Of a stretch of 58,656 bases of DNA, positions 1-58,656 are shown piece by piece (position 1 is the first letter of the stretch; every line of letters starts with the position of its first letter). The notes beneath the pieces are model-generated. The model was not told the origin of the DNA, made no database searches, and saw only the letters and a list, made by a program, of their open reading frames with translations. The DNA is from a virus: positions 1 through 58,656 of IMG/VR virus record IMGVR_UViG_3300043119_000255; one strand, 5' to 3'. The position numbers and the translations under genes were made by a program.

Positions 1-137
1 TTCACGTTTCCGAATGAGTATTCTGGGTGCAGAGGTGTTTGACAACATGCATAAGCCCGTCCATCATTAATCACATGTAAATGTGACCAAGGTGCAACAC
101 AGAACGTTGGCTCTTCTTTGAAGTTTCTATCAGTCAT
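1..137 (-). CDS. Radical SAM twitch-domain protein, N-terminal fragment (cut by window edge)
   Basis: Partial gene running off the left edge. The ATG at 137-135 overlaps the stop of the next gene upstream (132-130) by 8 bp. The visible 45 residues contain FCVAPWSHLH, an invariant-looking G and a CC pair. This is the same F-C-x-x-x-W ... G ... C start seen in the two full-length radical SAM proteins that follow. From that resemblance and the operon position I infer a third member of the family; the CX3CX2C motif itself lies outside the window. Confidence 0.7.
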   Translation of the reverse strand, partial: MTDRNFKEEPTFCVAPWSHLHVINDGRAYACCQTPLHPEYSFGNV

Positions 138-1644
138 ATTTTCCCAGGGGTTCGCCTATATTTGAAGAATCGGGAGTTAAAATCCATCCCTCTTCTTGTG
201 CAATTCTCATCAAATCTTCATCATTGATATACTGTCTGGTACTATCACCACTAATCAATGAAGTCTTTTCCTTGAGTGTTGTGGACGGAATAGTTTCGTA
301 CCAGTCCTTTAAAATTTCAGGAAAAGTTTCTACTAGATTTTTGTTTCTGCGTTGATCATATTGACTGTAGAATGTTTTAAAATCTCTCCAAAGAGTAATT
401 TTATTACTGGTTCTTCTGTGTGGGGCTTCTACAATATCAAGATAATCAATCAAACGCTCAATACTAGCTTTTTCAAAATCATGCCACAGTGGTCGGTCTT
501 TTACATTTTCATACCAGGCGCTCAACTTCTCCCTGCAATAATTTTTGATATGATCAGGAAGCGCAAGAGGACTTTGGAAACTCGGGAATCGCAATAGATT
601 AAGACTTACTGTTGGAGTTTTGGAGTTTGTCATTTGCTTAATTGAATAAATGTCATCCAAGAATTCGGTTATGTCGAATAAGCACAGGCTGTTGATAGTC
701 ATCATAACATTCAAACCCTTGATATTACCTTCAGTAAGAAGTCGAATTAGATTCTTTCTCCAAACTTCATAGTCAAATCCATCACGAATATACTCCGCGT
801 GTTTTGCCGAAGATTCACAACTAGTATATACCGAGAAACTTTTAATGTTTTTACTCTTCTCGATCAATCGATCAATCGTCTCATCTTTAGCAATCAAGTT
901 GGTATTAATAGCGAAAGCCATTTCACTATCTTGTTTCTCGAACCAATCAAGTAGTCTCCATGTTTCAGGACTCATTAAAGGTTCGCCGCCAGTTATTCTC
1001 AACTCTTTCAGAGTATCGGCAAGACCATTGTCCCACCACTTCCAGAAAGCATCAATGTATGGATTTGTCTGATCCTTACCGAATGGTTCAGTCCATGAAC
1101 CGTCTTGTTCAAATGCACCAGCGCCATCTGATACTAGGTTTTGGTAAGGACCATTCTGCTTGATGTCTCTCGCCCACGAAGTTGAGAAACTCGCATTACA
1201 GTATGAACAAGCTAGATTGCATGTCCTATCAAATGCGATTTCAAATGTTCTAAGAGATACGCTGTCTTTCCAGTCCTTAGTATACGCATCTTCTAAATCC
1301 TTTTCAGTATGAATTACAGATTTAAAAACACGGTCGCTGATATTATCTCTGCCGATATCTTCTATCTTCCAGCAATACTCACACTCCAAAGGACGTTCGC
1401 CATCCTGCATCATCTTTCGCATTGCTTTTTTGTGTTTTGTATTGTGAATTGCAGTATAATCTTCCGCGACTTCCTCGAGAGGAATTTTGTGCGCGGGTGG
1501 GTGATGGCAACTAGCAGTTGTCCCGCTGCCTAGCCACGTAGTAGCATTGTACCATTTTGCACCACAGAAACTTTTAGATTTGCTATCTAATACTCTTGTC
1601 CGATATTCAGATAGAGATTCATCTTTATTCATGTGCGAGGCCAT
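130..1644 (-). CDS. Twitch-domain radical SAM protein
   Basis: Radical SAM enzyme. The canonical cluster motif CNLACSYC (C-x3-C-x2-C) lies about one third into the protein, followed by a TGGEP motif. The N-terminal third carries its own cysteines (SFCGAKW, ASCHHP, CEYCW), like an auxiliary-cluster twitch/SPASM module placed before the core. This layout is known from T4-like marine phages; the substrate is unknown. I chose the ATG at 1644 with GGAAAG just upstream; ATG 1632 or TTG 1662 are possible. It overlaps its paralogue upstream and the third copy downstream, so all three are probably translationally coupled. Substrate and partner cannot be told from sequence. Confidence 0.85.
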   Translation of the reverse strand: MASHMNKDESLSEYRTRVLDSKSKSFCGAKWYNATTWLGSGTTASCHHPPAHKIPLEEVAEDYTAIHNTKHKKAMRKMMQDGERPLECEYCWKIEDIGRDNISDRVFKSVIHTEKDLEDAYTKDWKDSVSLRTFEIAFDRTCNLACSYCNASFSTSWARDIKQNGPYQNLVSDGAGAFEQDGSWTEPFGKDQTNPYIDAFWKWWDNGLADTLKELRITGGEPLMSPETWRLLDWFEKQDSEMAFAINTNLIAKDETIDRLIEKSKNIKSFSVYTSCESSAKHAEYIRDGFDYEVWRKNLIRLLTEGNIKGLNVMMTINSLCLFDITEFLDDIYSIKQMTNSKTPTVSLNLLRFPSFQSPLALPDHIKNYCREKLSAWYENVKDRPLWHDFEKASIERLIDYLDIVEAPHRRTSNKITLWRDFKTFYSQYDQRRNKNLVETFPEILKDWYETIPSTTLKEKTSLISGDSTRQYINDEDLMRIAQEEGWILTPDSSNIGEPLGKYD

Positions 1645-3037
1645 TATCTTTCCAGTCTTCAAGAAGATTTACATACATCGGAAATGTAATACTAAAGTTT
1701 TTATTTCTTCTTTTATCAAATTCATTAACAAATTTAACAAAATCACTACGATATTTATCTGCGGTTGGAGTAGTTCGCAAATAGTCACAGAATCTTTTAA
1801 TTTGATCCCATTCTTCTAAGTAAAGTCTTGCCCATTGCGATGAAGAATGATACTTCAACCAACCCTCGCAATATTTCTCAATCTTATCTGCATACTCTAT
1901 TCTAGTTTCCGTATCTAGTAGTGTTGCCTGTAAGTATGGAGGGTATCGTAAATAATTTACACTTAAAGGTATTCTGTTTTCTTCGGTGTTCTTATTAAAC
2001 AGAACTCGTAGATCCATCACATGTTCGACGAATTCCGAGAAAGAAGGTAAACTTAGAATATTAATGGTAGTCATAATATTAACGCGGAAGTTGGTTTCGC
2101 GCAGAATACGTTCTACGTTTGCATACCATTTCATATAGTTGATGCCATCACGAGCATATTCTGCTTGTGCGAAAGTGCTTTCTGCACTAGTATAAATTTG
2201 GATATCTTTGACTTTACCCTCTAGGGAGTTTATTGTTTCGATCAACTTATCAACCAAATGATCTGGTACGCCCAAGTTCGTATTGATACCCAGTTCAATG
2301 TCCGCCGGAGGATTCTGTTTAATCAGTTCCATTGTTTCCCAAAAATCTTTACTCATAGTAGGTTCACCACCAGTCATACGAAACACCTTGACATGTTTCA
2401 TCGCTTCTGGGAACCACTGTTTAAATGCTTCTGAGTATGGGTTATGTTCACTGTTCTTATATGGGAATCTACCCACTTGCTTCAACCATTCGAGGTTACT
2501 TGTTCCAAATTGAGTTGGATATGGACCATTCTGTTTAACATCATCCATCCACTTACTGGATATTTCGGGTGAACAATACGCACAAGCAAAGTTACATGCA
2601 TTAGAAAATGATACTTCTAGATAACTAGGATAGATATCAGTTTCCGGATCCATGGAAGATATCTCTTCTATTTTATCCCACGACCACCATTCAGATGTTT
2701 TATAGTGACGGTCCGAGAAATAGTTTTTATCTAAGTCTTCAATTTTCCAACAGTATTCACATTCAGAGGGTCTTTCCCCTCTAAGCATTTTCGCTCTTTG
2801 TTCTTTTTTGAATTTACTGTTGTGAAGTGCATGAGGTGTTTTTTGTATTTCATCCAGAGGAATCTTATGTGGCGACGGATGGTGGCATGAATGATTATAT
2901 CCATTCTGTAGATATAAAGTTGTTTGAAGCCACTTTGCAGAACAGAAACTAGGACTAACTAGATTGATGATATCTCGTTTTCTCTCTAGCTCCACAATCC
3001 GCGCTTCGTTTGTTCCTATCGGAAAATCATCGCTCAT
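1625..3037 (-). CDS. Twitch-domain radical SAM protein (paralogue)
   Basis: 470-residue paralogue of the gene at 130-1644. The order is the same: SFCSAKW, CHHPSPHKIP and CEYCWKIED in the N-terminal domain, then CNFACAYC (C-x3-C-x2-C) and RMTGGEPTMS in the core. The ATG at 3037 overlaps the TGA of the methyltransferase gene upstream (ATGA). Side-by-side paralogues with matching auxiliary cysteines suggest they act on related substrates or as a heteromeric pair (inference). The reaction is not known. Confidence 0.86.
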   Translation of the reverse strand: MSDDFPIGTNEARIVELERKRDIINLVSPSFCSAKWLQTTLYLQNGYNHSCHHPSPHKIPLDEIQKTPHALHNSKFKKEQRAKMLRGERPSECEYCWKIEDLDKNYFSDRHYKTSEWWSWDKIEEISSMDPETDIYPSYLEVSFSNACNFACAYCSPEISSKWMDDVKQNGPYPTQFGTSNLEWLKQVGRFPYKNSEHNPYSEAFKQWFPEAMKHVKVFRMTGGEPTMSKDFWETMELIKQNPPADIELGINTNLGVPDHLVDKLIETINSLEGKVKDIQIYTSAESTFAQAEYARDGINYMKWYANVERILRETNFRVNIMTTINILSLPSFSEFVEHVMDLRVLFNKNTEENRIPLSVNYLRYPPYLQATLLDTETRIEYADKIEKYCEGWLKYHSSSQWARLYLEEWDQIKRFCDYLRTTPTADKYRSDFVKFVNEFDKRRNKNFSITFPMYVNLLEDWKDNGLAHE

Positions 3038-3618
3038 TTTTTATAACCCACTGCCATATATCTGTAAAAATGTCCGCACTTCAACATACCAGCGTATTCT
3101 GGTTCTTCAATCCTATTGAGTTTTAAGAATTCTTCTAGATTATCAGCAAGACGAACATGCTCAGGATTTTCTAGATTATTTCCCTGGACGATGTATTTAG
3201 TCGCGTTGGGAATAGAGTCCCACCAAGCATCATAAACTTCCTGGGTAACATGTTCAGAACTTGTATTGATTACCAGATCGGGATGCACGTTGAGCGGCAT
3301 ACCGTTTTTCATGTCATGTTGGCGAAAGACAATATCGTGATAGCACTCATCGATAGCAGAGAATACATGTCTACAGCTAGAATCTAAGTCGGTGGTTAGA
3401 ATTCTAGCATCAGGAAACTTATGCGCAATAAACTGCGCAAGAACTCCATACCAACCACCGAAAATTACGATAGAACGATCCATAGGAGTTACATGTTCAA
3501 GCAACCATTTCTTACTTTCGATCTGACTTGGCCAGAAGTTCTCAGAGAATCTGTATGCATTCTCTGGATTATTTCGGATGTATTCCATCCAATTTAATAC
3601 AACATCAAAATTAACCAC
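3034..3618 (-). CDS. Class I SAM-dependent methyltransferase-like protein
   Basis: Rossmann-type start VIFGGWYGVLAQFIA (a G-x-G-like SAM loop), then an acidic strand end RILTTDLDSS and later LVINTSSEHV, as in class I methyltransferases. I place the start at GTG 3618, whose codon overlaps the TAA of the preceding gene; the longer open frame upstream lies over that gene. It is the first gene of a unit with the radical SAM enzymes, so it may act on the same substrate (inference). The target atom is unknown. Confidence 0.65.
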   Translation of the reverse strand: MVNFDVVLNWMEYIRNNPENAYRFSENFWPSQIESKKWLLEHVTPMDRSIVIFGGWYGVLAQFIAHKFPDARILTTDLDSSCRHVFSAIDECYHDIVFRQHDMKNGMPLNVHPDLVINTSSEHVTQEVYDAWWDSIPNATKYIVQGNNLENPEHVRLADNLEEFLKLNRIEEPEYAGMLKCGHFYRYMAVGYKK

Positions 3619-4012
3619 GGCGCATCCTTGAAATCTCTTCCATCTGATCTTGATTGATAACTGGTACTGCATTAGATTTATGCATGGTGGCAATACCCCT
3701 AATCAGAGTACCAGTATATTCGTTGGGCTTCTTGGCAAAAGTAACACCAAGCCCATCACCAGAGGGATACTTTTGACGATGGTCACTGACCTGATAATCA
3801 GGGAGAGGTGTGCCACGCAACTTAGGTTTATAATTGCCCTGACGATATTGCACATATTCGTCGAACGTCTTAGTCTTGCAACCAATACGTTTCATCTGCT
3901 TATTGTAATCAACCCAGTCTTGTGCATACTTGGCAGTTACGCCTTTGTTTGCAGTTTTACGCTTTTTAGTATTTGTCGTAGTGTAGGCTGGACCTAACAA
4001 ATGCATAGTCAT
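3611..4012 (-). CDS. Conserved phage protein of unknown function
   Basis: 133 residues, basic, beginning MTMHLLGPAYTTTNTKKRK. The start at 4012 is fixed by AAGGAG 6 nt upstream; the frame remains open further upstream, but without a ribosome site. Short MHL-GP-like proteins of this kind are common in T4-like marine phages, with no known function. It stops inside the start codon region of the methyltransferase gene. No enzyme motif seen. Confidence 0.75.
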   Translation of the reverse strand: MTMHLLGPAYTTTNTKKRKTANKGVTAKYAQDWVDYNKQMKRIGCKTKTFDEYVQYRQGNYKPKLRGTPLPDYQVSDHRQKYPSGDGLGVTFAKKPNEYTGTLIRGIATMHKSNAVPVINQDQMEEISRMRRG

Positions 4013-4076
4013 AACAATCTCCTTATGACTTTCACAATACAACATAACGGCCAGTTTGTCAATAGAAAAAAACCGC

Positions 4077-4105
4077 TTGACTTTTGGCTGCGAATCGTCT
4101 ATAAC
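4077..4105 (+). promoter_or_regulatory. Sigma70-like early promoter with GANTC spacer site
   Basis: TTGACT (4077-4082), 17-nt spacer, TATAAC (4100-4105). GAATC sits at 4092-4096, ending exactly 3 nt before the -10 box, as in the minus-strand promoter family of the early region. It is the only plus-strand member and drives the three small genes at 4119-4674. Confidence 0.75.
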
Positions 4106-4118
4106 TATAATGTAAGCA

Positions 4119-4322
4119 ATGAGGTGTGTGATGATTCTTGAAATATCTAGAAATGAAGAGAACCTACTCAAAGAGTTAGGTGTTGCATGGAACGGCTGGC
4201 AGTATGAACTTGAGTCGTTCTTAGAAATTAATTTTGAACTCGGAGCGAATGGTATTCCAACCTATTCGTCTTTTGAAGAGTATCTTGAAGGCCGTGTGGC
4301 ATATAAAAGGAAGGTAGCATAA
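4119..4322 (+). CDS. Small protein of unknown function
   Basis: 67 codons if the first ATG is used; ATG 4131 (MILEISRNEE) is equally possible. Acidic, no recognisable domain. Believed real because it follows a good promoter and its stop overlaps the next start (TAATG). First gene of a three-gene plus-strand operon opposite the surrounding minus-strand genes. Confidence 0.65.
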   Translation: MRCVMILEISRNEENLLKELGVAWNGWQYELESFLEINFELGANGIPTYSSFEEYLEGRVAYKRKVA

Positions 4323-4537
4323 TGGTTAGTATTACTACAGAAGTCGAAGTTTATATGGATGACTTTGACGATGAAGAACTCGTAGCAGAACTCGAAGAAA
4401 GAGGCTACTATGTAAGTAAGTCTGCTTCCGATAGTTACTCTTTACAGGGTCTCTATGATGCCTGGGTTTATAAGACCGGCAACTTCGAAGATATGTTCCG
4501 AAAGTTTTGTCAACTTAATCTAGGAAAGAGTTTCTAA
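4322..4537 (+). CDS. Small acidic protein of unknown function
   Basis: 71 residues, strongly acidic N-terminal half (MDDFDDEELVAELEERGYYV) resembling short acidic helix-strand segments found in many T4-like phage small proteins. Overlaps the preceding gene by TAATG, and its TAATG stop provides the start of the next. No function can be assigned. Confidence 0.7.
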   Translation: MVSITTEVEVYMDDFDDEELVAELEERGYYVSKSASDSYSLQGLYDAWVYKTGNFEDMFRKFCQLNLGKSF

Positions 4538-4674
4538 TGAACGACGAAGAACTAGAAGAACACTTTTTTCAGATGGAGAAGGAACTATTCGAACAAGAAG
4601 TTACTTCGAAGTCGCCCGATACACTCCGTCCCAATCTTTCGGAGGTGTCACCTGAAACTCTTCGATACGGCTAA
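4537..4674 (+). CDS. Very short acidic protein, 3' end antisense to the cyclase gene
   Basis: 45 residues (MNDEELEEHFFQ...). It starts in the TAATG of the previous stop, so it is translationally coupled. Its last 74 nt lie antisense over the 3' end of the CHASE2 cyclase gene (4601-6664). No domain seen. The acidic MNDEELEEHF start resembles other small phage proteins. Convergent overlap of this size is unusual even in this compact genome. Confidence 0.55.
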   Translation: MNDEELEEHFFQMEKELFEQEVTSKSPDTLRPNLSEVSPETLRYG

Positions 4675-6664
4675 TCATCGAGTCGTAATAATCTGATAAT
4701 TTACCTTGCCAGCACTGCTTCAAGTCGCTGGCAAATTTTTGGGCAGCTTCCCAATGGCCTGAGCGATATAAAGTGAGAAACTTCTCATGTTGTAATTCGC
4801 CGGCAGTATCACGTTGTTCGAGAACAGTGTAAATTTTTACGGGTTCAGTCTTACCCTTAACTGCAATCAGGTCTAGCTCTACTACCTGGAATTCGTTATA
4901 AACGTATTCCGCAGTCTTTGGTCCAACAACGATCTTAACACCATAAGGTTTAGACTGGCCTTCAAGACGTGCCGCGAGATTAACGCCATCACCAAGGCAG
5001 GTGTAATCAAAACGTTGATCAGAACCCATGTTACCCACGACAACTGTGTCAGTATTGATACCAAGGCCCATTCCAAAAGCAGGAATACCTTCTCTAGTAA
5101 CTTCATCATTAAATCTTTCTAAATCTTTCAACATTGCCATACCAGTGCGGACAGCATTCAACGCATGATACTTATCATCTAGTGGCGCATTCCAGAAAGC
5201 CATCTGTGCGTCACCAATATATTTGTCAAGTGTACCTTCATTTTCAATAATACGGGCGGTCATTGCCGTCATGTATCTGTTCATAATCTTAGTTAGACCT
5301 TGAACATCTTTACCATAATGTTCTGAGATAGTCGTGAAGCCTCGAACGTCGGTAAACATTATCGACAACTCTCTGGACTCACCACCAAGTTGTAACAATT
5401 CTGGATTCTTCTGGAGTTTATCTACCATGGCTGGTGATAGATAAGTGCCGAATTGCTTTTTAATCTGTTGCTTCTGTAGATACTCTGAGATATACTTAGC
5501 AGTATACAGATGAATGTAGATTAAAGCAATAGAAAAAATATTAAAAGTTACATCGAAGAGAATATTTTTTGTGGTAAACAGATATACTGGCAGATAAAAA
5601 TAACCAGCTAGTAGTATGCCGATATAAATTATAGAGAAACGAAAACGAGAAAGAATAATCAATGCCAGAGCAAGACCCAGAAACGCCGCTAGATCCGCAA
5701 TTACTGACCAGTTCGGAATCGAAACAGAATCTCCATTTATCAGAGTTTCAAGAATACTCGCCTGAAGGACGTGGGGATGTTGCGCACCTGATGGAGTCGC
5801 TACAGGGTTCGCAATACCAGCAGCAGTTACGCCAACAATCACAATTTTACCATTCAGGTCAGGTAAAGGACCCGCTCCAATTTCGACTGACTGGAATCGA
5901 TAGTTCGGATTGACGAACACTCTACCATATTCATCTGTTTTAATAGTTTCAAAAGAAGGAATTCGTAATGCTTCGACCCCAGTCTGATTTATCTTGGCTT
6001 GATACGAAGAGTCTCCTGCAGCTACACGCAGCATCTCTAGAGCAAATGCGGGATAGTATTCGCCTGATGTTTGAGATAGAAGAGGAACTCGCCTTACAAC
6101 CCCATCACTCTCGGGTAGGGTTGACGTTATCCCAACACCGGCAGCGGCTTCTTGCAGAGGTGCAATATTACTTAGAACGCACGGGTATTGAGGAAGAAAT
6201 TCAGTTGCTTCTCCATCGCCGATTACGGCAACGCCTGTCCTCCGAATTGTCGCACTTGCCCGTGAACAAGAGTCGCTTACAGTCTGACTCAGAACAACTG
6301 GATACTGATTTAGGGAATTCGCAAGAACTCTATCAGTCCCCATCCGATCAGGCTCAGGATAAAGTATAGTGCCACCAACAAGAGCAGCCCCTCTGCCATA
6401 AATGTCCCCAATAATTTTAGCATGGACTTCCCGCGGGAAAGGCCACTGGCCATATTTCTCAATTGCTTTCTCCCCAATATTGACTGTTACAATTTGCTCG
6501 GATTGCGTTGGCGAACCGAGCATCAAATAATCATAAAACTTCAATCTTGTGGATTCTACCATGTATGGGTCAGATAGTTTTACCCAAAGAAGAATACTAA
6601 AAGTAAGTAGCGCCAACCAAGGCGAGAGTAAAACTTTTTTAGTTCTTTGTGTAAGAGTATCCAT
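4601..6664 (-). CDS. CHASE2-domain adenylate cyclase (class III), membrane bound
   Basis: Predicted to make cAMP from ATP under control of an extracytoplasmic CHASE2 sensor. One N-terminal TM (about 14-30), a long CHASE2 domain (about 40-315), a three-TM hairpin region (about 325-400), then a class III cyclase domain. Metal ligands and substrate residues are visible: MFTDVRGFT, TLDKYIGDAQMAFW, YTCLGDGVNLAARLE (catalytic N and R). Lys in DKYIGD favours ATP over GTP. Full family length, about 687 residues. The start lies inside the end of the lectin/curlin gene, so it closes the curli-like operon. Bacteria often pair CHASE2 cyclases with FecR-domain proteins, and a FecR gene lies two genes upstream here. 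Confidence 0.9.
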   Translation of the reverse strand: MDTLTQRTKKVLLSPWLALLTFSILLWVKLSDPYMVESTRLKFYDYLMLGSPTQSEQIVTVNIGEKAIEKYGQWPFPREVHAKIIGDIYGRGAALVGGTILYPEPDRMGTDRVLANSLNQYPVVLSQTVSDSCSRASATIRRTGVAVIGDGEATEFLPQYPCVLSNIAPLQEAAAGVGITSTLPESDGVVRRVPLLSQTSGEYYPAFALEMLRVAAGDSSYQAKINQTGVEALRIPSFETIKTDEYGRVFVNPNYRFQSVEIGAGPLPDLNGKIVIVGVTAAGIANPVATPSGAQHPHVLQASILETLINGDSVSIPNWSVIADLAAFLGLALALIILSRFRFSIIYIGILLAGYFYLPVYLFTTKNILFDVTFNIFSIALIYIHLYTAKYISEYLQKQQIKKQFGTYLSPAMVDKLQKNPELLQLGGESRELSIMFTDVRGFTTISEHYGKDVQGLTKIMNRYMTAMTARIIENEGTLDKYIGDAQMAFWNAPLDDKYHALNAVRTGMAMLKDLERFNDEVTREGIPAFGMGLGINTDTVVVGNMGSDQRFDYTCLGDGVNLAARLEGQSKPYGVKIVVGPKTAEYVYNEFQVVELDLIAVKGKTEPVKIYTVLEQRDTAGELQHEKFLTLYRSGHWEAAQKFASDLKQCWQGKLSDYYDSMISRIEEFQVTPPKDWDGVYRATSK

Positions 6665-8093
6665 TACATGGTCCAGTCGTGCATGTTATTTCCATTTTCG
6701 CAGAGTCGGCGGCAGTCAAGTTATTTTGTGTAACCGTTACACCAATTCCAGGACTATTTAGTAAAAGTTGAAATTGTTTTGCAGACGAACCTAGTTGAGT
6801 AACAGATGCAGTAACTCCGCCGAATGGAGCATTTATTTCTAAGAAGTGATTGCCAGCACCTTCTTGTAACGCACTGATAACATTAGTATTTCCTAAAGCA
6901 TTGATAAACAACGATTTTTCATTGACATCTTTTTGCTGGGCAGTTATTTGATTGCCCAGACCATTGGTTACAATCTCAGCATATTTACCAGCATATTGTT
7001 GTGTCAGTGATACAATGTTGTTGTTACCAGTAACAGAAACTTCTGCCAAGTTCTTACCGATTGGCGTGGTAGCTGTACCTTGATTGATAGTGATGTTGTT
7101 ACCACTACCATTGATTGTCATAGCTTGTGCGCCATTGACACCCCGTATCTGGTTCTGCTTAGAAAACTGTTCAATATAAACTGAGTTGTTAGAGCCAGTT
7201 GCATTGATGTAGATAGAGTTTTGAGTAATAGAATTTTTTTGATTAATCTTTAGTGTTTGGTTAGCACTAATTGATGCAAGAGGATAAGTGGGTGCAGGTG
7301 GTTCAGGAGCAGGCGGTGGCGGTGCAGAAGAACCAGCATTCGGAGCAACTGGTGTAAAGGTTGTTCCGTTGAGTGAAGTTGTTCCTTGCATTTGGTCGAT
7401 GAATAGAATTGGTGACAATGCTGTATCGCCTAGATTGAACGAGGCAAACCCTAGTAGATAGTTGCCATCTGTAGGTACAGTGAACACCGCGACTTGCCAA
7501 CCAGTAGCACCGTAAGAACCTACAGAATAGTTACCAGTTCCTTGATTGGTGAATCCCAGAAGCGCGAAGTCTTGTGTTTGACCGTTGATGGTGGCAGTTC
7601 CTGGACCACCCGTAACTGTGATCATCGAACCATCATTATATGGAACATAGTCGGTCGATAGATACTGCCAAGCATAAGTGTATGTCACTCCCGCTTGAAG
7701 AAATACCGTTCTACTAATAGAAGTTGCGTTTGTAGGATACATGTTACCGTTGGAGTAAATAGTATTCTTGATTGACGTAATCGTAGAACTTTGTAATCCC
7801 AAGGTAGACATAGCACCATCAAATCCAGGAGAACCACCCCCTGCTTGTAGAGATACCATGTATGAACCATATGGTGTAACAGTCCAACACTTGCCACCAC
7901 CCGGACAATAGTTAGTCATACCAGTTGTTACTTGAACACCCGAACCATCTGGACCCCACGAGGTTCTTGCTGTGGTCGAACCATTACTTACTGTCCAACC
8001 AGTATAGTTTCCATTTTCGAAACCATAGTTAGTAACTTGTGCAAATACTGGCATCGCAAAAAATAATAGAAAGAGAGCGGCTAGTCTTTTCAT
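6639..8093 (-). CDS. Secreted lectin-like protein with C-terminal curlin-type repeats
   Basis: Signal peptide (MKRLAALFLLFFAMPVFA) followed by a beta-rich domain of about 220 residues rich in G, N, T and aromatics (NYGFENGNYTGW start, as in secreted carbohydrate-binding modules). Then a PPPPAPEPPAP linker and five or six repeats with N-x-x-x-I/V-x-Q and SGNNN patterns typical of curlin-type amyloid repeats (TGSNNSVYIEQ, SGNNITINQ, TGNNNIVSLTQ). The ATG overlaps the FecR stop (ATGA). With CsgG in the same operon it is a likely secreted fibre or fibre-cap subunit (inference). Confidence 0.75.
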   Translation of the reverse strand: MKRLAALFLLFFAMPVFAQVTNYGFENGNYTGWTVSNGSTTARTSWGPDGSGVQVTTGMTNYCPGGGKCWTVTPYGSYMVSLQAGGGSPGFDGAMSTLGLQSSTITSIKNTIYSNGNMYPTNATSISRTVFLQAGVTYTYAWQYLSTDYVPYNDGSMITVTGGPGTATINGQTQDFALLGFTNQGTGNYSVGSYGATGWQVAVFTVPTDGNYLLGFASFNLGDTALSPILFIDQMQGTTSLNGTTFTPVAPNAGSSAPPPPAPEPPAPTYPLASISANQTLKINQKNSITQNSIYINATGSNNSVYIEQFSKQNQIRGVNGAQAMTINGSGNNITINQGTATTPIGKNLAEVSVTGNNNIVSLTQQYAGKYAEIVTNGLGNQITAQQKDVNEKSLFINALGNTNVISALQEGAGNHFLEINAPFGGVTASVTQLGSSAKQFQLLLNSPGIGVTVTQNNLTAADSAKMEITCTTGPCNGYSYTKN

Positions 8094-9235
8094 CTTACAC
8101 CGGTTTCCTGCATCACCGTAATATTACCTTGTGGTCTACCTGTTCCCGATGATGTCCATTTATCGTCCATGAAGTTATACGCATCAACTAGTCCGTTTTG
8201 AACTGAAACTACTTGCGCCTCAGTTCCCTTTTCTAACCAGATAGTAACTGCTTGCTGTTTATCCTCTGACAAGCGAGTATACACCCACCCTACCTGAACG
8301 TTCTTCTTGAATATCGGGGAGACATTAGTATAGACTGTTTCTGCTGGCGTATTACCTTCATTATATTCAGCAAAAACTTCTAGTAGCTCTTGCGGTGTTG
8401 CTGGTCGACGCATCGCCGCGGCGACTTGTTCGACGTTATCGGTTGTGCCCGCATCAGGATCTTTATTGTCGTCCGATGCTGCTTTTGCCGGATTGGTAAA
8501 TTTCTTCAAACTGTCTCTAGCAAGTTGTAAGAGACTTTGCCCATCATCTGTTTCCAAAGGAACAATTTGAACGTTGTTATCTAGCGTCTTCAATAGAGGA
8601 TTGATAATCACGGGTGGTGCAGGTGGTGCAAAGTTGTTTTCGACAACAGTTGCTTGGAATGGTTGGTTTAGTGTGACCACACCTGACGCAGTGATAACAT
8701 CAATCATTCCATTAGGACATTCGGCAGTTTGCTTTGTAATATCTAATTCGTTATAGCATTCGGGAACCAGCACGACCGTAGAACGGCCTGCTTCATCAAC
8801 CGACATAACGAAGTCTGTGCCACGAACTGCGATAGTAGCAGTTGGTGTGCGAATGTTTACGCCTTTTCCATTACTGTGGGCGATTTTACCTGAAGTGTAT
8901 CTGACAGTTCCAAGCGCGACCCGAAGTCCAAGTTTACCCTTCGTCTTCCCTCCCCCATCATACACAAAGTCATCCACAAGAAGTCGAGAGTTTTCTGTAA
9001 TATTAACTGTGGTCGAGTCATTGAATGTAATCCTAAATCTACCCTGAGAGTTGGTAGACACTGTGTCCATCTTTTGAACTCTCGCGCCTTTGGTAGCGAG
9101 AGTTGTTTTAGCACCACGCTTAATAGCACCACCACCTCTGAAATCTGTTATCGACCCTATGTCAGCAAAAGCTGGAGTCGATAACAGAAAAATCAGTAGA
9201 AGATTAGTGACCAGTTTTGATATTAAAGATACCAT
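8090..9235 (-). CDS. FecR-domain secreted protein
   Basis: Signal peptide, then a FecR-type domain with the usual course: ADIGSITDFRG, TVSTNSQGRFRITFND, LGTVRYTSGK, NIRTPTATIAVRGTDF. The remaining ~170 residues are low-complexity and mixed. FecR domains elsewhere sense or bind periplasmic ligands and often sit beside CHASE2 cyclases, which fits this operon. It overlaps the curlin gene upstream by 32 bp and the lectin/curlin gene downstream by 4 bp. Confidence 0.85.
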   Translation of the reverse strand: MVSLISKLVTNLLLIFLLSTPAFADIGSITDFRGGGAIKRGAKTTLATKGARVQKMDTVSTNSQGRFRITFNDSTTVNITENSRLLVDDFVYDGGGKTKGKLGLRVALGTVRYTSGKIAHSNGKGVNIRTPTATIAVRGTDFVMSVDEAGRSTVVLVPECYNELDITKQTAECPNGMIDVITASGVVTLNQPFQATVVENNFAPPAPPVIINPLLKTLDNNVQIVPLETDDGQSLLQLARDSLKKFTNPAKAASDDNKDPDAGTTDNVEQVAAAMRRPATPQELLEVFAEYNEGNTPAETVYTNVSPIFKKNVQVGWVYTRLSEDKQQAVTIWLEKGTEAQVVSVQNGLVDAYNFMDDKWTSSGTGRPQGNITVMQETGVR

Positions 9236-9977
9236 TTGATCCCACGCTGTTGATGTTGATCACAGTTTCCGATGCACCATATTGTTGCGTTGTTATGGTG
9301 TTTAGAGAACCTGTTAGATTTACATACAGAGAGTGACCGAATGTCCCACCGAGGTCAGTTTGTGTAACATCAAAATCATTGTAGTTACCTGTTACTAGGA
9401 TTGTCTGTGATGCATTCGGTGATAGTGCATCCATATTGATTGTGTTATTGTTACCATTGAACTCCATTGAGTTGCGGATATTAGCGCCGGAACCACGGAA
9501 AACAAAGGCATTATTATTGCCAGTGAACTTAGCATTCATGTCAAGTTGGTTACACGAAGAATCTGATTGTAATACTCCGCAACGGATATCTGCGGTATTC
9601 AGGTCACCGATTTGACGAATTGTTACATCGGCGATTCCTTGGGCACCTGTGTCAGATACGACGCCCATATAGAGCGAGTTTCCATTGCCTGTTTGTATTG
9701 CGATGACGCTTTGGTTGTCACCACGTAGGTAAATAGGATCAATAGCAGAACCGATGACATTAGCAGTCCCAGTTTGAACAACGTTAACATCTACGTTATC
9801 TCCTTGCTGATCGATATACACCTTATTGGTTGTGGCAACAGAATTGGCTTCTGTTTCATTTGGCGAAGTTGTTACGATTGCTGGTGGAGTTGGTGCTGTT
9901 GGTAGCACAGTTTGTGCAATCGCAGATGTTCCATAACAAAGAGCAGCGCCAACGAATAAAAACTTACTTAGTTTCAT
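9204..9977 (-). CDS. Curlin-repeat (CsgA/CsgB-like) protein
   Basis: Signal peptide MKLSKFLFVGAALCYGTSAIA, then a Pro/Thr-rich lead and a run of about eight imperfect repeats with the curlin pattern I-x-Q-x-G-x-x-N-x-A/V (VYIDQQGDNVDVNVVQTG, IAIQTGNGNSLYM, VTIRQIGDLNTA, QQYGASETVININ). These form the beta-helix rungs of curli fibres in known CsgA/CsgB. Start at 9977 (MKLSK) rather than the longer frame at 10025, because the longer one lacks a signal peptide at its N-terminus. Directly downstream of CsgG with a 14-bp overlap. Confidence 0.85.
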   Translation of the reverse strand: MKLSKFLFVGAALCYGTSAIAQTVLPTAPTPPAIVTTSPNETEANSVATTNKVYIDQQGDNVDVNVVQTGTANVIGSAIDPIYLRGDNQSVIAIQTGNGNSLYMGVVSDTGAQGIADVTIRQIGDLNTADIRCGVLQSDSSCNQLDMNAKFTGNNNAFVFRGSGANIRNSMEFNGNNNTINMDALSPNASQTILVTGNYNDFDVTQTDLGGTFGHSLYVNLTGSLNTITTQQYGASETVININSVGSNGIFNIKTGH

Positions 9978-10788
9978 TTGTCGTTTCCTTTTGTTTGAAT
10001 CTCCATAGATTTTTCTTTTCACCATCCTTGATCAACTCAACAACGGCCGTTTCTATGGCAGAACGGATCGCATAACTACCTGCTTCATTACTTGTTTGTT
10101 GCCCATCAAATTCAAATGCTTTTGTTGCCATGTCGAAGAATGTAAAAGCAGTAACTCCCTCAGATGTGGAGAGAACTGTTTTCTCTACAGTAACCGAATT
10201 GAGAACTTCGCCGGTTTGGACAGAAACTAGACGAAGACTAACTGTAACTTGGTCTTGTGTATATTGCTGATATGGACCGACGCCAAGGAAGCGAGCACCA
10301 GTACCACCGGTCTTAATGTTTGAGTTATAGTCGATAATACCACCTTCAATGATGATACCCGCAACTTTCAATGGAGGCAGAGGTTCAGCACCTTCACCTG
10401 AAATCTGTTCACGCATTTGACGAACAAGTTGACGTTCTTTGATTAGCGAATCAATACCAACACGTTCAACAGGAACAAACCACTTACCATCACCGGTATC
10501 TTGTAATGTCTTAATCAAATATGCATCTGCACCCTGAGTAACCGCAGTAGAGAAACTTGCAAGAGTAGAAGATGGTTTACGTTGACCAGTTCTATCTGTA
10601 AATGAATACAGTGCAATAGGAATTGGTTGACCATCTAACTCTGGTAGATTCTTGAACAGTTTTGGATTAGCAAAACGCTTGACTTCGGCATCGTCTCTGA
10701 ATAGATATGATTGGTTAGCAGTAGGATGAAGCGCACCAACACAACCAGAAGTTGCAAGAAGAAGTGGAAGGAGAATTAACTTTTTCAT
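9964..10788 (-). CDS. csgG: CsgG, curli secretion channel lipoprotein
   Basis: Outer-membrane nonameric pore that secretes curli subunits. MKKLILLPLLLATSGC gives a lipobox with the acylated Cys. The core contains ALYSFTDRTGQRKPS, STAVTQGADAYLI and VPVERVGIDSLIKERQL, all hallmarks of CsgG. Length (274 residues) matches the family. Start at 10788 chosen for AAGGAG six nt upstream, which sits directly at the csgF stop. Lies between csgF and the curlin gene, the natural partners. Confidence 0.95.
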   Translation of the reverse strand: MKKLILLPLLLATSGCVGALHPTANQSYLFRDDAEVKRFANPKLFKNLPELDGQPIPIALYSFTDRTGQRKPSSTLASFSTAVTQGADAYLIKTLQDTGDGKWFVPVERVGIDSLIKERQLVRQMREQISGEGAEPLPPLKVAGIIIEGGIIDYNSNIKTGGTGARFLGVGPYQQYTQDQVTVSLRLVSVQTGEVLNSVTVEKTVLSTSEGVTAFTFFDMATKAFEFDGQQTSNEAGSYAIRSAIETAVVELIKDGEKKNLWRFKQKETTNETK

Positions 10789-10798
10789 CGTCATCTCC

Positions 10799-11248
10799 TT
10801 AGAACGCAAACGTGGCAATAGGAACAGTAACAACCGTAGTATTACCATTCTTATCGACAACTGTTAGGGTGACTTCTGTTCCAGTCTTGACGTAACTCAC
10901 GGAGTTGCCATCAAGATTGAACGTGCCGGTGCTGGCATTCCCACCTTCTGCGAACAGATTGTTAGAAAGTTGTGTAGCAAGTTGCGCATAAACCTGAGAT
11001 GTAAACAGCGCCATAAACTTTGCAAGAGGAGTGTTTGATGCTTCCGCCCTCGCTAGTGCCGCTTTTGCTGCCTCAGCATCTTTGATTGCTTGTTCCCGAG
11101 AACGCTCTTGTGCATCGATTGATTGCACATGTGAAGACCACCCATAACCAGTAAAGGAAGGTGATTTAAACTGTTGAACAATGGGGTCGGCGTATGCAGG
11201 ACTACTTAGACTTAGTAGTAGCAGGAGCATCGTCGCTCGTTTTAGCAT
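10799..11248 (-). CDS. csgF: CsgF-like curli assembly factor
   Basis: 149 residues with signal peptide (ends PAYA). The mature start IVQQFKSPSFTGYGW corresponds to the CsgF N-terminus, the peptide that inserts into the CsgG pore, followed by a helical Ala/Glu stretch and a beta-rich C-terminus. SD AAGGAAGAG upstream. Its TAA is part of the csgG ribosome site (TAAGGAG). First gene of the surface operon. A 65-nt gap upstream has a CTATAAAG element that might be a weak late promoter. Confidence 0.85.
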   Translation of the reverse strand: MLKRATMLLLLLSLSSPAYADPIVQQFKSPSFTGYGWSSHVQSIDAQERSREQAIKDAEAAKAALARAEASNTPLAKFMALFTSQVYAQLATQLSNNLFAEGGNASTGTFNLDGNSVSYVKTGTEVTLTVVDKNGNTTVVTVPIATFAF

Positions 11249-11313
11249 GTTTCTCTTCCTTTATAGTTTTATTTGAAGAAAAATCTAACTCAAGCGTAAA
11301 TACTTTAAGGATC

Positions 11314-11580
11314 TCAATTTTTATTTTTAACATCATTACTGTGATCCTCTTTTATTTGCAATACAACACTCACCTTCTGATTTAATCTGATAAGATCGTT
11401 ATCTAACATACGAATTCGGTCAATCAACGCGATCAAAATTACATTTGTCTCGCCAATCAACGGCATTAATTTATCTGTTACGAATTTATAAATGAACCAC
11501 ACGAAATATCCCATACCGACTGATGCCACAATGGGAAATCCATACTGCTTCACAAGGTCTGCAATCAGTTGCGGATCCAT
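11314..11580 (-). CDS. Small single-TM membrane protein, holin-like
   Basis: 88 residues: short N-terminal helix, one TM (about 15-35, FPIVASVGMGYFVWFIYKFV), then a charged region predicted as coiled coil. It is a paralogue of the gene at 11580-11867, with the same YGFP/VGFP-IVAS/IAAA start. Starts in the TAATG of that gene's stop. The shape fits phage holins or T4-like membrane spanins, but size and topology are the only evidence. Confidence 0.6.
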   Translation of the reverse strand: MDPQLIADLVKQYGFPIVASVGMGYFVWFIYKFVTDKLMPLIGETNVILIALIDRIRMLDNDLIRLNQKVSVVLQIKEDHSNDVKNKN

Positions 11581-11867
11581 TAGTCCCGCCTTGCGTCATT
11601 CTTCCCGTCGGCTCGTGCAATTCTATCAAGGTCTGGTTTCAAACCCAAAGCGGAACTAACAACAGCATCAACGCGAATAATATCATGGTTCATGGTCTTC
11701 ACTCGGTTATCTAACCCCATGATAATACCCTGCATTCCCTTGATTGCCTTTACAACGCTCTCAAGAATGTAGTTGATGACAAAATACACAAAGACACCAC
11801 CGAGCAAGGCCGCTGCGATGGGGAATCCTACATCTCCAATAAGTTTAAATATAGTATCGTATGACAT
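11580..11867 (-). CDS. Small single-TM membrane protein, holin-like (paralogue)
   Basis: 95 residues from ATG 11867 (MSYDTIFKLIGDVGFPIAAALLGGVF). One TM and a C-terminal helical tail (LDNRVKTMNHDIIRVDAVV), mirroring the next gene. The longer frame to 11978 has no signal for a start and would run over the palindromic promoter. Tandem duplicated small membrane proteins suggest a holin pair or a membrane complex; neither is shown. Confidence 0.6.
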   Translation of the reverse strand: MSYDTIFKLIGDVGFPIAAALLGGVFVYFVINYILESVVKAIKGMQGIIMGLDNRVKTMNHDIIRVDAVVSSALGLKPDLDRIARADGKNDARRD

Positions 11868-11875
11868 ATCACTTC

Positions 11876-11887
11876 TATTTATAAATA
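11876..11887. promoter_or_regulatory. Palindromic late-promoter box TATTTATAAATA
   Basis: A perfect 12-bp palindrome that reads TATAAATA, the T4 late -10 consensus, on both strands. On the plus strand it stands 23 nt before the GTG of 11911-12828, leaving room for its ribosome site. On the minus strand it stands only 8 nt before ATG 11867, which would give a nearly leaderless mRNA. Confidence 0.55.
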
Positions 11888-11910
11888 AAAGTAAAAAAGG
11901 AACAGATTTA

Positions 11911-12828
11911 GTGACAGCAAATACAATTTTATCTGACATTAACGAAATCTGGACCGGGTATGTTATCAACGGTAACAAATGGTTTGACCCTGTGGCCCAA
12001 GTGCAGTTTAATCAGCGCACAAAACAAGCAACAAAAGAAGAAGTTGATGATGCCAAGGGTAAGGCCGAAGCGATGGCAAAAGAATTCATCGCATGGGCTA
12101 AGACTAAGAAGTATTCTGGTACGGTGTCGGGTGTATATTGGACTGCTAGACCGGGATCTATGACTTCCGCAGTCGGAGTTGAAGTCGATCAGAAGAAAAA
12201 CCCAACTGATATTCTAGTTAAATTCACTTTTGGACCAGCAAATGGGTTTTTGGGTCTATCCGCAAAAGCAACAAAGGGCAGCGGCGATATTGGCTTCAAA
12301 AATCCGGGAATCGGCACTGTTGATAAGTCGCTGGGACTAGATTTGGCAGACACGAACAAGAAATTAGAAGACGAAGTAGTAAAAGAACTCAAACTACCAG
12401 AGTCCAAGACGTTAAGAAAGTCTTATATTAGACAGAGACCCGCTTTAAAAAAGATAACTGAGAAAAAAGGCTCAGAAATTATGTCTAAGTTGCGTGATGC
12501 GCTCTTAGTCAAGCTAAAATCGATGCAAACTAAGAATTTGCGCGCCTATATTATCAGTGATTGGATGGATGCAGAAGAAGTTTACCCTCCATACATCAAA
12601 GTAACAGGAAAAGGGAGCAAAGCTCCCTATACTGCCGACACAACTGACCCATTGAACAATACAAAACTGTCAAAACTGATAGCCGCGACAACAATTACCT
12701 TGACAAAAGAGGGAAATGAGTCAATTGGTGTTGCTGTCAACGGCTCTCATATAATGAAAATGCGTTTTAAGTATGAATCAGAGAAAGTTGCTTCTTCTAT
12801 GAAGCTATCTGGCGACCCCTGGCCTTAA
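11911..12828 (+). CDS. Phage protein with possible PD-(D/E)XK-like core
   Basis: 305 residues from GTG 11911, with AAAAGG upstream and a TATAAATA box at 11880-11887. The frame is open further upstream, but that part overlaps the divergent holin-like gene. No firm family assignment. Notable is NPTDILVKF ... GFLGLSAKAT: a D followed about 20 residues later by S-x-K on a hydrophobic strand. This is the spacing of PD-(D/E)XK nucleases in which Ser replaces the acidic residue. That reading is tentative. Confidence 0.7.
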   Translation: MTANTILSDINEIWTGYVINGNKWFDPVAQVQFNQRTKQATKEEVDDAKGKAEAMAKEFIAWAKTKKYSGTVSGVYWTARPGSMTSAVGVEVDQKKNPTDILVKFTFGPANGFLGLSAKATKGSGDIGFKNPGIGTVDKSLGLDLADTNKKLEDEVVKELKLPESKTLRKSYIRQRPALKKITEKKGSEIMSKLRDALLVKLKSMQTKNLRAYIISDWMDAEEVYPPYIKVTGKGSKAPYTADTTDPLNNTKLSKLIAATTITLTKEGNESIGVAVNGSHIMKMRFKYESEKVASSMKLSGDPWP

Positions 12829-13766
12829 ACGAATTCGTCTACGTCTAGTGCCATTGAATATTTTGTGTCTGGCGGCAGAGTAATCAGCTTCATACCATAA
12901 TTGTTGACGCCTTCGGGAAGAACAACGCCGTCTTTTAGCTTCAATGTATTCTTCTTGAACGGCGTATAGTCAACATAGTGATGCCAGCGACCATAACGCC
13001 ATACAACACGAGCAACATCTGGGTGCATATCAGCCAACATCTGTGACTTGTTGATGGTACCCTTCTCGTGGTAACGCTTGCCTTCTACTTCTTCACCCTC
13101 TTCCAAGAATTCTTTGTGATAGAACTCTGCGGTGTTACCACCCTTGATGGTCTGTGTAGCAACTTTACCCTGCAAGAACGCATTGAACTGCACCGTGCAG
13201 TCACCATCTTTGAGAACGCGAAGACAGATATCGGTATCTTCATTGTAACGACCGCGCCAACGATGCTTACAATCGTTGCGGATTAGCAATGTCGAGTAGA
13301 TACGAGTGTTTGCGACATACGGAGGATACTTCTGGTTCGGTGCAATGAAGAAACGATACTGCGGACCAGCAATGTAAAGGTTCTCATAGCGGTCAAAGAA
13401 GTCTTCCATGACAGTGAAGAACACACCAGACTCTACGCGAATACGTTCGTTGCGATGAAGACGATAGAAATCTGAAATGTTATCGTCTAGAACCCAGTGA
13501 GCGGTAGCACCAATACTGATAGAGTGGTCCCATGCCCAGTTTCTAGCACGACCAGGACCATCTCCGTGATTGGAGAACGGAGCAACAAGCAGAGTTACAT
13601 AATCAGTTAGACCAAAATTGATTTTAGCCTGTTCATAGTCTGCTTCATCTTGAGGTTCGATGATGATATAATGCGGTATCTTCATGCGAGTCAGCGACCG
13701 CGAAGTAATCATAGTGTCAGCGCGTCCCTTAGAAACAATGTAAACGGGATACTTAGGGTTAGTCAT
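12825..13766 (-). CDS. GT-A fold glycosyltransferase, TET-associated type
   Basis: Begins YPVYIVSKGRADTMITSRSL, then VEPQDE and HWVLDDN, the nucleotide-sugar/metal DxD-like site, followed by RNW, NEDTD and KGGNT. This set matches the TET/JBP-associated glycosyltransferase (TAGT) family of phages, which adds sugars to modified bases in hypermodified DNA. No TET-type oxygenase gene sits next to it, though several 2OG enzymes occur later in the window. Starts in the TAATG of the neighbouring glycosyltransferase-like gene. Confidence 0.75.
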   Translation of the reverse strand: MTNPKYPVYIVSKGRADTMITSRSLTRMKIPHYIIIEPQDEADYEQAKINFGLTDYVTLLVAPFSNHGDGPGRARNWAWDHSISIGATAHWVLDDNISDFYRLHRNERIRVESGVFFTVMEDFFDRYENLYIAGPQYRFFIAPNQKYPPYVANTRIYSTLLIRNDCKHRWRGRYNEDTDICLRVLKDGDCTVQFNAFLQGKVATQTIKGGNTAEFYHKEFLEEGEEVEGKRYHEKGTINKSQMLADMHPDVARVVWRYGRWHHYVDYTPFKKNTLKLKDGVVLPEGVNNYGMKLITLPPDTKYSMALDVDEFV

Positions 13767-14617
13767 TAAAATAAATCCTCCAAATTACCTCTTTGGGCCG
13801 AACCAAGGGCTTCACTCCAGCGTATTTTACTCTTACCAAAATCACGAAATCCACCTTTGATACGCTCACCAGTCTTATCGTCATATAAAATTGTGAAAAT
13901 ACCAGGGAACATCGATTCAACTATCTTATGATCCCGCTGTGTATTCTCATACGTCTGTTCATCCCACACAGTAGAAGTCATATCAGCTTTGTGGACACTG
14001 TTATTAAAGAATACAAACTCTTGACTGACACGATTGCCATAACCATGAGCCAATAAACTCAAAAGAAAAACAACATCTTCTGCGACTTTCACGCGAGTTA
14101 GTTCAAGTTCGGGTAGTAAGTCTTTGAAATCATTACCATTTACAAAGATTGCACTACTAAGAGAAGAGTTGTTGCTATACGCACTGTCTTGTGGTGGGTT
14201 CTCGGCATGACCAGGACCACATACTGTCACAGTCGCATCGTCTAACCACTTACTATATAGGTCAAACATTTCTAGGACATCTTCGTCTGTAGCTTTACGC
14301 TTAGACATTTCCATGTTAGACACGCCAGTCCAGTATTTGGCGTTGCGTCTACCGAATGTAAGGTCATCATCAATAACTGCATACTTCATATTCTGTCCAG
14401 CCTCGTAGATTATCTTACGAGTCTTGGGTAAGCAATAGTAGTCAGTCAGATTGATTTCTTCTGGCAACACCAGATACTCGCATGGGTAATGATATTGGTC
14501 ACGCTCCCACGCCTGCACAACCATCGTTACTCTACTCTTCAACTCTTCGGGAAGATTATTGTATGTAATCTGGTTGTCAGCCCGCTTGACTGTGGGAATG
14601 AAGATACGTTCAATCAT
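13766..14617 (-). CDS. Second GT-A-like glycosyltransferase
   Basis: 283 residues from ATG 14617 (MIERIFIPTVKRADNQITYNNLP), coupled by ATGA to the gene upstream. IFIPTVKR at the N-terminus, KYAVIDDDLTF (DDD metal site) near residue 85 and KVAEDVVF near 190 are laid out as in GT-A enzymes. It is related in plan to the TAGT-like gene next door, so the two may add successive sugars (inference). Confidence 0.65.
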   Translation of the reverse strand: MIERIFIPTVKRADNQITYNNLPEELKSRVTMVVQAWERDQYHYPCEYLVLPEEINLTDYYCLPKTRKIIYEAGQNMKYAVIDDDLTFGRRNAKYWTGVSNMEMSKRKATDEDVLEMFDLYSKWLDDATVTVCGPGHAENPPQDSAYSNNSSLSSAIFVNGNDFKDLLPELELTRVKVAEDVVFLLSLLAHGYGNRVSQEFVFFNNSVHKADMTSTVWDEQTYENTQRDHKIVESMFPGIFTILYDDKTGERIKGGFRDFGKSKIRWSEALGSAQRGNLEDLF

Positions 14618-15225
14618 TCTTCCACCCACCGCAGAAGATAGTTTGGTGTTCGCTCTAGCTTGGGGTGCCAGATAGCCTTAGACTTATCCGTTAGCACCTG
14701 GTCAATACGCCGCGAGAACTCTTCATAGTCCTCAAGCCGACGGAACTTCACAATCACCGACCGAATGGGACCACTATCTTCTAGATACTCAAACTCTGGC
14801 ATCCCCACCCAATGCTCTTTCCAAGCACTCTCTTCCGTTTCGTTCACTTCCACTTCAAGCGAAGCTAGATTCTTATCCTTTCGCGGAGCGCACAAACGCA
14901 TATCCACATCCACCAATGGCACTTGGCCATCGTCAAACAGCGAAGCGCGAGGGTCTGCCAAAGGGTACCAGAAGTCTTTCAGGTTATTCGCTACGATATA
15001 CCCGATACGTTTCGAGAAGTCTACGATATCCTCAACGCTGCGGAAGTGGACGTAGATAGCCTTCCATAAATCAGGGTCGACCTTACGCTTACCAGAATTA
15101 TCCGCAAGGGGCGTATCTATCACCCCTACCAAATGCTCCAGGGACATGCGATACTCGTCTTGCATACGCGCATCTTGGTCCAGATAGTTTTCGTATTCGC
15201 CAGATTCTTTTACATCTACCGTCAT
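14614..15225 (-). CDS. Tandem-domain phage protein of unknown function
   Basis: 203 residues containing two copies of one domain: IYVHFRSVEDIVDFSKRIG ... DFWYPLAD (about 56-95) and VIVKFRRLEDYEEFSRRID ... AIWHPKLER (about 148-190). The repeated F-R-s-x-E-D-x-x-x-F-S-x-R-I pattern is an internal duplication. SD AAGGAG overlaps the stop of the sulfotransferase-like gene. Its position between glycosyltransferases and a sulfotransferase suggests a role in the same modification pathway (inference only). Confidence 0.7.
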   Translation of the reverse strand: MTVDVKESGEYENYLDQDARMQDEYRMSLEHLVGVIDTPLADNSGKRKVDPDLWKAIYVHFRSVEDIVDFSKRIGYIVANNLKDFWYPLADPRASLFDDGQVPLVDVDMRLCAPRKDKNLASLEVEVNETEESAWKEHWVGMPEFEYLEDSGPIRSVIVKFRRLEDYEEFSRRIDQVLTDKSKAIWHPKLERTPNYLLRWVEE

Positions 15226-15234
15226 AACATCTCC

Positions 15235-15774
15235 TTATTCCACCAATATACCACTATCGTCACCATTTGTCAAGAGTTTCCACTCTTCTGGACTAATTTC
15301 TTTACAGTTTTTAAGAAAATATAGGTAACACGAATACTCTGCTTTCAACTCTGGTGTAATCTCAATAGTAGAGTGGTGTGTTGCTACAGTATCCGTAGAG
15401 ACAGTAAGAGAAGACTTAGAGATATACTCAGATAATCTATCGAACCTTATTATCTCAAATGGGATAGAAGCATCTATTAGAGATAGATACGGAGAATTGT
15501 GGGAGTTTATCCATTCCTCTCGTGTAATCTTTTTCCGAGACTTTTTAGAGTATGTTTTTCTACTAGCATCATTCGCATCAAATCTTCGTGTAGATACCCA
15601 CCTATCAAAAGGATGTCTTATTACAAGAATTCGTCTAGAAGTAGAGTGTAACCAGCGAGAAAGATCCGCATCATTTTGAGAATAGGGAACAATGCCGAAG
15701 TATTCATACATTGAAGTATGACCGCATCGTGCAGCGGTAAACACACATACTTTACCATTGTCATGTATGAACAC
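15235..15774 (-). CDS. Sulfotransferase-like protein
   Basis: 179 residues, GTG start at 15774. FTAARCGHTSM near residue 13 matches the 5'-phosphosulfate loop (P-loop-like) of sulfotransferases. RRILVIRHPFDRWVS near 47-60 matches the 3'-phosphate-binding segment (R-x-P-x-x-R). It is shorter than typical carbohydrate sulfotransferases (about 250) but keeps both PAPS motifs. Predicted to move a sulfate from PAPS to a sugar or protein; with two glycosyltransferases adjacent, a sulfated glycan is plausible. Confidence 0.75.
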   Translation of the reverse strand: MFIHDNGKVCVFTAARCGHTSMYEYFGIVPYSQNDADLSRWLHSTSRRILVIRHPFDRWVSTRRFDANDASRKTYSKKSRKKITREEWINSHNSPYLSLIDASIPFEIIRFDRLSEYISKSSLTVSTDTVATHHSTIEITPELKAEYSCYLYFLKNCKEISPEEWKLLTNGDDSGILVE

Positions 15775-15781
15775 TTAGAAT

Positions 15782-16006
15782 TTACTTTCTGTATTGTTTA
15801 ACGATAGAAGCATCAACTAACTTCCACAGAATTTGCTCAATCATATTGGCTTCTTCATCCATATCCATAGCAAAGAGGGCATTCTGTAGCATACCTACTG
15901 AACCATCTACGAGCGCGTCGAAGTAGGGCGTATCAGCCTGCAACGCTTCTTCAAGTGTAGTCACGGGTGCAAACGGAGTGCCATCAATCTTAGTAACGTT
16001 ATTCAT
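15782..16006 (-). CDS. Small acidic protein of unknown function
   Basis: 74 residues, SD GAGG seven nt before ATG 16006. Acidic and helical, no motif recognised. Precedes the sulfotransferase-like gene by 7 bp and probably shares its transcript. Confidence 0.65.
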   Translation of the reverse strand: MNNVTKIDGTPFAPVTTLEEALQADTPYFDALVDGSVGMLQNALFAMDMDEEANMIEQILWKLVDASIVKQYRK

Positions 16007-16020
16007 TATATTACCTCATC

Positions 16021-16248
16021 TATTTAGGTGCCAAATCTGGCCGGAAAAATTTTTTGGGTGCCAGGAAATAAAAATTGCGGTGCGTGGCGGTGCGTGGCAG
16101 CTTTTTTTGGTCCACAGGAAGACCTTTCAAAGCTCTAGTGTGTGCTAAACCCCCGGTCCACCACCAACCGTGTGGAGATTTTCTATATGGCTTTCCTGGC
16201 TCTAAGTCTGTGCAACCACTACGGACTACAACCTATACCAACTACAAC
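16021..16248. other. Intergenic stretch with a tandem 10-bp repeat
   Basis: No credible reading frame on either strand. It contains two back-to-back copies of GGTGCGTGGC (16079-16098) and a short inverted repeat GGTCCAC...GACC near 16110-16127. No promoter of the GANTC family is present. Function not evident. Confidence 0.4.
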
Positions 16249-16473
16249 TCACTTCATGGCCCTACGGAGCCGTGCCATATCTTTGTCCATAAAGTCACCA
16301 TCGGCTGCCCACTGACGGAACGCTACACATTCTAGTCCCTTAGCGCCACACTCTTCCATCATAGGACATCCATCACAGGGTACATCCCGTGCGGACTCTG
16401 GTGTTCCAGTATCCAATAGAGCATTCCGTGAAGGTTCATGTTGATAATACTGATCAAAACCTATCATATCCAT
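16249..16473 (-). CDS. Small Cys-rich protein, probable zinc binder
   Basis: 74 residues; the centre reads CDGCPMMEECGAKGLECVAFRQW, four cysteines in a C-x2-C-x5-C-x6-C spacing with a trailing F-R-x-W, a pattern shared by many small phage proteins. Good SD (AAAGGA). Probably metal binding; function unknown. Confidence 0.75.
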   Translation of the reverse strand: MDMIGFDQYYQHEPSRNALLDTGTPESARDVPCDGCPMMEECGAKGLECVAFRQWAADGDFMDKDMARLRRAMK

Positions 16474-16485
16474 AATATAATTCCT

Positions 16486-16695
16486 TTAAACACCAAAGTC
16501 ATCGATGATTTGCTCTACAGCGATCTCAATAATCTTCTCGAAATCATCATCTGGATGAAGCGAGTGATCGATGGAGACATCATTGTAGATTTCACTACAG
16601 GCTTGTTCAGCCAGCTTACCATGATTACCACTAATGCATTCATAAAAATACTCATAGGGGTCTTCATGAGCGGCGATTTGTTCAAATAAATTCAT
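16486..16695 (-). CDS. Small acidic protein of unknown function
   Basis: 69 residues, acidic, predicted all-helical; SD AAAGGAATTA before ATG 16695. Lies between two small genes with identical ribosome-site spacing, downstream of the promoter at 17072-17099. No family recognised. Confidence 0.7.
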   Translation of the reverse strand: MNLFEQIAAHEDPYEYFYECISGNHGKLAEQACSEIYNDVSIDHSLHPDDDFEKIIEIAVEQIIDDFGV

Positions 16696-16707
16696 AATGT
16701 AATTCCT

Positions 16708-17040
16708 TTAGAGATAACGTGGGCCAGTCCACTGGATGCTATACCCACCGTCTACGATGTTACCACGTGCTTTGTTCTTCGTAGGTGCATTCCAACCGGC
16801 GGCTTTGAGGATATCACCCTTACGGAAACCCTTAGCGCAATCTTCTTTCTGAATGAAACCCCACACGCTGTTCTGTGTCACGATGCGGATATACTTACGG
16901 CCTTCTTCGACCCGGATACCCTCTACGAACTCGTCATACATACGGTCGTTGATCTCGCTGCGTGGCTTACCACTGCATGTCTGCCATGCGCGGTAATCGG
17001 CGTTGATGTCTTGGATTAGCTGTTCAATCTGGTTCTGCAT
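16708..17040 (-). CDS. Phage protein of unknown function
   Basis: 110 residues, mixed alpha/beta, ends YSIQWTGPRYL. First gene after a GANTC promoter. Its leader reads AGAGAACGAATCATG, so the ribosome site is weak. The middle (VWGFIQKED, FRKGDILKAAGW) resembles small phage proteins of unknown function. No catalytic motif seen. Confidence 0.75.
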   Translation of the reverse strand: MQNQIEQLIQDINADYRAWQTCSGKPRSEINDRMYDEFVEGIRVEEGRKYIRIVTQNSVWGFIQKEDCAKGFRKGDILKAAGWNAPTKNKARGNIVDGGYSIQWTGPRYL

Positions 17041-17071
17041 GATTCGTTCTCTTTCTTCTGACTACTATTTC

Positions 17072-17099
17072 ACTATACACGATTCGCAGGGAATGTCAA
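17072..17099 (-). promoter_or_regulatory. GANTC-spacer early promoter
   Basis: TTGACA at 17099-17094, 16-nt spacer, TATAGT at 17077-17072; GAATC 3 nt before the -10 box. The TGA stop of the upstream gene (17098-17096) lies inside the -35 hexamer. Confidence 0.8.
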
Positions 17100-17260
17100 G
17101 CGGTAATTCGCATTGGATTACCATGTGGTGTAATTAGTTCGGTATACCGTATGCCCGTTTGGACACGCATGTAATTCCAGAACTTACGAGCATCTTCGAA
17201 AGATTCGAACATCTTTGTCTTGAGGGCGTAGTTATAATAGCGATACTGGACTTTATACAT
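17096..17260 (-). CDS. Small protein of unknown function (54 aa)
   Basis: MYKVQYRYYNYALKTKMFES...; basic and Tyr-rich with a fold like short KTKMFESFEDARKFWN helix modules seen in phage small proteins. Starts in TAATG of the preceding membrane peptide and stops within the -35 box of the next promoter, so its 3' end is under double constraint. No function known. Confidence 0.65.
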   Translation of the reverse strand: MYKVQYRYYNYALKTKMFESFEDARKFWNYMRVQTGIRYTELITPHGNPMRITA

Positions 17261-17361
17261 TATACAATCTCCGCAGGGACGAGTTCATAACCAGCAACAA
17301 GGTCTTCACGAACAATCTGGAACATCACGAAGGCGACAACGGCAAGAGCAAACAACCACAT
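17260..17361 (-). CDS. 33-residue single-TM peptide
   Basis: MWLFALAVVAFVMFQIV followed by a short polar tail. One predicted TM. Directly behind a GANTC promoter with leader AAAGTGATTCGAAAATG. Overlaps the next gene by TAATG. Small inner-membrane peptides of this kind are common in T4-like early regions; function unknown. Confidence 0.6.
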   Translation of the reverse strand: MWLFALAVVAFVMFQIVREDLVAGYELVPAEIV

Positions 17362-17396
17362 TTTCGAATCACTTTCTTCTCACTGACTACTTACTC

Positions 17397-17424
17397 AATA
17401 TAGCAGATTCGTCAGTAATGTCAA
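17397..17424 (-). promoter_or_regulatory. GANTC-spacer early promoter
   Basis: TTGACA (17424-17419), 16-nt spacer with GAATC ending 3 nt before TATATT (17402-17397). Drives the 33-aa and 54-aa genes. Confidence 0.8.
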
Positions 17425-17527
17425 CCATTCATTTCGCTGTGCCTTAGTGATTGATTCAATAGAGTTATTCTTTAGTCGCTACACTCCTTTATAACATGGT
17501 CCAGCTGATTCGTCAAGAGTTTTATAC

Positions 17528-17560
17528 AAAAAAGGTCCCCGAGTCGAAACCCGAGGACCT
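17528..17560 (-). terminator. Rho-independent terminator
   Basis: On the minus strand an 11-bp stem starting AGGTCC and ending GGACCT (with G:U pairs), loop TTTCGA, followed by six T. It lies 30 nt after the stop of 17590-17766 and so ends that single-gene transcript. Confidence 0.8.
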
Positions 17561-17589
17561 AAGTGTGACCTAGCGAAAGGAAAGTAAAA

Positions 17590-17766
17590 CTAGGTCATAA
17601 TGAAACGCGGTGGCATAGCCCGTGGCATACGCCTGTTGATATAGGTAGTGGCATATTGCTCTACGGCCTGCTTGGTACCACGTCGGTCCGCTACCCAGGA
17701 ACCGTCAACGTATAGGTCCAGCAGGTAGGTGCCGGGCTTTATCTTCGTAATGGTATAGTCTCGCAT
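17590..17766 (-). CDS. Small basic protein of unknown function (58 aa)
   Basis: MRDYTITKIKPGTYLLDLYVDGSWVADRRGT..., a beta-hairpin then a basic tail ending PRFIMT. SD GGAGAACTACC before ATG 17766. It has its own promoter and its own terminator, making it a monocistronic unit, unusual in this region. Confidence 0.7.
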   Translation of the reverse strand: MRDYTITKIKPGTYLLDLYVDGSWVADRRGTKQAVEQYATTYINRRMPRAMPPRFIMT

Positions 17767-17798
17767 GGTAGTTCTCCAGTGTGATTCGTATTATCTAT

Positions 17799-17827
17799 AA
17801 TATAACACAGACGGACCATGGTGTCAA
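17799..17827 (-). promoter_or_regulatory. Sigma70-like promoter without the GANTC site
   Basis: TTGACA (17827-17822), 17-nt spacer, TATATT (17804-17799). The spacer lacks GANTC, but the leader has CGAATC about 15 nt downstream of the -10 box. Drives 17590-17766. Confidence 0.75.
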
Positions 17828-18012
17828 GATAAAAAACACCGTGGACGGTCCAAGGAAAACTTTTTTGCCAAAGCATTTATCTCAGCATATGGACGTAAGG
17901 TTTCTCTCTTTATCCGTGGTCTAGTTCATGGACACTGGATTGCGAATAATATACTAATAGTTAGAGGTTATTGCTAACCTTTATGTGGGATTTACTAGGG
18001 GTTCACCCAGGT

Positions 18013-18165
18013 TCACCAACTTATCCAAGTCAACGTGGTTAGAATAGCCCCTACCGCTGCTGCATTGAGGAGTGTTACCTTTGTTATTGCGTTCTTCTTG
18101 ATATCATTCACTACAATAGCGACATTTAATACCAATAGGATTATACCAATTGCTGTCATAATCAT
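18013..18165 (-). CDS. Two-TM small membrane protein (50 aa)
   Basis: MIMTAIGIILLVLNVAIVV-(NDIKKNAITKV)-TLLNAAAVGAILTTLTW: two TM helices joined by a short basic loop. ATG 18165 overlaps the stop of the 31-aa gene upstream by ATGA. No family recognised. The 180 nt between it and 17827 hold no gene. Confidence 0.6.
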   Translation of the reverse strand: MIMTAIGIILLVLNVAIVVNDIKKNAITKVTLLNAAAVGAILTTLTWISW

Positions 18166-18257
18166 ACTAGGATAACCAATACAACGATGATTGCTACTAC
18201 TAATGACCATTCTATTGGTCCATAGCTACTGATATTCTCTCTTATATACTGTATCAT
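18162..18257 (-). CDS. 31-residue membrane peptide
   Basis: MIQYIRENISSYGPIEWSLVVAIIVVLVILV: short amphipathic start, then one TM. Supported by the ATGA coupling with the next small membrane protein. The upstream AAAGAGA is only a modest ribosome site. Confidence 0.5.
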   Translation of the reverse strand: MIQYIRENISSYGPIEWSLVVAIIVVLVILV

Positions 18258-18323
18258 ACTGGTATCTCTTTATACAAAAATAATGAAAATTTGTTCATTT
18301 CGGAGCCTGAGTGTTTGAAAACT

Positions 18324-18491
18324 TTATCGGCGGTTGAGCCACGCGGCTGCGCAACGGTTGAGCGTCTCGGTGCTGTCGTCCAGTCTTAGTAGCCGTTTTA
18401 TCCTACGTGGGTTCATCGGTACTGGGTTGGTATAGTCTGTTGCTCGGTATACCTCTCCTAGGAGGATATTGACCATGGACTCTCTACTCAT
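18324..18491 (-). CDS. Small basic protein of unknown function (55 aa)
   Basis: MSRESMVNILLGEVYRATDY..., C-terminal half basic (PRRIKRLLRL). Start chosen at 18491, where ATGA overlaps the stop of the gene upstream. Last gene of the 18.3-20.3 kb operon. Confidence 0.6.
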   Translation of the reverse strand: MSRESMVNILLGEVYRATDYTNPVPMNPRRIKRLLRLDDSTETLNRCAAAWLNRR

Positions 18492-18649
18492 AGTATCTTC
18501 TCGGCTTCTACATACCATTGGTATCGTTCGGGATAGGTGGCTAGATAGTAGGCTTCGGCCTTTGCGAAAGTCTCGAATACACCTACCATATTGTCCATAC
18601 CAGACGAATCATCTGACCCGTAGTTTACATATAACAGATATACCATCAT
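18488..18649 (-). CDS. Small protein of unknown function (53 aa)
   Basis: MMVYLLYVNYGSDDSSGMDNMVGVFETFAKAEAYYLATYP..., a strand-helix module like the short 'value-plus-duration' proteins common in phages. Start at 18649 is set by ATGA coupling with the upstream gene. Confidence 0.6.
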   Translation of the reverse strand: MMVYLLYVNYGSDDSSGMDNMVGVFETFAKAEAYYLATYPERYQWYVEAEKIL

Positions 18650-18864
18650 TGTGCTATTCCTAATGCGTTGCGCATTTTCTTCTGAGCATCTTCCACACCT
18701 TGCTGGTATGCTGCTTCCCATATCTTCTGTGTGTAAATATGAAGGGTTGTGGCTACATGCTCGGGATTATCTAATGGATATAGGACCAGACCACCGCCTA
18801 ATACTACAGACTTATCATGTGGTGTGGGACAATACCCTGCGAAATATTTTATTGGTTTGTTCAT
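18646..18864 (-). CDS. Small protein of unknown function (72 aa)
   Basis: MNKPIKYFAGYCPTPHDKSVVLGGGLVLYPLDNPEHVATTLHIYTQKIWEAAYQQG...; C-terminal helix repeats the IWEAAYQQGVEDAQ style seen in small phage proteins. Ribosome site weak. Real by position in a tightly packed operon. Confidence 0.65.
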   Translation of the reverse strand: MNKPIKYFAGYCPTPHDKSVVLGGGLVLYPLDNPEHVATTLHIYTQKIWEAAYQQGVEDAQKKMRNALGIAQ

Positions 18865-18883
18865 AGTTCATCTCGGCCAGGGG

Positions 18884-19066
18884 TTAGTAGTTTATGACTT
18901 GCTTACAAGCATCTTCATATGACAGGTCAACATCGATTACTGTTCCATCTACTAGATTTACATATACCTTCTCTGGCCATGGGCCTGTAGTGTATGTTAC
19001 ACTGATAACATGATTAACATTGATGTAATGCTTCTGTCCAGATCTTGCTGTAAACTCAACGAACAT
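18884..19066 (-). CDS. Small FlbD-like beta-fold protein
   Basis: 60 residues: MFVEFTARSGQKHYINVNHVISVTY...VYVNLVDGTVIDV. The order 'strand, N-x-x-x-I, strand, L-x-D-G-x' resembles FlbD-type small proteins, but this is a shape match only. Overlaps the stop of the macro-like gene upstream by 11 nt. Confidence 0.6.
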   Translation of the reverse strand: MFVEFTARSGQKHYINVNHVISVTYTTGPWPEKVYVNLVDGTVIDVDLSYEDACKQVINY

Positions 19067-19445
19067 TTAGATAACCCTTCCAGTTCTCTGGGAATGAACA
19101 GTTGATTGCACCTTTGAACATGGGTGCGACATCCTCGTCTTTATTGCCTGCTAGACCACAACCTACACGGGTCACGAAGAACTCCATGTCTGGGTTCTCT
19201 AGCGTGAATAGGACAAATGTCTCCACATGGCTTCGGACTTCTTCTAGTGATAGACATTCGAAATTTGCAGTCTTGGTCGGGATTGCATATGAATTACCTA
19301 CCAGACCTTCGCCTTGGCCGAGCAATGCGCCGTACCGAAGTCTTGCTTCCAATGCAGCACCAGCACCATGCTTACCGCCTAAGTTAGAGCCGAATACGAA
19401 TATGCGGCCGTCTTTGGGTGTGGTCTTGTCAACGTGGAATATCAT
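19056..19445 (-). CDS. Macro-domain-like phage protein (A1S_2505 type)
   Basis: 129 residues: RIFVFGSNLGGKHGAGAALEARLRYGALLGQGEGL, SYAIPTK and FFVTRVGCGLAGNKDEDVAPMF. These are the signature blocks of a family widespread in phages and bacteria, with a nucleotide/ADP-ribose-binding-like fold. Start at 19445 from ATGA coupling; the frame extends a little upstream. Its substrate is not known; ADP-ribose or NAD chemistry is an inference from the fold. Confidence 0.85.
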   Translation of the reverse strand: MIFHVDKTTPKDGRIFVFGSNLGGKHGAGAALEARLRYGALLGQGEGLVGNSYAIPTKTANFECLSLEEVRSHVETFVLFTLENPDMEFFVTRVGCGLAGNKDEDVAPMFKGAINCSFPENWKGYLNVR

Positions 19446-19624
19446 TGTTTCCACCTATCCTTATATTCAAGATAGTTCAATATGCCGCTATACAAGCAAT
19501 ATAATGCTCCGCCCACCAGCACCAACAATATTACCAGCGGAAACCTTGCGATGAGAACCGTCAAGATAGCCACGGAGATTGGTATTGCTAAGGTGATTAG
19601 CCAGGCTTTAAGTTTGATATTCAT
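19442..19624 (-). CDS. Two-TM small membrane protein (60 aa)
   Basis: MNIKLKAWLITLAIPISVAILTVLIARFPLVILLVLVGGALYCLY...: two TM helices then a charged tail. Coupled by ATGA both upstream and downstream. No family recognised. Confidence 0.65.
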   Translation of the reverse strand: MNIKLKAWLITLAIPISVAILTVLIARFPLVILLVLVGGALYCLYSGILNYLEYKDRWKQ

Positions 19625-19851
19625 TTGCTTTCCTCTTTGGTGTTCCACTTGAAATGGTTGCGAGTATAGACGATGGCGAGTGCAATACTCATAGGGATTA
19701 GACCCCAGGCTTGGCTAGCGATTATCCATGTTACCCATAGGACTTGATTGACAAGCCCGACTGCCCATGCGGACTGATTGTTGTTACCAGCTAGGAGCGT
19801 CATCCAGATGGTCATGCAAGACATCAGCCACGGGAGGTATGTTACTATCAT
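19621..19851 (-). CDS. PnuC/PQ-loop-like half-transporter membrane protein
   Basis: 76 residues, three TM segments. The segment LAGNNNQSAWAVGLVNQVLWVTWI then WGLIPMSIALAIVYTRNHFKW matches the three-helix unit of PnuC/SWEET-like small proteins often carried by phages. A single repeat would have to dimerise to form a pore. Substrate unknown; a nicotinamide-type ligand is only a guess. ATGA start coupling with the hydrolase gene. Confidence 0.65.
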   Translation of the reverse strand: MIVTYLPWLMSCMTIWMTLLAGNNNQSAWAVGLVNQVLWVTWIIASQAWGLIPMSIALAIVYTRNHFKWNTKEESK

Positions 19852-20300
19852 GCGGTTTCATCCAGTCTCTGCCGAATTTCAAGGTAAAACTGATTGTATT
19901 TGGCCAACCGAGCGATATCCTTTTCAGTGATGCCCTTGAGGCGACGGATATCGGTGTTGTGGCGCAAGTCTGCCATCTTAACACGCATAGCATCAAGATT
20001 GGCAAATACCTCTAGCTTATACTCATCGTAGGACTGACCGGGCATCTTGGTCAACACTCGAACGGCACTGATAACACGACTGGTGCAACCAATCTCACGC
20101 AGGTCTTCCCATGTGGTGTTGGTGTCTTCGATAACGTCATGAAGCAATGCGATGCACTGGAGTTCTTCGTCTGTTGTCTTGAGGTAATGCATCACCTTCA
20201 ATGGGTGAAGAATGTATGGGTTACCGCCGCGGTCAAACTGACCTGCATGGGCATTCGTGGCTAGGACGAGGACTTTACCGAGTAGTTCACCTTTTTTCAT
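19848..20300 (-). CDS. HD-domain (p)ppGpp hydrolase-like protein (MESH1/SpoT type)
   Basis: 150 residues matching the hydrolase half of RelA/SpoT: H18 in NAHAGQFDRGGNPYILHP (H32), the HD pair H54-D55 in ALLHDVIEDT, and VKMADLRHN further on. No synthetase domain, so it would only break down the alarmone, removing a starvation brake on the host (inference). Start at ATG 20300; a TTG two codons earlier is possible. First gene behind a GANTC promoter. Confidence 0.85.
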   Translation of the reverse strand: MKKGELLGKVLVLATNAHAGQFDRGGNPYILHPLKVMHYLKTTDEELQCIALLHDVIEDTNTTWEDLREIGCTSRVISAVRVLTKMPGQSYDEYKLEVFANLDAMRVKMADLRHNTDIRRLKGITEKDIARLAKYNQFYLEIRQRLDETA

Positions 20301-20325
20301 AATCAATCTCTTTCTCTATATTCTT

Positions 20326-20354
20326 ATAGTAGACGATTCGAGACCAAATGTCAA
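20326..20354 (-). promoter_or_regulatory. GANTC-spacer early promoter
   Basis: TTGACA (20354-20349), 17-nt spacer, TACTAT (20331-20326); GAATC 3 nt upstream of the -10. The stop of the 40-aa gene lies in the -35 box. Drives the alarmone-hydrolase operon down to 18324. Confidence 0.8.
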
Positions 20355-20473
20355 GTGATTCTTACGCCGAACCACCATAAATCTACACGGAAGAACCAGC
20401 GCCCGTTGTGCTTACCAAAGCCTATACGGAGCATACGGTTGTCGGTGTCAAGCGATATCTGGGTCAAGGTCAT
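20351..20473 (-). CDS. Small conserved phage protein (40 aa)
   Basis: MTLTQISLDTDNRMLRIGFG...RWFFRVDLWWFGVRIT. The pattern SLDTDN...VDLWFFG-R-T is a short protein family seen in many tailed phages. ATG 20473 is coupled by ATGA to the lipoprotein gene; TGA is inside the next promoter's -35. Function unknown. Confidence 0.7.
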   Translation of the reverse strand: MTLTQISLDTDNRMLRIGFGKHNGRWFFRVDLWWFGVRIT

Positions 20474-21897
20474 CCAAACATCACATATAAGTTGTTGACG
20501 AATAAAAACTGCGTCGATTGTTGAGCATTGACTTGTGAGTATATAATGTCCAAATGCCCGTCGGAGTTCAAATCAAGCATACCCAACGCTCTATCGGCAG
20601 AATCAAACGGAAACTTATATTCCGCCACAAATAGTTTACCCTTATCATTAAGTATAATTTTGCTGTCTGTGCCGAGGCTTATCAGGTCAGCAAAGCCATC
20701 ATTGTTTACATCGTCAACATACAAATCTCTATTCCAGACAGTTCCGCTTACAACAACAGTCTGGTCCAACTGATAGCTACCAGAAGCATTCTGCTTTAGA
20801 ACATCGATTTGGTCTTGCTTATAGTAATTTGTTGATGCGACGGTGGTAGAATGGAGAATAATCTCGTTCTTGCCGTCATTGTCCAAGTCCGCAATATCTA
20901 CAGAAGTTACCGAGCGGTTTGCATCATCGTTCAGGTATAGGTTCTGTTTGACAACAAATTTACTGCCGTCCCATGATAGTAACTCACTGCCGTTACCAAA
21001 TCCGGTTAGTATAAGATCAATCTTACCGTCTTTGTTCACATCACTCAGGTGTGACCCAGTATAGTTGAGGCCCTTGGCATTGACTTGGCTACTCGGAAAT
21101 TTGCCAGGTAGACCAGATAGCAGATTAAAATTCTGAGTGAAATTGCCCTTACCATCATTGATTAGAAAATACGGGTCAATCGGATTCGGTTTACCAATAT
21201 TGCCGACAAAAATATCAATATCGCCATCACTATCAATATCAGCCACAGTGGCGGAATGAGTGAAGTCTAATACAGCAGGCAATTTACCGGCTACGAAACC
21301 ACCGCCTGCTGTGCCGAATAAAAGACTGTTTTGACCACCGGGAAATGGGGAGGCATCATAGCCATGGTCGGCAATGAAAACGTCTTGAATGCCATCCCCG
21401 TTGAAGTCTGCCACAACAGCGCCGTCTGTACCTGCACCAGGATATGATACTTTGGCTGCGGAAGGCACAGGTGTTGCGCTCAATCCATTCAGCCGATACG
21501 AAAATTCAGATAGGTATACGTCTGTATTCTTTCCGACCAATGTGGGGTCAGCATTCACCGCATGTGATGGATAAAATATAGGAAGAACTGACAATATGCC
21601 GTTTGCAAAATAGAAACCACCATTCAGACTGAAATTCAAGGTCGCTAGGTCGAAAGTCGGCGTCATTTTCTGATTGATAGAAATGCCAGCAATCTGTTGA
21701 GGTGCCGAGAATGCCGAGGTGGCATTCGGTATAGCCACTGTTGTAGGAGGAGGTGTGGTAGGAGCAGGCGCAAAGGCTGGTACCGTTATGATGGGAGGCG
21801 CTGAGGTACTACCTTCACCACCACAACCAGACAGCAATAGAGCACCCGCAATTACGCCGCCATACCCGAAGGTGCGAAAATCAGTATCAAAAATCAT
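20470..21897 (-). CDS. VCBS/FG-GAP-repeat lipoprotein
   Basis: Lipobox VIAGALLLSGC near residue 20, then a Pro/Thr-rich linker and at least six calcium-loop repeats of integrin-alpha type: DFNGDGIQDVFI, DIDSDGDIDIFV, DVNKDGKIDLIL, DLDNDGKNEIIL, DVNNDGFADLIS, DLNSDGHLDIIY. This forms a beta-propeller anchored in the outer membrane and exposed in the periplasm or at the surface. Start at ATG 21897 in TGATG overlap; the repeats bind Ca in known relatives. A large envelope protein amid tiny early genes is unusual; its role is unknown (surface exclusion or adhesion are guesses). Confidence 0.88.
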   Translation of the reverse strand: MIFDTDFRTFGYGGVIAGALLLSGCGGEGSTSAPPIITVPAFAPAPTTPPPTTVAIPNATSAFSAPQQIAGISINQKMTPTFDLATLNFSLNGGFYFANGILSVLPIFYPSHAVNADPTLVGKNTDVYLSEFSYRLNGLSATPVPSAAKVSYPGAGTDGAVVADFNGDGIQDVFIADHGYDASPFPGGQNSLLFGTAGGGFVAGKLPAVLDFTHSATVADIDSDGDIDIFVGNIGKPNPIDPYFLINDGKGNFTQNFNLLSGLPGKFPSSQVNAKGLNYTGSHLSDVNKDGKIDLILTGFGNGSELLSWDGSKFVVKQNLYLNDDANRSVTSVDIADLDNDGKNEIILHSTTVASTNYYKQDQIDVLKQNASGSYQLDQTVVVSGTVWNRDLYVDDVNNDGFADLISLGTDSKIILNDKGKLFVAEYKFPFDSADRALGMLDLNSDGHLDIIYSQVNAQQSTQFLFVNNLYVMFG

Positions 21898-22151
21898 CAC
21901 AAATCCATATCAATTCTTACACGTTCTACCTGTTCCCATTCGGTGGGATTGGATACCACCTGACCATACTGGTCATAGTGCCACATGCGGTATTGGAGTT
22001 CTGTCTTGACAAGACGGAGACCCTTGGTGTATTCTACCACTCTAATCTCCATCTTCTCAGGCAGAGGGACGTTGATAGGCGGCAGGGGAGGAATGGTCGG
22101 CTGTGTGACCGCCACTGACCGTGGATTCATCATCATAGTTGCGTTACTCAT
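21897..22151 (-). CDS. Proline-rich small protein of unknown function
   Basis: 84 residues: TQPTIPPLPPINVPLPE in the middle, then a beta segment (MEIRVVEYTKGLRLVKTELQYRMW). Overlaps neighbours on both sides. No known domain; the Pro stretch may be a linker or docking site. Confidence 0.65.
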   Translation of the reverse strand: MSNATMMMNPRSVAVTQPTIPPLPPINVPLPEKMEIRVVEYTKGLRLVKTELQYRMWHYDQYGQVVSNPTEWEQVERVRIDMDL

Positions 22152-22320
22152 CGGTCAGCCTTTCTATCTCATTGATGGCCCGTTGCAATGACTGCAACTC
22201 GGCACCCATATCCATTACACCATGGGCATCACGGTTCTGGAGGAATACCTCTGCCATGTCCCAGCACTTGGCTTCACGCCAGCGGAGGTTGTCGATGGCT
22301 TCCTGTTCTCTAGTCAGCAT
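22144..22320 (-). CDS. Small helical protein of unknown function (58 aa)
   Basis: MLTREQEAIDNLRWREAKCWDMAEVFLQNRDAHGVMDMG...: one or two long helices, possible coiled coil. Start 22320 overlaps the preceding stop by 11 nt; ATG-like starts upstream (22332) are possible. Confidence 0.6.
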   Translation of the reverse strand: MLTREQEAIDNLRWREAKCWDMAEVFLQNRDAHGVMDMGAELQSLQRAINEIERLTDE

Positions 22321-22750
22321 CCCAGTCCTCATACATCTCGGTGATACCCCACATCTCGTTCATATCTTCTGGGATATTGGACAGGTCGTCCGGGTCAACA
22401 TCATAGGATTCTTCTTCGCCGTTTATATATTGGCCGACGAAGGACGACTCAAAATAGTGTGCGTTGACGGTGAATCCTAGCTGCATGAGGTCGTCATAGA
22501 ATGCGATGGGTGGCGACCACGCGGTCTCAAAGGCTACGCAAAGCACCTCGGGCATATAGCGGTCGATTACCTCACCATTGGAGATATCCCACTTGGTACC
22601 CCAAGATTCAACGGCATCATCATATTTCCATTCAGTGAGAGGAACAAACGTCTGGAACAGATTGCTCTCCCGGACAGCTTGTTCAAACTTGTCAATCATT
22701 GCGGGGTCCGCATGTTCGACGGTAACAGTATTTGAACACCAATTTGGAAT
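22310..22750 (-). CDS. Api92-like phage protein with ATT start codon
   Basis: Reading from ATT 22750 the protein begins (M)PNWCSNTVTVEHADPAMIDKFEQAV, the standard MPNWC-N start of Api92-like (ferredoxin-like fold) proteins; WGTKWD and FETAWSPP are also typical. AAGGAG lies 7 nt before the ATT, and no ATG, GTG or TTG gives this N-terminus. The first in-frame ATG is 17 codons later and would cut the signature off. The 146-residue product matches the family's N-terminal architecture. Function unknown. Confidence 0.78.
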   Translation of the reverse strand: MPNWCSNTVTVEHADPAMIDKFEQAVRESNLFQTFVPLTEWKYDDAVESWGTKWDISNGEVIDRYMPEVLCVAFETAWSPPIAFYDDLMQLGFTVNAHYFESSFVGQYINGEEESYDVDPDDLSNIPEDMNEMWGITEMYEDWDAD

Positions 22751-22844
22751 GACACTTCTCCTTCAAAAATAATAGATTTTAGACTAACTATTTCAGTATA
22801 ACAGAATAAACGTTATGTAAATACCTGAAGGCCTTTAGCCATAA

Positions 22845-23048
22845 TCAAACTCCTTCTTTCATCCACTTGGCCATCCGGGCCCGTTCACCAATCTCTTTCC
22901 GCACTTCTGGAAAACGTGCCATCATAGCGAGAAGGGTGGACTCGTAGTATCCTGCTTTATAGGACATAAAAGACTCGGAGGGAACATTGGCGCCCTCGAT
23001 AAGAGCCGAAAGCATTTCGGCATCGGTCATTTCAGTAACATCAATCAT
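22845..23048 (-). CDS. Small helical protein of unknown function (67 aa)
   Basis: MIDVTEMTDAEMLSALIEGANVPSESFMSYKAGYYESTLLAMM...: helical, ending RARMAKWMKEGV. AGGAG seven nt before ATG 23048. Followed on the strand by an 8-codon frame that I do not consider a gene. Confidence 0.7.
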   Translation of the reverse strand: MIDVTEMTDAEMLSALIEGANVPSESFMSYKAGYYESTLLAMMARFPEVRKEIGERARMAKWMKEGV

Positions 23049-23059
23049 AACAAAACTCC

Positions 23060-23236
23060 TCAATCAAAAAAATTGCCAGCGGCCCAGTAGAAATCACAAT
23101 CGGAGGAAACCTTGGGCATCCAGGCACCTTGGGGCAGGCTTCCGAACTGCTTGTTGGCTTCTGTCATGGCGGCTAGCACCTTTGGTGCCTCGACCACAAT
23201 CTTCTTACCGTTTGCTTCGAACCGGAACTTCTTCAT
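23060..23236 (-). CDS. Small protein of unknown function (58 aa)
   Basis: MKKFRFEANGKKIVVEAPKVLAAMTEANKQFG..., a strand-turn-strand-helix start that resembles small phage DNA-metabolism accessory proteins, but no family is certain. Leader AAAGTGATTCGTTATG as in other early genes. Confidence 0.65.
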   Translation of the reverse strand: MKKFRFEANGKKIVVEAPKVLAAMTEANKQFGSLPQGAWMPKVSSDCDFYWAAGNFFD

Positions 23237-23270
23237 AACGAATCACTTTCTTCTCACTGACTACTATCTA

Positions 23271-23298
23271 ACAGTAGCAGGTTTTACCAGAATGTCAA
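23271..23298 (-). promoter_or_regulatory. Early promoter of the same family, GANTC lost
   Basis: TTGACA (23298-23293), 16-nt spacer, TACTGT (23276-23271). Where other members read GCAGATTC (plus strand) this one reads GCAGGTTTT, so the methylation site is absent. Confidence 0.65.
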
Positions 23299-23306
23299 CC
23301 CCTAAA

Positions 23307-23543
23307 TTAATAGAGGTTGCGAATATCTTCCATGTTGAAGAGGGCCTGACGAACGGCAATCTTAGCAATAGAAAACTGGTGAGCAGGAGCATCGCTGGCT
23401 TTGGGGTAATATTCCATCAGGATGTTGTTCACGCAGGCGTTGATATCGCTGCTTCCAATCTCTTCGGCGTCATCAAACATCCACAGGACATGCTCGGCTA
23501 CAACGCGGTCAAACTTCGCTACGTTTTCTAGGATATCAATCAT
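23307..23543 (-). CDS. Small helical protein of unknown function (78 aa)
   Basis: MIDILENVAKFDRVVAEHVLWMFDDAEEIGSSDINACVNN...: helical, no motif. Directly behind a GANTC promoter with leader AGTGATTCGAAATG. Confidence 0.65.
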   Translation of the reverse strand: MIDILENVAKFDRVVAEHVLWMFDDAEEIGSSDINACVNNILMEYYPKASDAPAHQFSIAKIAVRQALFNMEDIRNLY

Positions 23544-23577
23544 TTCGAATCACTCTCTTTCTTCTCACTACTATCTA

Positions 23578-23605
23578 ACAATAGCAGATTCGCAGGAGAA
23601 GTCAA
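23578..23605 (-). promoter_or_regulatory. GANTC-spacer early promoter
   Basis: TTGACT (23605-23600), 16-nt spacer, TATTGT (23583-23578); GAATC 3 nt before the -10. Drives 23307-23543. Confidence 0.75.
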
Positions 23606-23618
23606 GCGATTCGTTTGG

Positions 23619-23798
23619 TCAAATGGCGATTTCTGCTAAGATTTCTTGATACATTCCGTTCACATCGGATTCGGGTAGGAGTTCCAATGATGCTTCGATT
23701 TGACGAATGACAAACGCATCCACTTCGGTCTGGGTCATGCCTTGGTAGATATCACCCGCGATTGCGGTAATCTTCATTTCTTGTGTAATTTCGGTCAT
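23619..23798 (-). CDS. Small protein of unknown function (59 aa)
   Basis: MTEITQEMKITAIAGDIYQGMTQTEVDAFVIRQIEASLELLPESD...: helical. ATGA overlap with the upstream gene (23798). No family recognised. Confidence 0.65.
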   Translation of the reverse strand: MTEITQEMKITAIAGDIYQGMTQTEVDAFVIRQIEASLELLPESDVNGMYQEILAEIAI

Positions 23799-24277
23799 CG
23801 CTTGTTCTTTCGTTGTTGTTCAATAAAGTCTTTGTTGCCTACCCAGGTATAGGCTTTGAAGCGCATGGAGTTGTCTGCCAGGTCATGCTGTTTCGTAAAC
23901 ACGATATGTCCGTCGTCCATCATCTGTTGTGCCAACTTGGCGGCAAGTTCCCGCTTGACATGTAAATTCAGTTCTACCTCTGGCATACCAGATGCCTTTA
24001 TCCAATGCATGTCATACTTCATGGTATAATCTAGCAATTCTCCTGGACTTTGAGTATAGGTATTCGTGGCCGCGGTGATAGAACCACTAGAGAGGCTATC
24101 GACTGGAATTGCAACACTATTCCAATCAAGAGGATTCCAAGGGGAAGCACCGCCGGCGTCACTTGGAAGTGACGCACTATCCCAATCATTAGGCTTCCAA
24201 GTATTGCTTGCGGCCTTGTATACCGTTCCAATAAGAGTTTTATTTAAAATCGATGCATAATCGTCATCATCACCCAT
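23795..24277 (-). CDS. Phage protein of unknown function (160 aa)
   Basis: N-terminal half has a degenerate repeat (NTWKPNDWDSASLPSD / SPWNPLDWNSVAIPVD), low complexity. The C-terminal half (MHWIKASGMPEVELNLHVKRELAAKLAQQMMDDGHI) is a conventional fold. Located immediately after the ligase gene, so it may be a DNA-repair accessory (weak inference). Confidence 0.65.
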   Translation of the reverse strand: MGDDDDYASILNKTLIGTVYKAASNTWKPNDWDSASLPSDAGGASPWNPLDWNSVAIPVDSLSSGSITAATNTYTQSPGELLDYTMKYDMHWIKASGMPEVELNLHVKRELAAKLAQQMMDDGHIVFTKQHDLADNSMRFKAYTWVGNKDFIEQQRKNKR

Positions 24278-25578
24278 TATTTGTCCTCTCTAAACCTAAC
24301 GAACCGTGGGAACCGCAGCGAATAGCTGCCGTCTTGGTTCTGAGTTATTACATCGCACAGGATTTCCACTGTGCGACCTACCACATCACTCTTCTGATTC
24401 CAGAATAGGTCACGCTCGGTGTCACTAAAGCCACTACCAACGTTGACTGTGATATCTTTACCGTGGTCAATGCCACTGCACACCAGAGCGCCTAGGCGAC
24501 CCTTGTTGCGACCAGTGCCTTCTTCTAGACCAATGACAGGTAGGTCTACGGTGATAACCGGTTTCCACTTCATCCAGAAGGTGTTGCGCTTACACTCATA
24601 CGGTGCTTCCATGTCCTTAATCATGATGCCTTCGAACCCAGCCGTTACCATCTCTGTGGCATACTCATGGAGCTTGGTGCGGCCATCTTCGGTGCTGAGG
24701 TCTACCACAATCTGGCTATCTACCCGCGTAACGTTAGGCATGGCATCAAATACAGGCTGCATTTCAGTCAGGATTGCAAGCCGCTTGCGTAGCTGTGCAT
24801 TCCAGAAGCCACGCTTGAAGTCCTCAAGAGGTAGAATGTCAAACACGTTGAACACGGTGTCCTGTGTCTGGACGTTCTCCTTACGCTGTGCTTGGCGCAT
24901 CAGGTCTTGAAAGGACTTGCCCATAATCTCGCCATCAAGCACGAAGCCACCCTTGGTTTTAAGGTAAGCGCGGATAGCATACACATTGCTCAGGACCTGT
25001 TGTTCCACATGTGGGAAGTTATCAAATACCTTACCGTTGCGACTGTAGCACGTAGCGGTATTGTCCTCTGTAACCATCAGCAACACACGGGCGCCATCCA
25101 GCTTAGGCTCAAGCCACTTGGTACCTACCATCTCTGGACGACCTTCGCTGTTAGCAGCAAGCTGGCAACCAAAGGTGGGTATCACGTAGTCGGTACCCTT
25201 GCATACCTTATTGATGGTCTTCTCACTAATACCGCACCGCATATCACGGCGCAGGATAGGGGCAAGAAACAGGTTCCACTCATCACTGTCAAACTTGAGG
25301 GACATGCCAAGAATGGCGTCACGCGCCGCATGACCAGTCAACTGCCTGATAGACAGGTTGGTGAGAAGCATATCAAACTCCTCATACGGATTCGGTGCAC
25401 CAGTGATGCCCTCCGTTGACGGTATCTGCTTCACACCAAATGTGATATACGGATTATAGCAGGTCCGCAGGCCGTTAAGGAAGATATGGTCACCTGCAGC
25501 CAATGCCCGCGCAAGGACATCTTCCTTGTGCAGGCGGGAATCGGACTGATTCAGTTCTTTTATCCACTTATACTTCAT
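24277..25578 (-). CDS. ATP-dependent DNA ligase (T4 gp30 type)
   Basis: Seals nicks via an enzyme-AMP intermediate. Nucleotidyltransferase motif I EPKLDGAR with K159 as the adenylated lysine, then RNGK, LDGEIMG, FEGIMIKD and WMKWKP, the full motif order of ATP-dependent ligases. The ~150 residues before motif I match the N-terminal domain of T4-type ligases. 433 residues, close to family size. Overlaps the next upstream gene by 11 bp. Confidence 0.93.
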   Translation of the reverse strand: MKYKWIKELNQSDSRLHKEDVLARALAAGDHIFLNGLRTCYNPYITFGVKQIPSTEGITGAPNPYEEFDMLLTNLSIRQLTGHAARDAILGMSLKFDSDEWNLFLAPILRRDMRCGISEKTINKVCKGTDYVIPTFGCQLAANSEGRPEMVGTKWLEPKLDGARVLLMVTEDNTATCYSRNGKVFDNFPHVEQQVLSNVYAIRAYLKTKGGFVLDGEIMGKSFQDLMRQAQRKENVQTQDTVFNVFDILPLEDFKRGFWNAQLRKRLAILTEMQPVFDAMPNVTRVDSQIVVDLSTEDGRTKLHEYATEMVTAGFEGIMIKDMEAPYECKRNTFWMKWKPVITVDLPVIGLEEGTGRNKGRLGALVCSGIDHGKDITVNVGSGFSDTERDLFWNQKSDVVGRTVEILCDVITQNQDGSYSLRFPRFVRFREDK

Positions 25579-25825
25579 TAGGAAACCTCAACCCAAAAAA
25601 TTCAATCATAACATCACGGACACCTTCGCGGTCGACCGAGTCAAGCGCAAGGTTCTCGTAGCCAACTCGCTTGGCGTAAATGTCGAAGGCGTCAAGGATC
25701 TGGCGCGAGGACGCACCCATATCATATAGACCACCCTCGGCGTAAAAGTCACCGACATAGGCTAGGAAGTTGCAAATCTGGCTCACAACACCTTGAATAT
25801 TCATACCAACAGGTTCGACTCGCAT
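25568..25825 (-). CDS. Small protein of unknown function (85 aa)
   Basis: MRVEPVGMNIQGVVSQICNFLAYVGDFYAEGGLYDMGASSRQ...: helical. Start at 25825 chosen for AAGGAGA seven nt upstream. Precedes the ligase gene in the same transcript from the promoter at 25855-25882. Confidence 0.7.
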   Translation of the reverse strand: MRVEPVGMNIQGVVSQICNFLAYVGDFYAEGGLYDMGASSRQILDAFDIYAKRVGYENLALDSVDREGVRDVMIEFFGLRFPNEV

Positions 25826-25854
25826 AACAATCTCCTTTTTCACTCTATATTCTC

Positions 25855-25882
25855 ATAATAGCAGATTCGTAGGAAATGTCAA
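25855..25882 (-). promoter_or_regulatory. GANTC-spacer early promoter
   Basis: TTGACA (25882-25877), 16-nt spacer, TATTAT (25860-25855), GAATC 3 nt upstream of -10. The stop of the upstream nucleotidyltransferase-like gene is inside the -35. Drives the ligase operon. Confidence 0.82.
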
Positions 25883-26637
25883 GCGGTTTTTGCTGGTTCT
25901 GTCCATCTACCACTGGCGAATACCTCAACTCGCCCGGCTTTGGTCACCCGCATTGCCCCCTCATGTGGCCACGATGGCACTTTCCTCAGTGCATGATGAC
26001 TCATCGTGCCCTGTGTATCGGTAGTCAATAGAGACCAACCGCGGTCAAGATATTTCTCCACACGGAATGGCTTCGGTGTGCCCTTGAAGTTAGGGTTCAG
26101 TATAATCTGCTTGCGCTTGATGGCGTCCAGTTGTTGTGGACTGATATACAATTCATCCTTGCTGTAGTCATAGTATGGCATACAGTGGATGAAATCAAAA
26201 TACTTGCGGTGAGTGGCCGTTGCCATCGTAATCATTTGGAGACCGCACTTGAGCGTCACGGCATTAGCGGTAACCAGCTTACCATCAACCTGGACTTGCG
26301 TGAAGTATGGTCCAGTGTCCTTAACGCATTGTAACAAGAGGCCTGCAGGGTCACCGTTCACCACCCGAGCCTGAAAATTGGACATGGTATTACCATCGTT
26401 GAAATAGAAGTCCCAGTCCTTAGGCTCTTCATGGTGCCACAGAGATGCAAAAGCACCGCCGGTAATGATGCCGTCCTTGAAATACTGGGTATACGACTGA
26501 GGAAGTTCTTCCTCAAAGTCTCCCATCTTAGCACGGAAGATATCCTTGATAGTATTAATCTTCCTTACATCTGCACTAGAGAACGCCATACCAAAATCAT
26601 CCATCACTATTAGAGTTGCTTTTTTGCCATGTAACAC
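25879..26637 (-). CDS. Nucleotidyltransferase-fold phage protein
   Basis: 252 residues. GIITGGAFASLWHHEEPKDWDFYFND near residue 55 matches the GG[A]-S ... D-x-D catalytic loop of pol-beta-type nucleotidyltransferases as seen in phage tRNA-nucleotidyltransferase-like proteins. Probable start is GTG 26637 (TAGTG overlap); ATG 26604 is an alternative. With a large tRNA array in the genome, a tRNA 3'-end role is possible but not shown. Confidence 0.7.
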   Translation of the reverse strand: MLHGKKATLIVMDDFGMAFSSADVRKINTIKDIFRAKMGDFEEELPQSYTQYFKDGIITGGAFASLWHHEEPKDWDFYFNDGNTMSNFQARVVNGDPAGLLLQCVKDTGPYFTQVQVDGKLVTANAVTLKCGLQMITMATATHRKYFDFIHCMPYYDYSKDELYISPQQLDAIKRKQIILNPNFKGTPKPFRVEKYLDRGWSLLTTDTQGTMSHHALRKVPSWPHEGAMRVTKAGRVEVFASGRWTEPAKTA

Positions 26638-26915
26638 TAGTCGGTAGGGTACGGCAGGCGGTGGGGACTGTTTACAAAATCGCGGGCAAAGTCAAGCGCC
26701 GCGTCTGCGGTATAGTATGAACGGGTATCAACCCACTCGTTGTTCTCCCAGTAGCGGACCATGTATGCGGTGCGCCAAGGAGCCGTAGTCGAGTCGTTGT
26801 CAACTTCCTCATTCCATACGAGGGCTGTGCGGTGTTCTACCGACCACTCATCAATCAAATCACCCCATCCATCGAGGTTCTTGATATATTCCAATGTCTC
26901 TTCAATGGTATACAT
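26637..26915 (-). CDS. Small acidic protein of unknown function (92 aa)
   Basis: MYTIEETLEYIKNLDGWGDLIDEWSVEHRTALVWNEEVDNDSTTAPWRTAYMVRYWENN...: mixed alpha/beta, single-domain, no family. First gene behind the promoter at 26938-26966. Confidence 0.7.
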   Translation of the reverse strand: MYTIEETLEYIKNLDGWGDLIDEWSVEHRTALVWNEEVDNDSTTAPWRTAYMVRYWENNEWVDTRSYYTADAALDFARDFVNSPHRLPYPTD

Positions 26916-26937
26916 AACTTCTCACTTTCTATAATCA

Positions 26938-26966
26938 CTTATAGACGATTCGCAGGCAAATGTCAA
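26938..26966 (-). promoter_or_regulatory. GANTC-spacer early promoter
   Basis: TTGACA (26966-26961), 17-nt spacer, TATAAG (26943-26938), GAATC 3 nt before the -10. Overlaps the stop codon of the methyltransferase gene upstream. Confidence 0.8.
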
Positions 26967-27997
26967 GAAAATAAATGGTCCAATGTGATAGGCACAGGCT
27001 TCTCAGGCTTTTTTGAGAATACCATAATGCTCTCATCGGTATTGATATCTACCTTGGCACTGGGTCTGGTTATATTCTTTAGCGTGAGGGACTCCACGTA
27101 ATAAAATCCCAGACTTTCTGCAATCTCTCTTGTGTCTGCGCACAACTTATAATCGAGGAAATCTTTGATGTTGACTAGCATCTTTCCATCATCAACCAAA
27201 TACTTCTTGATGTTTTCCAGAGTGGGTCTTAGATATGTATCAAGCCATTCTTGATATGTGGTACCTGGCTTATATGACTGGTCACCAATTCTATAATCTT
27301 CTAGGCTGAAATATGGAGGACTACTAAATGCTACACCGATGGTGTTCTCCCACTCTGGAACAAACGTTTGAGAACCATGGCATCGGATGTCATACTTCGC
27401 CGATGTGCCATTCACGGCATTATAATCAGTAGCCATTTGGTTGAGACGTTCTACTAACAGATTATTCGGGTCAGTACCATAATATTCCACTCGGTTCCTC
27501 AGTGATGACAGCATTCTAACGCCCCAACCACAAGAGAAGTCATAGTATTTACCGTTGATATTATACCTAGATAGAATGGAGTCAACAGACTTGATTGGGT
27601 AGTTAGACGGCTTCATTGCAACGCCACCACCACTAAGCCGCAAGGCAGCCTCAAAGTTCTTGATATCTGAATCCGTCTTCGGATATACCTTGTCACTAGA
27701 AAGCACCCTGCTCCAAAAGTATCGAATCAAATCCGTAGATTCAAATACCTCTTCAATTGACCACCGTGGAGACTCCAGTTTCACCTTGGCCATAAGGTCT
27801 TTTACATAGTAACTGGTAATGGTGCTTATGATAGTGCCGCCATTGAATACTGATTCAAGATTTTTCTTGACCAGTTCAAAATCAGGCTTTTCGTAATACG
27901 CAGCCTTCAATTGTAAGCACTTATCCTCTGGCAAGTCCACCCAGTGGTCGGTATGAAGTGTCTTGCCTAGATGGGTAATTTGATATTTTTTGGCCAT
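26963..27997 (-). CDS. DNA methyltransferase (SPPY type)
   Basis: SAM-binding motif DFSCGWGVRM near residue 170 followed by the catalytic motif VAFSSPPYFSLEDYR near 240: motif I before motif IV, as in alpha/gamma-type adenine or N4-cytosine enzymes. No target-recognition domain I can name. Start at ATG 27997; the frame extends upstream over the next gene. It lies three genes before the restriction-like pair at 28695-30234 but is not part of it. Confidence 0.82.
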   Translation of the reverse strand: MAKKYQITHLGKTLHTDHWVDLPEDKCLQLKAAYYEKPDFELVKKNLESVFNGGTIISTITSYYVKDLMAKVKLESPRWSIEEVFESTDLIRYFWSRVLSSDKVYPKTDSDIKNFEAALRLSGGGVAMKPSNYPIKSVDSILSRYNINGKYYDFSCGWGVRMLSSLRNRVEYYGTDPNNLLVERLNQMATDYNAVNGTSAKYDIRCHGSQTFVPEWENTIGVAFSSPPYFSLEDYRIGDQSYKPGTTYQEWLDTYLRPTLENIKKYLVDDGKMLVNIKDFLDYKLCADTREIAESLGFYYVESLTLKNITRPSAKVDINTDESIMVFSKKPEKPVPITLDHLFS

Positions 27998-28004
27998 ACT
28001 ACAA

Positions 28005-28361
28005 TCAAGCAACCTTCTGGTATGGCTTGTTCCAGTCACCAGCATTTACGTTGACGTACCAACCCACATCGAAGTAATCTATCTGTGAATTGCTGTTATC
28101 GTGGTTGCCATCGTGCATGGCGGCTTTGACTTCTTCGAGGAAGGCCAATTCCTTACCCTGATAATTGTCTGCTAACCAATACAAATTAACTTGGCTATAG
28201 CCACGGTCATTGTTGACCAGGTCAAGAGGACCAGACTTAAGGTTGAGAACAAGGGTGCTGTAGTTGCGAACCGCAAGACTACCCTTCATATTATACTTCT
28301 TGAGGACTGCCTTAATCTTAGGGGCAAGACGAGCCTTCTCACTTTGGTTCATATAAGCCAT
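28005..28361 (-). CDS. Conserved phage protein of unknown function (118 aa)
   Basis: Begins MAYMNQSEKARLAPKIKAVLKKYNMKGSL; this N-terminus with IKA-L-KKYNMKG plus the C-terminal DYFDVGWYVNVN block recurs in many tailed phages, with no known function. Behind a GANTC promoter. Confidence 0.75.
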   Translation of the reverse strand: MAYMNQSEKARLAPKIKAVLKKYNMKGSLAVRNYSTLVLNLKSGPLDLVNNDRGYSQVNLYWLADNYQGKELAFLEEVKAAMHDGNHDNSNSQIDYFDVGWYVNVNAGDWNKPYQKVA

Positions 28362-28393
28362 AACGAATCACCTTTCTCACTGACTACTTTTAT

Positions 28394-28422
28394 AATATAC
28401 TCGATTCGCAATCAAATGTCAA
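28394..28422 (-). promoter_or_regulatory. GANTC-spacer early promoter
   Basis: TTGACA (28422-28417), 17-nt spacer, TATATT (28399-28394), GAATC 3 nt before the -10. A TATTAT reading at 28397-28392 would give a 19-nt spacer and is less likely. Drives 28005-28361. Confidence 0.75.
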
Positions 28423-28426
28423 GCGG

Positions 28427-28636
28427 TCATTTCACGACGGGCGCAAAGGCTTCGGCCGCAAGAGCGGCAGGAGCAACAGGCATCGCCAAGACTTCTTCGT
28501 TGGCGAAGAGCCGCATCACACCGTTGGGCTTGATGAGCCAGACGGCTTTCTGAGGGGCAGGGTTGTTGTACCAGACCCGAACGGGGAGTTCTTCGTGGAT
28601 CACAACTAGGTCGAGGGCAGGCTGGGCAACAATCAT
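28427..28636 (-). CDS. Small protein of unknown function (69 aa)
   Basis: MIVAQPALDLVVIHEELPVRVWYNNPAPQKAVWLIKPNG... then an Ala-rich tail. The frame preferred over an overlapping cysteine-rich frame because of its promoter (28671-28698) and the standard leader AAAGTGATTCGAAATG. No known family. Confidence 0.65.
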   Translation of the reverse strand: MIVAQPALDLVVIHEELPVRVWYNNPAPQKAVWLIKPNGVMRLFANEEVLAMPVAPAALAAEAFAPVVK

Positions 28637-28670
28637 TTCGAATCACTTTCTCTCACTGACTACATTATTG

Positions 28671-28698
28671 AATATAGCAGATTCGTGAGGAAAGTCAA
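28671..28698 (-). promoter_or_regulatory. GANTC-spacer early promoter
   Basis: TTGACT (28698-28693), 16-nt spacer, TATATT (28676-28671), GAATC 3 nt before the -10. The TGA of the adenine methyltransferase gene sits inside the -35 hexamer. Confidence 0.78.
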
Positions 28699-29756
28699 GC
28701 GAATAATTTTTCCAAAGAGGGTGTGGGAATAATATTCAAATCCATCATCACGGTCTCCAATAGAGAATGGACATAGTGCCTACTCAATATTTTTTGTGTT
28801 GGTCCCATATAGTTTGCCAGAAACAAATCACGATAAAGATGCCTGTATTCAGCCATTCTTTTCTGAAATTCATCTACAATTCTTTTTTGGTCAGATTCCG
28901 TGATAGTATGGTCAGGTAGAGTAATTTGGTATGTGGTAAAACTTTTAGGAGAGCAATAGATTGCATCACCTGAATTGTATTTCACACCATTACTCCACTT
29001 ACCATTATCCAGTAGACCCACAACAAGATTTGTATTGGGAGGTGGCATACCAACATCCGTCTTTACGATGTTGATACCCCTGGCTCGATTTATGTCCAGA
29101 AAGAATTTTTCGCCATATAGAAAATTATTTTCCGCTTTCAAAACTATATCGACGGTTTCACCTGAAGATAGAGACATCGGAAACTGTTGAGTATCACGGC
29201 GACCACGTTTCAGATGAATAACGCATATACCAGTGGTAGCATCATCAAAAACAGGAGTATTCCAATACTTCGCACTGACAATATGGTGAGTTTCGAATAG
29301 TTTCTTTCTTATACCTGCTCGACTCTCACAAAAAAAATTACTAGGAAGAACTTCTAAGGCTTCCTCACAATCAATTGCCAAACTTGCTAAATGGCATTTA
29401 TAGTAATCGTTTTGTCCCCATTTATCATACACACTCTTGTCACCCTTACACTTGTTCTTTGCCAGATAAGGAGGATTAGTTACCACCAACATATCTTTGT
29501 ATGATGGTGGATTATTCAAACTATCATTCTGTATGGTATTTGGATAATTAGGCTGTAAATCATATGTAACTACTGACTTCGCGCCATTTCTAATTGACCA
29601 TTCCAACAAGTCACCGCCACCGGCAAATGGATCAACTACAATTTTATCTTTCACCAACTCCTCATAGCCAGCGAGAATATAGTCGCTGTTCGTGGTGTAA
29701 AATTGGCCAAGGGCCTGCTTTTGTGATTGTGAAACGTGACGTTTAGCCAACTTCAA
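28695..29756 (-). CDS. Adenine-specific DNA methyltransferase (NPPY type) of a putative R-M pair
   Basis: 353 residues. Motif X QALGQFYTT at the N-terminus, motif I VVDPFAGGGDLLEW, motif IV VVTNPPYLA: the gamma-class order of N6-adenine methyltransferases. No ATG is available; start is TTG 29756 or TTG 29750, the latter nine nt after GGAG. Coupled to the nuclease gene by a 14-bp overlap. Expected to protect the phage's own DNA from the linked nuclease (inference). The recognition site cannot be read from sequence. Confidence 0.85.
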   Translation of the reverse strand: MKLAKRHVSQSQKQALGQFYTTNSDYILAGYEELVKDKIVVDPFAGGGDLLEWSIRNGAKSVVTYDLQPNYPNTIQNDSLNNPPSYKDMLVVTNPPYLAKNKCKGDKSVYDKWGQNDYYKCHLASLAIDCEEALEVLPSNFFCESRAGIRKKLFETHHIVSAKYWNTPVFDDATTGICVIHLKRGRRDTQQFPMSLSSGETVDIVLKAENNFLYGEKFFLDINRARGINIVKTDVGMPPPNTNLVVGLLDNGKWSNGVKYNSGDAIYCSPKSFTTYQITLPDHTITESDQKRIVDEFQKRMAEYRHLYRDLFLANYMGPTQKILSRHYVHSLLETVMMDLNIIPTPSLEKLFA

Positions 29757-30234
29757 CTGCTCCGATCAATCCCAGAGTGTTTTCGTTGCCGTAATACATG
29801 TATGTACCACTGTCGCCGTTTTTGCCACCATGCTGCGGCGAAAATATGCCATTTGCCACATTTTCTAATACTTTTTCTTTTGTCATGGACATGATAATGA
29901 TTTTATCAGGATAAAACATGCTGAAAATCATTTGTGCATAGTCTTGCTTGGGTCGAATTTGTAGAAAAGTGAACAAATCGGTGTTCTTCATCAAGCAACT
30001 ACCCTTGATTTCCGATTTCACACCGTCAATGATTCGGTCGTGATCGCTGTTCACCGGTTTATTTACCACTGACCCTCGACCACACAAAACGTTCTCAGTA
30101 ATGAGTTCGTAGTATTTGCCTTTTTGCTTGGCACCCATGGCTTTTACAAATTTCATTGGGGTATTGTCGTACCGCGTATCGCGGTCTTCGGGCAATAAGA
30201 GTTCGGGAGAAACTTCTTCATAAATATAAGACAT
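29743..30234 (-). CDS. PD-(D/E)XK restriction-like endonuclease
   Basis: 163 residues. D70-G-V-K-S-E75-I-K77 is a textbook D-x4-E-x-K nuclease active site on a strand-turn-strand, preceded by acidic residues in YYELITENVLCG. Small single-domain size is typical of type II enzymes. Immediately upstream of the adenine methyltransferase gene and overlapping it, the standard arrangement of a restriction-modification pair. In a phage it could cut host or competitor DNA (inference). Confidence 0.8.
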   Translation of the reverse strand: MSYIYEEVSPELLLPEDRDTRYDNTPMKFVKAMGAKQKGKYYELITENVLCGRGSVVNKPVNSDHDRIIDGVKSEIKGSCLMKNTDLFTFLQIRPKQDYAQMIFSMFYPDKIIIMSMTKEKVLENVANGIFSPQHGGKNGDSGTYMYYGNENTLGLIGAVEVG

Positions 30235-30257
30235 AAAACCTCACTGATTACTTTCTA

Positions 30258-30286
30258 AATATAGCAGATTCGCAATCAAATGTCAA
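30258..30286 (-). promoter_or_regulatory. GANTC-spacer early promoter
   Basis: TTGACA (30286-30281), 17-nt spacer, TATATT (30263-30258), GAATC 3 nt before the -10. Drives the restriction-modification pair, so that pair would itself be methylation-sensitive if the GANTC idea holds. Confidence 0.8.
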
Positions 30287-30289
30287 GCA

Positions 30290-30967
30290 CTATTTTTTGT
30301 TGGCAGCGTCTTCCTTCTTGCCGATAGGATTACGAACTTCGGCAGAGGCTATCTTGCGGATGTGCTTATGGACCTGTGTCAGGCCATGTTCGTCTGCGTG
30401 GTCATTATCCACAATGTGCATGTTCTCACGACCGAAATGCTTCTGGAAGTGGCCGATGTTGCCTTGCACTTGCTTGTGCATTCTTTCGACTTCGTGATGG
30501 GGAAGGCTGCGTTCACGTTGGTCGTTGCGCTTCTTGGCTGTTTCCAGTGAGGTGTTGACGAACACCATATGAGTATCGTAGCCCATCTTACGGAGATGCT
30601 CGGAGTGCTTTCTAATCTTCTCTGGGTCTTTACCTGTGCCGTCAATAACCAAGCCAAGGCGACCCTTGTGGTAATGATGTTCACGCTTCTTGGTTAGTTC
30701 CTTGGCATGGGCACGGATTTCTTGGCCCTTCTTGGAGTAGATATTTTCTGGTGTCGCAGCCAAACCATGCTTCTTCATACCCTTCTCGAATAGGTCATCC
30801 GAGTTGACATGCTTGAAGCCAAGACCATGTGTGGTCTTCTTAGATACATATGACTTGCCTGACCCTGGACCGCCTGCTAGGAAGATAGCCTTACGTCTAG
30901 CTGGGTCGTGGATACCCTCATCTAGAACTTCTTCTACGAGGTTGATAAAATCGGCAAATGATAACAT
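30290..30967 (-). CDS. P-loop kinase, zeta-toxin/polynucleotide-kinase-like
   Basis: 225 residues. Walker A FLAGGPGSGKSYVSK near residue 30, VNSDD and LGLVIDGTG in zeta-toxin-like positions, and a basic C-terminus. The N-terminal MLSFADFINLVEEVLDEG resembles the short tags found on virion or capsid-targeted proteins of T4-like marine phages. GGAG lies before the ATG and a TATAAATA box 27 nt upstream, suggesting late expression and perhaps injection with the DNA (inference). Confidence 0.75.
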   Translation of the reverse strand: MLSFADFINLVEEVLDEGIHDPARRKAIFLAGGPGSGKSYVSKKTTHGLGFKHVNSDDLFEKGMKKHGLAATPENIYSKKGQEIRAHAKELTKKREHHYHKGRLGLVIDGTGKDPEKIRKHSEHLRKMGYDTHMVFVNTSLETAKKRNDQRERSLPHHEVERMHKQVQGNIGHFQKHFGRENMHIVDNDHADEHGLTQVHKHIRKIASAEVRNPIGKKEDAANKK

Positions 30968-30993
30968 AATAGACTCCGTAAATATATTCTGTC

Positions 30994-31001
30994 TATTTAT
31001 A
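30994..31001 (-). promoter_or_regulatory. Late promoter box (TATAAATA)
   Basis: Exact T4-type late -10 octamer on the minus strand, 27 nt before the kinase ATG at 30967. No -35-like hexamer at 17 nt, as expected for a late promoter. Confidence 0.6.
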
Positions 31002-31003
31002 TC

Positions 31004-31588
31004 TTACCGACCCTTTACCAAATCGTAAATGTCAGCCCACGTTTCAGCACGATACGCCAGCTTACCACCAACATTCACCATGCTGTTGGCATTGTGTTCG
31101 TGGTCAATCAGAATGCCACGCAGGCCGACTTTTAGACCGGCTTCGACGTTCTCTGGCTTATCTTCAATCCAGAACAGGCCACTGTCTTTGTAGGGTGCAA
31201 GCGCATCGTCTTTGTCTGCACCACAGTCGAGGCAAATCACGCTTTCGATGGCGTCACCGAAGAACTGCTTAAGGTTTGCTTCACGCGCTTTGACAGCCCA
31301 TGGGTCCTTGCTCAGGCTGGTAATGACACGGAACTGATAACCCTGCTCTTCATACATACGCCGAACATAGTATAGGGCATCGCGGAAGGGCTTTAGGAAG
31401 CCGATGGCTGCGCTCTCGTTGAACTCACGCACCAGTTCCTTACTCTTCTTCTTGTCAATACCATAGCGGTCGTTGATGCCATAGACATCTGTGCGAACTT
31501 CTTGATAGCCCTGGAGAGCCATCCACTCAATAAACGTTTGGTTCCAGTCTAGTAGAACACCATCACAGTCGGTCAGTATTAGCTTCAT
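31004..31588 (-). CDS. HAD-superfamily phosphatase (5'-nucleotidase-like)
   Basis: 194 residues. Motif I LTDCDGVLLDW (catalytic D-x-D), motif II VITSLS, motif III/IV FWIEDKPENVEAG. Cap insertion of about 60 residues after motif I. Similar enzymes in phages remove phosphate from nucleotides; the substrate here is unknown. Behind the promoter at 31616-31643. Confidence 0.82.
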   Translation of the reverse strand: MKLILTDCDGVLLDWNQTFIEWMALQGYQEVRTDVYGINDRYGIDKKKSKELVREFNESAAIGFLKPFRDALYYVRRMYEEQGYQFRVITSLSKDPWAVKAREANLKQFFGDAIESVICLDCGADKDDALAPYKDSGLFWIEDKPENVEAGLKVGLRGILIDHEHNANSMVNVGGKLAYRAETWADIYDLVKGR

Positions 31589-31615
31589 TATTATCTTTCT
31601 CTAAATTACTTGTTG

Positions 31616-31643
31616 ACTATAGCAGATTTTACTGCCATGTCAA
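31616..31643 (-). promoter_or_regulatory. Early promoter of the same family, GANTC mutated
   Basis: TTGACA (31643-31638), 16-nt spacer, TATAGT (31621-31616). The spacer has GATTT (plus strand) where others have GATTC, a one-base loss of the methylation site. Confidence 0.7.
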
Positions 31644-32203
31644 GTCATTTTCATCACATCGTCAAAAGAAATCGGAGTGAAATTAATCTGCTCCACACAT
31701 ACACACAGATAGCGAGGATCGGGATGTAAGTAACTACCAGGCTGTGTGTGACTAGAACTTATTAGCGTTTCATCAATCATAATCCGATTGCCATGCAGGT
31801 GACCATGAACGTTACGCTTGAACCTCTCACCTACACAGTCTGGATGCAGGGGAATATGAGACAGGATGAACTGATCCACAAACACGCGAACGCCATGAAT
31901 CTGTTCGAATCCTGCCTCATAATAGTCCTTATCCTTGAAAATGTCATGGTTTCCACGGATAAGGATTTTCCGCCCATTCAGACGCTTCACTGTTTCCAGG
32001 TGGCGTCGGGCGATTACTACGTCACCCAGATGATACACTGTATCCTGAGGTCTGACGACTCTGTTCCAGTTATCTACCATCGTCTCGTCCATCTCTTCTG
32101 TAGAGGTGAACGGACGCAACGGACTACCATCCGACAACGTGAACTTCTCCCACGTATTGGTGTGCCCGAAATGAGTATCACTGATTAGAAATCTATTTGC
32201 CAT
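31640..32203 (-). CDS. Calcineurin-like metallophosphoesterase
   Basis: 187 residues from ATG 32203 (TAATG overlap). Intact metal-site motifs SDTHFGH, GDVV, GNHD, SHIPLH and NVHGHLHG. Similar single-domain phosphoesterases are common in T4-like phages; substrates are unknown. The upstream extension of the frame overlaps the zinc-peptidase gene and is not used. Contrast with the apparently dead homologue at 43127-43849. Confidence 0.85.
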   Translation of the reverse strand: MANRFLISDTHFGHTNTWEKFTLSDGSPLRPFTSTEEMDETMVDNWNRVVRPQDTVYHLGDVVIARRHLETVKRLNGRKILIRGNHDIFKDKDYYEAGFEQIHGVRVFVDQFILSHIPLHPDCVGERFKRNVHGHLHGNRIMIDETLISSSHTQPGSYLHPDPRYLCVCVEQINFTPISFDDVMKMT

Positions 32204-32670
32204 TATGCTACCTTCTGCGCGGCCTGCCACTTGGCGAACAGGCCGACTTCCATTCCGTATGCTTCGATTTCCCATGGGCTATCGTAGTAGGCGTCTTGGC
32301 GGCGACCTGGCTTCCATACTTCACCCATCCACTTGCTGTGCATCTTCAAGCCACCACGTGCGGCGACCATGATGCCGCTCTGCAACTCGTTCTTGGCATG
32401 TTGCTTGACATGGACCATTTCATGTGCGAGGGTCTTGATCATCTCATCAATCTTTTGGTTTTTGAGACTGATGGTGAAGAACCGAGGGTTCCGAGCGCCA
32501 TCTTCATCGATACATTCACCCTCAACGTCCAGGTTCTTGCTAATCTCAAGGTCGATCATCAGGTTGCGGACCATTCGTGGGTCCATCAACTTGGCGGCGA
32601 AAAATTCAGCAGCCTCGATCAGCGCAATCGCATCGCGCTTTCCGATCATTCCCGTGACATTGATTTGCAT
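32203..32670 (-). CDS. Zincin-type metallopeptidase-like protein
   Basis: 155 residues. TLAHEMVHVKQHAKNEL contains HEMVH (H83, E84, H87), the zinc-metallopeptidase motif. A later E in EIEAYG could be the third ligand. Short SprT/zincin-like proteins of this type occur in T4-like phages, sometimes as structural or processing factors. Leader AGAGAACGAATCATG as at 17040. Confidence 0.8.
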   Translation of the reverse strand: MQINVTGMIGKRDAIALIEAAEFFAAKLMDPRMVRNLMIDLEISKNLDVEGECIDEDGARNPRFFTISLKNQKIDEMIKTLAHEMVHVKQHAKNELQSGIMVAARGGLKMHSKWMGEVWKPGRRQDAYYDSPWEIEAYGMEVGLFAKWQAAQKVA

Positions 32671-32699
32671 GATTCGTTCTCTCTACTAACTACTCTCTT

Positions 32700-32727
32700 A
32701 CAATAGCAGATTCGTAGGAAAAGTCAA
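32700..32727 (-). promoter_or_regulatory. GANTC-spacer early promoter
   Basis: TTGACT (32727-32722), 16-nt spacer, TATTGT (32705-32700), GAATC 3 nt before the -10. The stop of 32724-32909 is inside the -35. Confidence 0.78.
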
Positions 32728-32909
32728 GTGTTATCTTCAATCCATTCGATTTGATGATTGGCTACCGTAATGGTAATGATGTTACCTGCATCGTCCTCAA
32801 GGGTCATCTCCACCGCAGTGGAGTTTTCTCTCCGCTTGGCTTGATGGACAAAATAAGTCTTGCCCACATGCTGCCACTCGTCGTTGTGGATTCTACAGTT
32901 GCTTGTCAT
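32724..32909 (-). CDS. Small protein of unknown function (61 aa)
   Basis: MTSNCRIHNDEWQHVGKTYFVHQAKRRENSTAVEMTLEDDAG...: a beta-rich small fold. Overlaps the upstream gene and ends within the next promoter's -35 box. No family. Confidence 0.65.
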   Translation of the reverse strand: MTSNCRIHNDEWQHVGKTYFVHQAKRRENSTAVEMTLEDDAGNIITITVANHQIEWIEDNT

Positions 32910-33087
32910 ATAGGGCTGACCTGATATCCTTGTATGCTTGGTCTAGAATGGTCTTGATATGAGCCTTTTCTGATGGCATGGCACCCTTGGCTTCAATGTA
33001 AATGTTACAATTGAGAGTGCTTTCACCAGCTTCTGTTTCCATGTCGCTGGTCATATCGCTGTAAAATAGTTGTGTGTTGATATTCAT
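32893..33087 (-). CDS. Small protein of unknown function (64 aa)
   Basis: MNINTQLFYSDMTSDMETEAGESTLNCNIYIEAKGAMPSEKAHIKTILDQA...: mixed strand/helix. Adjacent frames overlap on both sides. No motif recognised. Confidence 0.65.
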   Translation of the reverse strand: MNINTQLFYSDMTSDMETEAGESTLNCNIYIEAKGAMPSEKAHIKTILDQAYKDIRSALYDKQL

Positions 33088-33287
33088 TACAAATCTCCTA
33101 TACCATGTAGTTGTTTCAAATGTTCAATTTCTGTTTTGATTTTTAGCTTGCGGCGCTTGATTGTATTCACCAGCCAGTTTTGCGGCTGAGGGCGCTGCAT
33201 TAGAATATCAAGACTTTCGTCTTGTTCGTGGTGTTTCTGTTCAAGTGCTTTAATGTGATTTATTACGCTCTGTTTATCCATATTCAC
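33087..33287 (-). CDS. DUF465 (YdcH-like) small helical protein
   Basis: 66 residues, two-helix hairpin: H-x-K-x-LEQKHHEQDESLDILMQ, then RRKLKIKTEIEHLK. The 'H-x-x-LD-x-x-I ... K-K-x-K-L-x-L-K-x-E-I-x-x-L' pattern is that of DUF465 proteins, widespread in alphaproteobacteria and their phages. Function unknown. Confidence 0.72.
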   Translation of the reverse strand: MNMDKQSVINHIKALEQKHHEQDESLDILMQRPQPQNWLVNTIKRRKLKIKTEIEHLKQLHGIGDL

Positions 33288-33288
33288 C

Positions 33289-33588
33289 TCACATGTATTT
33301 GCGTATGGACTCCATAGTGGACCTTACGTCTTGCTGTTGTTCTACATCTTTTGTAAATTTGTTAATGACATGGCGCCAGTCGCCTTTGTCCATGACAGTA
33401 GTAAGAATATTTTTAGAAAGTACCTGCAGAAGGGAGCCGAGTGCGATGAGGTCTTCTTCATCATCACAATACATCACAATCTCTTGGACATATGTATCAA
33501 CATCTTCTATCAGAGAAACACGCTTTTGTTTGCGTTCTCTACCAGTAAGTCTACGAGTTGGATCATAAGAGTTATCAATCATATTCAT
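33289..33588 (-). CDS. Helical protein of unknown function (99 aa)
   Basis: MNMIDNSYDPTRRLTGRERKQKRVSLIEDVDTYVQEIVMYCDDEEDLIALGSLLQVLSKNILTTVMDKGDWRHV...: acidic helical centre. Start is the first of two Met codons (MNMID). Adjacent to the SGNH-like gene. No family assigned. Confidence 0.65.
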   Translation of the reverse strand: MNMIDNSYDPTRRLTGRERKQKRVSLIEDVDTYVQEIVMYCDDEEDLIALGSLLQVLSKNILTTVMDKGDWRHVINKFTKDVEQQQDVRSTMESIRKYM

Positions 33589-33590
33589 AT

Positions 33591-34319
33591 TTATTCAAAA
33601 TATTCCTTGAACCAATTAGCCACATGAACGTGGGCTTCTTCGCTTGGATGGTCGTCCCATGGACATAATAGGTTCTTACCTAAAGACTCGAATGTCTTGC
33701 TCTTGTCGAACAGGAAGATATTTGAGTCTGTCTCCAGATAATCGATATATTCGTCCATGGTCTTACGAGAAGCAATACGCCGAGTTTGAAGGCCGCGCTT
33801 CAATGCGTTGTCGATACAGGCATCACGGAACCACAGCTGGACACAGGTAATATTCAGAGAATCGCATAGGTTCTTGATAGTGGCCACATGATATAGAGTT
33901 TTCAGTAGGTCCGAATGATACGAGGATAACTGTTCATAGTATGTGGCCAGAGCCTTCTTAGTTGCTTTCGGAATATCATCAAAATCTACCGACGAGCCTC
34001 GAAGTTGAAGCGCATCTACATCGAAGGGATACGGCTCATCACGGTAGTCAGTAAACTCAAATCGTGAGGGATCGGACCACACGATAATAACACGCTCTGG
34101 TTTATGTTGTAAAATATCAATGAAAGCACGGCGGGCAATTCGGGAGTTAGAAGAGCCTGGCACTGCCACGTTCATTTCTTCCATTTCCCATGCATCAGCC
34201 AGTAGCTTAGAGAAACGCCTGGCTTCACACTTAGAATAAACTTCCTTCATGTTGCCGGGTGCGTAACGCTCAATACCTATACCATAGGCAAAACTGCAAC
34301 CATTTACGTATAACTTCAT
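33591..34319 (-). CDS. SGNH/GDSL-like hydrolase
   Basis: 242 residues from ATG 34319. VNGCSFAYGIG at the start is the catalytic-Ser block (G-x-S), VPGSSNSRIARR supplies the Gly/Asn oxyanion residues and DDHPSEEAH near the end is the D-x-x-H block. Related enzymes remove acetyl or acyl groups from sugars or lipids; in phages they often act on glycans. Coupled by ATGA to the Cys-rich gene upstream. Confidence 0.75.
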   Translation of the reverse strand: MKLYVNGCSFAYGIGIERYAPGNMKEVYSKCEARRFSKLLADAWEMEEMNVAVPGSSNSRIARRAFIDILQHKPERVIIVWSDPSRFEFTDYRDEPYPFDVDALQLRGSSVDFDDIPKATKKALATYYEQLSSYHSDLLKTLYHVATIKNLCDSLNITCVQLWFRDACIDNALKRGLQTRRIASRKTMDEYIDYLETDSNIFLFDKSKTFESLGKNLLCPWDDHPSEEAHVHVANWFKEYFE

Positions 34320-34501
34320 GTTCTTCTCCAGAAGGGGACAAAGGTTTCGCCCGCCCATTTCGATTGAGGGCACTTAGTATATAGTAGCTTCACTTTAGCT
34401 GGCATATAGCAATGGCAAATGCTGCATGTATTACCGTTCAGATACTCACATTCATGGCAAATTGCCAAACGTCTTTCTTGTTCTTCTTCACTTGCTATCA
34501 T
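34316..34501 (-). CDS. Small Cys-rich protein (DUF6171-like), probable zinc ribbon
   Basis: 61 residues with CHECEYLNGNTCSICHCYMPAKVK...CP-x-x-KW, at least seven cysteines in C-x2-C and C-x-C pairs. Likely one or two zinc sites. Similar small proteins occur in phages; function unknown. Confidence 0.7.
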   Translation of the reverse strand: MIASEEEQERRLAICHECEYLNGNTCSICHCYMPAKVKLLYTKCPQSKWAGETFVPFWRRT

Positions 34502-34763
34502 AATCGATTGCGTTCACAAATGAAAATTTCTGTCCATCTGTCCACTCTTTTAGATACTCATTGTCCTCATCAAACTGGCGCAGATACTCGGCATCATCAA
34601 TTTCACGAGCGGAGGTTACCAATTCTTCGACATGGCGTTGAGAAAACTCCGCGAGTTCTCCCACGTTCGTAGTGACTTCATCTTTGGCATCGGATGCGTT
34701 GTTTGCTTCAACGACATACCGCATACGGAACATGGAAATTGTTTCTACAAGATACTTAGGCAT
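34488..34763 (-). CDS. Conserved T4-like phage protein of unknown function
   Basis: 91 residues from ATG 34763: MPKYLVETISMFRMRYVVEANNASDAKDEV ... EDNEYLKEWTDGQKF. This exact style of start (PKYLV-TIS-FRMRYV) recurs in T4-like marine phages, function unknown. The frame is open upstream over its neighbour, which is not used. Confidence 0.75.
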   Translation of the reverse strand: MPKYLVETISMFRMRYVVEANNASDAKDEVTTNVGELAEFSQRHVEELVTSAREIDDAEYLRQFDEDNEYLKEWTDGQKFSFVNAIDYDSK

Positions 34764-34941
34764 CGATACGTCCCAATCGGTGAAGTAGGTTTGAGATAAC
34801 AGCAACATCTGGATGAGGGTCACGTTCACTATATCCCTCTACTCGCATAAGGTCGAGTAGATAAGAGTGCAATGCCCGCTTGATAACGGGAATATCCGCT
34901 GGTGCGAATACACCACCTTTTACTTGCTTTGGTTCAGTCAT
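34756..34941 (-). CDS. Small helical protein of unknown function (61 aa)
   Basis: MTEPKQVKGGVFAPADIPVIKRALHSYLLDLMRVEGY...: two helices, TAATG start coupling with the gene upstream. No family named. Confidence 0.65.
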   Translation of the reverse strand: MTEPKQVKGGVFAPADIPVIKRALHSYLLDLMRVEGYSERDPHPDVAVISNLLHRLGRIDA

Positions 34942-35495
34942 TAGTCCCATAGTCCTCTATAATAGACACCAAACAGTCTGGTGCCGTTGTCAATACGTGC
35001 ATTGTATGCTTTCCATTTTTCTACGTCAAGAATACCATCGTTGAAGTAAATGGAATCGGAATCTTCATCAACAATCTGTTCAAACGCCCAGATCATTTCA
35101 TTTAGCACCCACTCCCAACGCTTATGCCAGTTGCTATCGGTTTCAAATTCATGTCCTGGATTTTCGGCCGCGGCAAAGCGAAGTTCTTCGGGTACATCTG
35201 CATCTGAAACAGATGGAGAACCGTGCTTAGTGTCCCGTAACTGTTTCAACATCGGCAGAATTATGATAGCTAGAGTGTCGTCCATACTCCATGTGTCATA
35301 AGGATCGATTCGGACTTTGACCTTTCTCTTGCTGAAAAACCATAGTGACGATATTCTTGCAATTGGCGTATACTTATCTAACCATTCTCCGAATGCGAAA
35401 ACTACAGCATCTTCCTTGTCTTTCCAGAACAGGAGTTTTTCTGCTAGTTGGTATGGACCAAACCATTTGCGATATGGTCGAATATCAACTTTCAT
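34941..35495 (-). CDS. T4-like phage protein of unknown function (184 aa)
   Basis: MKVDIRPYRKWFGPYQLAEKLLFWKDKED..., WSMDDTLAIIILPMLKQLRDTKHGSPSV, then a C-terminal WHKRWEWVLNEMIWAFEQI block. This arrangement is recognisable among T4-like phage proteins of unknown function. Overlaps the 2OG oxygenase gene upstream by 11 nt. Confidence 0.72.
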   Translation of the reverse strand: MKVDIRPYRKWFGPYQLAEKLLFWKDKEDAVVFAFGEWLDKYTPIARISSLWFFSKRKVKVRIDPYDTWSMDDTLAIIILPMLKQLRDTKHGSPSVSDADVPEELRFAAAENPGHEFETDSNWHKRWEWVLNEMIWAFEQIVDEDSDSIYFNDGILDVEKWKAYNARIDNGTRLFGVYYRGLWD

Positions 35496-36018
35496 CTTTC
35501 TTGCTCCAACTTATTAGTAACATCATTCGAGGAATCTTCCAATCTTGTAATGCTTTAGATACCCAATGTTCTTCGTCTCTCGAATATATGACCATTCTAT
35601 TGGGTAATGATGGAACGGATTTACTGTGGACTTCGAAGTTGCCCCCAAGACTTTCGTCCCACTCATCATTTAGATATACAATAGAACTATAGCATTTGTC
35701 AATAGATTTTTCACGAATTGAACCGTCTTTATGTGGATGAATAATATAGTCAGAGTTGGTACATTGATATCGAAAACTATATGGTACCACATCAACACTC
35801 AGAACATCCTTGAAATAATTTTGTGTCTTTTCTGTGGTGGTTTTCCATATCACGCCCAGCCTATAATGAATATCATTCAGCTGGCCATTCTCAATTTCAT
35901 GCGAATGCACCCACATCCCAAGTTGTTTGAGTGTGGATACATTCACTTTGGCAAGCACCATAGTTCTATGGTATTCAAGTTCCATCGCAGACAGAAAATT
36001 GTCGGCGACAGATATCAT
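35485..36018 (-). CDS. 2OG-Fe(II) oxygenase (prolyl-4-hydroxylase-like), copy 1
   Basis: 177 residues. HPHKDGS (H-x-D iron ligands), SIVYLNDEWDESLGGNFEV and EEHWVS (distal His) follow the double-stranded beta-helix of Fe(II)/2-oxoglutarate hydroxylases, with a C-terminal R for 2OG. Substrate unknown; this is the first of five such genes in the window. Starts immediately after the TAA of the AAA gene. Confidence 0.78.
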   Translation of the reverse strand: MISVADNFLSAMELEYHRTMVLAKVNVSTLKQLGMWVHSHEIENGQLNDIHYRLGVIWKTTTEKTQNYFKDVLSVDVVPYSFRYQCTNSDYIIHPHKDGSIREKSIDKCYSSIVYLNDEWDESLGGNFEVHSKSVPSLPNRMVIYSRDEEHWVSKALQDWKIPRMMLLISWSKKDES

Positions 36019-37182
36019 TTACAGCGCACCCCAATACATGTTATTCTTAACAGCCTTCTTAGTCAGTTGGACACGTTGTCCTTGTGCGTTAGTGAAGACA
36101 AACGACCCTGCCTTTGCGTTGACGCTGGTAAGGTCGGCAGGAGTAAATTCTGCACGAGCATTAACAGACTTCTTCGTCGCACGAGTGCGATTTGGACGCC
36201 ATGGGTCATTACGACTCACAACTGCTGGTACTGCTACCAGATCGTCTTCAAGATCATAGTCATCTTCATCATCGGCATAGTCGGTACCGTAGTAAACAGT
36301 CCAAGCATCACAAGTCAGAGGATTATAGTCAATCTCCTTGGTGCCAAGATACTGTTCAGGAACAATCTGACCATCAACAATCAGTTGAACCGTATAGTCG
36401 GGTTCATTGTTATCATATTCAGGTTTCGCATTCAGAAGACGCATTGCTTCCTGTGGTGTTTCGTTGTAACGATTCATGTCCTCGACAAGTGCCTTAAGCA
36501 TATCAAAATTGAATTGAGAGAACAGTGTGGCAATCTTGGTAATCTGGTCGATATACGTTTTGTTATTCAGGACATCGTTACAGTAGTCGCGGATAAACTC
36601 TTCCGATAGACCCTTGAAGTCAACCGAATAGAAGATACGTCCTGGACGATTCCGCATATGGGCATCGATACGCCACTGGTCGTTACAGGTAAGAATGAAT
36701 AGTGTCTTGCTGGCATATACACCGTCGAGCAGGGTCAGCATCTTCTCTTGCTCTTCTCGGTTATATACCTTTTCAAATTCATCAAACAAAACAATAGATG
36801 GTTGTTCGATATCCTGAATTAGTTTGTTGAACGAGTCACCATTCCAAGACGAGTTAATCACGATGGTAGGCATATTTTCTTCATAACCCATGATAGACAG
36901 ATGCTTTGCCAGAAGTGTCTTACCAGAACCCTTCTCGCCCGTGAGCAACACACCAGTGGATGCACTGCGGTCCTTGAAGGTGCGCCAGATGCGCTCTGCA
37001 TTACGGAGAGTATCACCGTAATACTTGGTCAGAGGTTCGAAGCGGTCAACCGTCTCAAGGAACAGGTTACCGAACTGGTCTGCCTTGACAAGATAGTTGT
37101 CAGCAGGAAGGTGAGAGGTGATGTCAATCGAGTTTTCGTCGGTGACACGGAAGGTATTTGCATTACGAAGATAATATGTCAC
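36019..37182 (-). CDS. AAA+ ATPase
   Basis: 387 residues, GTG start. Walker A VLLTGEKGSGKTLLAKHLS near 80, Walker B PSIVLFDEFEKVY near 130, sensor 1 LFILTCNDQW and arginine-finger-like NRPGRIFYS; then a helical lid and an acidic C-terminal tail. Many phages use such enzymes as motors or remodellers; no specific job can be assigned. Confidence 0.85.
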   Translation of the reverse strand: MTYYLRNANTFRVTDENSIDITSHLPADNYLVKADQFGNLFLETVDRFEPLTKYYGDTLRNAERIWRTFKDRSASTGVLLTGEKGSGKTLLAKHLSIMGYEENMPTIVINSSWNGDSFNKLIQDIEQPSIVLFDEFEKVYNREEQEKMLTLLDGVYASKTLFILTCNDQWRIDAHMRNRPGRIFYSVDFKGLSEEFIRDYCNDVLNNKTYIDQITKIATLFSQFNFDMLKALVEDMNRYNETPQEAMRLLNAKPEYDNNEPDYTVQLIVDGQIVPEQYLGTKEIDYNPLTCDAWTVYYGTDYADDEDDYDLEDDLVAVPAVVSRNDPWRPNRTRATKKSVNARAEFTPADLTSVNAKAGSFVFTNAQGQRVQLTKKAVKNNMYWGAL

Positions 37183-37193
37183 TGTTTTATGTC

Positions 37194-37367
37194 TTACTTA
37201 TTAATGTTGTCTAGATAGGGATCATAACCGAAGTCAAGTGGAAAATCCATATCACTTACGGATTCTACAATCTTAGTGATACCATATACCGCCAGTGCTG
37301 CGATGCCGAACACAGCAACATATGGAATGGCATCAATTGCCTTTTCTTTTAGGTCATCCTTTGTCAT
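37194..37367 (-). CDS. Small membrane protein (57 aa)
   Basis: MTKDDLKEKAIDAIPYVAVFGIAALAVYGITKIV: one TM, then an acidic tail ending LDNINK. Overlaps the upstream gene by 14 nt. Present between two conserved T4-like genes. Confidence 0.6.
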   Translation of the reverse strand: MTKDDLKEKAIDAIPYVAVFGIAALAVYGITKIVESVSDMDFPLDFGYDPYLDNINK

Positions 37368-37599
37368 CTGTAATTCCCATATCTGCTAGTTGTTCTGGAG
37401 TTGCATACCACGTGAGGATAAGTTCCAGTGCATCAATATGCTTCTGAATTTCGGAATCTTCTGCCTCTTGGTCGCCCCAGACAAACACCCACTTACCAGC
37501 GCCCAAGTCGCTCTTGAGGTTCTGCCATGTGTCACGCAATTGCCCGACCACAATGCCGTCAATTGTTTCCCAATCAAGTTCTACTGTAATCTTACTCAT
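37354..37599 (-). CDS. T4-like phage protein of unknown function (81 aa)
   Basis: MSKITVELDWETIDGIVVGQLRDTWQNLKSDLG...DSEIQKHIDALELILTWYATPEQL. This N-terminus (DWETIDGIVV-QL) and the C-terminal helix (I-KHIDALELIL-WYATPEQL) recur in T4-like phages. Start at 37599 (MSK), though 37605 is possible. Confidence 0.75.
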   Translation of the reverse strand: MSKITVELDWETIDGIVVGQLRDTWQNLKSDLGAGKWVFVWGDQEAEDSEIQKHIDALELILTWYATPEQLADMGITDDKG

Positions 37600-37613
37600 C
37601 TTCATTTACCTTT

Positions 37614-37814
37614 TTAGTTGGAAAGTACCGCTGCGGTAATCACTATCAATATCACGGCAGTTGCTTGCCACTTGACTCGTGAAAACATCATTTGCGTTTG
37701 TTTTTGTTGCGATGTGATAGTTTGCGTTTGCGAAAACGAAACGAGACCTCTAAGTAATGCAAACAGTGTAAATGCTGCCGCAATAGCTATAAGAACAATA
37801 AAAAATATCAACAT
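37614..37814 (-). CDS. HIG1-like twin-TM membrane protein
   Basis: 66 residues: MLIFFIVLIAIAAAFTLFALLRGL, a Gln/Thr linker, MMFSRVKWQATAVILIVITA. The two TMs separated by a linker and the M-x-x-R-V-x-x-Q segment match the HIG1-like 'twin transmembrane' family common in alphaproteobacteria. Possible role at the respiratory chain, if it acts as in bacteria; otherwise unknown. Confidence 0.7.
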   Translation of the reverse strand: MLIFFIVLIAIAAAFTLFALLRGLVSFSQTQTITSQQKQTQMMFSRVKWQATAVILIVITAAVLSN

Positions 37815-38128
37815 TATTCATGTTCGCCAGTAGGACTACGGCCCCAACCAGCCTTTTTTACAAAAAGTTCAGGCTTCACAGTGGCAGCGGTCCATGTTGC
37901 CACTGTAATGGTAGCAGCACCAATCAATGCGGCATGTGCGAGAAAGTTTACATAGAAGAACGTTGCATTACCGACAGCAATACTAAACGCCACTACCCAC
38001 ATAAAAGCAAGAGCCTGCAAAACATAATGCCGTGTTGAAATGTCAGGAATATTTCGAAGAGGACTTACCTCGTGGTTGAAAATAAAGTTCCATGGATATA
38101 CCACACCATATTTCAAAATCTTAGTCAT
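37814..38128 (-). CDS. Membrane protein of unknown function (104 aa)
   Basis: Two to three TM segments after a soluble start (MTKILKYGVVYPWNFIFNHEVSP); the mid-region (ALAFMWVVAFSIAVGNATFFYV, FLAHAALIGAATITVAT) is clearly hydrophobic. Ends with a polar tail. No family recognised. Confidence 0.7.
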   Translation of the reverse strand: MTKILKYGVVYPWNFIFNHEVSPLRNIPDISTRHYVLQALAFMWVVAFSIAVGNATFFYVNFLAHAALIGAATITVATWTAATVKPELFVKKAGWGRSPTGEHE

Positions 38129-38519
38129 CTACATTCACCTTCTTATAACGATAATAAACACCATCTTCCTCGACCATAATCTCATCAAGGTTGTCATTTT
38201 TTGCCATCACACGTTGTTCACCTTCGGCGACAATATGTCCACGCTCACGCAGAACCCGCATCACCGCATTAGCAATACCAAACTTATTGCGACCAGTGTC
38301 GGCAGCATTTTGTGCTGCCTCTGCACAATCATTGTAGACTTCATCGGGTAGCGACCAAGACAAATCCATAGCATTTCCAAAATCGCCTACGCGACGAAGA
38401 TAAGACTGTCCGCCATCTACCGAGATAGCACCACAAGTGCAAGTTACAAAGTCATGTCGATGCCTGGAGAAAATCTTGTCCCCACAACTCAGACATACTG
38501 CGGTATTCTCAATAATCAT
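38121..38519 (-). CDS. Zinc-ribbon phage protein (132 aa)
   Basis: CLSCGDKI...CTCG near the N-terminus gives a C-x2-C ... C-x-C ribbon; the following ISVDGGQSYLRR is a block shared with small phage proteins of this type. ATGA coupling with the SWIM gene upstream. Function unknown. Confidence 0.75.
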   Translation of the reverse strand: MIIENTAVCLSCGDKIFSRHRHDFVTCTCGAISVDGGQSYLRRVGDFGNAMDLSWSLPDEVYNDCAEAAQNAADTGRNKFGIANAVMRVLRERGHIVAEGEQRVMAKNDNLDEIMVEEDGVYYRYKKVNVDD

Positions 38520-38749
38520 TCTGCTATCACCTTTTCATGTACCGCAACAATGTGCTTACACTTGTTGTGGAAGTTATACCCCATGCAATTACAAACCCAA
38601 CCACTTGGGGTCAACGTGGTATCATACTGCTTGCCTTTGGAATTGACGTAAGGCCATGTGAAGCCATTTAGAAAATGACTTTCGCCGTAATTCATACCCG
38701 GCAATTGCACGGGTTTACGAAAAGCACTTACACCAGCAGGAAGAATCAT
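38516..38749 (-). CDS. SWIM-zinc-finger-like protein (77 aa)
   Basis: VCNCMGYNFHNKCKHIVAVHEKV: C-x-C...C-x-H, the SWIM motif that binds zinc and often nucleic acid or partner proteins. Starts in TAATG of the upstream gene. Small size leaves little beyond the motif. Confidence 0.75.
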   Translation of the reverse strand: MILPAGVSAFRKPVQLPGMNYGESHFLNGFTWPYVNSKGKQYDTTLTPSGWVCNCMGYNFHNKCKHIVAVHEKVIAE

Positions 38750-38919
38750 TAGTTCAACTTTCCATCATAAGTTCGCAGCCAAGGCTGACCAAAGACATAC
38801 TTGGCTTCTAGGTCATCAGCCACACCGTGCCAATACGCTTGAAACCATTCACTCTTAGCTTTATACGCTGTTTCGCGGCATTTGTCAATAGATTTAAATA
38901 TCTTTGCGTAATTAGTCAT
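38749..38919 (-). CDS. Small basic helical protein (56 aa)
   Basis: MTNYAKIFKSIDKCRETAYKAKSEWFQAYWHGVADDLEAKYVFGQPWLRTYDGKLN: basic helical. Start at 38919 rather than the longer frame that lies inside the deaminase gene. No family. Confidence 0.65.
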   Translation of the reverse strand: MTNYAKIFKSIDKCRETAYKAKSEWFQAYWHGVADDLEAKYVFGQPWLRTYDGKLN

Positions 38920-39343
38920 TTTCTTTTTTCGCCTTATACAACATGACATTCGCTTCTGCAAACATCAACTCGGTAATATCCCAGTTGAACGTATCTTCCC
39001 TATCTGGTTCATAACAGATAACCTTCTTGATACCACGCTGGATGATGCTCTTGGCGCATTCATTACACGGCATCATCGGTACATACATCGTGCAACCCTC
39101 AACCGACATGGGAGAGTTATCTAGTGCATTGCGCTCGGCATGAGCCACAAACAGGTGCTTGGTGGGTCGGTCTTCGTAGCGTTTTGCTAGGTCCTTGACA
39201 CCACGCGGGAAGCCATTATAGCCGATTGAGATAATGCGATTGCGGTCATCTACAATCACTGCACCAACTTTGGTGCGAGGATCATACGACCATTCACCAA
39301 TATGGTCGGCTAGGTCAAGAAACCTCTGGCACCATTTAGACAC
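38912..39343 (-). CDS. dCMP deaminase
   Basis: Converts dCMP to dUMP for thymidylate synthesis. H68-A-E70 and C93-N-E-C96 (PCNECAKSII) are the zinc ligands and catalytic Glu of the cytidine-deaminase superfamily. GTG start at 39343, eight nt after AGGAG. 143 residues, as in T4-like phages. It lies in the middle of a long chain of small genes. Confidence 0.92.
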   Translation of the reverse strand: MSKWCQRFLDLADHIGEWSYDPRTKVGAVIVDDRNRIISIGYNGFPRGVKDLAKRYEDRPTKHLFVAHAERNALDNSPMSVEGCTMYVPMMPCNECAKSIIQRGIKKVICYEPDREDTFNWDITELMFAEANVMLYKAKKEND

Positions 39344-39452
39344 TGGTCAAAACTCCTATAACGGCGGCTAAAACAAATAACAGGACGATACCGAGACAGC
39401 CTGCCTCAGACAAGCCATTCCACATCTCACGTTGCCGCGGATGCTTAATCAT
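39336..39452 (-). CDS. 38-residue single-TM peptide
   Basis: MIKHPRQREMWNGLSEAGCLGIVLLFVLAAVIGVLTSV: one C-terminal TM. It overlaps the deaminase start by 8 nt and the upstream gene by 8 nt. Function unknown. Confidence 0.55.
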   Translation of the reverse strand: MIKHPRQREMWNGLSEAGCLGIVLLFVLAAVIGVLTSV

Positions 39453-39657
39453 AATCGACGCCTTCATCCTGCTTACGACCCATGTAGTGGTCGTCGCTCA
39501 CACAATGAAACTGTGCCTGGAGTTTGCTGTTGATAATGGTGCGAGTGACATTACCCGCGAACTGTTCGCATTGCTCCTTAGAGGCAGTCTCGTAGACATC
39601 CTTGGAGATAAACTCACCCTCTTGCGTGAACAGAAAAACTAAAAGCCAATAACTCAT
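39445..39657 (-). CDS. Small exported or membrane-anchored protein (70 aa)
   Basis: MSYWLLVFLFTQEGEFISKDVYETASKEQCEQFAGNVTRTI...: short hydrophobic start followed by a soluble part with two cysteines. Similar small proteins occur in T4-like phages; role unknown. Confidence 0.6.
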   Translation of the reverse strand: MSYWLLVFLFTQEGEFISKDVYETASKEQCEQFAGNVTRTIINSKLQAQFHCVSDDHYMGRKQDEGVDYD

Positions 39658-39675
39658 TTCATAACCCCTTGTCTA

Positions 39676-39903
39676 TCATGTGGTCTCAAAGGCCAACGCA
39701 CGGTCTTCAACAGACTTATCGGCATCATAGGACTTCATCCACATTGTGACGAGCGAACGGGCCACCGCTTTATCGTGACCCAAATCGTTCTCGACATAGT
39801 TGCTTGCGCCAAACATGTTGACTAGGCCAGTTTCACGTAACCTATCGAGGTATGTAAAACCCTCTATCAATTGGTCAAAATCAAAAACCATAGTATCGTT
39901 CAT
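39676..39903 (-). CDS. Small acidic protein of unknown function (75 aa)
   Basis: MNDTMVFDFDQLIEGFTYLDRLRETGLVNMFGASNYVENDLGHDK...: helical and acidic. ATGA coupling with the upstream membrane protein. No family. Confidence 0.65.
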   Translation of the reverse strand: MNDTMVFDFDQLIEGFTYLDRLRETGLVNMFGASNYVENDLGHDKAVARSLVTMWMKSYDADKSVEDRALAFETT

Positions 39904-40106
39904 TTCACAACTCCATACAAAAGGATGGCGGTAATGAAACCATTAACTACCATCAAAGGTTTATCATTCATCTTGAAAGCAGCATAGCCCCAAGCGGCGG
40001 CACCGATAATCGACAGGATAAGGTCCACCGTATGGAACTCAAATGCCCGACAAGTTGCTGCGACGATGACACACGCGGTGCCGAACCATTTTATAATCTC
40101 AAGCAT
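39900..40106 (-). CDS. PQ-loop/SemiSWEET-like small membrane protein
   Basis: 68 residues, three TM segments: ...HTVDLILSIIGAAAWGYAAFKMNDKPLMVVNGFITAILLYG. YAAFKMNDKPLMVVNGFITAIL is a conserved block of alphaproteobacterial DUF6552-like and phage proteins. Would work as an oligomer. Substrate unknown. Confidence 0.6.
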   Translation of the reverse strand: MLEIIKWFGTACVIVAATCRAFEFHTVDLILSIIGAAAWGYAAFKMNDKPLMVVNGFITAILLYGVVK

Positions 40107-40248
40107 ATTTTTCTTCTTCCAACATAAGAGAGATACCAGCGATGAACATCATCAAACCAAAGCCGCCCTGTAGAGCGAAACGAAGAAAACCAGCTTCTTC
40201 AGGAACACACATCACAAACAAACCGGCAAACATCAAGGCATACTTCAT
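40099..40248 (-). CDS. Small membrane protein (49 aa)
   Basis: MKYALMFAGLFVMCVPEEAGFLRFALQGGFGLMMFIAGISLMLEEEKYA: two hydrophobic segments. First gene behind the promoter at 40282-40309; the leader AAAGTGATTCGTTATG is intact. Confidence 0.6.
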   Translation of the reverse strand: MKYALMFAGLFVMCVPEEAGFLRFALQGGFGLMMFIAGISLMLEEEKYA

Positions 40249-40281
40249 AACGAATCACTTTCTCTTCTCAGCTTATACTTT

Positions 40282-40309
40282 ATAATAGCATATTCTGAGG
40301 AAATGTCAA
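40282..40309 (-). promoter_or_regulatory. Early promoter of the same family, GANTC degenerate
   Basis: TTGACA (40309-40304), 16-nt spacer, TATTAT (40287-40282). The spacer has TATTC (plus strand) in place of GATTC. Drives the long operon down to the deaminase and beyond. Confidence 0.68.
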
Positions 40310-40641
40310 GTGGTAATTTTGTCAAAGCCAAATGAGGCACACCGATAGAGCGTACCGTCATGGTCGGCGACAATATCACCGACAGACATGGACGAGCAAG
40401 GACCGAGTTTCTCGACCCGATTGAACAACGAACTCTCTTGCCACAGGTTCATGGCTTCGAATGCTTGCTCGAACCCATCTACATCAACGTTAGCAACGTG
40501 AGTGTAATATTGGAAGTTTTCAGCTTTGAAAGTGCGCTCGAAACTACGGTCGAAATACGCCTGAATGCGGACACTGGTTTCGCCGTTATTGACAGCGGTA
40601 ATTTCAGCATCTGTTAGCTGGATTTGGTAAACTTTAATCAT
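40306..40641 (-). CDS. Conserved phage protein (111 aa)
   Basis: MIKVYQIQLTDAEITAVNNGE ... FEQAFEAMNLW ... KLGPCSSMSVGDIVADHDGTLYRCASFGF. 'YQIQLTD-E' and 'SSMSVGDI' are blocks common in T4-like and other tailed phage proteins. Its C-terminal SSMSVGDIV resembles a small binding loop. Function unknown. Confidence 0.75.
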   Translation of the reverse strand: MIKVYQIQLTDAEITAVNNGETSVRIQAYFDRSFERTFKAENFQYYTHVANVDVDGFEQAFEAMNLWQESSLFNRVEKLGPCSSMSVGDIVADHDGTLYRCASFGFDKITT

Positions 40642-40674
40642 AACGAATCACTTTCTCTTTCTGACTACTCTTAC

Positions 40675-40702
40675 ATCCTAGCAGATTCGCAGAGAAAGTC
40701 AA
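40675..40702 (-). promoter_or_regulatory. GANTC-spacer early promoter
   Basis: TTGACT (40702-40697), 16-nt spacer, weak TAGGAT (40680-40675), GAATC 3 nt before the -10. Drives 40306-40641. Confidence 0.7.
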
Positions 40703-40710
40703 GTGGTATT

Positions 40711-41028
40711 TTAGCCCATCAGAGAGCCCCCGGCTTTCTTACGTGCTTTTTCCACTGCATCTCGTGTCTTGATTGCTTTATGGTCTTTCTTACCATATTG
40801 CTGCGCCAGAGGACTATTTGGATTCGCTTCTGAAATCTTAGACATCACTTCCTTGAAGTGATCCGGCACCTTGCCGCCGCCATCTGACCCCGTGGCATGC
40901 ACAAAGTTCACTTGTTTATAAACTATGCGGATGGCACCGTCCGCAGTAAGTTCTTTCATGTCTTCATAAGACATTTTTTCTTCCCACTCTTCACCGGTTT
41001 CTACATTCATTAGATCATATACTGGCAT
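40711..41028 (-). CDS. T4-like phage protein, FmdB-like layout
   Basis: 105 residues. MPVYDLMNVETGEEWEEKMSYEDMKELTADGAIRIVY and ...LAQQYGKKDHKAIKTRDAVEKARKKAGG match the usual ends of a T4-like phage family that recalls FmdB but without its cysteines. Function unknown. Confidence 0.75.
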   Translation of the reverse strand: MPVYDLMNVETGEEWEEKMSYEDMKELTADGAIRIVYKQVNFVHATGSDGGGKVPDHFKEVMSKISEANPNSPLAQQYGKKDHKAIKTRDAVEKARKKAGGSLMG

Positions 41029-41058
41029 GTTATTCTTTCGTTACTATTACGTTATTTT

Positions 41059-41087
41059 ACTATACGATATTATTCAGGATTAATCAA
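41059..41087 (-). promoter_or_regulatory. Sigma70-like promoter
   Basis: TTGATT (41087-41082), 17-nt spacer, TATAGT (41064-41059). No GANTC in the spacer. Drives 40711-41028. Confidence 0.55.
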
Positions 41088-41528
41088 TAGTTTTTTGAGA
41101 CAATATGCATTTTTGATATCATTGTCAGAAATTATCCAGTCGCTTGTTAGGGTAAATCCAGCAGCCTCATATGTTTTTCTGCTGGTATCACGAGGAAAAC
41201 TCCATATTCCATTGCAATTCAGTTGTTGCGCTTTAGTAATACCGGCAGTCAGTAATGGAACACCCAGTCCCTTTCCTCGATATTCTTTTTCTATCCATAG
41301 TCCTCTACTTCTGTAAAGATTGTCCGGAGTAGTGTGGCCGCTGTTGACGCCGACAATTTTATCATCGACCAGCAAAGCAAAATATGTGATATTAGGAATA
41401 TAGTCTAAACCGAAATATCCGCCACCATACCGCATACAGCTATGAGGTTCTAATGTTTCTTTGTTACTCCACGGCCAAAGACTTCGCCAGAATGGAATGA
41501 TTTGTTCAAATGAAATTTCAGTTATCAT
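41070..41528 (-). CDS. GNAT-family acetyltransferase
   Basis: 152 residues. Acetyl-CoA loop RGLWIEKEYRGKGLGVPLLTAGI (R-x-x-G-x-G), then TYEAAGF near the C-terminus. Acetylates an amine on a small molecule, protein or antibiotic; the substrate is not identifiable. Minus-strand neighbour of the plus-strand modification island. Confidence 0.82.
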   Translation of the reverse strand: MITEISFEQIIPFWRSLWPWSNKETLEPHSCMRYGGGYFGLDYIPNITYFALLVDDKIVGVNSGHTTPDNLYRSRGLWIEKEYRGKGLGVPLLTAGITKAQQLNCNGIWSFPRDTSRKTYEAAGFTLTSDWIISDNDIKNAYCLKKLLINPE

Positions 41529-41571
41529 AAAGTTATATATAATCTATACAAAGAATTAATATGAGTGTTTC

Positions 41572-42201
41572 ATGGCCAGTATTACGGACCTAGTTTCAAA
41601 TTTCGGTGATATCATAGAGCTTGATTACCAGTGGAATCTAGGTGACCCAGAAAAATTAATATCGCATCCTGGATGGGTGAAGTATAATCCCCGTAAAGAC
41701 GGATACAATCGATATGGACTTTCTGTTACAAGCGCGGACGGCGGTTTCTCTGGAATTCCAGATTTGGATTCCCTTCGCGAATATAATAGAATTAACAACA
41801 CAACTTTCACTGAGGCTGACTTCAATAAGAAAACCAGTATCGTATCTCGCTATCAAGAATTAGAGCAAATTCTCAATCTATTTGGAAATGATTGTGGCCG
41901 ATGTCACTTTCTTCGTTTGGACCGCGGCGGATTTTTCCCGCCGCATCGCGATAACGGCACATCTTTGCCTAGCAAGACCTTTAGAATAATTGTCCCTCTT
42001 CATAATTTCGGCAAACATCAAGTTAAATGGATACAAGAGGATAAAGTCCTAAATTTTGAAATCGGCAGAGCCTACTTTGTTAATACAACAAAAGAGCATT
42101 CTGTCTTTTCCTTTGTAGATAATTCTATCATGTTTGTGATGAATATTATGGCGACAGAAAATAGCATTCAACAAGTAGCAAATAATGCCAAAATTTTATG
42201 A
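41572..42201 (+). CDS. 2OG-Fe(II) oxygenase/aspartyl-hydroxylase-like, copy 2
   Basis: 209 residues. FPPHRDNG (H-x-D) and FVNTTKEHSVFSF (distal His) with an R in FRIIVPLHNF between, on a beta-helix layout as in aspartyl/asparaginyl hydroxylases. Plus strand, directly before the PP-loop gene, which it overlaps by 17 nt. Substrate unknown. Confidence 0.75.
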   Translation: MASITDLVSNFGDIIELDYQWNLGDPEKLISHPGWVKYNPRKDGYNRYGLSVTSADGGFSGIPDLDSLREYNRINNTTFTEADFNKKTSIVSRYQELEQILNLFGNDCGRCHFLRLDRGGFFPPHRDNGTSLPSKTFRIIVPLHNFGKHQVKWIQEDKVLNFEIGRAYFVNTTKEHSVFSFVDNSIMFVMNIMATENSIQQVANNAKIL

Positions 42202-43180
42202 TGAATGGATAACATCTAGTATTGATGGTAATGCTATGGTATGGAAATTGAATCTCACGCCCGACGAAATAGATTCAATTGACCCCAGCGACATTTCGAA
42301 ATACTCAATCGATGCAGTAAATACATTGTTGCCAAATTTGGGGGCAAGGCCCGCTGTTTGTTTGAGTGGAGGAATAGACAGTCAAGTCATGGTTGACTGT
42401 TTCATTAGAGCTGGTGTTTCTTTCGATGTTGTCATAATGAGATTTCCTGATAATCTAAATTGGCATGACATCAAAACTGCCATAGAATTTTGTGATAGCA
42501 GAAAATTACCATATACGTTTATAGATATAGATGTTATCAGATTTCTTAGTAGAGATTTAATCTCGTTTGCTGACAAGTATGATGTCAGTAGTCCACAATT
42601 TGCAACACACTTTAAAATGTTTGAGAAACTTCAAGAGTTGGGATATACTTCTGCGGTGTGCGGAGGAAATACTCTTCTAAACACAGCCGATGGCTGGATT
42701 TATCCTACTACTAAAGAGCAAAATGACTGGAGAAGTTTTTCAGAGAGATCCAACTTTTATGTCATGGGAGATTTTCTATCATATCACTGGAAGTTTTCTC
42801 TTGCGTTTAGTTGTCACCAAGAAAAATCAAATCTAATTGACAAAACAAAAATTAATTTATTATCGAATGTGGCCAATCATGATGCTCTAGTATCAGATAG
42901 GTATAAAATAAAAGTTTCCGGTTTCATGTCGGCTGGGTTCGATATAATTCCACAAGAGGCAAAATTTACTGGCTTCGAGGAAGTAAAGGAAAAAATCAAA
43001 GACCATGATACTGGTGATGGTTGGGCGTTCGAGAAAAGATTTAGATTTCCTTTGCGTCTAAAAAATCCCACTCCAAATGTCAACAAGTTTCAATTATCTA
43101 ATGAACAGGAAATAGCGTTAAATGCGCTATATGATAAATGTGTTTTTTCTAGGCAATCCTCTACCTGGATTACTGATTAA
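42185..43180 (+). CDS. PP-loop ATP-pyrophosphatase (asparagine-synthase-like)
   Basis: 331 residues. PP-loop SGGIDSQ near residue 60 (AVCLSGGIDSQVMVD), the hallmark of ATP pyrophosphatases that adenylate a substrate. There is no N-terminal glutaminase domain, so ammonia or another nucleophile would be used. The overlap with the 2OG gene suggests a two-step modification of one substrate (inference). Could relate to asparagine synthase or a tRNA-thiolation enzyme; not resolved. Confidence 0.78.
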   Translation: MPKFYDEWITSSIDGNAMVWKLNLTPDEIDSIDPSDISKYSIDAVNTLLPNLGARPAVCLSGGIDSQVMVDCFIRAGVSFDVVIMRFPDNLNWHDIKTAIEFCDSRKLPYTFIDIDVIRFLSRDLISFADKYDVSSPQFATHFKMFEKLQELGYTSAVCGGNTLLNTADGWIYPTTKEQNDWRSFSERSNFYVMGDFLSYHWKFSLAFSCHQEKSNLIDKTKINLLSNVANHDALVSDRYKIKVSGFMSAGFDIIPQEAKFTGFEEVKEKIKDHDTGDGWAFEKRFRFPLRLKNPTPNVNKFQLSNEQEIALNALYDKCVFSRQSSTWITD

Positions 43181-43849
43181 TCTCGTGCCGTTTTCAGACT
43201 TGTCGTAAGTTTCAGTGCCGCCGTGAATCCAAATTATTTCAGATAGGTCTAAGTCTTCGTATAGCGTGTATTCTCCTGCATACGGGTCATTAGTTGGTGC
43301 GGTACCTGTAATCAAGATTTTTTGTTTGCCACTATCTTCGGCTAACCATTTTTCTAATACGCCACGCTCTTGTTCATAAAACGCATTCATCTCTTCTAAC
43401 GTAACAAAATATCTAAATTTGGTATTACAACATTCACCGTCTTTTAGATAACGTGGTCGAGGAGTGCCAAAAACTCTTTCAAGTTTAGGTGAAATTTCAT
43501 TCACTTTTGGCCAGCCCACCAGAGTTAAAATATCATAGTCGTCAATCACAAAAGGTTTCTTAGAATAATATAGATTCTTTAGTGGACTATTCTCATATCT
43601 AACTCGCATACCGCTATATAGAATATCTGGCACTTCGGTATTGTAATCTATTGGTCCCGTATTCAATATGAATTTGATGTCGGGATACTTTTCTACCAAA
43701 GTCTCACAATACAGTAAGGAACGTTTCATTCGATTTGAAAATCCACCACAAAAAATTACCAGATCTACAGCATCAGGAATGACTTCATCTTCTTCTGGAG
43801 TAAATTCGTGGAACTTCAAATCTAAATTACTTAAAACGTGGACTAGCAT
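43127..43849 (-). CDS. Degenerate calcineurin-like phosphoesterase (active-site residues lost)
   Basis: 240 residues. Follows the fold of T4-like metallophosphoesterases: LSNLDLKFHEF where active members read SDLHLEF; FCGGFSN for GD; LNTGPIDYN for GNHE; ITGTAPTND for THHxP; IIWIHGGTETYD for WIHGHTH; and TRLISNPGRG at the end. All the metal-binding Asp and His positions appear replaced. It is therefore probably a non-catalytic homologue. Its 3' end overlaps the end of the PP-loop gene on the other strand by 54 nt. Confidence 0.7.
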   Translation of the reverse strand: MLVHVLSNLDLKFHEFTPEEDEVIPDAVDLVIFCGGFSNRMKRSLLYCETLVEKYPDIKFILNTGPIDYNTEVPDILYSGMRVRYENSPLKNLYYSKKPFVIDDYDILTLVGWPKVNEISPKLERVFGTPRPRYLKDGECCNTKFRYFVTLEEMNAFYEQERGVLEKWLAEDSGKQKILITGTAPTNDPYAGEYTLYEDLDLSEIIWIHGGTETYDKSENGTRLISNPGRGLPRKNTFII

Positions 43850-43859
43850 AACGTGCCTT

Positions 43860-43867
43860 TATAAATA
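43860..43867 (+). promoter_or_regulatory. Late promoter box (TATAAATA)
   Basis: Exact octamer on the plus strand, 43 nt before the subtilase ATG at 43910. No -35 element needed for T4-like late transcription. Confidence 0.55.
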
Positions 43868-43909
43868 TAATAGAATTTACCTTGTTAATCTTAGATAGGA
43901 TTATATCAA

Positions 43910-45616
43910 ATGCAATACCAATTAACCTTCTCTACCATTGAGAATAGAAACGTTTTTGCAGAAAAGTGCGGTTTAGCAACTTCTGAATCAGAAACTATTT
44001 ATATTCCCTTAGCCCTTCTTGGTGTCGCTAAAGCAGACGCCAACGTTCAAGGTATTGTTCTTGACGGCGAGGGTGAGCTAACAGTTATCATCAATACAGA
44101 TGATGCCGCAGTTTTAGAGACGGTGACAATCGAAGAAGATTTGGGCGAGGGCGTCTATGTAGTGAAGACTTCTGACCCGCTTGCATTATATGACTTAGTT
44201 GCTGGTAAAATGGACCCAGCCGATGCACCGGTAAAATTGATGAGTGAGTTGTCGGGAGAAACTACCGACCTATCCTCACAAGATGCACAATGGGCAAGAA
44301 TCCGTATCACATCTCGTTATCGTCCTTTCCCTACCAGCTTTGAAAAAATCTCTTCCGATTATAAATCAAAGCCAGAAATCTTTGTTATCGATTCTGGTAT
44401 CAATTTCAATCATGCCGAATTTCAAGACGATGCACTAGAAGTCGTAGATTTCTTCAAGATAAACGCAATTGCCAATTACGCTGACAATTTAGGTCACGGA
44501 ACGGCCATTGCTTCTACAATCGCTGGTAAGAATGTTGGTCTACAACAACATGCAAAATTGATGAACGTCAAAACTTTTGACCTCAATCAAAAGCCAACTC
44601 TACTCGACTTGGGTGCAGCTATCGACACAATTCTTGCGCACCATCAAAATACACCTACTGTGCCCAAAGTAGTCAATTGCTCATGGTTAGTACCAAAGAG
44701 CTTTTACCTAGAGCAAAAAATTCAAAGCCTAATCAATTCAGGTATCACTGTTGTTGCCGCTGCAGGTAACTTCGGAGACGATGTTGCACTTTATTCGCCA
44801 GCCGGTATGGCAAATGTTATTACGGTTGCCGCGTCAGATAGTGACGATATTGCAGCAGGTTTCAATAACTTTGCCACTTCGAGTGATGTCACAACCAACT
44901 TTGGTCAAGTTGTAGATATCTTTGCACCAGGTGTTCAAGTTACCGTAGCAGATGTTGCTGGAGCATATGTCAAGACAGATGGTACTTCTATCTCAGCAGG
45001 TTTTGTTAGTGGTGCAGCGGCGGCACTAATGTCAGTAGCAAATTCTGTGCAGACACCAGAAACTGTATTGAATCTTCTGGTACAGGATTCTACGAAGGGT
45101 GTTCTTCTAGTAGACAATGCAAAATTTTCAAGCAATCAGAACAGAATGATTCACTTGGTTGATGGTAATGGCGAAATCGCAAACTATGGCGATCTAGATT
45201 TCTATATGGGCATCTTCAACGATACCACAGAAACCATGGACGGAGATATCAACAATCTGGCATTTGGTTCTGCTACGGATATTTTCGGAAATTCGGCGGC
45301 ATACAGTCTGGTATGGGATAACGAAGATATCAAAACGAAGTATGAACAATATGTCGCTCTAAATTCTGAGACTGGCGAATTTAATATCTCGAAGCCACTG
45401 GAAACTTTACCAGAGGGGCAAACACTTGAAATCGTCAAATTCAAGATTCGACAAACTTCGACAGTAGGGGAAGCATTTTCTCCAAATCTATTCTTCTTCG
45501 CAACCGACCCTTCTCGTGATGCCAGCTATGACTATAATACAGATATTGCCTCGGCACTTGAAAATATTAACAGCCAATCATACTTTGCTGCATGGCGAGG
45601 CGCTCACATTAAGTAA
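43910..45616 (+). CDS. Subtilisin-like serine protease (S8), probable virion or maturation enzyme
   Basis: 568 residues. Catalytic triad: IFVIDSGINFNHAEF (D about 161), NLGHGTAIASTIAG (H about 196), DGTSISAGFVSGA (S about 360). The ~130 residues before the catalytic domain form a possible propeptide or structural region; the ~170 after it (DLDFYMGIFNDTTETMDG...) look like a virion module. No signal peptide, so it acts in the cytoplasm or as part of the particle. Late box upstream supports a virion role (inference). Confidence 0.88.
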   Translation: MQYQLTFSTIENRNVFAEKCGLATSESETIYIPLALLGVAKADANVQGIVLDGEGELTVIINTDDAAVLETVTIEEDLGEGVYVVKTSDPLALYDLVAGKMDPADAPVKLMSELSGETTDLSSQDAQWARIRITSRYRPFPTSFEKISSDYKSKPEIFVIDSGINFNHAEFQDDALEVVDFFKINAIANYADNLGHGTAIASTIAGKNVGLQQHAKLMNVKTFDLNQKPTLLDLGAAIDTILAHHQNTPTVPKVVNCSWLVPKSFYLEQKIQSLINSGITVVAAAGNFGDDVALYSPAGMANVITVAASDSDDIAAGFNNFATSSDVTTNFGQVVDIFAPGVQVTVADVAGAYVKTDGTSISAGFVSGAAAALMSVANSVQTPETVLNLLVQDSTKGVLLVDNAKFSSNQNRMIHLVDGNGEIANYGDLDFYMGIFNDTTETMDGDINNLAFGSATDIFGNSAAYSLVWDNEDIKTKYEQYVALNSETGEFNISKPLETLPEGQTLEIVKFKIRQTSTVGEAFSPNLFFFATDPSRDASYDYNTDIASALENINSQSYFAAWRGAHIK

Positions 45617-45618
45617 TT

Positions 45619-46359
45619 ATGTCGAAGTTGGTTTTTCAAACAGAATTGGAGGGCATGTATTTGCCCTCCAAAATATGGGTTTATAATGACTTCTTAGACG
45701 AAGATACTAGAATATGTATCAATAACTATATTAAACATAGAACTAGTGGCAAATGGAAACAAAATTTAAATGAGCAAAGAAGTTTTGTTTTCCAGGGTCA
45801 AAATATAAAGTTATGCGGTCTTTCTGGATATAGAGCATATCAAATTTTGTGGTCGCTCTCACAAATTCCAGAGTATTTTCACCAGACAAACGATACTATT
45901 GCCGACTGGGCAGAACAACATCTCAATAAAAACTTAGACCCTGTCTGTCGATTGATGATACAATCTGCTAGAAATGCAGCGCCGTTCAACGGTGACAAAA
46001 ATTGGATTCCGTTTAGAGGCATCATCAATATTTTGCCGGTGGGAGAAAATCTAGAGGCGCATCTTGATGCGGACGACCAAGTAATCGACACAGAAAAAAG
46101 CCAAGTTCATAGCTTTACATATTATGCTAATGGTGCTAATGGCGGAGATTTTTGGGCGCACGATAAGTATGATGAAGAGTTTAGATATTCACCGAGTGCA
46201 AATGATGCGTTGATTATTCAAGGTACCGGGACATATCATGGCGTCTCTAAGGTCAAAGAAAATACCAGACTTTGTATGACAATTAGGTTTATCCATGCAG
46301 ATGACTTGATTCTTCATGGTCATCCAGATAAGTTCTTATGGAAACCTAATCTAGAATAA
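45619..46359 (+). CDS. 2OG-Fe(II) oxygenase, copy 3
   Basis: 246 residues. AHLDADDQVIDT (H-x-D), GGDFWAHDKYD and YHGVSKVKENTRLCMTIRFI (distal His and 2OG Arg) in canonical order and spacing. Follows the subtilase by 2 bp on the plus strand, so it shares the late transcript and may hydroxylate a virion protein (inference). Confidence 0.8.
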   Translation: MSKLVFQTELEGMYLPSKIWVYNDFLDEDTRICINNYIKHRTSGKWKQNLNEQRSFVFQGQNIKLCGLSGYRAYQILWSLSQIPEYFHQTNDTIADWAEQHLNKNLDPVCRLMIQSARNAAPFNGDKNWIPFRGIINILPVGENLEAHLDADDQVIDTEKSQVHSFTYYANGANGGDFWAHDKYDEEFRYSPSANDALIIQGTGTYHGVSKVKENTRLCMTIRFIHADDLILHGHPDKFLWKPNLE

Positions 46360-46888
46360 CACCCTTGCAATGAATGGTATATCTTTTTTCTCTAGCGTTA
46401 GTTGTAACGGGTGTAACTAGATGTGGCTCTACCTTTGATTGGTTAATTAGACCACATGAGTTATACTCAGGAAGAAACACTTTGTATTCTTCATCATCTA
46501 GATATACATACAGTCCACCATCGTCTGGTCGCCAATCTTTATTCAAATAGAACGTTGCATTGAACATATATCTACTGTCATCGTGGATTCCAGTGGCTGC
46601 ACCAACATCCCAAATCTGATAAAAAGCAGTGAAATCATATCCTCTAATGTTCGAATCGATTTCAATTAGTTTCTGGCGAATAAGATTTTTGATATCACCA
46701 TTGATGTATTTAAATGTAATCTCACCTTGCTCATGAGGATATTCAGTAGTATTTTTTGTACCCGATGCTTCTGCAACATTGACTTTGGCTCGTGACCATG
46801 TGTGCCATCCACCTTTAAGCAATTCATTATCAAGGTCTGTGTGGATTCTTTCCAACTCATCTTCTGAGAAAACATCGGTTATAAACAT
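46346..46888 (-). CDS. 2OG-Fe(II) oxygenase, copy 4
   Basis: 180 residues, minus strand, converging on copy 3 with a 14-bp overlap. GIHDDSRYMFNATFYLNKDW (H-x-D) ... EPHLVTPVTTNAREKRYTIHC (distal His and R) with DGGLYVYL between. Also a P4H-like hydroxylase; substrate unknown. Confidence 0.8.
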   Translation of the reverse strand: MFITDVFSEDELERIHTDLDNELLKGGWHTWSRAKVNVAEASGTKNTTEYPHEQGEITFKYINGDIKNLIRQKLIEIDSNIRGYDFTAFYQIWDVGAATGIHDDSRYMFNATFYLNKDWRPDDGGLYVYLDDEEYKVFLPEYNSCGLINQSKVEPHLVTPVTTNAREKRYTIHCKGVILD

Positions 46889-46964
46889 GGCAGCTAATCT
46901 CTTGGATTTAAATACAAAAATATGGACAGTTTCACATCATGTCCAGGATGTCACACGAGTGGGA

Positions 46965-47438
46965 TTAGAAACGAAGTCCTACGCCAACAAGACCACCATG
47001 CTTGCCAACGCTACCGTCGAAATCGGTATAGCGGTATTCTACCTTAGTATAGACAGGTCCAAGAAGATTAACTTCAAGTCCGCCGCCGAGACGGAGACCC
47101 TCGAGGTCTACACCGCGAACCTGACGCCAGTTAGAGTAACCAGCTTTACCATAGAGTAGAACGTTATCGTTGATGGTATAACCTAGACGGCCAGCAACGC
47201 CAATATCACGGCGGTCAAAAACGTTGTCCGCAGTCGCTTCTACACCAACTACAACCTTACCGAGTTGAAGGTCATAACCAAGACCTGCACCATAAGTTAC
47301 ATCTGTAGGGTCAACACCCTGTGTAACATCATCGGCACCAGCAGTAACTTCTAGTCGTGGACCAGAAAAGTCGCCAGCAAATGCAGGAGTTGTAAGTGTG
47401 GCAGTGCCTAGAGCGGCTGCAATCATAAAGTTTTTCAT
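46965..47438 (-). CDS. Outer-membrane beta-barrel (OmpA/opacity-like)
   Basis: 157 residues from ATG 47438 with AAAGG ten nt upstream. Signal peptide MKNFMIAAALGTATLTTPAFA, then eight amphipathic strands ending VEYRYTDFDG...GGLVGVGLRF, with the terminal Phe recognised by the barrel-assembly machinery. Closely resembles alphaproteobacterial opacity-type porins. Likely inserted in the host outer membrane, e.g. to block superinfection (inference). Sits next to the tRNA array. Confidence 0.85.
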   Translation of the reverse strand: MKNFMIAAALGTATLTTPAFAGDFSGPRLEVTAGADDVTQGVDPTDVTYGAGLGYDLQLGKVVVGVEATADNVFDRRDIGVAGRLGYTINDNVLLYGKAGYSNWRQVRGVDLEGLRLGGGLEVNLLGPVYTKVEYRYTDFDGSVGKHGGLVGVGLRF

Positions 47439-47477
47439 ATAAGTTTTACCTTTAGTTGTTAATATAATCATAATATA

Positions 47478-47553
47478 TGGTACGGAGTGACGGGCTCGAA
47501 CCGCCGACATTCTGCGTGTAAAGCAGACGCTCTACCATCTGAGCTAACCCCGC
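47478..47553 (-). tRNA. tRNA-Val (anticodon TAC)
   Basis: 76 nt, complete cloverleaf; anticodon loop TTTACAC between TCTGC and GCAGA, T loop TTCGAGC, CCA encoded. Its first 10 nt overlap the end of the YkuK-like gene, whose TAG is read within the tRNA 5' region. Confidence 0.93.
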
Positions 47554-47984
47554 ACAACATGGTCCGCTGCATGGGTAGCAGCGAAGGAATCTGGTTTGAT
47601 TTTAGCATCAATACCCAGAGTTCCCTTAACGTAGCCGAGTGCTTCTTTGACGGCTACATTACTCTTATACTTTGGATTTGGGTTAATGTCAAGATGAATT
47701 TCCAACTTTCTTTCACCCAAAACGTCAAGTATAGATGTTGCGGCTTCAATAGCAAAACCAACTTCTGAAATTAGACGTTGACGTAAGTTACCGAAGTCAC
47801 GCATTTCAATGTTTTTATGAAAAATTCTAGCGCCGTGCTTAGAATCCATGTGAAGAATAATTACGGTTGAATACTTGGCGTACCAATGACCGTCTTTACG
47901 CTTGAATCTAATCGAATCGGCACCGATATAAACAGATGACGCTTCACTAGAATTTAGAATTGCTTCTCTTGCTTCATCATACAT
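47544..47984 (-). CDS. RNase H-like nuclease family protein (YkuK/DUF458 type)
   Basis: 146 residues. SSVYIGADSIRFK at the start, TVIILHMDSKHG, then IHLDINPNPKYKSN and IKPDSFAATHAADHVVRG, the sequence blocks of YkuK-like RNase H-fold proteins with an Asp/His acidic set. Biochemical role unknown. Its stop codon is read inside tRNA-Val, so the mRNA and tRNA share 10 nt. Confidence 0.8.
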   Translation of the reverse strand: MYDEAREAILNSSEASSVYIGADSIRFKRKDGHWYAKYSTVIILHMDSKHGARIFHKNIEMRDFGNLRQRLISEVGFAIEAATSILDVLGERKLEIHLDINPNPKYKSNVAVKEALGYVKGTLGIDAKIKPDSFAATHAADHVVRG

Positions 47985-48002
47985 ACGTCACCTGTTCATA
48001 AA

Positions 48003-48076
48003 TGGCGAAGGTGCCGGGATTCGAACCCGGAACGACGGTTTTGGAGACCGTAATGATACCATTTCACTACACCGAC
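48003..48076 (-). tRNA. tRNA-Trp (anticodon CCA)
   Basis: 74 nt, anticodon loop CTCCAAA, T loop TTCGAAT, CCA encoded. The acceptor stem is not clean: positions 2-71 and 3-70 are U.U and C.U mismatches, though the outer G1-C72 and inner pairs form. Confidence 0.88.
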
Positions 48077-48082
48077 AAAAAC

Positions 48083-48160
48083 TGGTCGGGAATGTAGGAT
48101 TCGAACCTACGACCCCCTGCTCCCAAAGCAGGTGCGCTACCCAGACTGCGCTAATCCCCG
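48083..48160 (-). tRNA. tRNA-Pro (anticodon TGG)
   Basis: 78 nt, clean acceptor (CGGGGAT/ATTCCCG), anticodon loop TTTGGGA, T loop TTCGAAT, CCA encoded. Six nt from tRNA-Trp. Confidence 0.94.
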
Positions 48161-48170
48161 AATTCTTTAA

Positions 48171-48353
48171 TTACTTTGGCTGTTCATTTTCACCAAGCGC
48201 AGGTTCCGCAGCTGGTTCCACTGCATTTGCTGTAGCAAGTGCTTCATCGGCTGCTGGGCCCGCTGCTTCTATAACGGATGGTGCTTCTGTGCTAGGCGCA
48301 CATGCCGCAGTAAGTGCTACAACTGCCGCTGCCATAAAAGTCTTGATGTTCAT
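48171..48353 (-). CDS. Entericidin-like small lipoprotein
   Basis: 60 residues: MNIKTFMAAAVVALTAAC (lipobox LTAAC) then an Ala/Glu/Pro-rich tail. AAAGGAAA precedes the ATG. Located inside the tRNA array between tRNA-Pro and tRNA-Arg. Probably an outer- or inner-membrane-anchored small protein; function unknown. Confidence 0.7.
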   Translation of the reverse strand: MNIKTFMAAAVVALTAACAPSTEAPSVIEAAGPAADEALATANAVEPAAEPALGENEQPK

Positions 48354-48374
48354 ATTATTTTCCTTTGTTGAAAA

Positions 48375-48455
48375 TGGAGCCCCCGACAGGACTCAAACCT
48401 GCATGTAATTCAGTTAACCTTTCCACTGGTTCGTAGCCAGAGGGTATACGGAGGC
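48375..48455 (-). tRNA. Atypical tRNA, probably tRNA-Arg (anticodon ACG)
   Basis: 81 nt with a paired acceptor (GCCTCCG/CGGGGGC), T arm (GCAGG-TTTGAGT-CCTGT) and CCA. The only strong internal hairpin is CTGG-CTACGAA-CCAG, which has the Arg loop CTACGAA. There is no room for a D arm before it, and about 20 nt too many after it. If called Arg, the array would be complete for all 20 amino acids. The T loop has U at position 56. Confidence 0.5.
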
Positions 48456-48457
48456 AT

Positions 48458-48531
48458 TGGAGCGGATAGTGAGACTCAAACTCACCTCTTTAGCTTGGAA
48501 GGCTAAGGCACAATCTCTATACCATACCCGC
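48458..48531 (-). tRNA. tRNA-Gly (anticodon TCC)
   Basis: 74 nt, anticodon loop CTTCCAA, acceptor GCGGGTA/TATCCGC, CCA encoded. T loop TTTGAGT like its 5' neighbour in the array. A TATAAATA box lies 8 nt upstream (48546-48539). Confidence 0.93.
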
Positions 48532-48547
48532 ATAATATTATTTATAG

Positions 48548-48624
48548 TGGCGACTCGGACGGGACTTGAACCCGCAACTTCCAGCGTGACAGGCTGGTGC
48601 TCTAACCAGTTGAACTACCGAGCC
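48548..48624 (-). tRNA. tRNA-Asp (anticodon GTC)
   Basis: 77 nt, anticodon loop CTGTCAC flanked by CCAGC/GCTGG, T loop TTCAAGT, CCA encoded. Confidence 0.93.
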
Positions 48625-48648
48625 AAATAGAGTATGCATATATAACAT

Positions 48649-49272
48649 ATGCATTTTGATCCTAGACAGATTAAACATCTAACTGATTCAGTCGATGATG
48701 TTCTAATTAAGACCTTATTGAATACTGCCAAAGAAGCAAAGTCTTCTCAAGCCACAGTGGGAAGTGTGGTTGATGACAGCTATGTTGCTGTTCACAATAC
48801 TGACATCTGCACAGCCAACTTTGTAGATTATAACAACTTTGCTGATAATGTTGAACTACTTGTAATGCGCTGCAAGGAGCTTGTAGAGCATCACTATAGC
48901 GTGGAATGTGTGTCACATTCCATTGACTTTCTTCACTATCCAGACGGAACTCACTATTGGCCGCATATAGATGGTCAATACATAGACGGTACATTTGTTC
49001 GCAGAAGTGATATCAATCGTGACATAACTTGCGTAGTGTATCTAAATGATGACTATCAAGGTGGCGAAGTATATTTTCCATTCTTTGACATTGAGAAGAA
49101 GCCTAATACGGGCGACATATTAATGTATCCTGGTAGTTGGCAATATCTTCACGGCGTCAAGAAAGTAGAAGGTGTTCGTTACGCAATAGTAGTTTGGTTC
49201 CATACAAGTCCTGAAATGTATCAGGATGAGGAAATTAAACATCATCACATAATGAGAACACTCACTCATTAA
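48649..49272 (+). CDS. 2OG-Fe(II) oxygenase, copy 5 (prolyl-4-hydroxylase type)
   Basis: 207 residues, plus strand within the minus-strand tRNA array. WPHIDGQYIDG (H-x-D), DITCVVYLNDDYQGGEVYFPFF and YLHGVKKVEGVRYAIVVWF (distal His, R) are in the P4H order. Its stop abuts the 3' end of tRNA-Tyr with no gap, so the two transcription units converge head to head. Substrate unknown. Confidence 0.85.
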   Translation: MHFDPRQIKHLTDSVDDVLIKTLLNTAKEAKSSQATVGSVVDDSYVAVHNTDICTANFVDYNNFADNVELLVMRCKELVEHHYSVECVSHSIDFLHYPDGTHYWPHIDGQYIDGTFVRRSDINRDITCVVYLNDDYQGGEVYFPFFDIEKKPNTGDILMYPGSWQYLHGVKKVEGVRYAIVVWFHTSPEMYQDEEIKHHHIMRTLTH

Positions 49273-49357
49273 TGGTGGGCCAGTGAGGTATCGATCCTCC
49301 CCCGGTAACGGACGAGATTTACAGTCTCGCTGCTAGAGCCACTAGCTTTACCGACCC
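49273..49357 (-). tRNA. tRNA-Tyr (anticodon GTA)
   Basis: 85 nt class II tRNA with long variable arm; anticodon loop CTGTAAA between CGAGA/TCTCG, T loop ATCGATA, CCA encoded. Starts the base after the 2OG gene stop. Confidence 0.9.
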
Positions 49358-49362
49358 AAAAA

Positions 49363-49456
49363 TGGTAGTCCCTGGTGGATTCGAACCACCGACGCTCTCT
49401 AATCTGGAGACGATGCTGGATATAAGCCAGGTGTTTTACCGCTAAACTAAGGGACC
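49363..49456 (-). tRNA. tRNA-Ile (anticodon TAT), class II shape
   Basis: 94 nt. Clean acceptor GGTCCCT/AGGGACT, T arm GGTGG-TTCGAAT-CCACC, D arm, anticodon arm with loop CTTATAT. A 24-nt variable arm contains an extra hairpin with a 7-nt loop. Ordinary tRNA-Ile has a short variable loop; only Ser, Leu and Tyr normally have long ones. The anticodon would read AUA. Confidence 0.75.
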
Positions 49457-49461
49457 GAAAC

Positions 49462-49537
49462 TGGTGCTCCCGAACGGATTCGAACCGCTGACACTCGGTT
49501 CTTCAAACCGATGCTCTACCAACTGAGCTACAGGAGC
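49462..49537 (-). tRNA. tRNA-Phe (anticodon GAA)
   Basis: 76 nt, anticodon loop TTGAAGA, acceptor GCTCCTG paired, CCA encoded. Confidence 0.94.
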
Positions 49538-49543
49538 ATATAA

Positions 49544-49626
49544 TGGTGCGGGTAGAGGGACTCGAACCCCCACGGTTGCCCGTCTGGACCTAAACCAGGT
49601 GCGTCTACCAATTTCGCCATACCCGC
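49544..49626 (-). tRNA. tRNA-Leu (anticodon TAG)
   Basis: 83 nt class II, anticodon loop TTTAGGT, variable arm present as expected for Leu, CCA encoded. Confidence 0.93.
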
Positions 49627-49633
49627 AAACTTG

Positions 49634-49712
49634 AGCGACCACCTAAGTGTGCCTTGAACGAATACGTCCGGACGCTTCGTTCTTCCTTTTCAGGTTCAGC
49701 ATAGGTGGTCTA
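49634..49712 (-). ncRNA. Structured spacer RNA (80 nt) in the tRNA array
   Basis: Closed by the 9-bp inverted repeat GACCACCTA/TAGGTGGTC, with an inner hairpin GAACGAA/TTCGTTC capped by the palindrome CGTCCGGACG. Likely processed from the tRNA precursor (inference). Not a known tRNA or rRNA. Confidence 0.5.
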
Positions 49713-49716
49713 ACTT

Positions 49717-49791
49717 GGTGGAGAATAACGGGATCGAACCGTTGACATCCAGCTTGCAAAGCTGGCGCTCTACCATCTGAGCTAATTCCCC
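49717..49791 (-). tRNA. tRNA-Ala (anticodon TGC)
   Basis: 75 nt, anticodon loop TTTGCAA flanked by CCAGC/GCTGG, acceptor GGGGAAT/ATTCTCC, CCA encoded. Confidence 0.94.
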
Positions 49792-49794
49792 AAA

Positions 49795-49912
49795 ACTTAT
49801 TAGAAGAACACACAAGATATAGAATAGTGTTGGCGCACTACCGTTCGCTACTCGCCAAAGTAACCGAACCGCCGATTGGGCTAAAACCGTCTAATGTGTT
49901 CATCTAATAAGT
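49795..49912 (-). ncRNA. Paired structured RNA, copy A
   Basis: 118 nt enclosed by the 10-bp inverted repeat ACTTATTAGA/TCTAATAAGT, next pair GAACACA/TGTGTTC, inner stem TTGGCG/CGCCAA. Shares these stems and several sequence blocks with copy B at 51263-51385. Immediately follows the end of the GOLLD-like RNA. Strand assigned by its tRNA neighbours. Confidence 0.6.
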
Positions 49913-49919
49913 CTTTGTG

Positions 49920-50768
49920 AAGCATGAGATTACTGCTTCTAATTGAGTGCCTTTGGTCATTACCGAGTCCCTTGCGAGGATCGTTCTACCGTTATCCACT
50001 AAAGTCCTTTCGGATTCTCTAGTATCACTCAGTGCTGCCTTTTTTGAGGTCTGGCGTTTGACCTATCATGCTACGCTATTCGTCCCTCAATCTTCCGTTT
50101 GCCTTGCGAGCAATTCGGTTCCGCTAAGAACCTACGTCTTCAATCCGAACAATCACATCATCCTTGCGGGAATCCGTGAACCCAATTCACTTCCGTGTCA
50201 GGTATTAAGCACCTTTCACATAGCACTGGAGCAGACTTTCGCTTTTGTTATACAAACCAGGAATTGAACCTAGATCGACAGTTTAAGAGACTGTTGTCTT
50301 ACCATTAGACAATTTGCGAACCTACCAAGAAGTGCTGCTCCAGCAGATCCATATCTTGTTAGATACGGAATACTACACTCCTCATGTCTTTTACCTTGCG
50401 GGCTACTCAACGGCACTTCTAGTTTCCCCTCATCGGTTCTACTATTGTGCTACCGCTTTGCCTTTCCTTGCTAGGTCAGACTTAGCGATTACCCATTAGT
50501 TTTCAGCATTCGCGAGTTTGGTTCGATACAGCTAGACCACCACAGTCTATTAGAACTCACCGACTGGCTCTGTTCGTATCCTTTCGGACTTATATCACTC
50601 ACTTACTGCCTACCGCCATTCTACTGACGGGAGATGCTTTCGGTAATGCCGAGACATCTCTAACTTGGGCTTGCATAGATGAACCATTACTGGCGCAGTT
50701 ACGTAGGAGTCCCTGCTTTGGCCGCATTACTGCGGTTATTCTAACGAGGCTATGCCCCCAATTCTTAT
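49920..50768 (-). ncRNA. GOLLD-like giant structured RNA with embedded tRNA
   Basis: About 850 nt with no reading frame, transcribed from the promoter at 50775-50803. Full of small hairpins, several capped by GNRA loops (CCGCA-GTAA-TGCGG, TCC-GAAA-GGA twice), plus CAGTC/GACTG and GAGATG/CATCTC stems. A tRNA-Lys sits inside it. Size, a phage tRNA array and an embedded tRNA are the published hallmarks of GOLLD RNA (also considered: ROOL). GOLLD RNAs are expressed during phage lysis in the cases studied. No motif-level match can be made without a covariance model. Confidence 0.6.
50250..50319 (-). tRNA. tRNA-Lys (anticodon CTT) embedded in the giant RNA
   Basis: 70 nt. Anticodon loop CTCTTAA with ACAGT/ACTGT stem, D arm GTCT/AGAC, T arm CTAGG-TTCAATT-CCTGG. 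The acceptor stem is only partly paired (last two pairs fail) and no CCA is encoded, unlike every other tRNA here. This fits a tRNA domain inside a larger RNA rather than a free gene. Confidence 0.65.
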
Positions 50769-50774
50769 TCTCTA

Positions 50775-50803
50775 CTTATACACCACTTTATGGTGTTTGT
50801 AAA
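50775..50803 (-). promoter_or_regulatory. Promoter of the giant structured RNA
   Basis: TTTACA (50803-50798), 17-nt spacer, TATAAG (50780-50775). The spacer contains the hairpin ACACCA/TGGTGT. Start predicted near 50768. No GANTC. Confidence 0.7.
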
Positions 50804-50818
50804 TACTTTTTTGAAAAA

Positions 50819-50934
50819 TATTTACGAGAAACTAGGCCCGGGATATTTTACAAGCATACGGGCGGCGCTTGCCGTTTTGTTTACAACGTATAATCTGTTA
50901 GGGTATATACGTTGGTTCAGCAGACGGTACTGCT
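50819..50934 (-). other. Structured stretch between tRNA-fMet and the giant-RNA promoter
   Basis: Holds the 8-bp inverted repeat AACGTATA/TATACGTT and short stems AGCAG/CTGCT and CAAGC/GCTTG. No gene or tRNA. May fold as part of the tRNA precursor. Confidence 0.4.
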
Positions 50935-50938
50935 TATC

Positions 50939-51013
50939 TGGTTGCAGGAGTCGGACTTGAACCGACGACCTTCTGGTTATGAGCCAGACGAGCTACCACT
51001 GCTCCACCCTGCG
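50939..51013 (-). tRNA. Initiator tRNA-fMet (anticodon CAT)
   Basis: 75 nt. C1.A72 mismatch at the acceptor end, GAGC/GCTC D stem and AAGGTCGTCGG variable/T region follow bacterial initiators closely. CTCATAA anticodon loop. Anticodon stem is TCTGG/CCAGA, so only two of the three GC pairs that mark initiators are present. CCA encoded. Confidence 0.85.
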
Positions 51014-51019
51014 TCAAAC

Positions 51020-51094
51020 TGGCTCCCTAAGATGGATTCGAACCACCGACCAATTGATTAACAGTCAACTGCGCTACCGCTGCGCCATTAGGGA
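51020..51094 (-). tRNA. tRNA-Asn (anticodon GTT)
   Basis: 75 nt, anticodon loop CTGTTAA, acceptor TCCCTAA/TTAGGGA, CCA encoded. Confidence 0.94.
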
Positions 51095-51096
51095 AT

Positions 51097-51177
51097 ATAA
51101 GCACCTCACGTCTTGGTGCTTACGTCAAACATTCTCGACAGACTCCATACACCATACGGTATGCGAGTAGTTTGACT
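51097..51177 (-). other. Hairpin-rich spacer between tRNA-Asn and tRNA-Thr
   Basis: Two stems: TAAGCACC/GGTGCTTA (8 bp) and GTCAAAC/GTTTGAC (7 bp) with CATAC/GTATG inside. Probably an RNA-processing structure of the tRNA transcript. Confidence 0.4.
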
Positions 51178-51183
51178 ATAAAA

Positions 51184-51259
<76 letters not shown>

Positions 51260-51262
51260 AAG

Positions 51263-51385
51263 ACTTATTAGAAGAACACACAAGATATAAAAAGGTGTTG
51301 GCGCACCAATCGTTCGCTATCCGCCAAGATAACCGATCCGCCACCTCAATAGGCTAAGATCGTCTAATGTATTCATCTAATAAGT
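51263..51385 (-). ncRNA. Paired structured RNA, copy B
   Basis: 123 nt enclosed by ACTTATTAGA/TCTAATAAGT (12 bp counting flanking GA/TC). Same inner stem TTGGCG/CGCCAA and several identical blocks as copy A, but the helix around GAACACA pairs with TGTATTC here. Sits 3 nt from tRNA-Thr and downstream of the boxA leader, so it is the first product of this operon (inference). Confidence 0.6.
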
Positions 51386-51386
51386 C

Positions 51387-51417
51387 TTGTGTGGGGAGCC
51401 GAAGCTCCCCGACACAA
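51387..51417 (-). other. UUCG-capped leader hairpin after boxA
   Basis: On the minus strand GGGGAGC-TTCG-GCTCCCC enclosed by a TTGTGT/ACACAA stem. In rRNA operons a processing stem follows boxA; this may be the counterpart. On the plus strand the same stem is followed by six T, so it could also end plus-strand transcripts. Confidence 0.5.
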
Positions 51418-51425
51418 ACTTTTTT

Positions 51426-51447
51426 CTAACGATGTCAAAGAACAGAA
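51426..51447 (-). promoter_or_regulatory. rRNA-type boxA antitermination-like leader
   Basis: Minus strand reads TTCTGTTCTTTGACATCG, close to alphaproteobacterial rRNA leader boxA (CTCTTTGACATTG). Directly downstream of the tRNA promoter at 51452-51480. The second tRNA leader has the same block with one base difference. Confidence 0.65.
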
Positions 51448-51451
51448 CTAA

Positions 51452-51480
51452 TATATATACTGTTTTACCGAAAATGTCAA
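51452..51480 (-). promoter_or_regulatory. tRNA-operon promoter
   Basis: TTGACA (51480-51475), 17-nt spacer, TATATA (51457-51452). Strong sigma70-type promoter followed by a boxA leader. Drives tRNA-Thr to tRNA-fMet at least. Confidence 0.75.
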
Positions 51481-51509
51481 GAACTTTTTTAATTATTTTC
51501 GAAAAACTT

Positions 51510-51585
51510 TGGGGTGAATGAAGGGGATCGAACCCTCGACATGCGGCACCACAAGCCACCGCTCTACCACTGAGCTACACTCACC
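51510..51585 (-). tRNA. tRNA-His (anticodon GTG)
   Basis: 76 nt, anticodon loop TTGTGGT; the extra G at -1 pairs with C73 as expected for His. CCA encoded. Confidence 0.93.
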
Positions 51586-51748
51586 ATAATACCGATGAAG
51601 GTTCAAACGATGTATGCATCCATCTCCCTACTCGACGTATTCTCCCACTCGGTAAAACATGGGCGCTTACTTTTGGCGGAGTTGCCAATCGCGCAAAACA
51701 GAATACCAACTGCGATCGACCATTACCGTATTCTCGACTCCATAAACT
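51586..51748. other. Intergenic stretch between tRNA-His and tRNA-Ser
   Basis: 163 nt with no frame or tRNA I can support. Short inverted repeats (TTGGC/GCCAA) suggest RNA structure but no known family. Confidence 0.3.
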
Positions 51749-51835
51749 TGGCGGAAGGTGTGGGAGTCGAACCCACTCAACCATTTCTGGTTGACGCATT
51801 AGCAGTGCGTTGCATTACCGTCCTGCCCACCTTCC
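51749..51835 (-). tRNA. tRNA-Ser (anticodon GCT)
   Basis: 87 nt class II, anticodon loop CTGCTAA, long variable arm, CCA encoded. Confidence 0.93.
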
Positions 51836-51842
51836 GTTTATA

Positions 51843-52640
51843 TTACTTGACGTTCACAATACCCTTGAAGTCATAAGGAACGATAATCGTAGAAACCTTA
51901 CCTTCTTTGACTGCCTCTGCAATCGTTACAAGAGCGGTTGCTTCCATGTATTTGGTAGCGCCAGCGTTAGCATTCAATGCAGCAATACGTTCTGCTTCCA
52001 ACTTCGCGGTACGAACTTCAACCAGCTTCTGCTTTTCAGCATTTTGTGCCTGCACCAGTTGGTTAGCAGACGCTACGATGTTGGCAGCTGGCTTGACCTG
52101 ACGAACGAGAACCTGTGACACATCAATCTGGCCGTCAAGTTTTTCGGCAACGAGGCTGGCAATAATTTCCTGACGAATCAACACTTCCATCTCGGCGCGA
52201 TTATCAGCCATCTTCAAAGATTCGTAACGACGAGCAACCTTGTATGCAGCGTTACGGCCGAGCTGGCGAATGTAGTTATACATCAACAGCGTATCACCTT
52301 CTTCGGTATCAGCGTGGAAACCACGGTTCTTTTCTACATAGATTTCAGCCGCGCTAGTCGGATTGATTGAATAAATCACTGACATATCGAAGTCGGCAAC
52401 AGTTGAGTTGTCGCTGGCAAGAGGAGTCAAGTCAACGATATCAACCTGAACATCCTTCGTCGGGAAAGTAAGAACTTCACCAAAAATAGTCTGATTGATA
52501 GAACCTGGCTGTAGTTCAGTGGTTTCAATGGTCTTGTCGAACGAACGACGGACACCAACTTCACCTGTTTCAATTCGGGTACAGGCAGCGGTACCAACCA
52601 GAAGAAGCGACAGGGCGGAAATCTTAGCAACACGATTCAT
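51843..52640 (-). CDS. SPFH/prohibitin-domain lipoprotein
   Basis: 265 residues. Lipobox LLLVGTAAC at the end of a signal peptide, then an SPFH/band-7 domain: GEVGVRRSFDKT, TKDVQVDIVDLT, DFDMSVIYSIN, RRYESLKMADNRAEMEVLI..., and a helical C-terminus. Start at 52640 (MNRVAKIS) with AAGGAA upstream. Predicted ring-forming scaffold at the envelope; T4-like marine phages carry similar proteins. A lipoprotein-anchored SPFH protein in a tRNA array is odd. Confidence 0.85.
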   Translation of the reverse strand: MNRVAKISALSLLLVGTAACTRIETGEVGVRRSFDKTIETTELQPGSINQTIFGEVLTFPTKDVQVDIVDLTPLASDNSTVADFDMSVIYSINPTSAAEIYVEKNRGFHADTEEGDTLLMYNYIRQLGRNAAYKVARRYESLKMADNRAEMEVLIRQEIIASLVAEKLDGQIDVSQVLVRQVKPAANIVASANQLVQAQNAEKQKLVEVRTAKLEAERIAALNANAGATKYMEATALVTIAEAVKEGKVSTIIVPYDFKGIVNVK

Positions 52641-52654
52641 AATAATTTTATTCC

Positions 52655-52831
52655 TTAGAAAATCAAAACAATTGCCGTAACAACGACCATCGCTGCTACA
52701 GAACACACTATACTATAGGCGAACAACTTTGTCAAGCCTAATTTTTCAGATTTAGTCATTTTTCTGAACATATCAATACCGACAATAAATCCAAACAGGA
52801 TAAACATGAAGGCAACAATCATTTTACTCAT
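52655..52831 (-). CDS. Two-TM small membrane protein (58 aa)
   Basis: MSKMIVAFMFILFGFIVGIDMFRKMTKSEKLGLTKLFAYSIVCSVAAMVVVTAIVLIF: two TMs with a basic loop. The longer frame upstream is an artefact of the antisense tRNAs. May work with the SPFH protein 15 bp downstream on the same strand. Confidence 0.65.
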   Translation of the reverse strand: MSKMIVAFMFILFGFIVGIDMFRKMTKSEKLGLTKLFAYSIVCSVAAMVVVTAIVLIF

Positions 52832-52848
52832 AACAAGACTTTCTGTGT

Positions 52849-52923
52849 TGGTAGCCCGAACGGGTTTCGATCCCGCTTCTCTGCCTTGAAAGGGCAGTGT
52901 CCTAGCCACTAGACGACCGGGCC
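52849..52923 (-). tRNA. tRNA-Glu (anticodon TTC)
   Basis: 75 nt, anticodon loop CTTTCAA between CTGCC/GGCAG; wobble pairs at both ends of the acceptor; CCA encoded. Confidence 0.93.
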
Positions 52924-52926
52924 ATT

Positions 52927-53001
52927 TGGAGCGGGGGAGCGGATTCGAACCGCCGACCGTCTCGTTGGCAACGAGATGCTCTACCACTGAGCTACACCCG
53001 C
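52927..53001 (-). tRNA. tRNA-Gly (anticodon GCC)
   Basis: 75 nt, anticodon loop TTGCCAA with TCTCG/CGAGA stem, acceptor GCGGGTG paired, CCA encoded. The second tRNA-Gly; complements TCC. Confidence 0.94.
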
Positions 53002-53005
53002 ATTG

Positions 53006-53083
53006 TGGAGTCACGAGCCGGATTCGAACCGGCGGCTTTACGGATTTGCAATCCGTTGCATTGGACCACTCTGCCATCGTGAC
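53006..53083 (-). tRNA. tRNA-Cys (anticodon GCA)
   Basis: 78 nt, anticodon loop TTGCAAA between ACGGA/TCCGT, acceptor GTCACGA paired, U73 and CCA. Confidence 0.93.
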
Positions 53084-53157
53084 ATGGTACCAGCAGGTGG
53101 TAACGCTCCACCCGAACCAACCTTATGAGAGTCGGTCGAACACTTGTTCTACTGGTG

Positions 53158-53233
53158 TGGTGCGAGTGACAGGGTTCGAACCTGTGACCTAACGATTATC
53201 GGTCGTTTGCTCTACCAACTGAGCTACACTCGC
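53158..53233 (-). tRNA. tRNA-Ile (anticodon GAT)
   Basis: 76 nt, anticodon loop CCGATAA, so position 33 is C instead of the near-universal U. Stem AACGA/TCGTT, acceptor GCGAGTG paired, CCA encoded. Confidence 0.9.
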
Positions 53234-53238
53234 AAATA

Positions 53239-53314
53239 TGGTGGACACTCTGGGGTTCGAACCCAGGACCTACAGGTTAAAAGCCCGTTGCTCTACCTAC
53301 TGAGCTAAGTGTCC
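53239..53314 (-). tRNA. tRNA-Lys (anticodon TTT)
   Basis: 76 nt, anticodon loop CTTTTAA, acceptor GGACACT paired, CCA encoded. Confidence 0.94.
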
Positions 53315-53320
53315 GTGAAA

Positions 53321-53396
53321 TGGTAGACGATGTAGGATTCGAACCTACGACCTAAGGATTAAGAGTCCCGCGCTCTACCGACTGAGCTAATCGTCC
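53321..53396 (-). tRNA. tRNA-Lys (anticodon CTT)
   Basis: 76 nt, anticodon loop CTCTTAA; C.U mismatch at 27-43. CCA encoded. A second CTT tRNA-Lys sits inside the giant RNA. Confidence 0.91.
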
Positions 53397-53404
53397 ATTA
53401 AACT

Positions 53405-53605
53405 TTAACCGATGTAGATCCGATGACGTTCGGAATCTACAGATGCACCAACTACACGATGTTCTATGTAGTAGGCATCGATAAACTGATCACCGTCACG
53501 AGTATACACACCGTAGGCAGTCCGAGCTTCTTCCTCAGAAGCATACACACCTAACAACAGCGAACCGTGGAGATCAAACTCACCTAACAACGCAAAAACT
53601 TCCAT
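53405..53605 (-). CDS. Small protein of unknown function (66 aa)
   Basis: MEVFALLGEFDLHGSLLLGVYASEEEARTAYGVYTRDGDQFIDAYYIEHRVVG...: beta-hairpin then helix. Behind a GANTC promoter with the standard leader; interrupts the tRNA array. Confidence 0.65.
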   Translation of the reverse strand: MEVFALLGEFDLHGSLLLGVYASEEEARTAYGVYTRDGDQFIDAYYIEHRVVGASVDSERHRIYIG

Positions 53606-53636
53606 AACGAATCACTTTCTCTCTGACTATATTCTC

Positions 53637-53664
53637 ATAATAACAGATTCGCAGAGAATGTCAA
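53637..53664 (-). promoter_or_regulatory. GANTC-spacer early promoter
   Basis: TTGACA (53664-53659), 16-nt spacer, TATTAT (53642-53637), GAATC 3 nt before the -10. Drives 53405-53605 and possibly the tRNAs after it. Confidence 0.8.
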
Positions 53665-53674
53665 GCATTATATT

Positions 53675-53749
53675 TGGTGCGCCCGGCAGGACTCGAACCC
53701 GCAACCAAACCGTTATGAGCGGTCGGCTCTACCATTGAGCTACAGGCGC
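53675..53749 (-). tRNA. tRNA-Met (anticodon CAT; elongator or Ile2)
   Basis: 75 nt, anticodon loop CTCATAA, acceptor GCGCCTG/CGGGCGC fully paired, so not an initiator; CCA encoded. Could be Met or lysidine-modified Ile. Confidence 0.9.
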
Positions 53750-53755
53750 AAACTG

Positions 53756-54142
53756 TTATTCAGCAAGCCACTGCTTGAGGGCGCCAAACTTTATGTCGAA
53801 GCACCACTCTAGGCGCTCGGCACCATAAAACTTGTATGCATCGGCCTCATCTTCGGCATCTGCAATGATTTCTACGGCGCGAACCTTGTCGCAATTACAA
53901 AGCAGCATGGTTTCTGCCACGCGCTCCTTGAACTTCTCAAGGTTAGCCGTCTGACGAATGGCATCTTCGTCAATCTGCACCGAAAGTTTCTCAACCAGAT
54001 TTTTGAAATCTGCATCAAAATTCTCGATAGACGCAAAAGTAATGCCACGAGGGCGAAAACCATACACATCCTTGTGTAGGTCAGAATAAATGTCGCCATC
54101 TCGACTATCGGTGGCGACATTTATTTCAGCAAGCGTAAGCAT
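53756..54142 (-). CDS. Phage protein with DVYGFRPRG motif
   Basis: 128 residues. DLHKDVYGFRPRG near residue 22 is a block shared by many phage proteins; then a helical C-terminus (ERVAETMLLCNC..., EIIADAEDEADAYK). Behind a GANTC promoter with leader AAGGTGATTCGAAATG. Function unknown. Confidence 0.7.
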   Translation of the reverse strand: MLTLAEINVATDSRDGDIYSDLHKDVYGFRPRGITFASIENFDADFKNLVEKLSVQIDEDAIRQTANLEKFKERVAETMLLCNCDKVRAVEIIADAEDEADAYKFYGAERLEWCFDIKFGALKQWLAE

Positions 54143-54174
54143 TTCGAATCACCTTCTCATCAACTACTCTTTCT

Positions 54175-54203
54175 TTATAGCTGATTCGCAGGTAAATGTC
54201 AAG
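54175..54203 (-). promoter_or_regulatory. GANTC-spacer early promoter
   Basis: TTGACA (54203-54198), 17-nt spacer, TATAAA (54180-54175), GAATC 3 nt before the -10. Confidence 0.8.
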
Positions 54204-54212
54204 CGATAAATT

Positions 54213-54449
54213 TTATACGCCAATCGCATTTCGATATGTGTCAAGAATCATATCTTCTTCTTGACGGATATGCGCTTCCTTTTTACGTAGGCGAATAATC
54301 TGGCGAGTTGCCTTAGCATCGTAACCCTCACCCTTCAATTCAGAATAGACTTCCTTGCGGTCAATCTTCTTTGCATCAATTTCGGCTTCGATAGTCTCAA
54401 TACGTTCAATAAAAAGACGATACTTATCAATTGCAATAATGTCACTCAT
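54213..54449 (-). CDS. gapR: GapR-family DNA-binding protein
   Basis: 78 residues: LFIERIETIEAEIDAKKIDRKEVYSELKGEGYDAKATRQIIRLRKKEAHIRQEEDMILDTYRNAIG. It matches GapR/DUF2312 closely (FIERIE-LE, K-x-VY-E-K-GYD-K-x-R-IIRLRKK, E-x-ILD-Y-x-A-G). GapR is a nucleoid-associated protein of alphaproteobacteria that clamps overtwisted DNA. A phage copy could help its own replication or shift host chromatin (inference). Downstream of the second tRNA leader, so it may share that promoter. Confidence 0.88.
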   Translation of the reverse strand: MSDIIAIDKYRLFIERIETIEAEIDAKKIDRKEVYSELKGEGYDAKATRQIIRLRKKEAHIRQEEDMILDTYRNAIGV

Positions 54450-54469
54450 TATATAACCTTTCTAGAAAT

Positions 54470-54544
54470 GGATGCCCCGTCAGGTCTCGAACCTGAACTC
54501 TTCGGAATCAAAATCCGACGTGTTGCCAATTACACCACGGGGCA
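54470..54544 (-). tRNA. tRNA-Gln (anticodon TTG)
   Basis: 75 nt, anticodon loop TTTTGAT between TCGGA/TCCGA, acceptor TGCCCCG paired with U1, CCA encoded. Confidence 0.93.
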
Positions 54545-54545
54545 T

Positions 54546-54621
54546 TGGTAGGGATGATGGGACTCGAACCCACACTGGAAGGATTTTAAGTCCTCTGTCT
54601 CTGCCATTGGACTACATCCCC
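54546..54621 (-). tRNA. tRNA-Leu (anticodon TAA), class I shape
   Basis: 76 nt with anticodon loop CTTAAAA and a 5-nt variable loop, so no long variable arm. Leu tRNAs are normally class II. Acceptor GGGGATG and T arm GTGGG/CCCAT pair. CCA encoded. Confidence 0.85.
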
Positions 54622-54625
54622 AAAC

Positions 54626-54713
54626 TGGAGGAAGCGGTGGGATTCGAACCCACGGTACCTTGCGGTACGACAGTTTTCAAGACTGTAGGTTTCAACCACT
54701 CACCCACGCTTCC
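54626..54713 (-). tRNA. tRNA-Ser (anticodon TGA)
   Basis: 88 nt class II, anticodon loop CTTGAAA flanked by ACAGT/ACTGT, clear variable arm, CCA encoded. Discriminator is U73, whereas Ser tRNAs usually have G73. First gene of the second tRNA transcript. Confidence 0.92.
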
Positions 54714-54725
54714 TATAAAAAACTT

Positions 54726-54747
54726 CTAACAATGTCAAAGAACAGAA
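54726..54747 (-). promoter_or_regulatory. rRNA-type boxA antitermination-like leader
   Basis: Minus strand reads TTCTGTTCTTTGACATTG, identical to the leader at 51426-51447 except one base. Sits directly after the promoter at 54751-54779. Confidence 0.65.
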
Positions 54748-54750
54748 TAC

Positions 54751-54779
54751 TATATATAACAGTTTTTGACATTTATCAA
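54751..54779 (-). promoter_or_regulatory. tRNA-operon promoter
   Basis: TTGATA (54779-54774), 17-nt spacer, TATATA (54756-54751), with the boxA leader. Drives tRNA-Ser, tRNA-Leu, tRNA-Gln and possibly gapR. Confidence 0.72.
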
Positions 54780-54786
54780 GAGTTTT

Positions 54787-55293
54787 TTAAAAATTATCTG
54801 GTTTATATGGGTCGTAAAATCTTCCCCATAACCAACCAGATGGTAGAATGAACGTGACTGGGTCTACCAGATGTGTTTTACCCGACGGCTCTACACACCA
54901 CGCTCTTCTACGTTGTCTCGCTCTCATCGCTATCAGATTGCGAGTTTCCCATGTTTGGCGTCTGCCATACATAGGATTATTTTCGTTTCTCCTAGTTCCT
55001 CGCATTTTGCGACGAATTTTGGCCTTTGTTTCTTCTTTCAAACCACCCCAATTAGGGTTGTTGCTTCCACTTAACGCTAGAGCAATCTTTCGTTTATGCT
55101 CTGTTGTTAAAGCCGGTATCTTCTTTCTACTGACTTTATCACGAAATGTCAAGCCTTTTCCTAAAGAATTTACTTTATCTCTGATATATTCGATATTAGA
55201 GTTTTGAAGTAGAAGTTCTCTCGGCTTAGGTACCTGTTCAGGATTTTTGACTAACCAGATTTCGCTCTTGTGCTTAAAAAGGAAGTATCTCAC
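54787..55293 (-). CDS. NUMOD3-containing protein (homing-endonuclease-like)
   Basis: 168 residues from GTG 55293 with AGGGG upstream; a TTG further upstream is possible. HKRKIALALSGSNNPNWGG and MRGTRRNENNPMYGRRQTWETRNLI are NUMOD3 DNA-binding repeats (N-N-P-x-x-G). The C-terminal part (WCVEPSGKTHLVDPVTF) is unassigned; no intact nuclease catalytic core is visible. May be a degenerate homing endonuclease or a DNA-binding remnant. Confidence 0.7.
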   Translation of the reverse strand: MRYFLFKHKSEIWLVKNPEQVPKPRELLLQNSNIEYIRDKVNSLGKGLTFRDKVSRKKIPALTTEHKRKIALALSGSNNPNWGGLKEETKAKIRRKMRGTRRNENNPMYGRRQTWETRNLIAMRARQRRRAWCVEPSGKTHLVDPVTFILPSGWLWGRFYDPYKPDNF

Positions 55294-55675
55294 GTATACC
55301 CCTATCAAGTAGCGTTAGACCATGTTCTCTATCAATATACTTGTATTGAACGTCCACTGGACCAAAATCGCTTAGTGCTAGAAATACATCTTCAATGTTT
55401 AATTTCGAACAGGTGTAAACATCCAGTTGCATCAATGCAGGATGCACTTCATCCCACACATGCATAGCAATATGGCTGGTTTCGATAATTGTTACGGCTG
55501 TTAGTCCTTGATTGCCTACCATATCGGAATACACGGCATATGGACCCATAAGTATCTTCATATCAATCTTAGCGACCAAAAGTTTCATCCAGTCCTGGAT
55601 TGCTTCTACGCATTTAGGTGGATTTTTTAATTCTGCACGAATGATTAGATGCTTATGTTCCAGAATTGCGCCCAT
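55274..55675 (-). CDS. speD: S-adenosylmethionine decarboxylase-like protein
   Basis: 133 residues. ETSHIAMHVWDEVHPALMQLDVYTC carries the Ser-His-containing segment around the pyruvoyl-forming serine (ETSH here, ESH in typical enzymes) and the H-x-W-x-E ... DVYTC block of SpeD/SpeH proenzymes. AMD enzymes make decarboxylated SAM for spermidine. The one-residue insertion at the cleavage site calls for caution. GGAGA 8 nt before ATG 55675; an AATAAATA element 34 nt upstream may be a weak late box. Confidence 0.65.
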   Translation of the reverse strand: MGAILEHKHLIIRAELKNPPKCVEAIQDWMKLLVAKIDMKILMGPYAVYSDMVGNQGLTAVTIIETSHIAMHVWDEVHPALMQLDVYTCSKLNIEDVFLALSDFGPVDVQYKYIDREHGLTLLDRGIREILPF

Positions 55676-55708
55676 CAAAGTATCTCCGTTTGAAAGTTCG
55701 AGAACAGC

Positions 55709-55716
55709 TATTTATT
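55709..55716 (-). promoter_or_regulatory. Possible late promoter box (AATAAATA)
   Basis: One base off TATAAATA, about 34 nt before the SpeD-like ATG. Kept at low confidence because it is a near-match only. Confidence 0.3.
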
Positions 55717-55788
55717 AGTGTTACAAACCCCAAGGTTTTTTCACACCCCATGTCACTGGAATATATTGCTCTCTTACGAATAATTTTT

Positions 55789-56301
55789 TTATTCTTCGGA
55801 GATACTCTCGGACTTTTTTGATGCCCTCTTCTTCTTAACCTCTGGCTTTTTCCAACCAACAAGAAAGGTCTCAAGAACATCTGCCAGAGAAGGATAAAGT
55901 TCAAGTAACTTTTGATCCTTTACCGAGTCAAGCAATACTGCTTCGTTCTGGTGAACTCCTTGGCAAATCTGCATCCAGATTTCTTCGCGGCGCCACTGAG
56001 GCACGTTCGATGCACTGCCACCTGGTAGCAAAGTCAAAATACGACGGAACTCTTGTGTGATATTGGTATCTCCCATATCAACAGGAAGTTCTTCGTTCTT
56101 GGTGGGAGTTCTACCTTCTGGAAGATTGACTGGACCTTGTTCATATCCTACACCCCATGCAACAAACCGCATAAAAATAGAATTGCCAGTAGAAACTGCA
56201 CGAACTCTTTCACGCAACTCGTCTGCGGTTTTTGCTTCGGTTGCCCAATTCAGGGCTTGGTCCAATTGTCTAAATTTTTTAGGCTGTAATCGTGTTGCCA
56301 T
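55789..56301 (-). CDS. DUF6433-like T4-like phage protein
   Basis: 170 residues from ATG 56301. KKFRQLDQALNWATEAKTADELRERV at the start, QEFRRILTLLPGG, RREEIWMQICQGVHQNEAVLLDSVKDQKLLELYP and a basic tail match the DUF6433 family of T4-like phages. Function unknown; the family is common next to replication genes, as here. Confidence 0.72.
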   Translation of the reverse strand: MATRLQPKKFRQLDQALNWATEAKTADELRERVRAVSTGNSIFMRFVAWGVGYEQGPVNLPEGRTPTKNEELPVDMGDTNITQEFRRILTLLPGGSASNVPQWRREEIWMQICQGVHQNEAVLLDSVKDQKLLELYPSLADVLETFLVGWKKPEVKKKRASKKSESISEE

Positions 56302-56710
56302 TTTCAATTCTCTTTCTCAATTCGCTTGTGCTAAAGCCATGCCTACGAGAGTTGTAGTATGTTTCAATTCCCAATTCATGACCAGTAAAAGGTTTACCGT
56401 AATACTCTTCACCGATGATGCGAACATCCCAGTCGTAGCATTGTAGTATATTTAGCAAGTCCTGCTCGGTCGTATATGGAATAATCTGATCGACATACTT
56501 ACAACCCTCTACCTGAATATAACGTTCAACCAGAGATTGAACGGGCTTATTCTTCTCAGGGCGGTCAATCGTGGGGTCAGTCTGTAGAGCAACTACGAGA
56601 CGGTCACACTGTTCCTTAGCTTCCTGTAGCATAAGAACATGGCCCGCGTGAAACAGGTCAAAGCAACTGGCGGTGATGCCAACTCTCTCGTCGGAATTAT
56701 TAAAATTCAT
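56279..56710 (-). CDS. Cytidylyltransferase-like nucleotidyltransferase
   Basis: 143 residues. HxGH (FDLFHAGHVLML) near residue 20 and the C-terminal STSELRKRI are the two ends of the CTP-transferase active site in glycerol-3-phosphate cytidylyltransferase-type enzymes. Full length for the family. Substrate may be a sugar or polyol phosphate; in the context of glycosyl and sulfo genes an activated-sugar role is possible (inference). Confidence 0.85.
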   Translation of the reverse strand: MNFNNSDERVGITASCFDLFHAGHVLMLQEAKEQCDRLVVALQTDPTIDRPEKNKPVQSLVERYIQVEGCKYVDQIIPYTTEQDLLNILQCYDWDVRIIGEEYYGKPFTGHELGIETYYNSRRHGFSTSELRKRIENGNTITA

Positions 56711-57581
56711 CGATTAAATCAATCATCTGTTTCATGCGGTTGGCAATGAAGTAGTTCAGGAGACCACTACGGTCGCCACCTTGCTGCTTCTCGTAGCTAT
56801 CGATAATAGCTTCCTTGATATCTTCTGGAATACGTGACAAGTCTACAAGTTCACGATTACGCTGGAAGTTGCGCCACATTTCATCACTGGTGATGAAGTC
56901 TTCGGGTTTCTGAGTCTTCCACTCTGCAACTTTGTCTTTTCTCATGGGACGCTGGCGTGAACCAGTGACAAACGTATCATCGTCTGATAGAATGTTGGGA
57001 ACACCATCACCCTTATCACCCATAATGATATGTTCCATAAGAACCGCTTCGGGTGTATCAGTCAACTTGACAAACTTCTTTTGCACAGGCGCATACTGCT
57101 TGACGTTTGACCACTTCTGCAACTGATTGAAGTCGTGGTCACCAGAGAGAACCAAAAATGGCTCTGCACTGGGCAGAAGGCCATCAGTGTTCGAAGTCTG
57201 GCTATATTCAGCCAATGCACCGATTACATCATCTGCTTCTGCGCCATCGACATCAATAACAGGATAAGGGAAGTGTTCTGACAATTCTGCACGAACCTGG
57301 TGCAGGGCTTCGAAGATAGAATTCCAATCAAAGCCGCTATCTGCACGGTTCTTCTTACGATTAGCTTTGTAGTTAGGGAAGAACTGGCGGCGCCAGTAGT
57401 GGCGATTGTCACATGCAATAACAATCTCACCAAATTCTGCACCGAACTTGCGCTTATATGAACGGATTGAATTGATAATCATGTGACGGATTAGAGGCAC
57501 ATTGACTTCTACATCACGCCGACCACCAAGTTCTGCCATCATATTACTAATTGCGACCTGATTAAAATCTACTACTATCAT
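56700..57581 (-). CDS. rnh: RNase H / 5' flap nuclease (T4 Rnh type)
   Basis: 293 residues. VDFNQVAISN start with the first metal Asp, CDNRHYWRRQFFPNYKANRKK (bridge region), DVDGAEADDVIGALAEY and VLSGDHDFNQLQ (acidic cluster), MGDKGDGVPNIL (helix-hairpin-helix loop). All motifs of T4 RNase H are present; it removes RNA primers and flaps during lagging-strand synthesis. It is among the strongest markers that the genome is T4-like. Confidence 0.92.
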   Translation of the reverse strand: MIVVDFNQVAISNMMAELGGRRDVEVNVPLIRHMIINSIRSYKRKFGAEFGEIVIACDNRHYWRRQFFPNYKANRKKNRADSGFDWNSIFEALHQVRAELSEHFPYPVIDVDGAEADDVIGALAEYSQTSNTDGLLPSAEPFLVLSGDHDFNQLQKWSNVKQYAPVQKKFVKLTDTPEAVLMEHIIMGDKGDGVPNILSDDDTFVTGSRQRPMRKDKVAEWKTQKPEDFITSDEMWRNFQRNRELVDLSRIPEDIKEAIIDSYEKQQGGDRSGLLNYFIANRMKQMIDLIDEF

Positions 57582-57916
57582 TCGCTTTCATCCTTCTTGG
57601 CTCTAGTTAAGACTTCGCGAATGTCATCCAACAGATTTATTTCTGGACAATGGACGCCAGCTTGACGCATAAACATACCCTGTATCATAACAGCAATAAC
57701 CGCGGCGTCACCATTAATATTGTCATCCAGCTTACCCAGCTTTTTGTCGGCGGCTCTTAGGATACCGTTCATACAAGCGGCGGCAAAAGCCTCTGAGTCC
57801 TGATATGCAGCATATTCTGTTGCACCCTCAAGAAAATAATTAAGAGATTCCAAATCTTCTTTTGTGGGTGGTGCCACACGTGGTCGAAGATATGTTACGT
57901 TATCATTATCTGACAT
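57578..57916 (-). CDS. T4-like phage protein of unknown function (112 aa)
   Basis: MSDNDNVTYLRPRVAPPTKEDLESLNYFLEG..., GDAAVIAVMIQGMFMRQAGVHCPEINLLDDI. Helical with a conserved-looking C-terminal motif; overlaps the RNase H gene by 4 bp. Adjacent placement in T4-like phages suggests a replication-linked role, not shown. Confidence 0.7.
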   Translation of the reverse strand: MSDNDNVTYLRPRVAPPTKEDLESLNYFLEGATEYAAYQDSEAFAAACMNGILRAADKKLGKLDDNINGDAAVIAVMIQGMFMRQAGVHCPEINLLDDIREVLTRAKKDESE

Positions 57917-58656
57917 TAAAAGACTTTCAAAATTAGAGTTGTTGCCGTGAGTCGCGGGCGCACATTCGCATTCTTACTTCTAACAGAAGAATACCATTTT
58001 GTCAAGTCTTTTTTGGCAGTAGCAGAAAATGCAGGGACCTGTTCTTCTGGCTTTCGAAGCAACTTGCAACTGGACATAGCCTCTTCGTAGCCTACAAGTG
58101 ACGCACCCTTCACAGTGATGCCGCCGCCGACGGGACTGAAATATCTGGAAATCTTACGTGTCTTGGTATCGAACGTCCAGACTTCACTACAGTTAAGAAG
58201 GCTGATAGGGTCAACACTCTTACCGAACTTAGCGTCCTCGGCGAGGAACTTCAAGCCACGAATCAACTTGGTCTTATCTTTGGGCTTCTTCTTGCGAACC
58301 TTAGCTACCTGCTTACTGATATATGACTTCTTAAGGTCATTGATGTAGCCTTCAATAAGCTGGACAACCTTTTTAATGATTGTGATGCCAGAGAACGGAA
58401 ACGAATCTACAAATTCTATCTGTTCTTCGGTAAGTGTCTTGCGGTCAGTCCGACGAAGTTCTAGGACCTCTGAGAATTCTGCCAGAAGAGGCTGCAATTT
58501 ATCTACACATGCCGCGTATTGCTTGTCGGACATCTTGTATGGCATCAAAATTTGCCCCATGGTCTTAGGGTCTTCACCGATGATGAGATTTTCGATTTCA
58601 TCATTGACATCTGATACGATGAAGGTAGAAGCCAGCTTGACTGGCTTGACTACCTT
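57916..58656 (-). CDS. Phage protein of unknown function, 5' end outside window
   Basis: The frame is open to the window edge (residues KVVKPVKLASTFIVSDVNDEIENL precede the internal Met at 58560), so the true start lies outside. The visible ~246 residues have a hydrophobic, helical centre (FSGITIIKKVVQLIEGYINDLKK), a basic linker (RKKKPKDKTKL) and a C-terminal beta region. No family recognised. Confidence 0.7.
   Translation of the reverse strand, partial: KVVKPVKLASTFIVSDVNDEIENLIIGEDPKTMGQILMPYKMSDKQYAACVDKLQPLLAEFSEVLELRRTDRKTLTEEQIEFVDSFPFSGITIIKKVVQLIEGYINDLKKSYISKQVAKVRKKKPKDKTKLIRGLKFLAEDAKFGKSVDPISLLNCSEVWTFDTKTRKISRYFSPVGGGITVKGASLVGYEEAMSSCKLLRKPEEQVPAFSATAKKDLTKWYSSVRSKNANVRPRLTATTLILKVF

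What the first reader, a model, noticed from the sequence alone, without database searches (positions are those of the whole stretch)
28695..30234. Candidate phage-encoded restriction-modification pair
Seen: a PD-(D/E)XK nuclease (D70-x4-E75-x-K77) overlaps an N6-adenine methyltransferase with a TTG start; the pair is behind a GANTC promoter. Known: type II R-M genes come in such pairs. Inference: the phage may degrade host or rival DNA while its own is methylated; the weak TTG start and coupling could set the order of expression.
Basis: partly seen in the sequence, partly recalled or inferred. Interest (0 to 1): 0.65.

Follow-up and report, generated by a model that had tools for sequence, protein, structure and literature searches.

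The report
Phage restriction-modification gene pair
A virus of bacteria carries side by side a gene for a DNA-cutting enzyme and a gene for an enzyme that probably marks its own DNA as safe, one of many such mix-and-match pairs in environmental phages, so it can plausibly cut unmarked host or rival DNA while sparing itself.

Summary
The pair is real. The nuclease gene R (29743-30234, minus strand, 163 aa) and methyltransferase gene M (28695-29750, minus strand, 351 aa) form a two-gene unit behind one sigma-70-type promoter. R is predicted with high confidence (pLDDT 91.6) as a PD-(D/E)XK nuclease, nearest in fold to NhoI/Eco15I, I-Ssp6803I and PvuII. M (pLDDT 91.3) matches gamma-class N6-adenine methyltransferases (CamA, M.BseCI, M.TaqI). 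R relatives are followed directly by a DNA methyltransferase in 21 of 42 phage clusters, from four methyltransferase families; M relatives follow either this R or a second nuclease family. This mosaic linkage is the strongest evidence for a restriction-modification function. The catalytic aspartate is D66 (41/41 conserved), not D70 (N or Q in three relatives). The M start is most likely TTG 29750, where relatives use ATG, so no conserved timing device is seen. The GANTC promoter is phage-wide (15 sites, 0.27 expected). Activity, target site and biological role (host DNA, rivals) are untested. It is a new member of a known kind: chloroviruses have proven virus-encoded pairs, and cyanophage P-SSM4 carries a related annotated one.

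The parts
29743..30234 (-). R gene: PD-(D/E)XK nuclease, 163 aa, active site E43, D66, E75, K77
   Evidence: phrog_6927, 1e-18; PADLOC REase_II, 2e-10
28695..29750 (-). M gene: gamma-class N6-adenine DNA methyltransferase, 351 aa from TTG 29750 (353 aa if TTG 29756); motif X GQFYTT, motif I DPFAGGG, motif IV TNPPYL
   Evidence: (phrog_18657 DNA methyltransferase, 2e-14)
29743..29750 (-). 8-bp overlap of the R stop codon with the M start (TTGGCTAA); GGAG ribosome-binding-like site at 29760-29763
   Evidence: junction sequences
30258..30286 (-). Promoter of the pair: TTGACA-N17-TATATT with GAATC in the spacer
28680..28698 (-). Next promoter of the same class (TTGACT...CGAATC); its -35 box overlaps the M stop codon, so R and M form a two-gene transcription unit

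Best explanation
The two genes are a phage-encoded type II restriction-modification pair, expressed from a host-type (probably early) phage promoter. R is a small homodimer-type PD-(D/E)XK endonuclease that cuts a short DNA site when it is unmethylated. M puts N6-methyladenine on the same site in the phage genome. Phage DNA packaged in the previous cycle would enter already methylated, and replication would leave it hemimethylated until M restores it, so R can be made first without harming the phage. The targets would be unmethylated DNA of the host (nucleotide recycling, host shut-off) or of co-infecting phages. Shown here: gene order, promoter, predicted folds, conserved active sites, recurrent R and M linkage in independent contexts. 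Inferred: shared recognition site, cleavage, protection, and the biological role.
For: R: high-confidence model (pLDDT 91.6) whose nearest solved folds are NhoI/Eco15I (Z 10.4), I-Ssp6803I (Z 10.1) and PvuII (Z 8.0). D66, E75 and K77 are invariant in 41 diverse relatives, and E43 is conserved in 39 (one Q, one gap). M: pLDDT 91.3, best folds CamA, M.BseCI, M.TaqI, HsdM at E down to 9e-11. Linkage: 21 of 42 R clusters have a DNA methyltransferase directly downstream, from four families; 21 of 37 adjacent ORFs of 200 aa or more versus 2 of 98 non-adjacent, Fisher p 1e-12. M relatives are mostly preceded, often with overlap, by this R or by a different putative nuclease. The R-M pair recurs in contigs whose other genes differ (L097, L098, L100). 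Two Actinomycetota assemblies carry an M-R pair with this R family.
Against: No activity, methylation data or recognition site is available. Half of the R clusters have no adjacent methyltransferase (some are truncated contigs), yet keep the active site. M relatives without a visible R exist (L099; huge phage LR756504). Pairwise identities of R and M within the closest four pairs are not fully congruent. The methyltransferase models used in the linkage count were built from the adjacent genes, so non-adjacent methyltransferases of other families would be missed.
Confidence: 0.77

Rival explanations
1. R is a site-specific endonuclease of the free-standing homing type (PD-(D/E)XK, like I-Ssp6803I), and the methyltransferase neighbour protects against or merely hitch-hikes with it.
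For: Fold match to I-Ssp6803I as strong as to restriction enzymes. Solitary R relatives with intact active sites lie exactly between the two clamp-loader genes of freshwater T4-like phages, an insertion pattern typical of T4 homing genes.
Against: In the window R is paired with a methyltransferase, is not in an intron and does not interrupt a conserved gene pair. Repeated coupling with four methyltransferase families is expected of restriction, not of homing.
Confidence: 0.1
2. R and M are both active but not cognate: M is an anti-restriction methyltransferase guarding the phage against host enzymes, and R is a host-DNA nuclease to which phage DNA is immune for another reason (for example glucosylated bases).
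For: Solitary R and solitary M relatives both exist. The window has two genes related to T4-type DNA glucosyltransferases at 12825-14629.
Against: Overlapping co-expression and statistically strong linkage of R with methyltransferases in independent contexts.
Confidence: 0.1
3. The pair is a decaying remnant without activity.
For: Weak TTG start for M in this lineage; no activity data.
Against: Both frames intact, all catalytic motifs present, strong promoter, identical copy in a second contig.
Confidence: 0.03

Closest known systems
Cyanophage R-M cassette (P-SSM4 PSSM4_046/047/048; P-SSM3 PRAG_00176-178; annotated restriction endonuclease II + DNA methyltransferase)
   Same: Homologous M (24-25% identity overall, shared GQ-[FY]-[FY]-TT and TNPPYLAK motifs), same order R then M, tightly abutting
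   Different: Its R (T4-GC 364) shows no convincing homology to this R (15-22% in a forced alignment); a further SPPY-type methyltransferase follows directly
T4-GC 685 / phrog_6927 proteins (S-ShM2, P-SSM7, S-BM3 'restriction endonuclease')
   Same: Same nuclease family as R with the same active site
   Different: Solitary next to a helicase in several cyanophages, or paired with an unrelated methyltransferase (P-SSM7)
Chlorovirus PBCV-1 CviAI and CviAII R-M systems (PMC7248222) and the marseillevirus GATC system (PMC7253447)
   Same: Virus-encoded N6-adenine methyltransferase next to its restriction endonuclease
   Different: Viruses of eukaryotes; proven recognition sites; no sequence relationship was tested
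BisI family (NhoI, Eco15I)
   Same: Nearest solved fold of R
   Different: BisI enzymes have PD-QXK, need methylated cytosine and have no partner methyltransferase (PMC11347163); R has E75 and a partner

Membership tests
Type II restriction-modification system | Endonuclease with an intact PD-(D/E)XK (or other) nuclease core | tested here: met
   Model and fold matches, invariant D66/E75/K77
Type II restriction-modification system | Separate DNA methyltransferase encoded next to the endonuclease | tested here: met
   M overlaps R; gamma N6A methyltransferase fold
Type II restriction-modification system | Both enzymes recognise the same sequence and methylation blocks cleavage | not testable with these tools
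   Needs biochemistry or methylome data
Gamma-class N6-adenine methyltransferase | Motif order X (N-terminal), I, IV (NPPY), then target-recognition region | tested here: met
   GQFYTT at 17-22, DPFAGGG at 42-48, TNPPYL at 93-98, C-terminal region (353-aa numbering); fold matches M.TaqI, M.BseCI, CamA
BisI family (NhoI, Eco15I) | PD-QXK active site and no accompanying methyltransferase (PMC11347163) | tested here: not met
   E75 instead of Q in 41 of 41; methyltransferase adjacent
I-Ssp6803I-type homing endonuclease | Encoded in an intron or inserted in a conserved gene context, mobile to its own long target site | tested here: inconclusive
   Not met by context in the window; solitary relatives sit between clamp-loader genes; mobility untested
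Cyanophage GC364/GC365 R-M cassette | Homologous R and homologous M | tested here: not met
   M homologous, R from another family

The most novel reading that the evidence does not exclude
One phage nuclease family serves as an interchangeable cutting module: paired with any of several unrelated methyltransferases it is a restriction system, and alone between replication genes of T4-like phages it acts as a selfish or competitor-excluding endonuclease, so restriction and homing would be two states of one mobile module.
Probability: 0.15. Interest if true: 0.62.

Novelty: new member of a known kind. Interest (0 to 1): 0.4.

Why it matters
Confirmed virus-encoded restriction-modification systems are best known from viruses of algae and amoebae. 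This pair, and the mosaic of related pairs in environmental phages, suggests that lytic phages commonly carry such systems, most with unnamed nucleases. That makes phage-against-phage or phage-against-host restriction directly testable and offers uncharacterised small restriction enzymes.

Tried and rejected
Sequence searches of R and M (single and profile) against solved structures gave nothing significant. Pfam had no hit for R and only sub-threshold hits for M; NCBIfam had none of note. A first scan of bacterial genomes with the broad R profile found no relative; a second found one. The plasmid collection gave one weak M hit only. Searching 396 genomes of the phylum of the Actinomycetota hit found two with the R family, one of them the original. 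The claim that the GANTC promoter is special to the pair was rejected. D70 as catalytic residue was rejected. Homology of R with the P-SSM4 endonuclease was tested and not supported. Palindrome counts in the window show depletion of GTAC and GATC but cannot identify the R site. Literature searches found no paper characterising this R family; the main comparative T4-like cyanophage paper never uses the word restriction (PMC3037559).

Full report
What is there. The window is a 58,656-base virus record in IMG/VR. On its minus strand R (29743-30234, 163 aa) is followed by M (28695-29756 at its longest, 353 aa). A promoter TTGACA-N17-TATATT lies at 30286-30258. After the M stop codon the next promoter of the same kind begins at once, its -35 box overlapping the stop. 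The pair is therefore a two-gene transcription unit. An identical copy is on a second contig, IMGVR_UViG_3300043036_000182.

Start and overlap. The M start most consistent with relatives is TTG at 29750, giving MAKRHVSQ. The relatives start MAKRH (L097), MPKRH (L098) and MKRH (L100), all with ATG. A GGAG lies 9 nt before this TTG and only 3 nt before the first TTG. The TTG is thus peculiar to this lineage and not a conserved timing device. Translational coupling remains plausible, because R and M overlap by 8 bp and L098 also overlaps.

Nuclease. R matches phrog_6927 (1e-18, unknown function) and a PADLOC type II restriction enzyme model (2e-10) but no Pfam family. An AlphaFold2 model from 41 sequences has pLDDT 91.6. 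The nearest solved structures are NhoI/Eco15I (Z 10.4), I-Ssp6803I (Z 10.1), Holliday junction resolvases and PvuII (about Z 8). Foldseek E-values are modest (best 2.7e-4), so this supports the PD-(D/E)XK fold rather than any one family. D66, E75 and K77 are identical in 41 of 41 sequences and E43 is conserved in 39; D70 is N or Q in three. The search patterns favoured D70, which makes its variation more telling. In Eco15I the active site is E49, D69, Q79, K81, with the aspartate at the start of the second strand (PMC11347163). D66 of R fits this position and R has glutamate in place of the glutamine. The catalytic motif is therefore most likely D66-x8-E75-I-K77.

Methyltransferase. M matches phrog_18657 DNA methyltransferase (2e-14). 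Its model (pLDDT 91.3) matches CamA, M.BseCI, M.TaqI and type I HsdM. With motif X (GQFYTT) at the N-terminus, motif I DPFAGGG and motif IV TNPPYL, it has the order of gamma-class N6-adenine enzymes.

Linkage. In 42 non-redundant R clusters from phages, 21 have a DNA methyltransferase immediately downstream: eight DLPYG type, five SPPYF type, four NPPYL type (like M), four DPPYN type. Among ORFs of 200 aa or more, 21 of 37 adjacent ones and 2 of 98 non-adjacent ones are such methyltransferases (Fisher p 1e-12). The models came from the adjacent genes, so the background is a lower bound. Conversely, M relatives are mostly preceded by R (this lineage) or by a second nuclease-like family including the cyanophage 'restriction endonuclease II'. 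The R-M pair is found in contigs whose neighbouring genes differ (L097, L098, L100), so it behaves as a module. Two Actinomycetota genome assemblies carry a DPPF-type methyltransferase upstream of an R relative.

How it probably works. R cuts unmethylated sites, M protects the phage genome. DNA packaged by a methylating phage enters protected, so early R expression is tolerable (inference). Chloroviruses have proven systems of this type (PMC7248222). In marseilleviruses the system does not degrade host DNA and is proposed to exclude competitors (PMC7253447). Which role applies here is open.

Novelty. It is a new member of a known kind. The modest surprise is the free recombination of one small nuclease family with at least four methyltransferase families, and its solitary occurrence between the clamp-loader genes of T4-like phages.

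Noticed in passing
window 4077, 10429 (+); 17081-54202 (-), 15 sites: Phage-wide promoter class TTGACaTTtcctgCGAATCtGCTATaaT with a built-in GAATC (GANTC) site: 15 matches to TTGAC-N8-13-CGAATC against 0.27 expected. If the host has a CcrM-type methyltransferase, methylation could tune these promoters.
   Followed up: partly
window 26963-28045 (-): Second DNA methyltransferase (SSPPYF motif, N6_N4_Mtase 7e-7) two genes downstream of M under its own promoter; distantly related (about 25%) to the SPPYF methyltransferases that pair with R relatives in freshwater phages.
   Followed up: partly
L034, L038, L050, L076 (and L035 with a methyltransferase): R relatives with intact active site sit directly between, or next to, the gp44 and gp62 clamp-loader genes of T4-like phages, mostly without a methyltransferase, like a free-standing homing endonuclease.
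   Followed up: partly
L108, L110, L114, L121, L127, L133, L168: Upstream (in L127 downstream) of M relatives lies a different putative nuclease family, many with a GG-[AHS]-Q motif, almost invisible to Pfam and PADLOC.
   Followed up: partly
window, whole: GTAC (57 observed, 190 expected), GATC (81, 247) and CCGG (60, 125) are strongly under-represented, suggesting avoidance of host restriction sites.
   Followed up: no
window 12825-14629 (-): Two adjacent genes related to T4-type beta-glucosyl-HMC-alpha-glucosyltransferase (phrog_842), hinting at glycosylated DNA or other glycosylation.
   Followed up: no
window 30290-30967 (-): Zeta-toxin/polynucleotide-kinase-like P-loop protein directly upstream of the pair.
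   Followed up: no
L176 3057-4525; L178 1345-3011: Actinomycetota assemblies with a DPPF methyltransferase followed by an R-family nuclease, apparently cellular R-M systems.
   Followed up: partly
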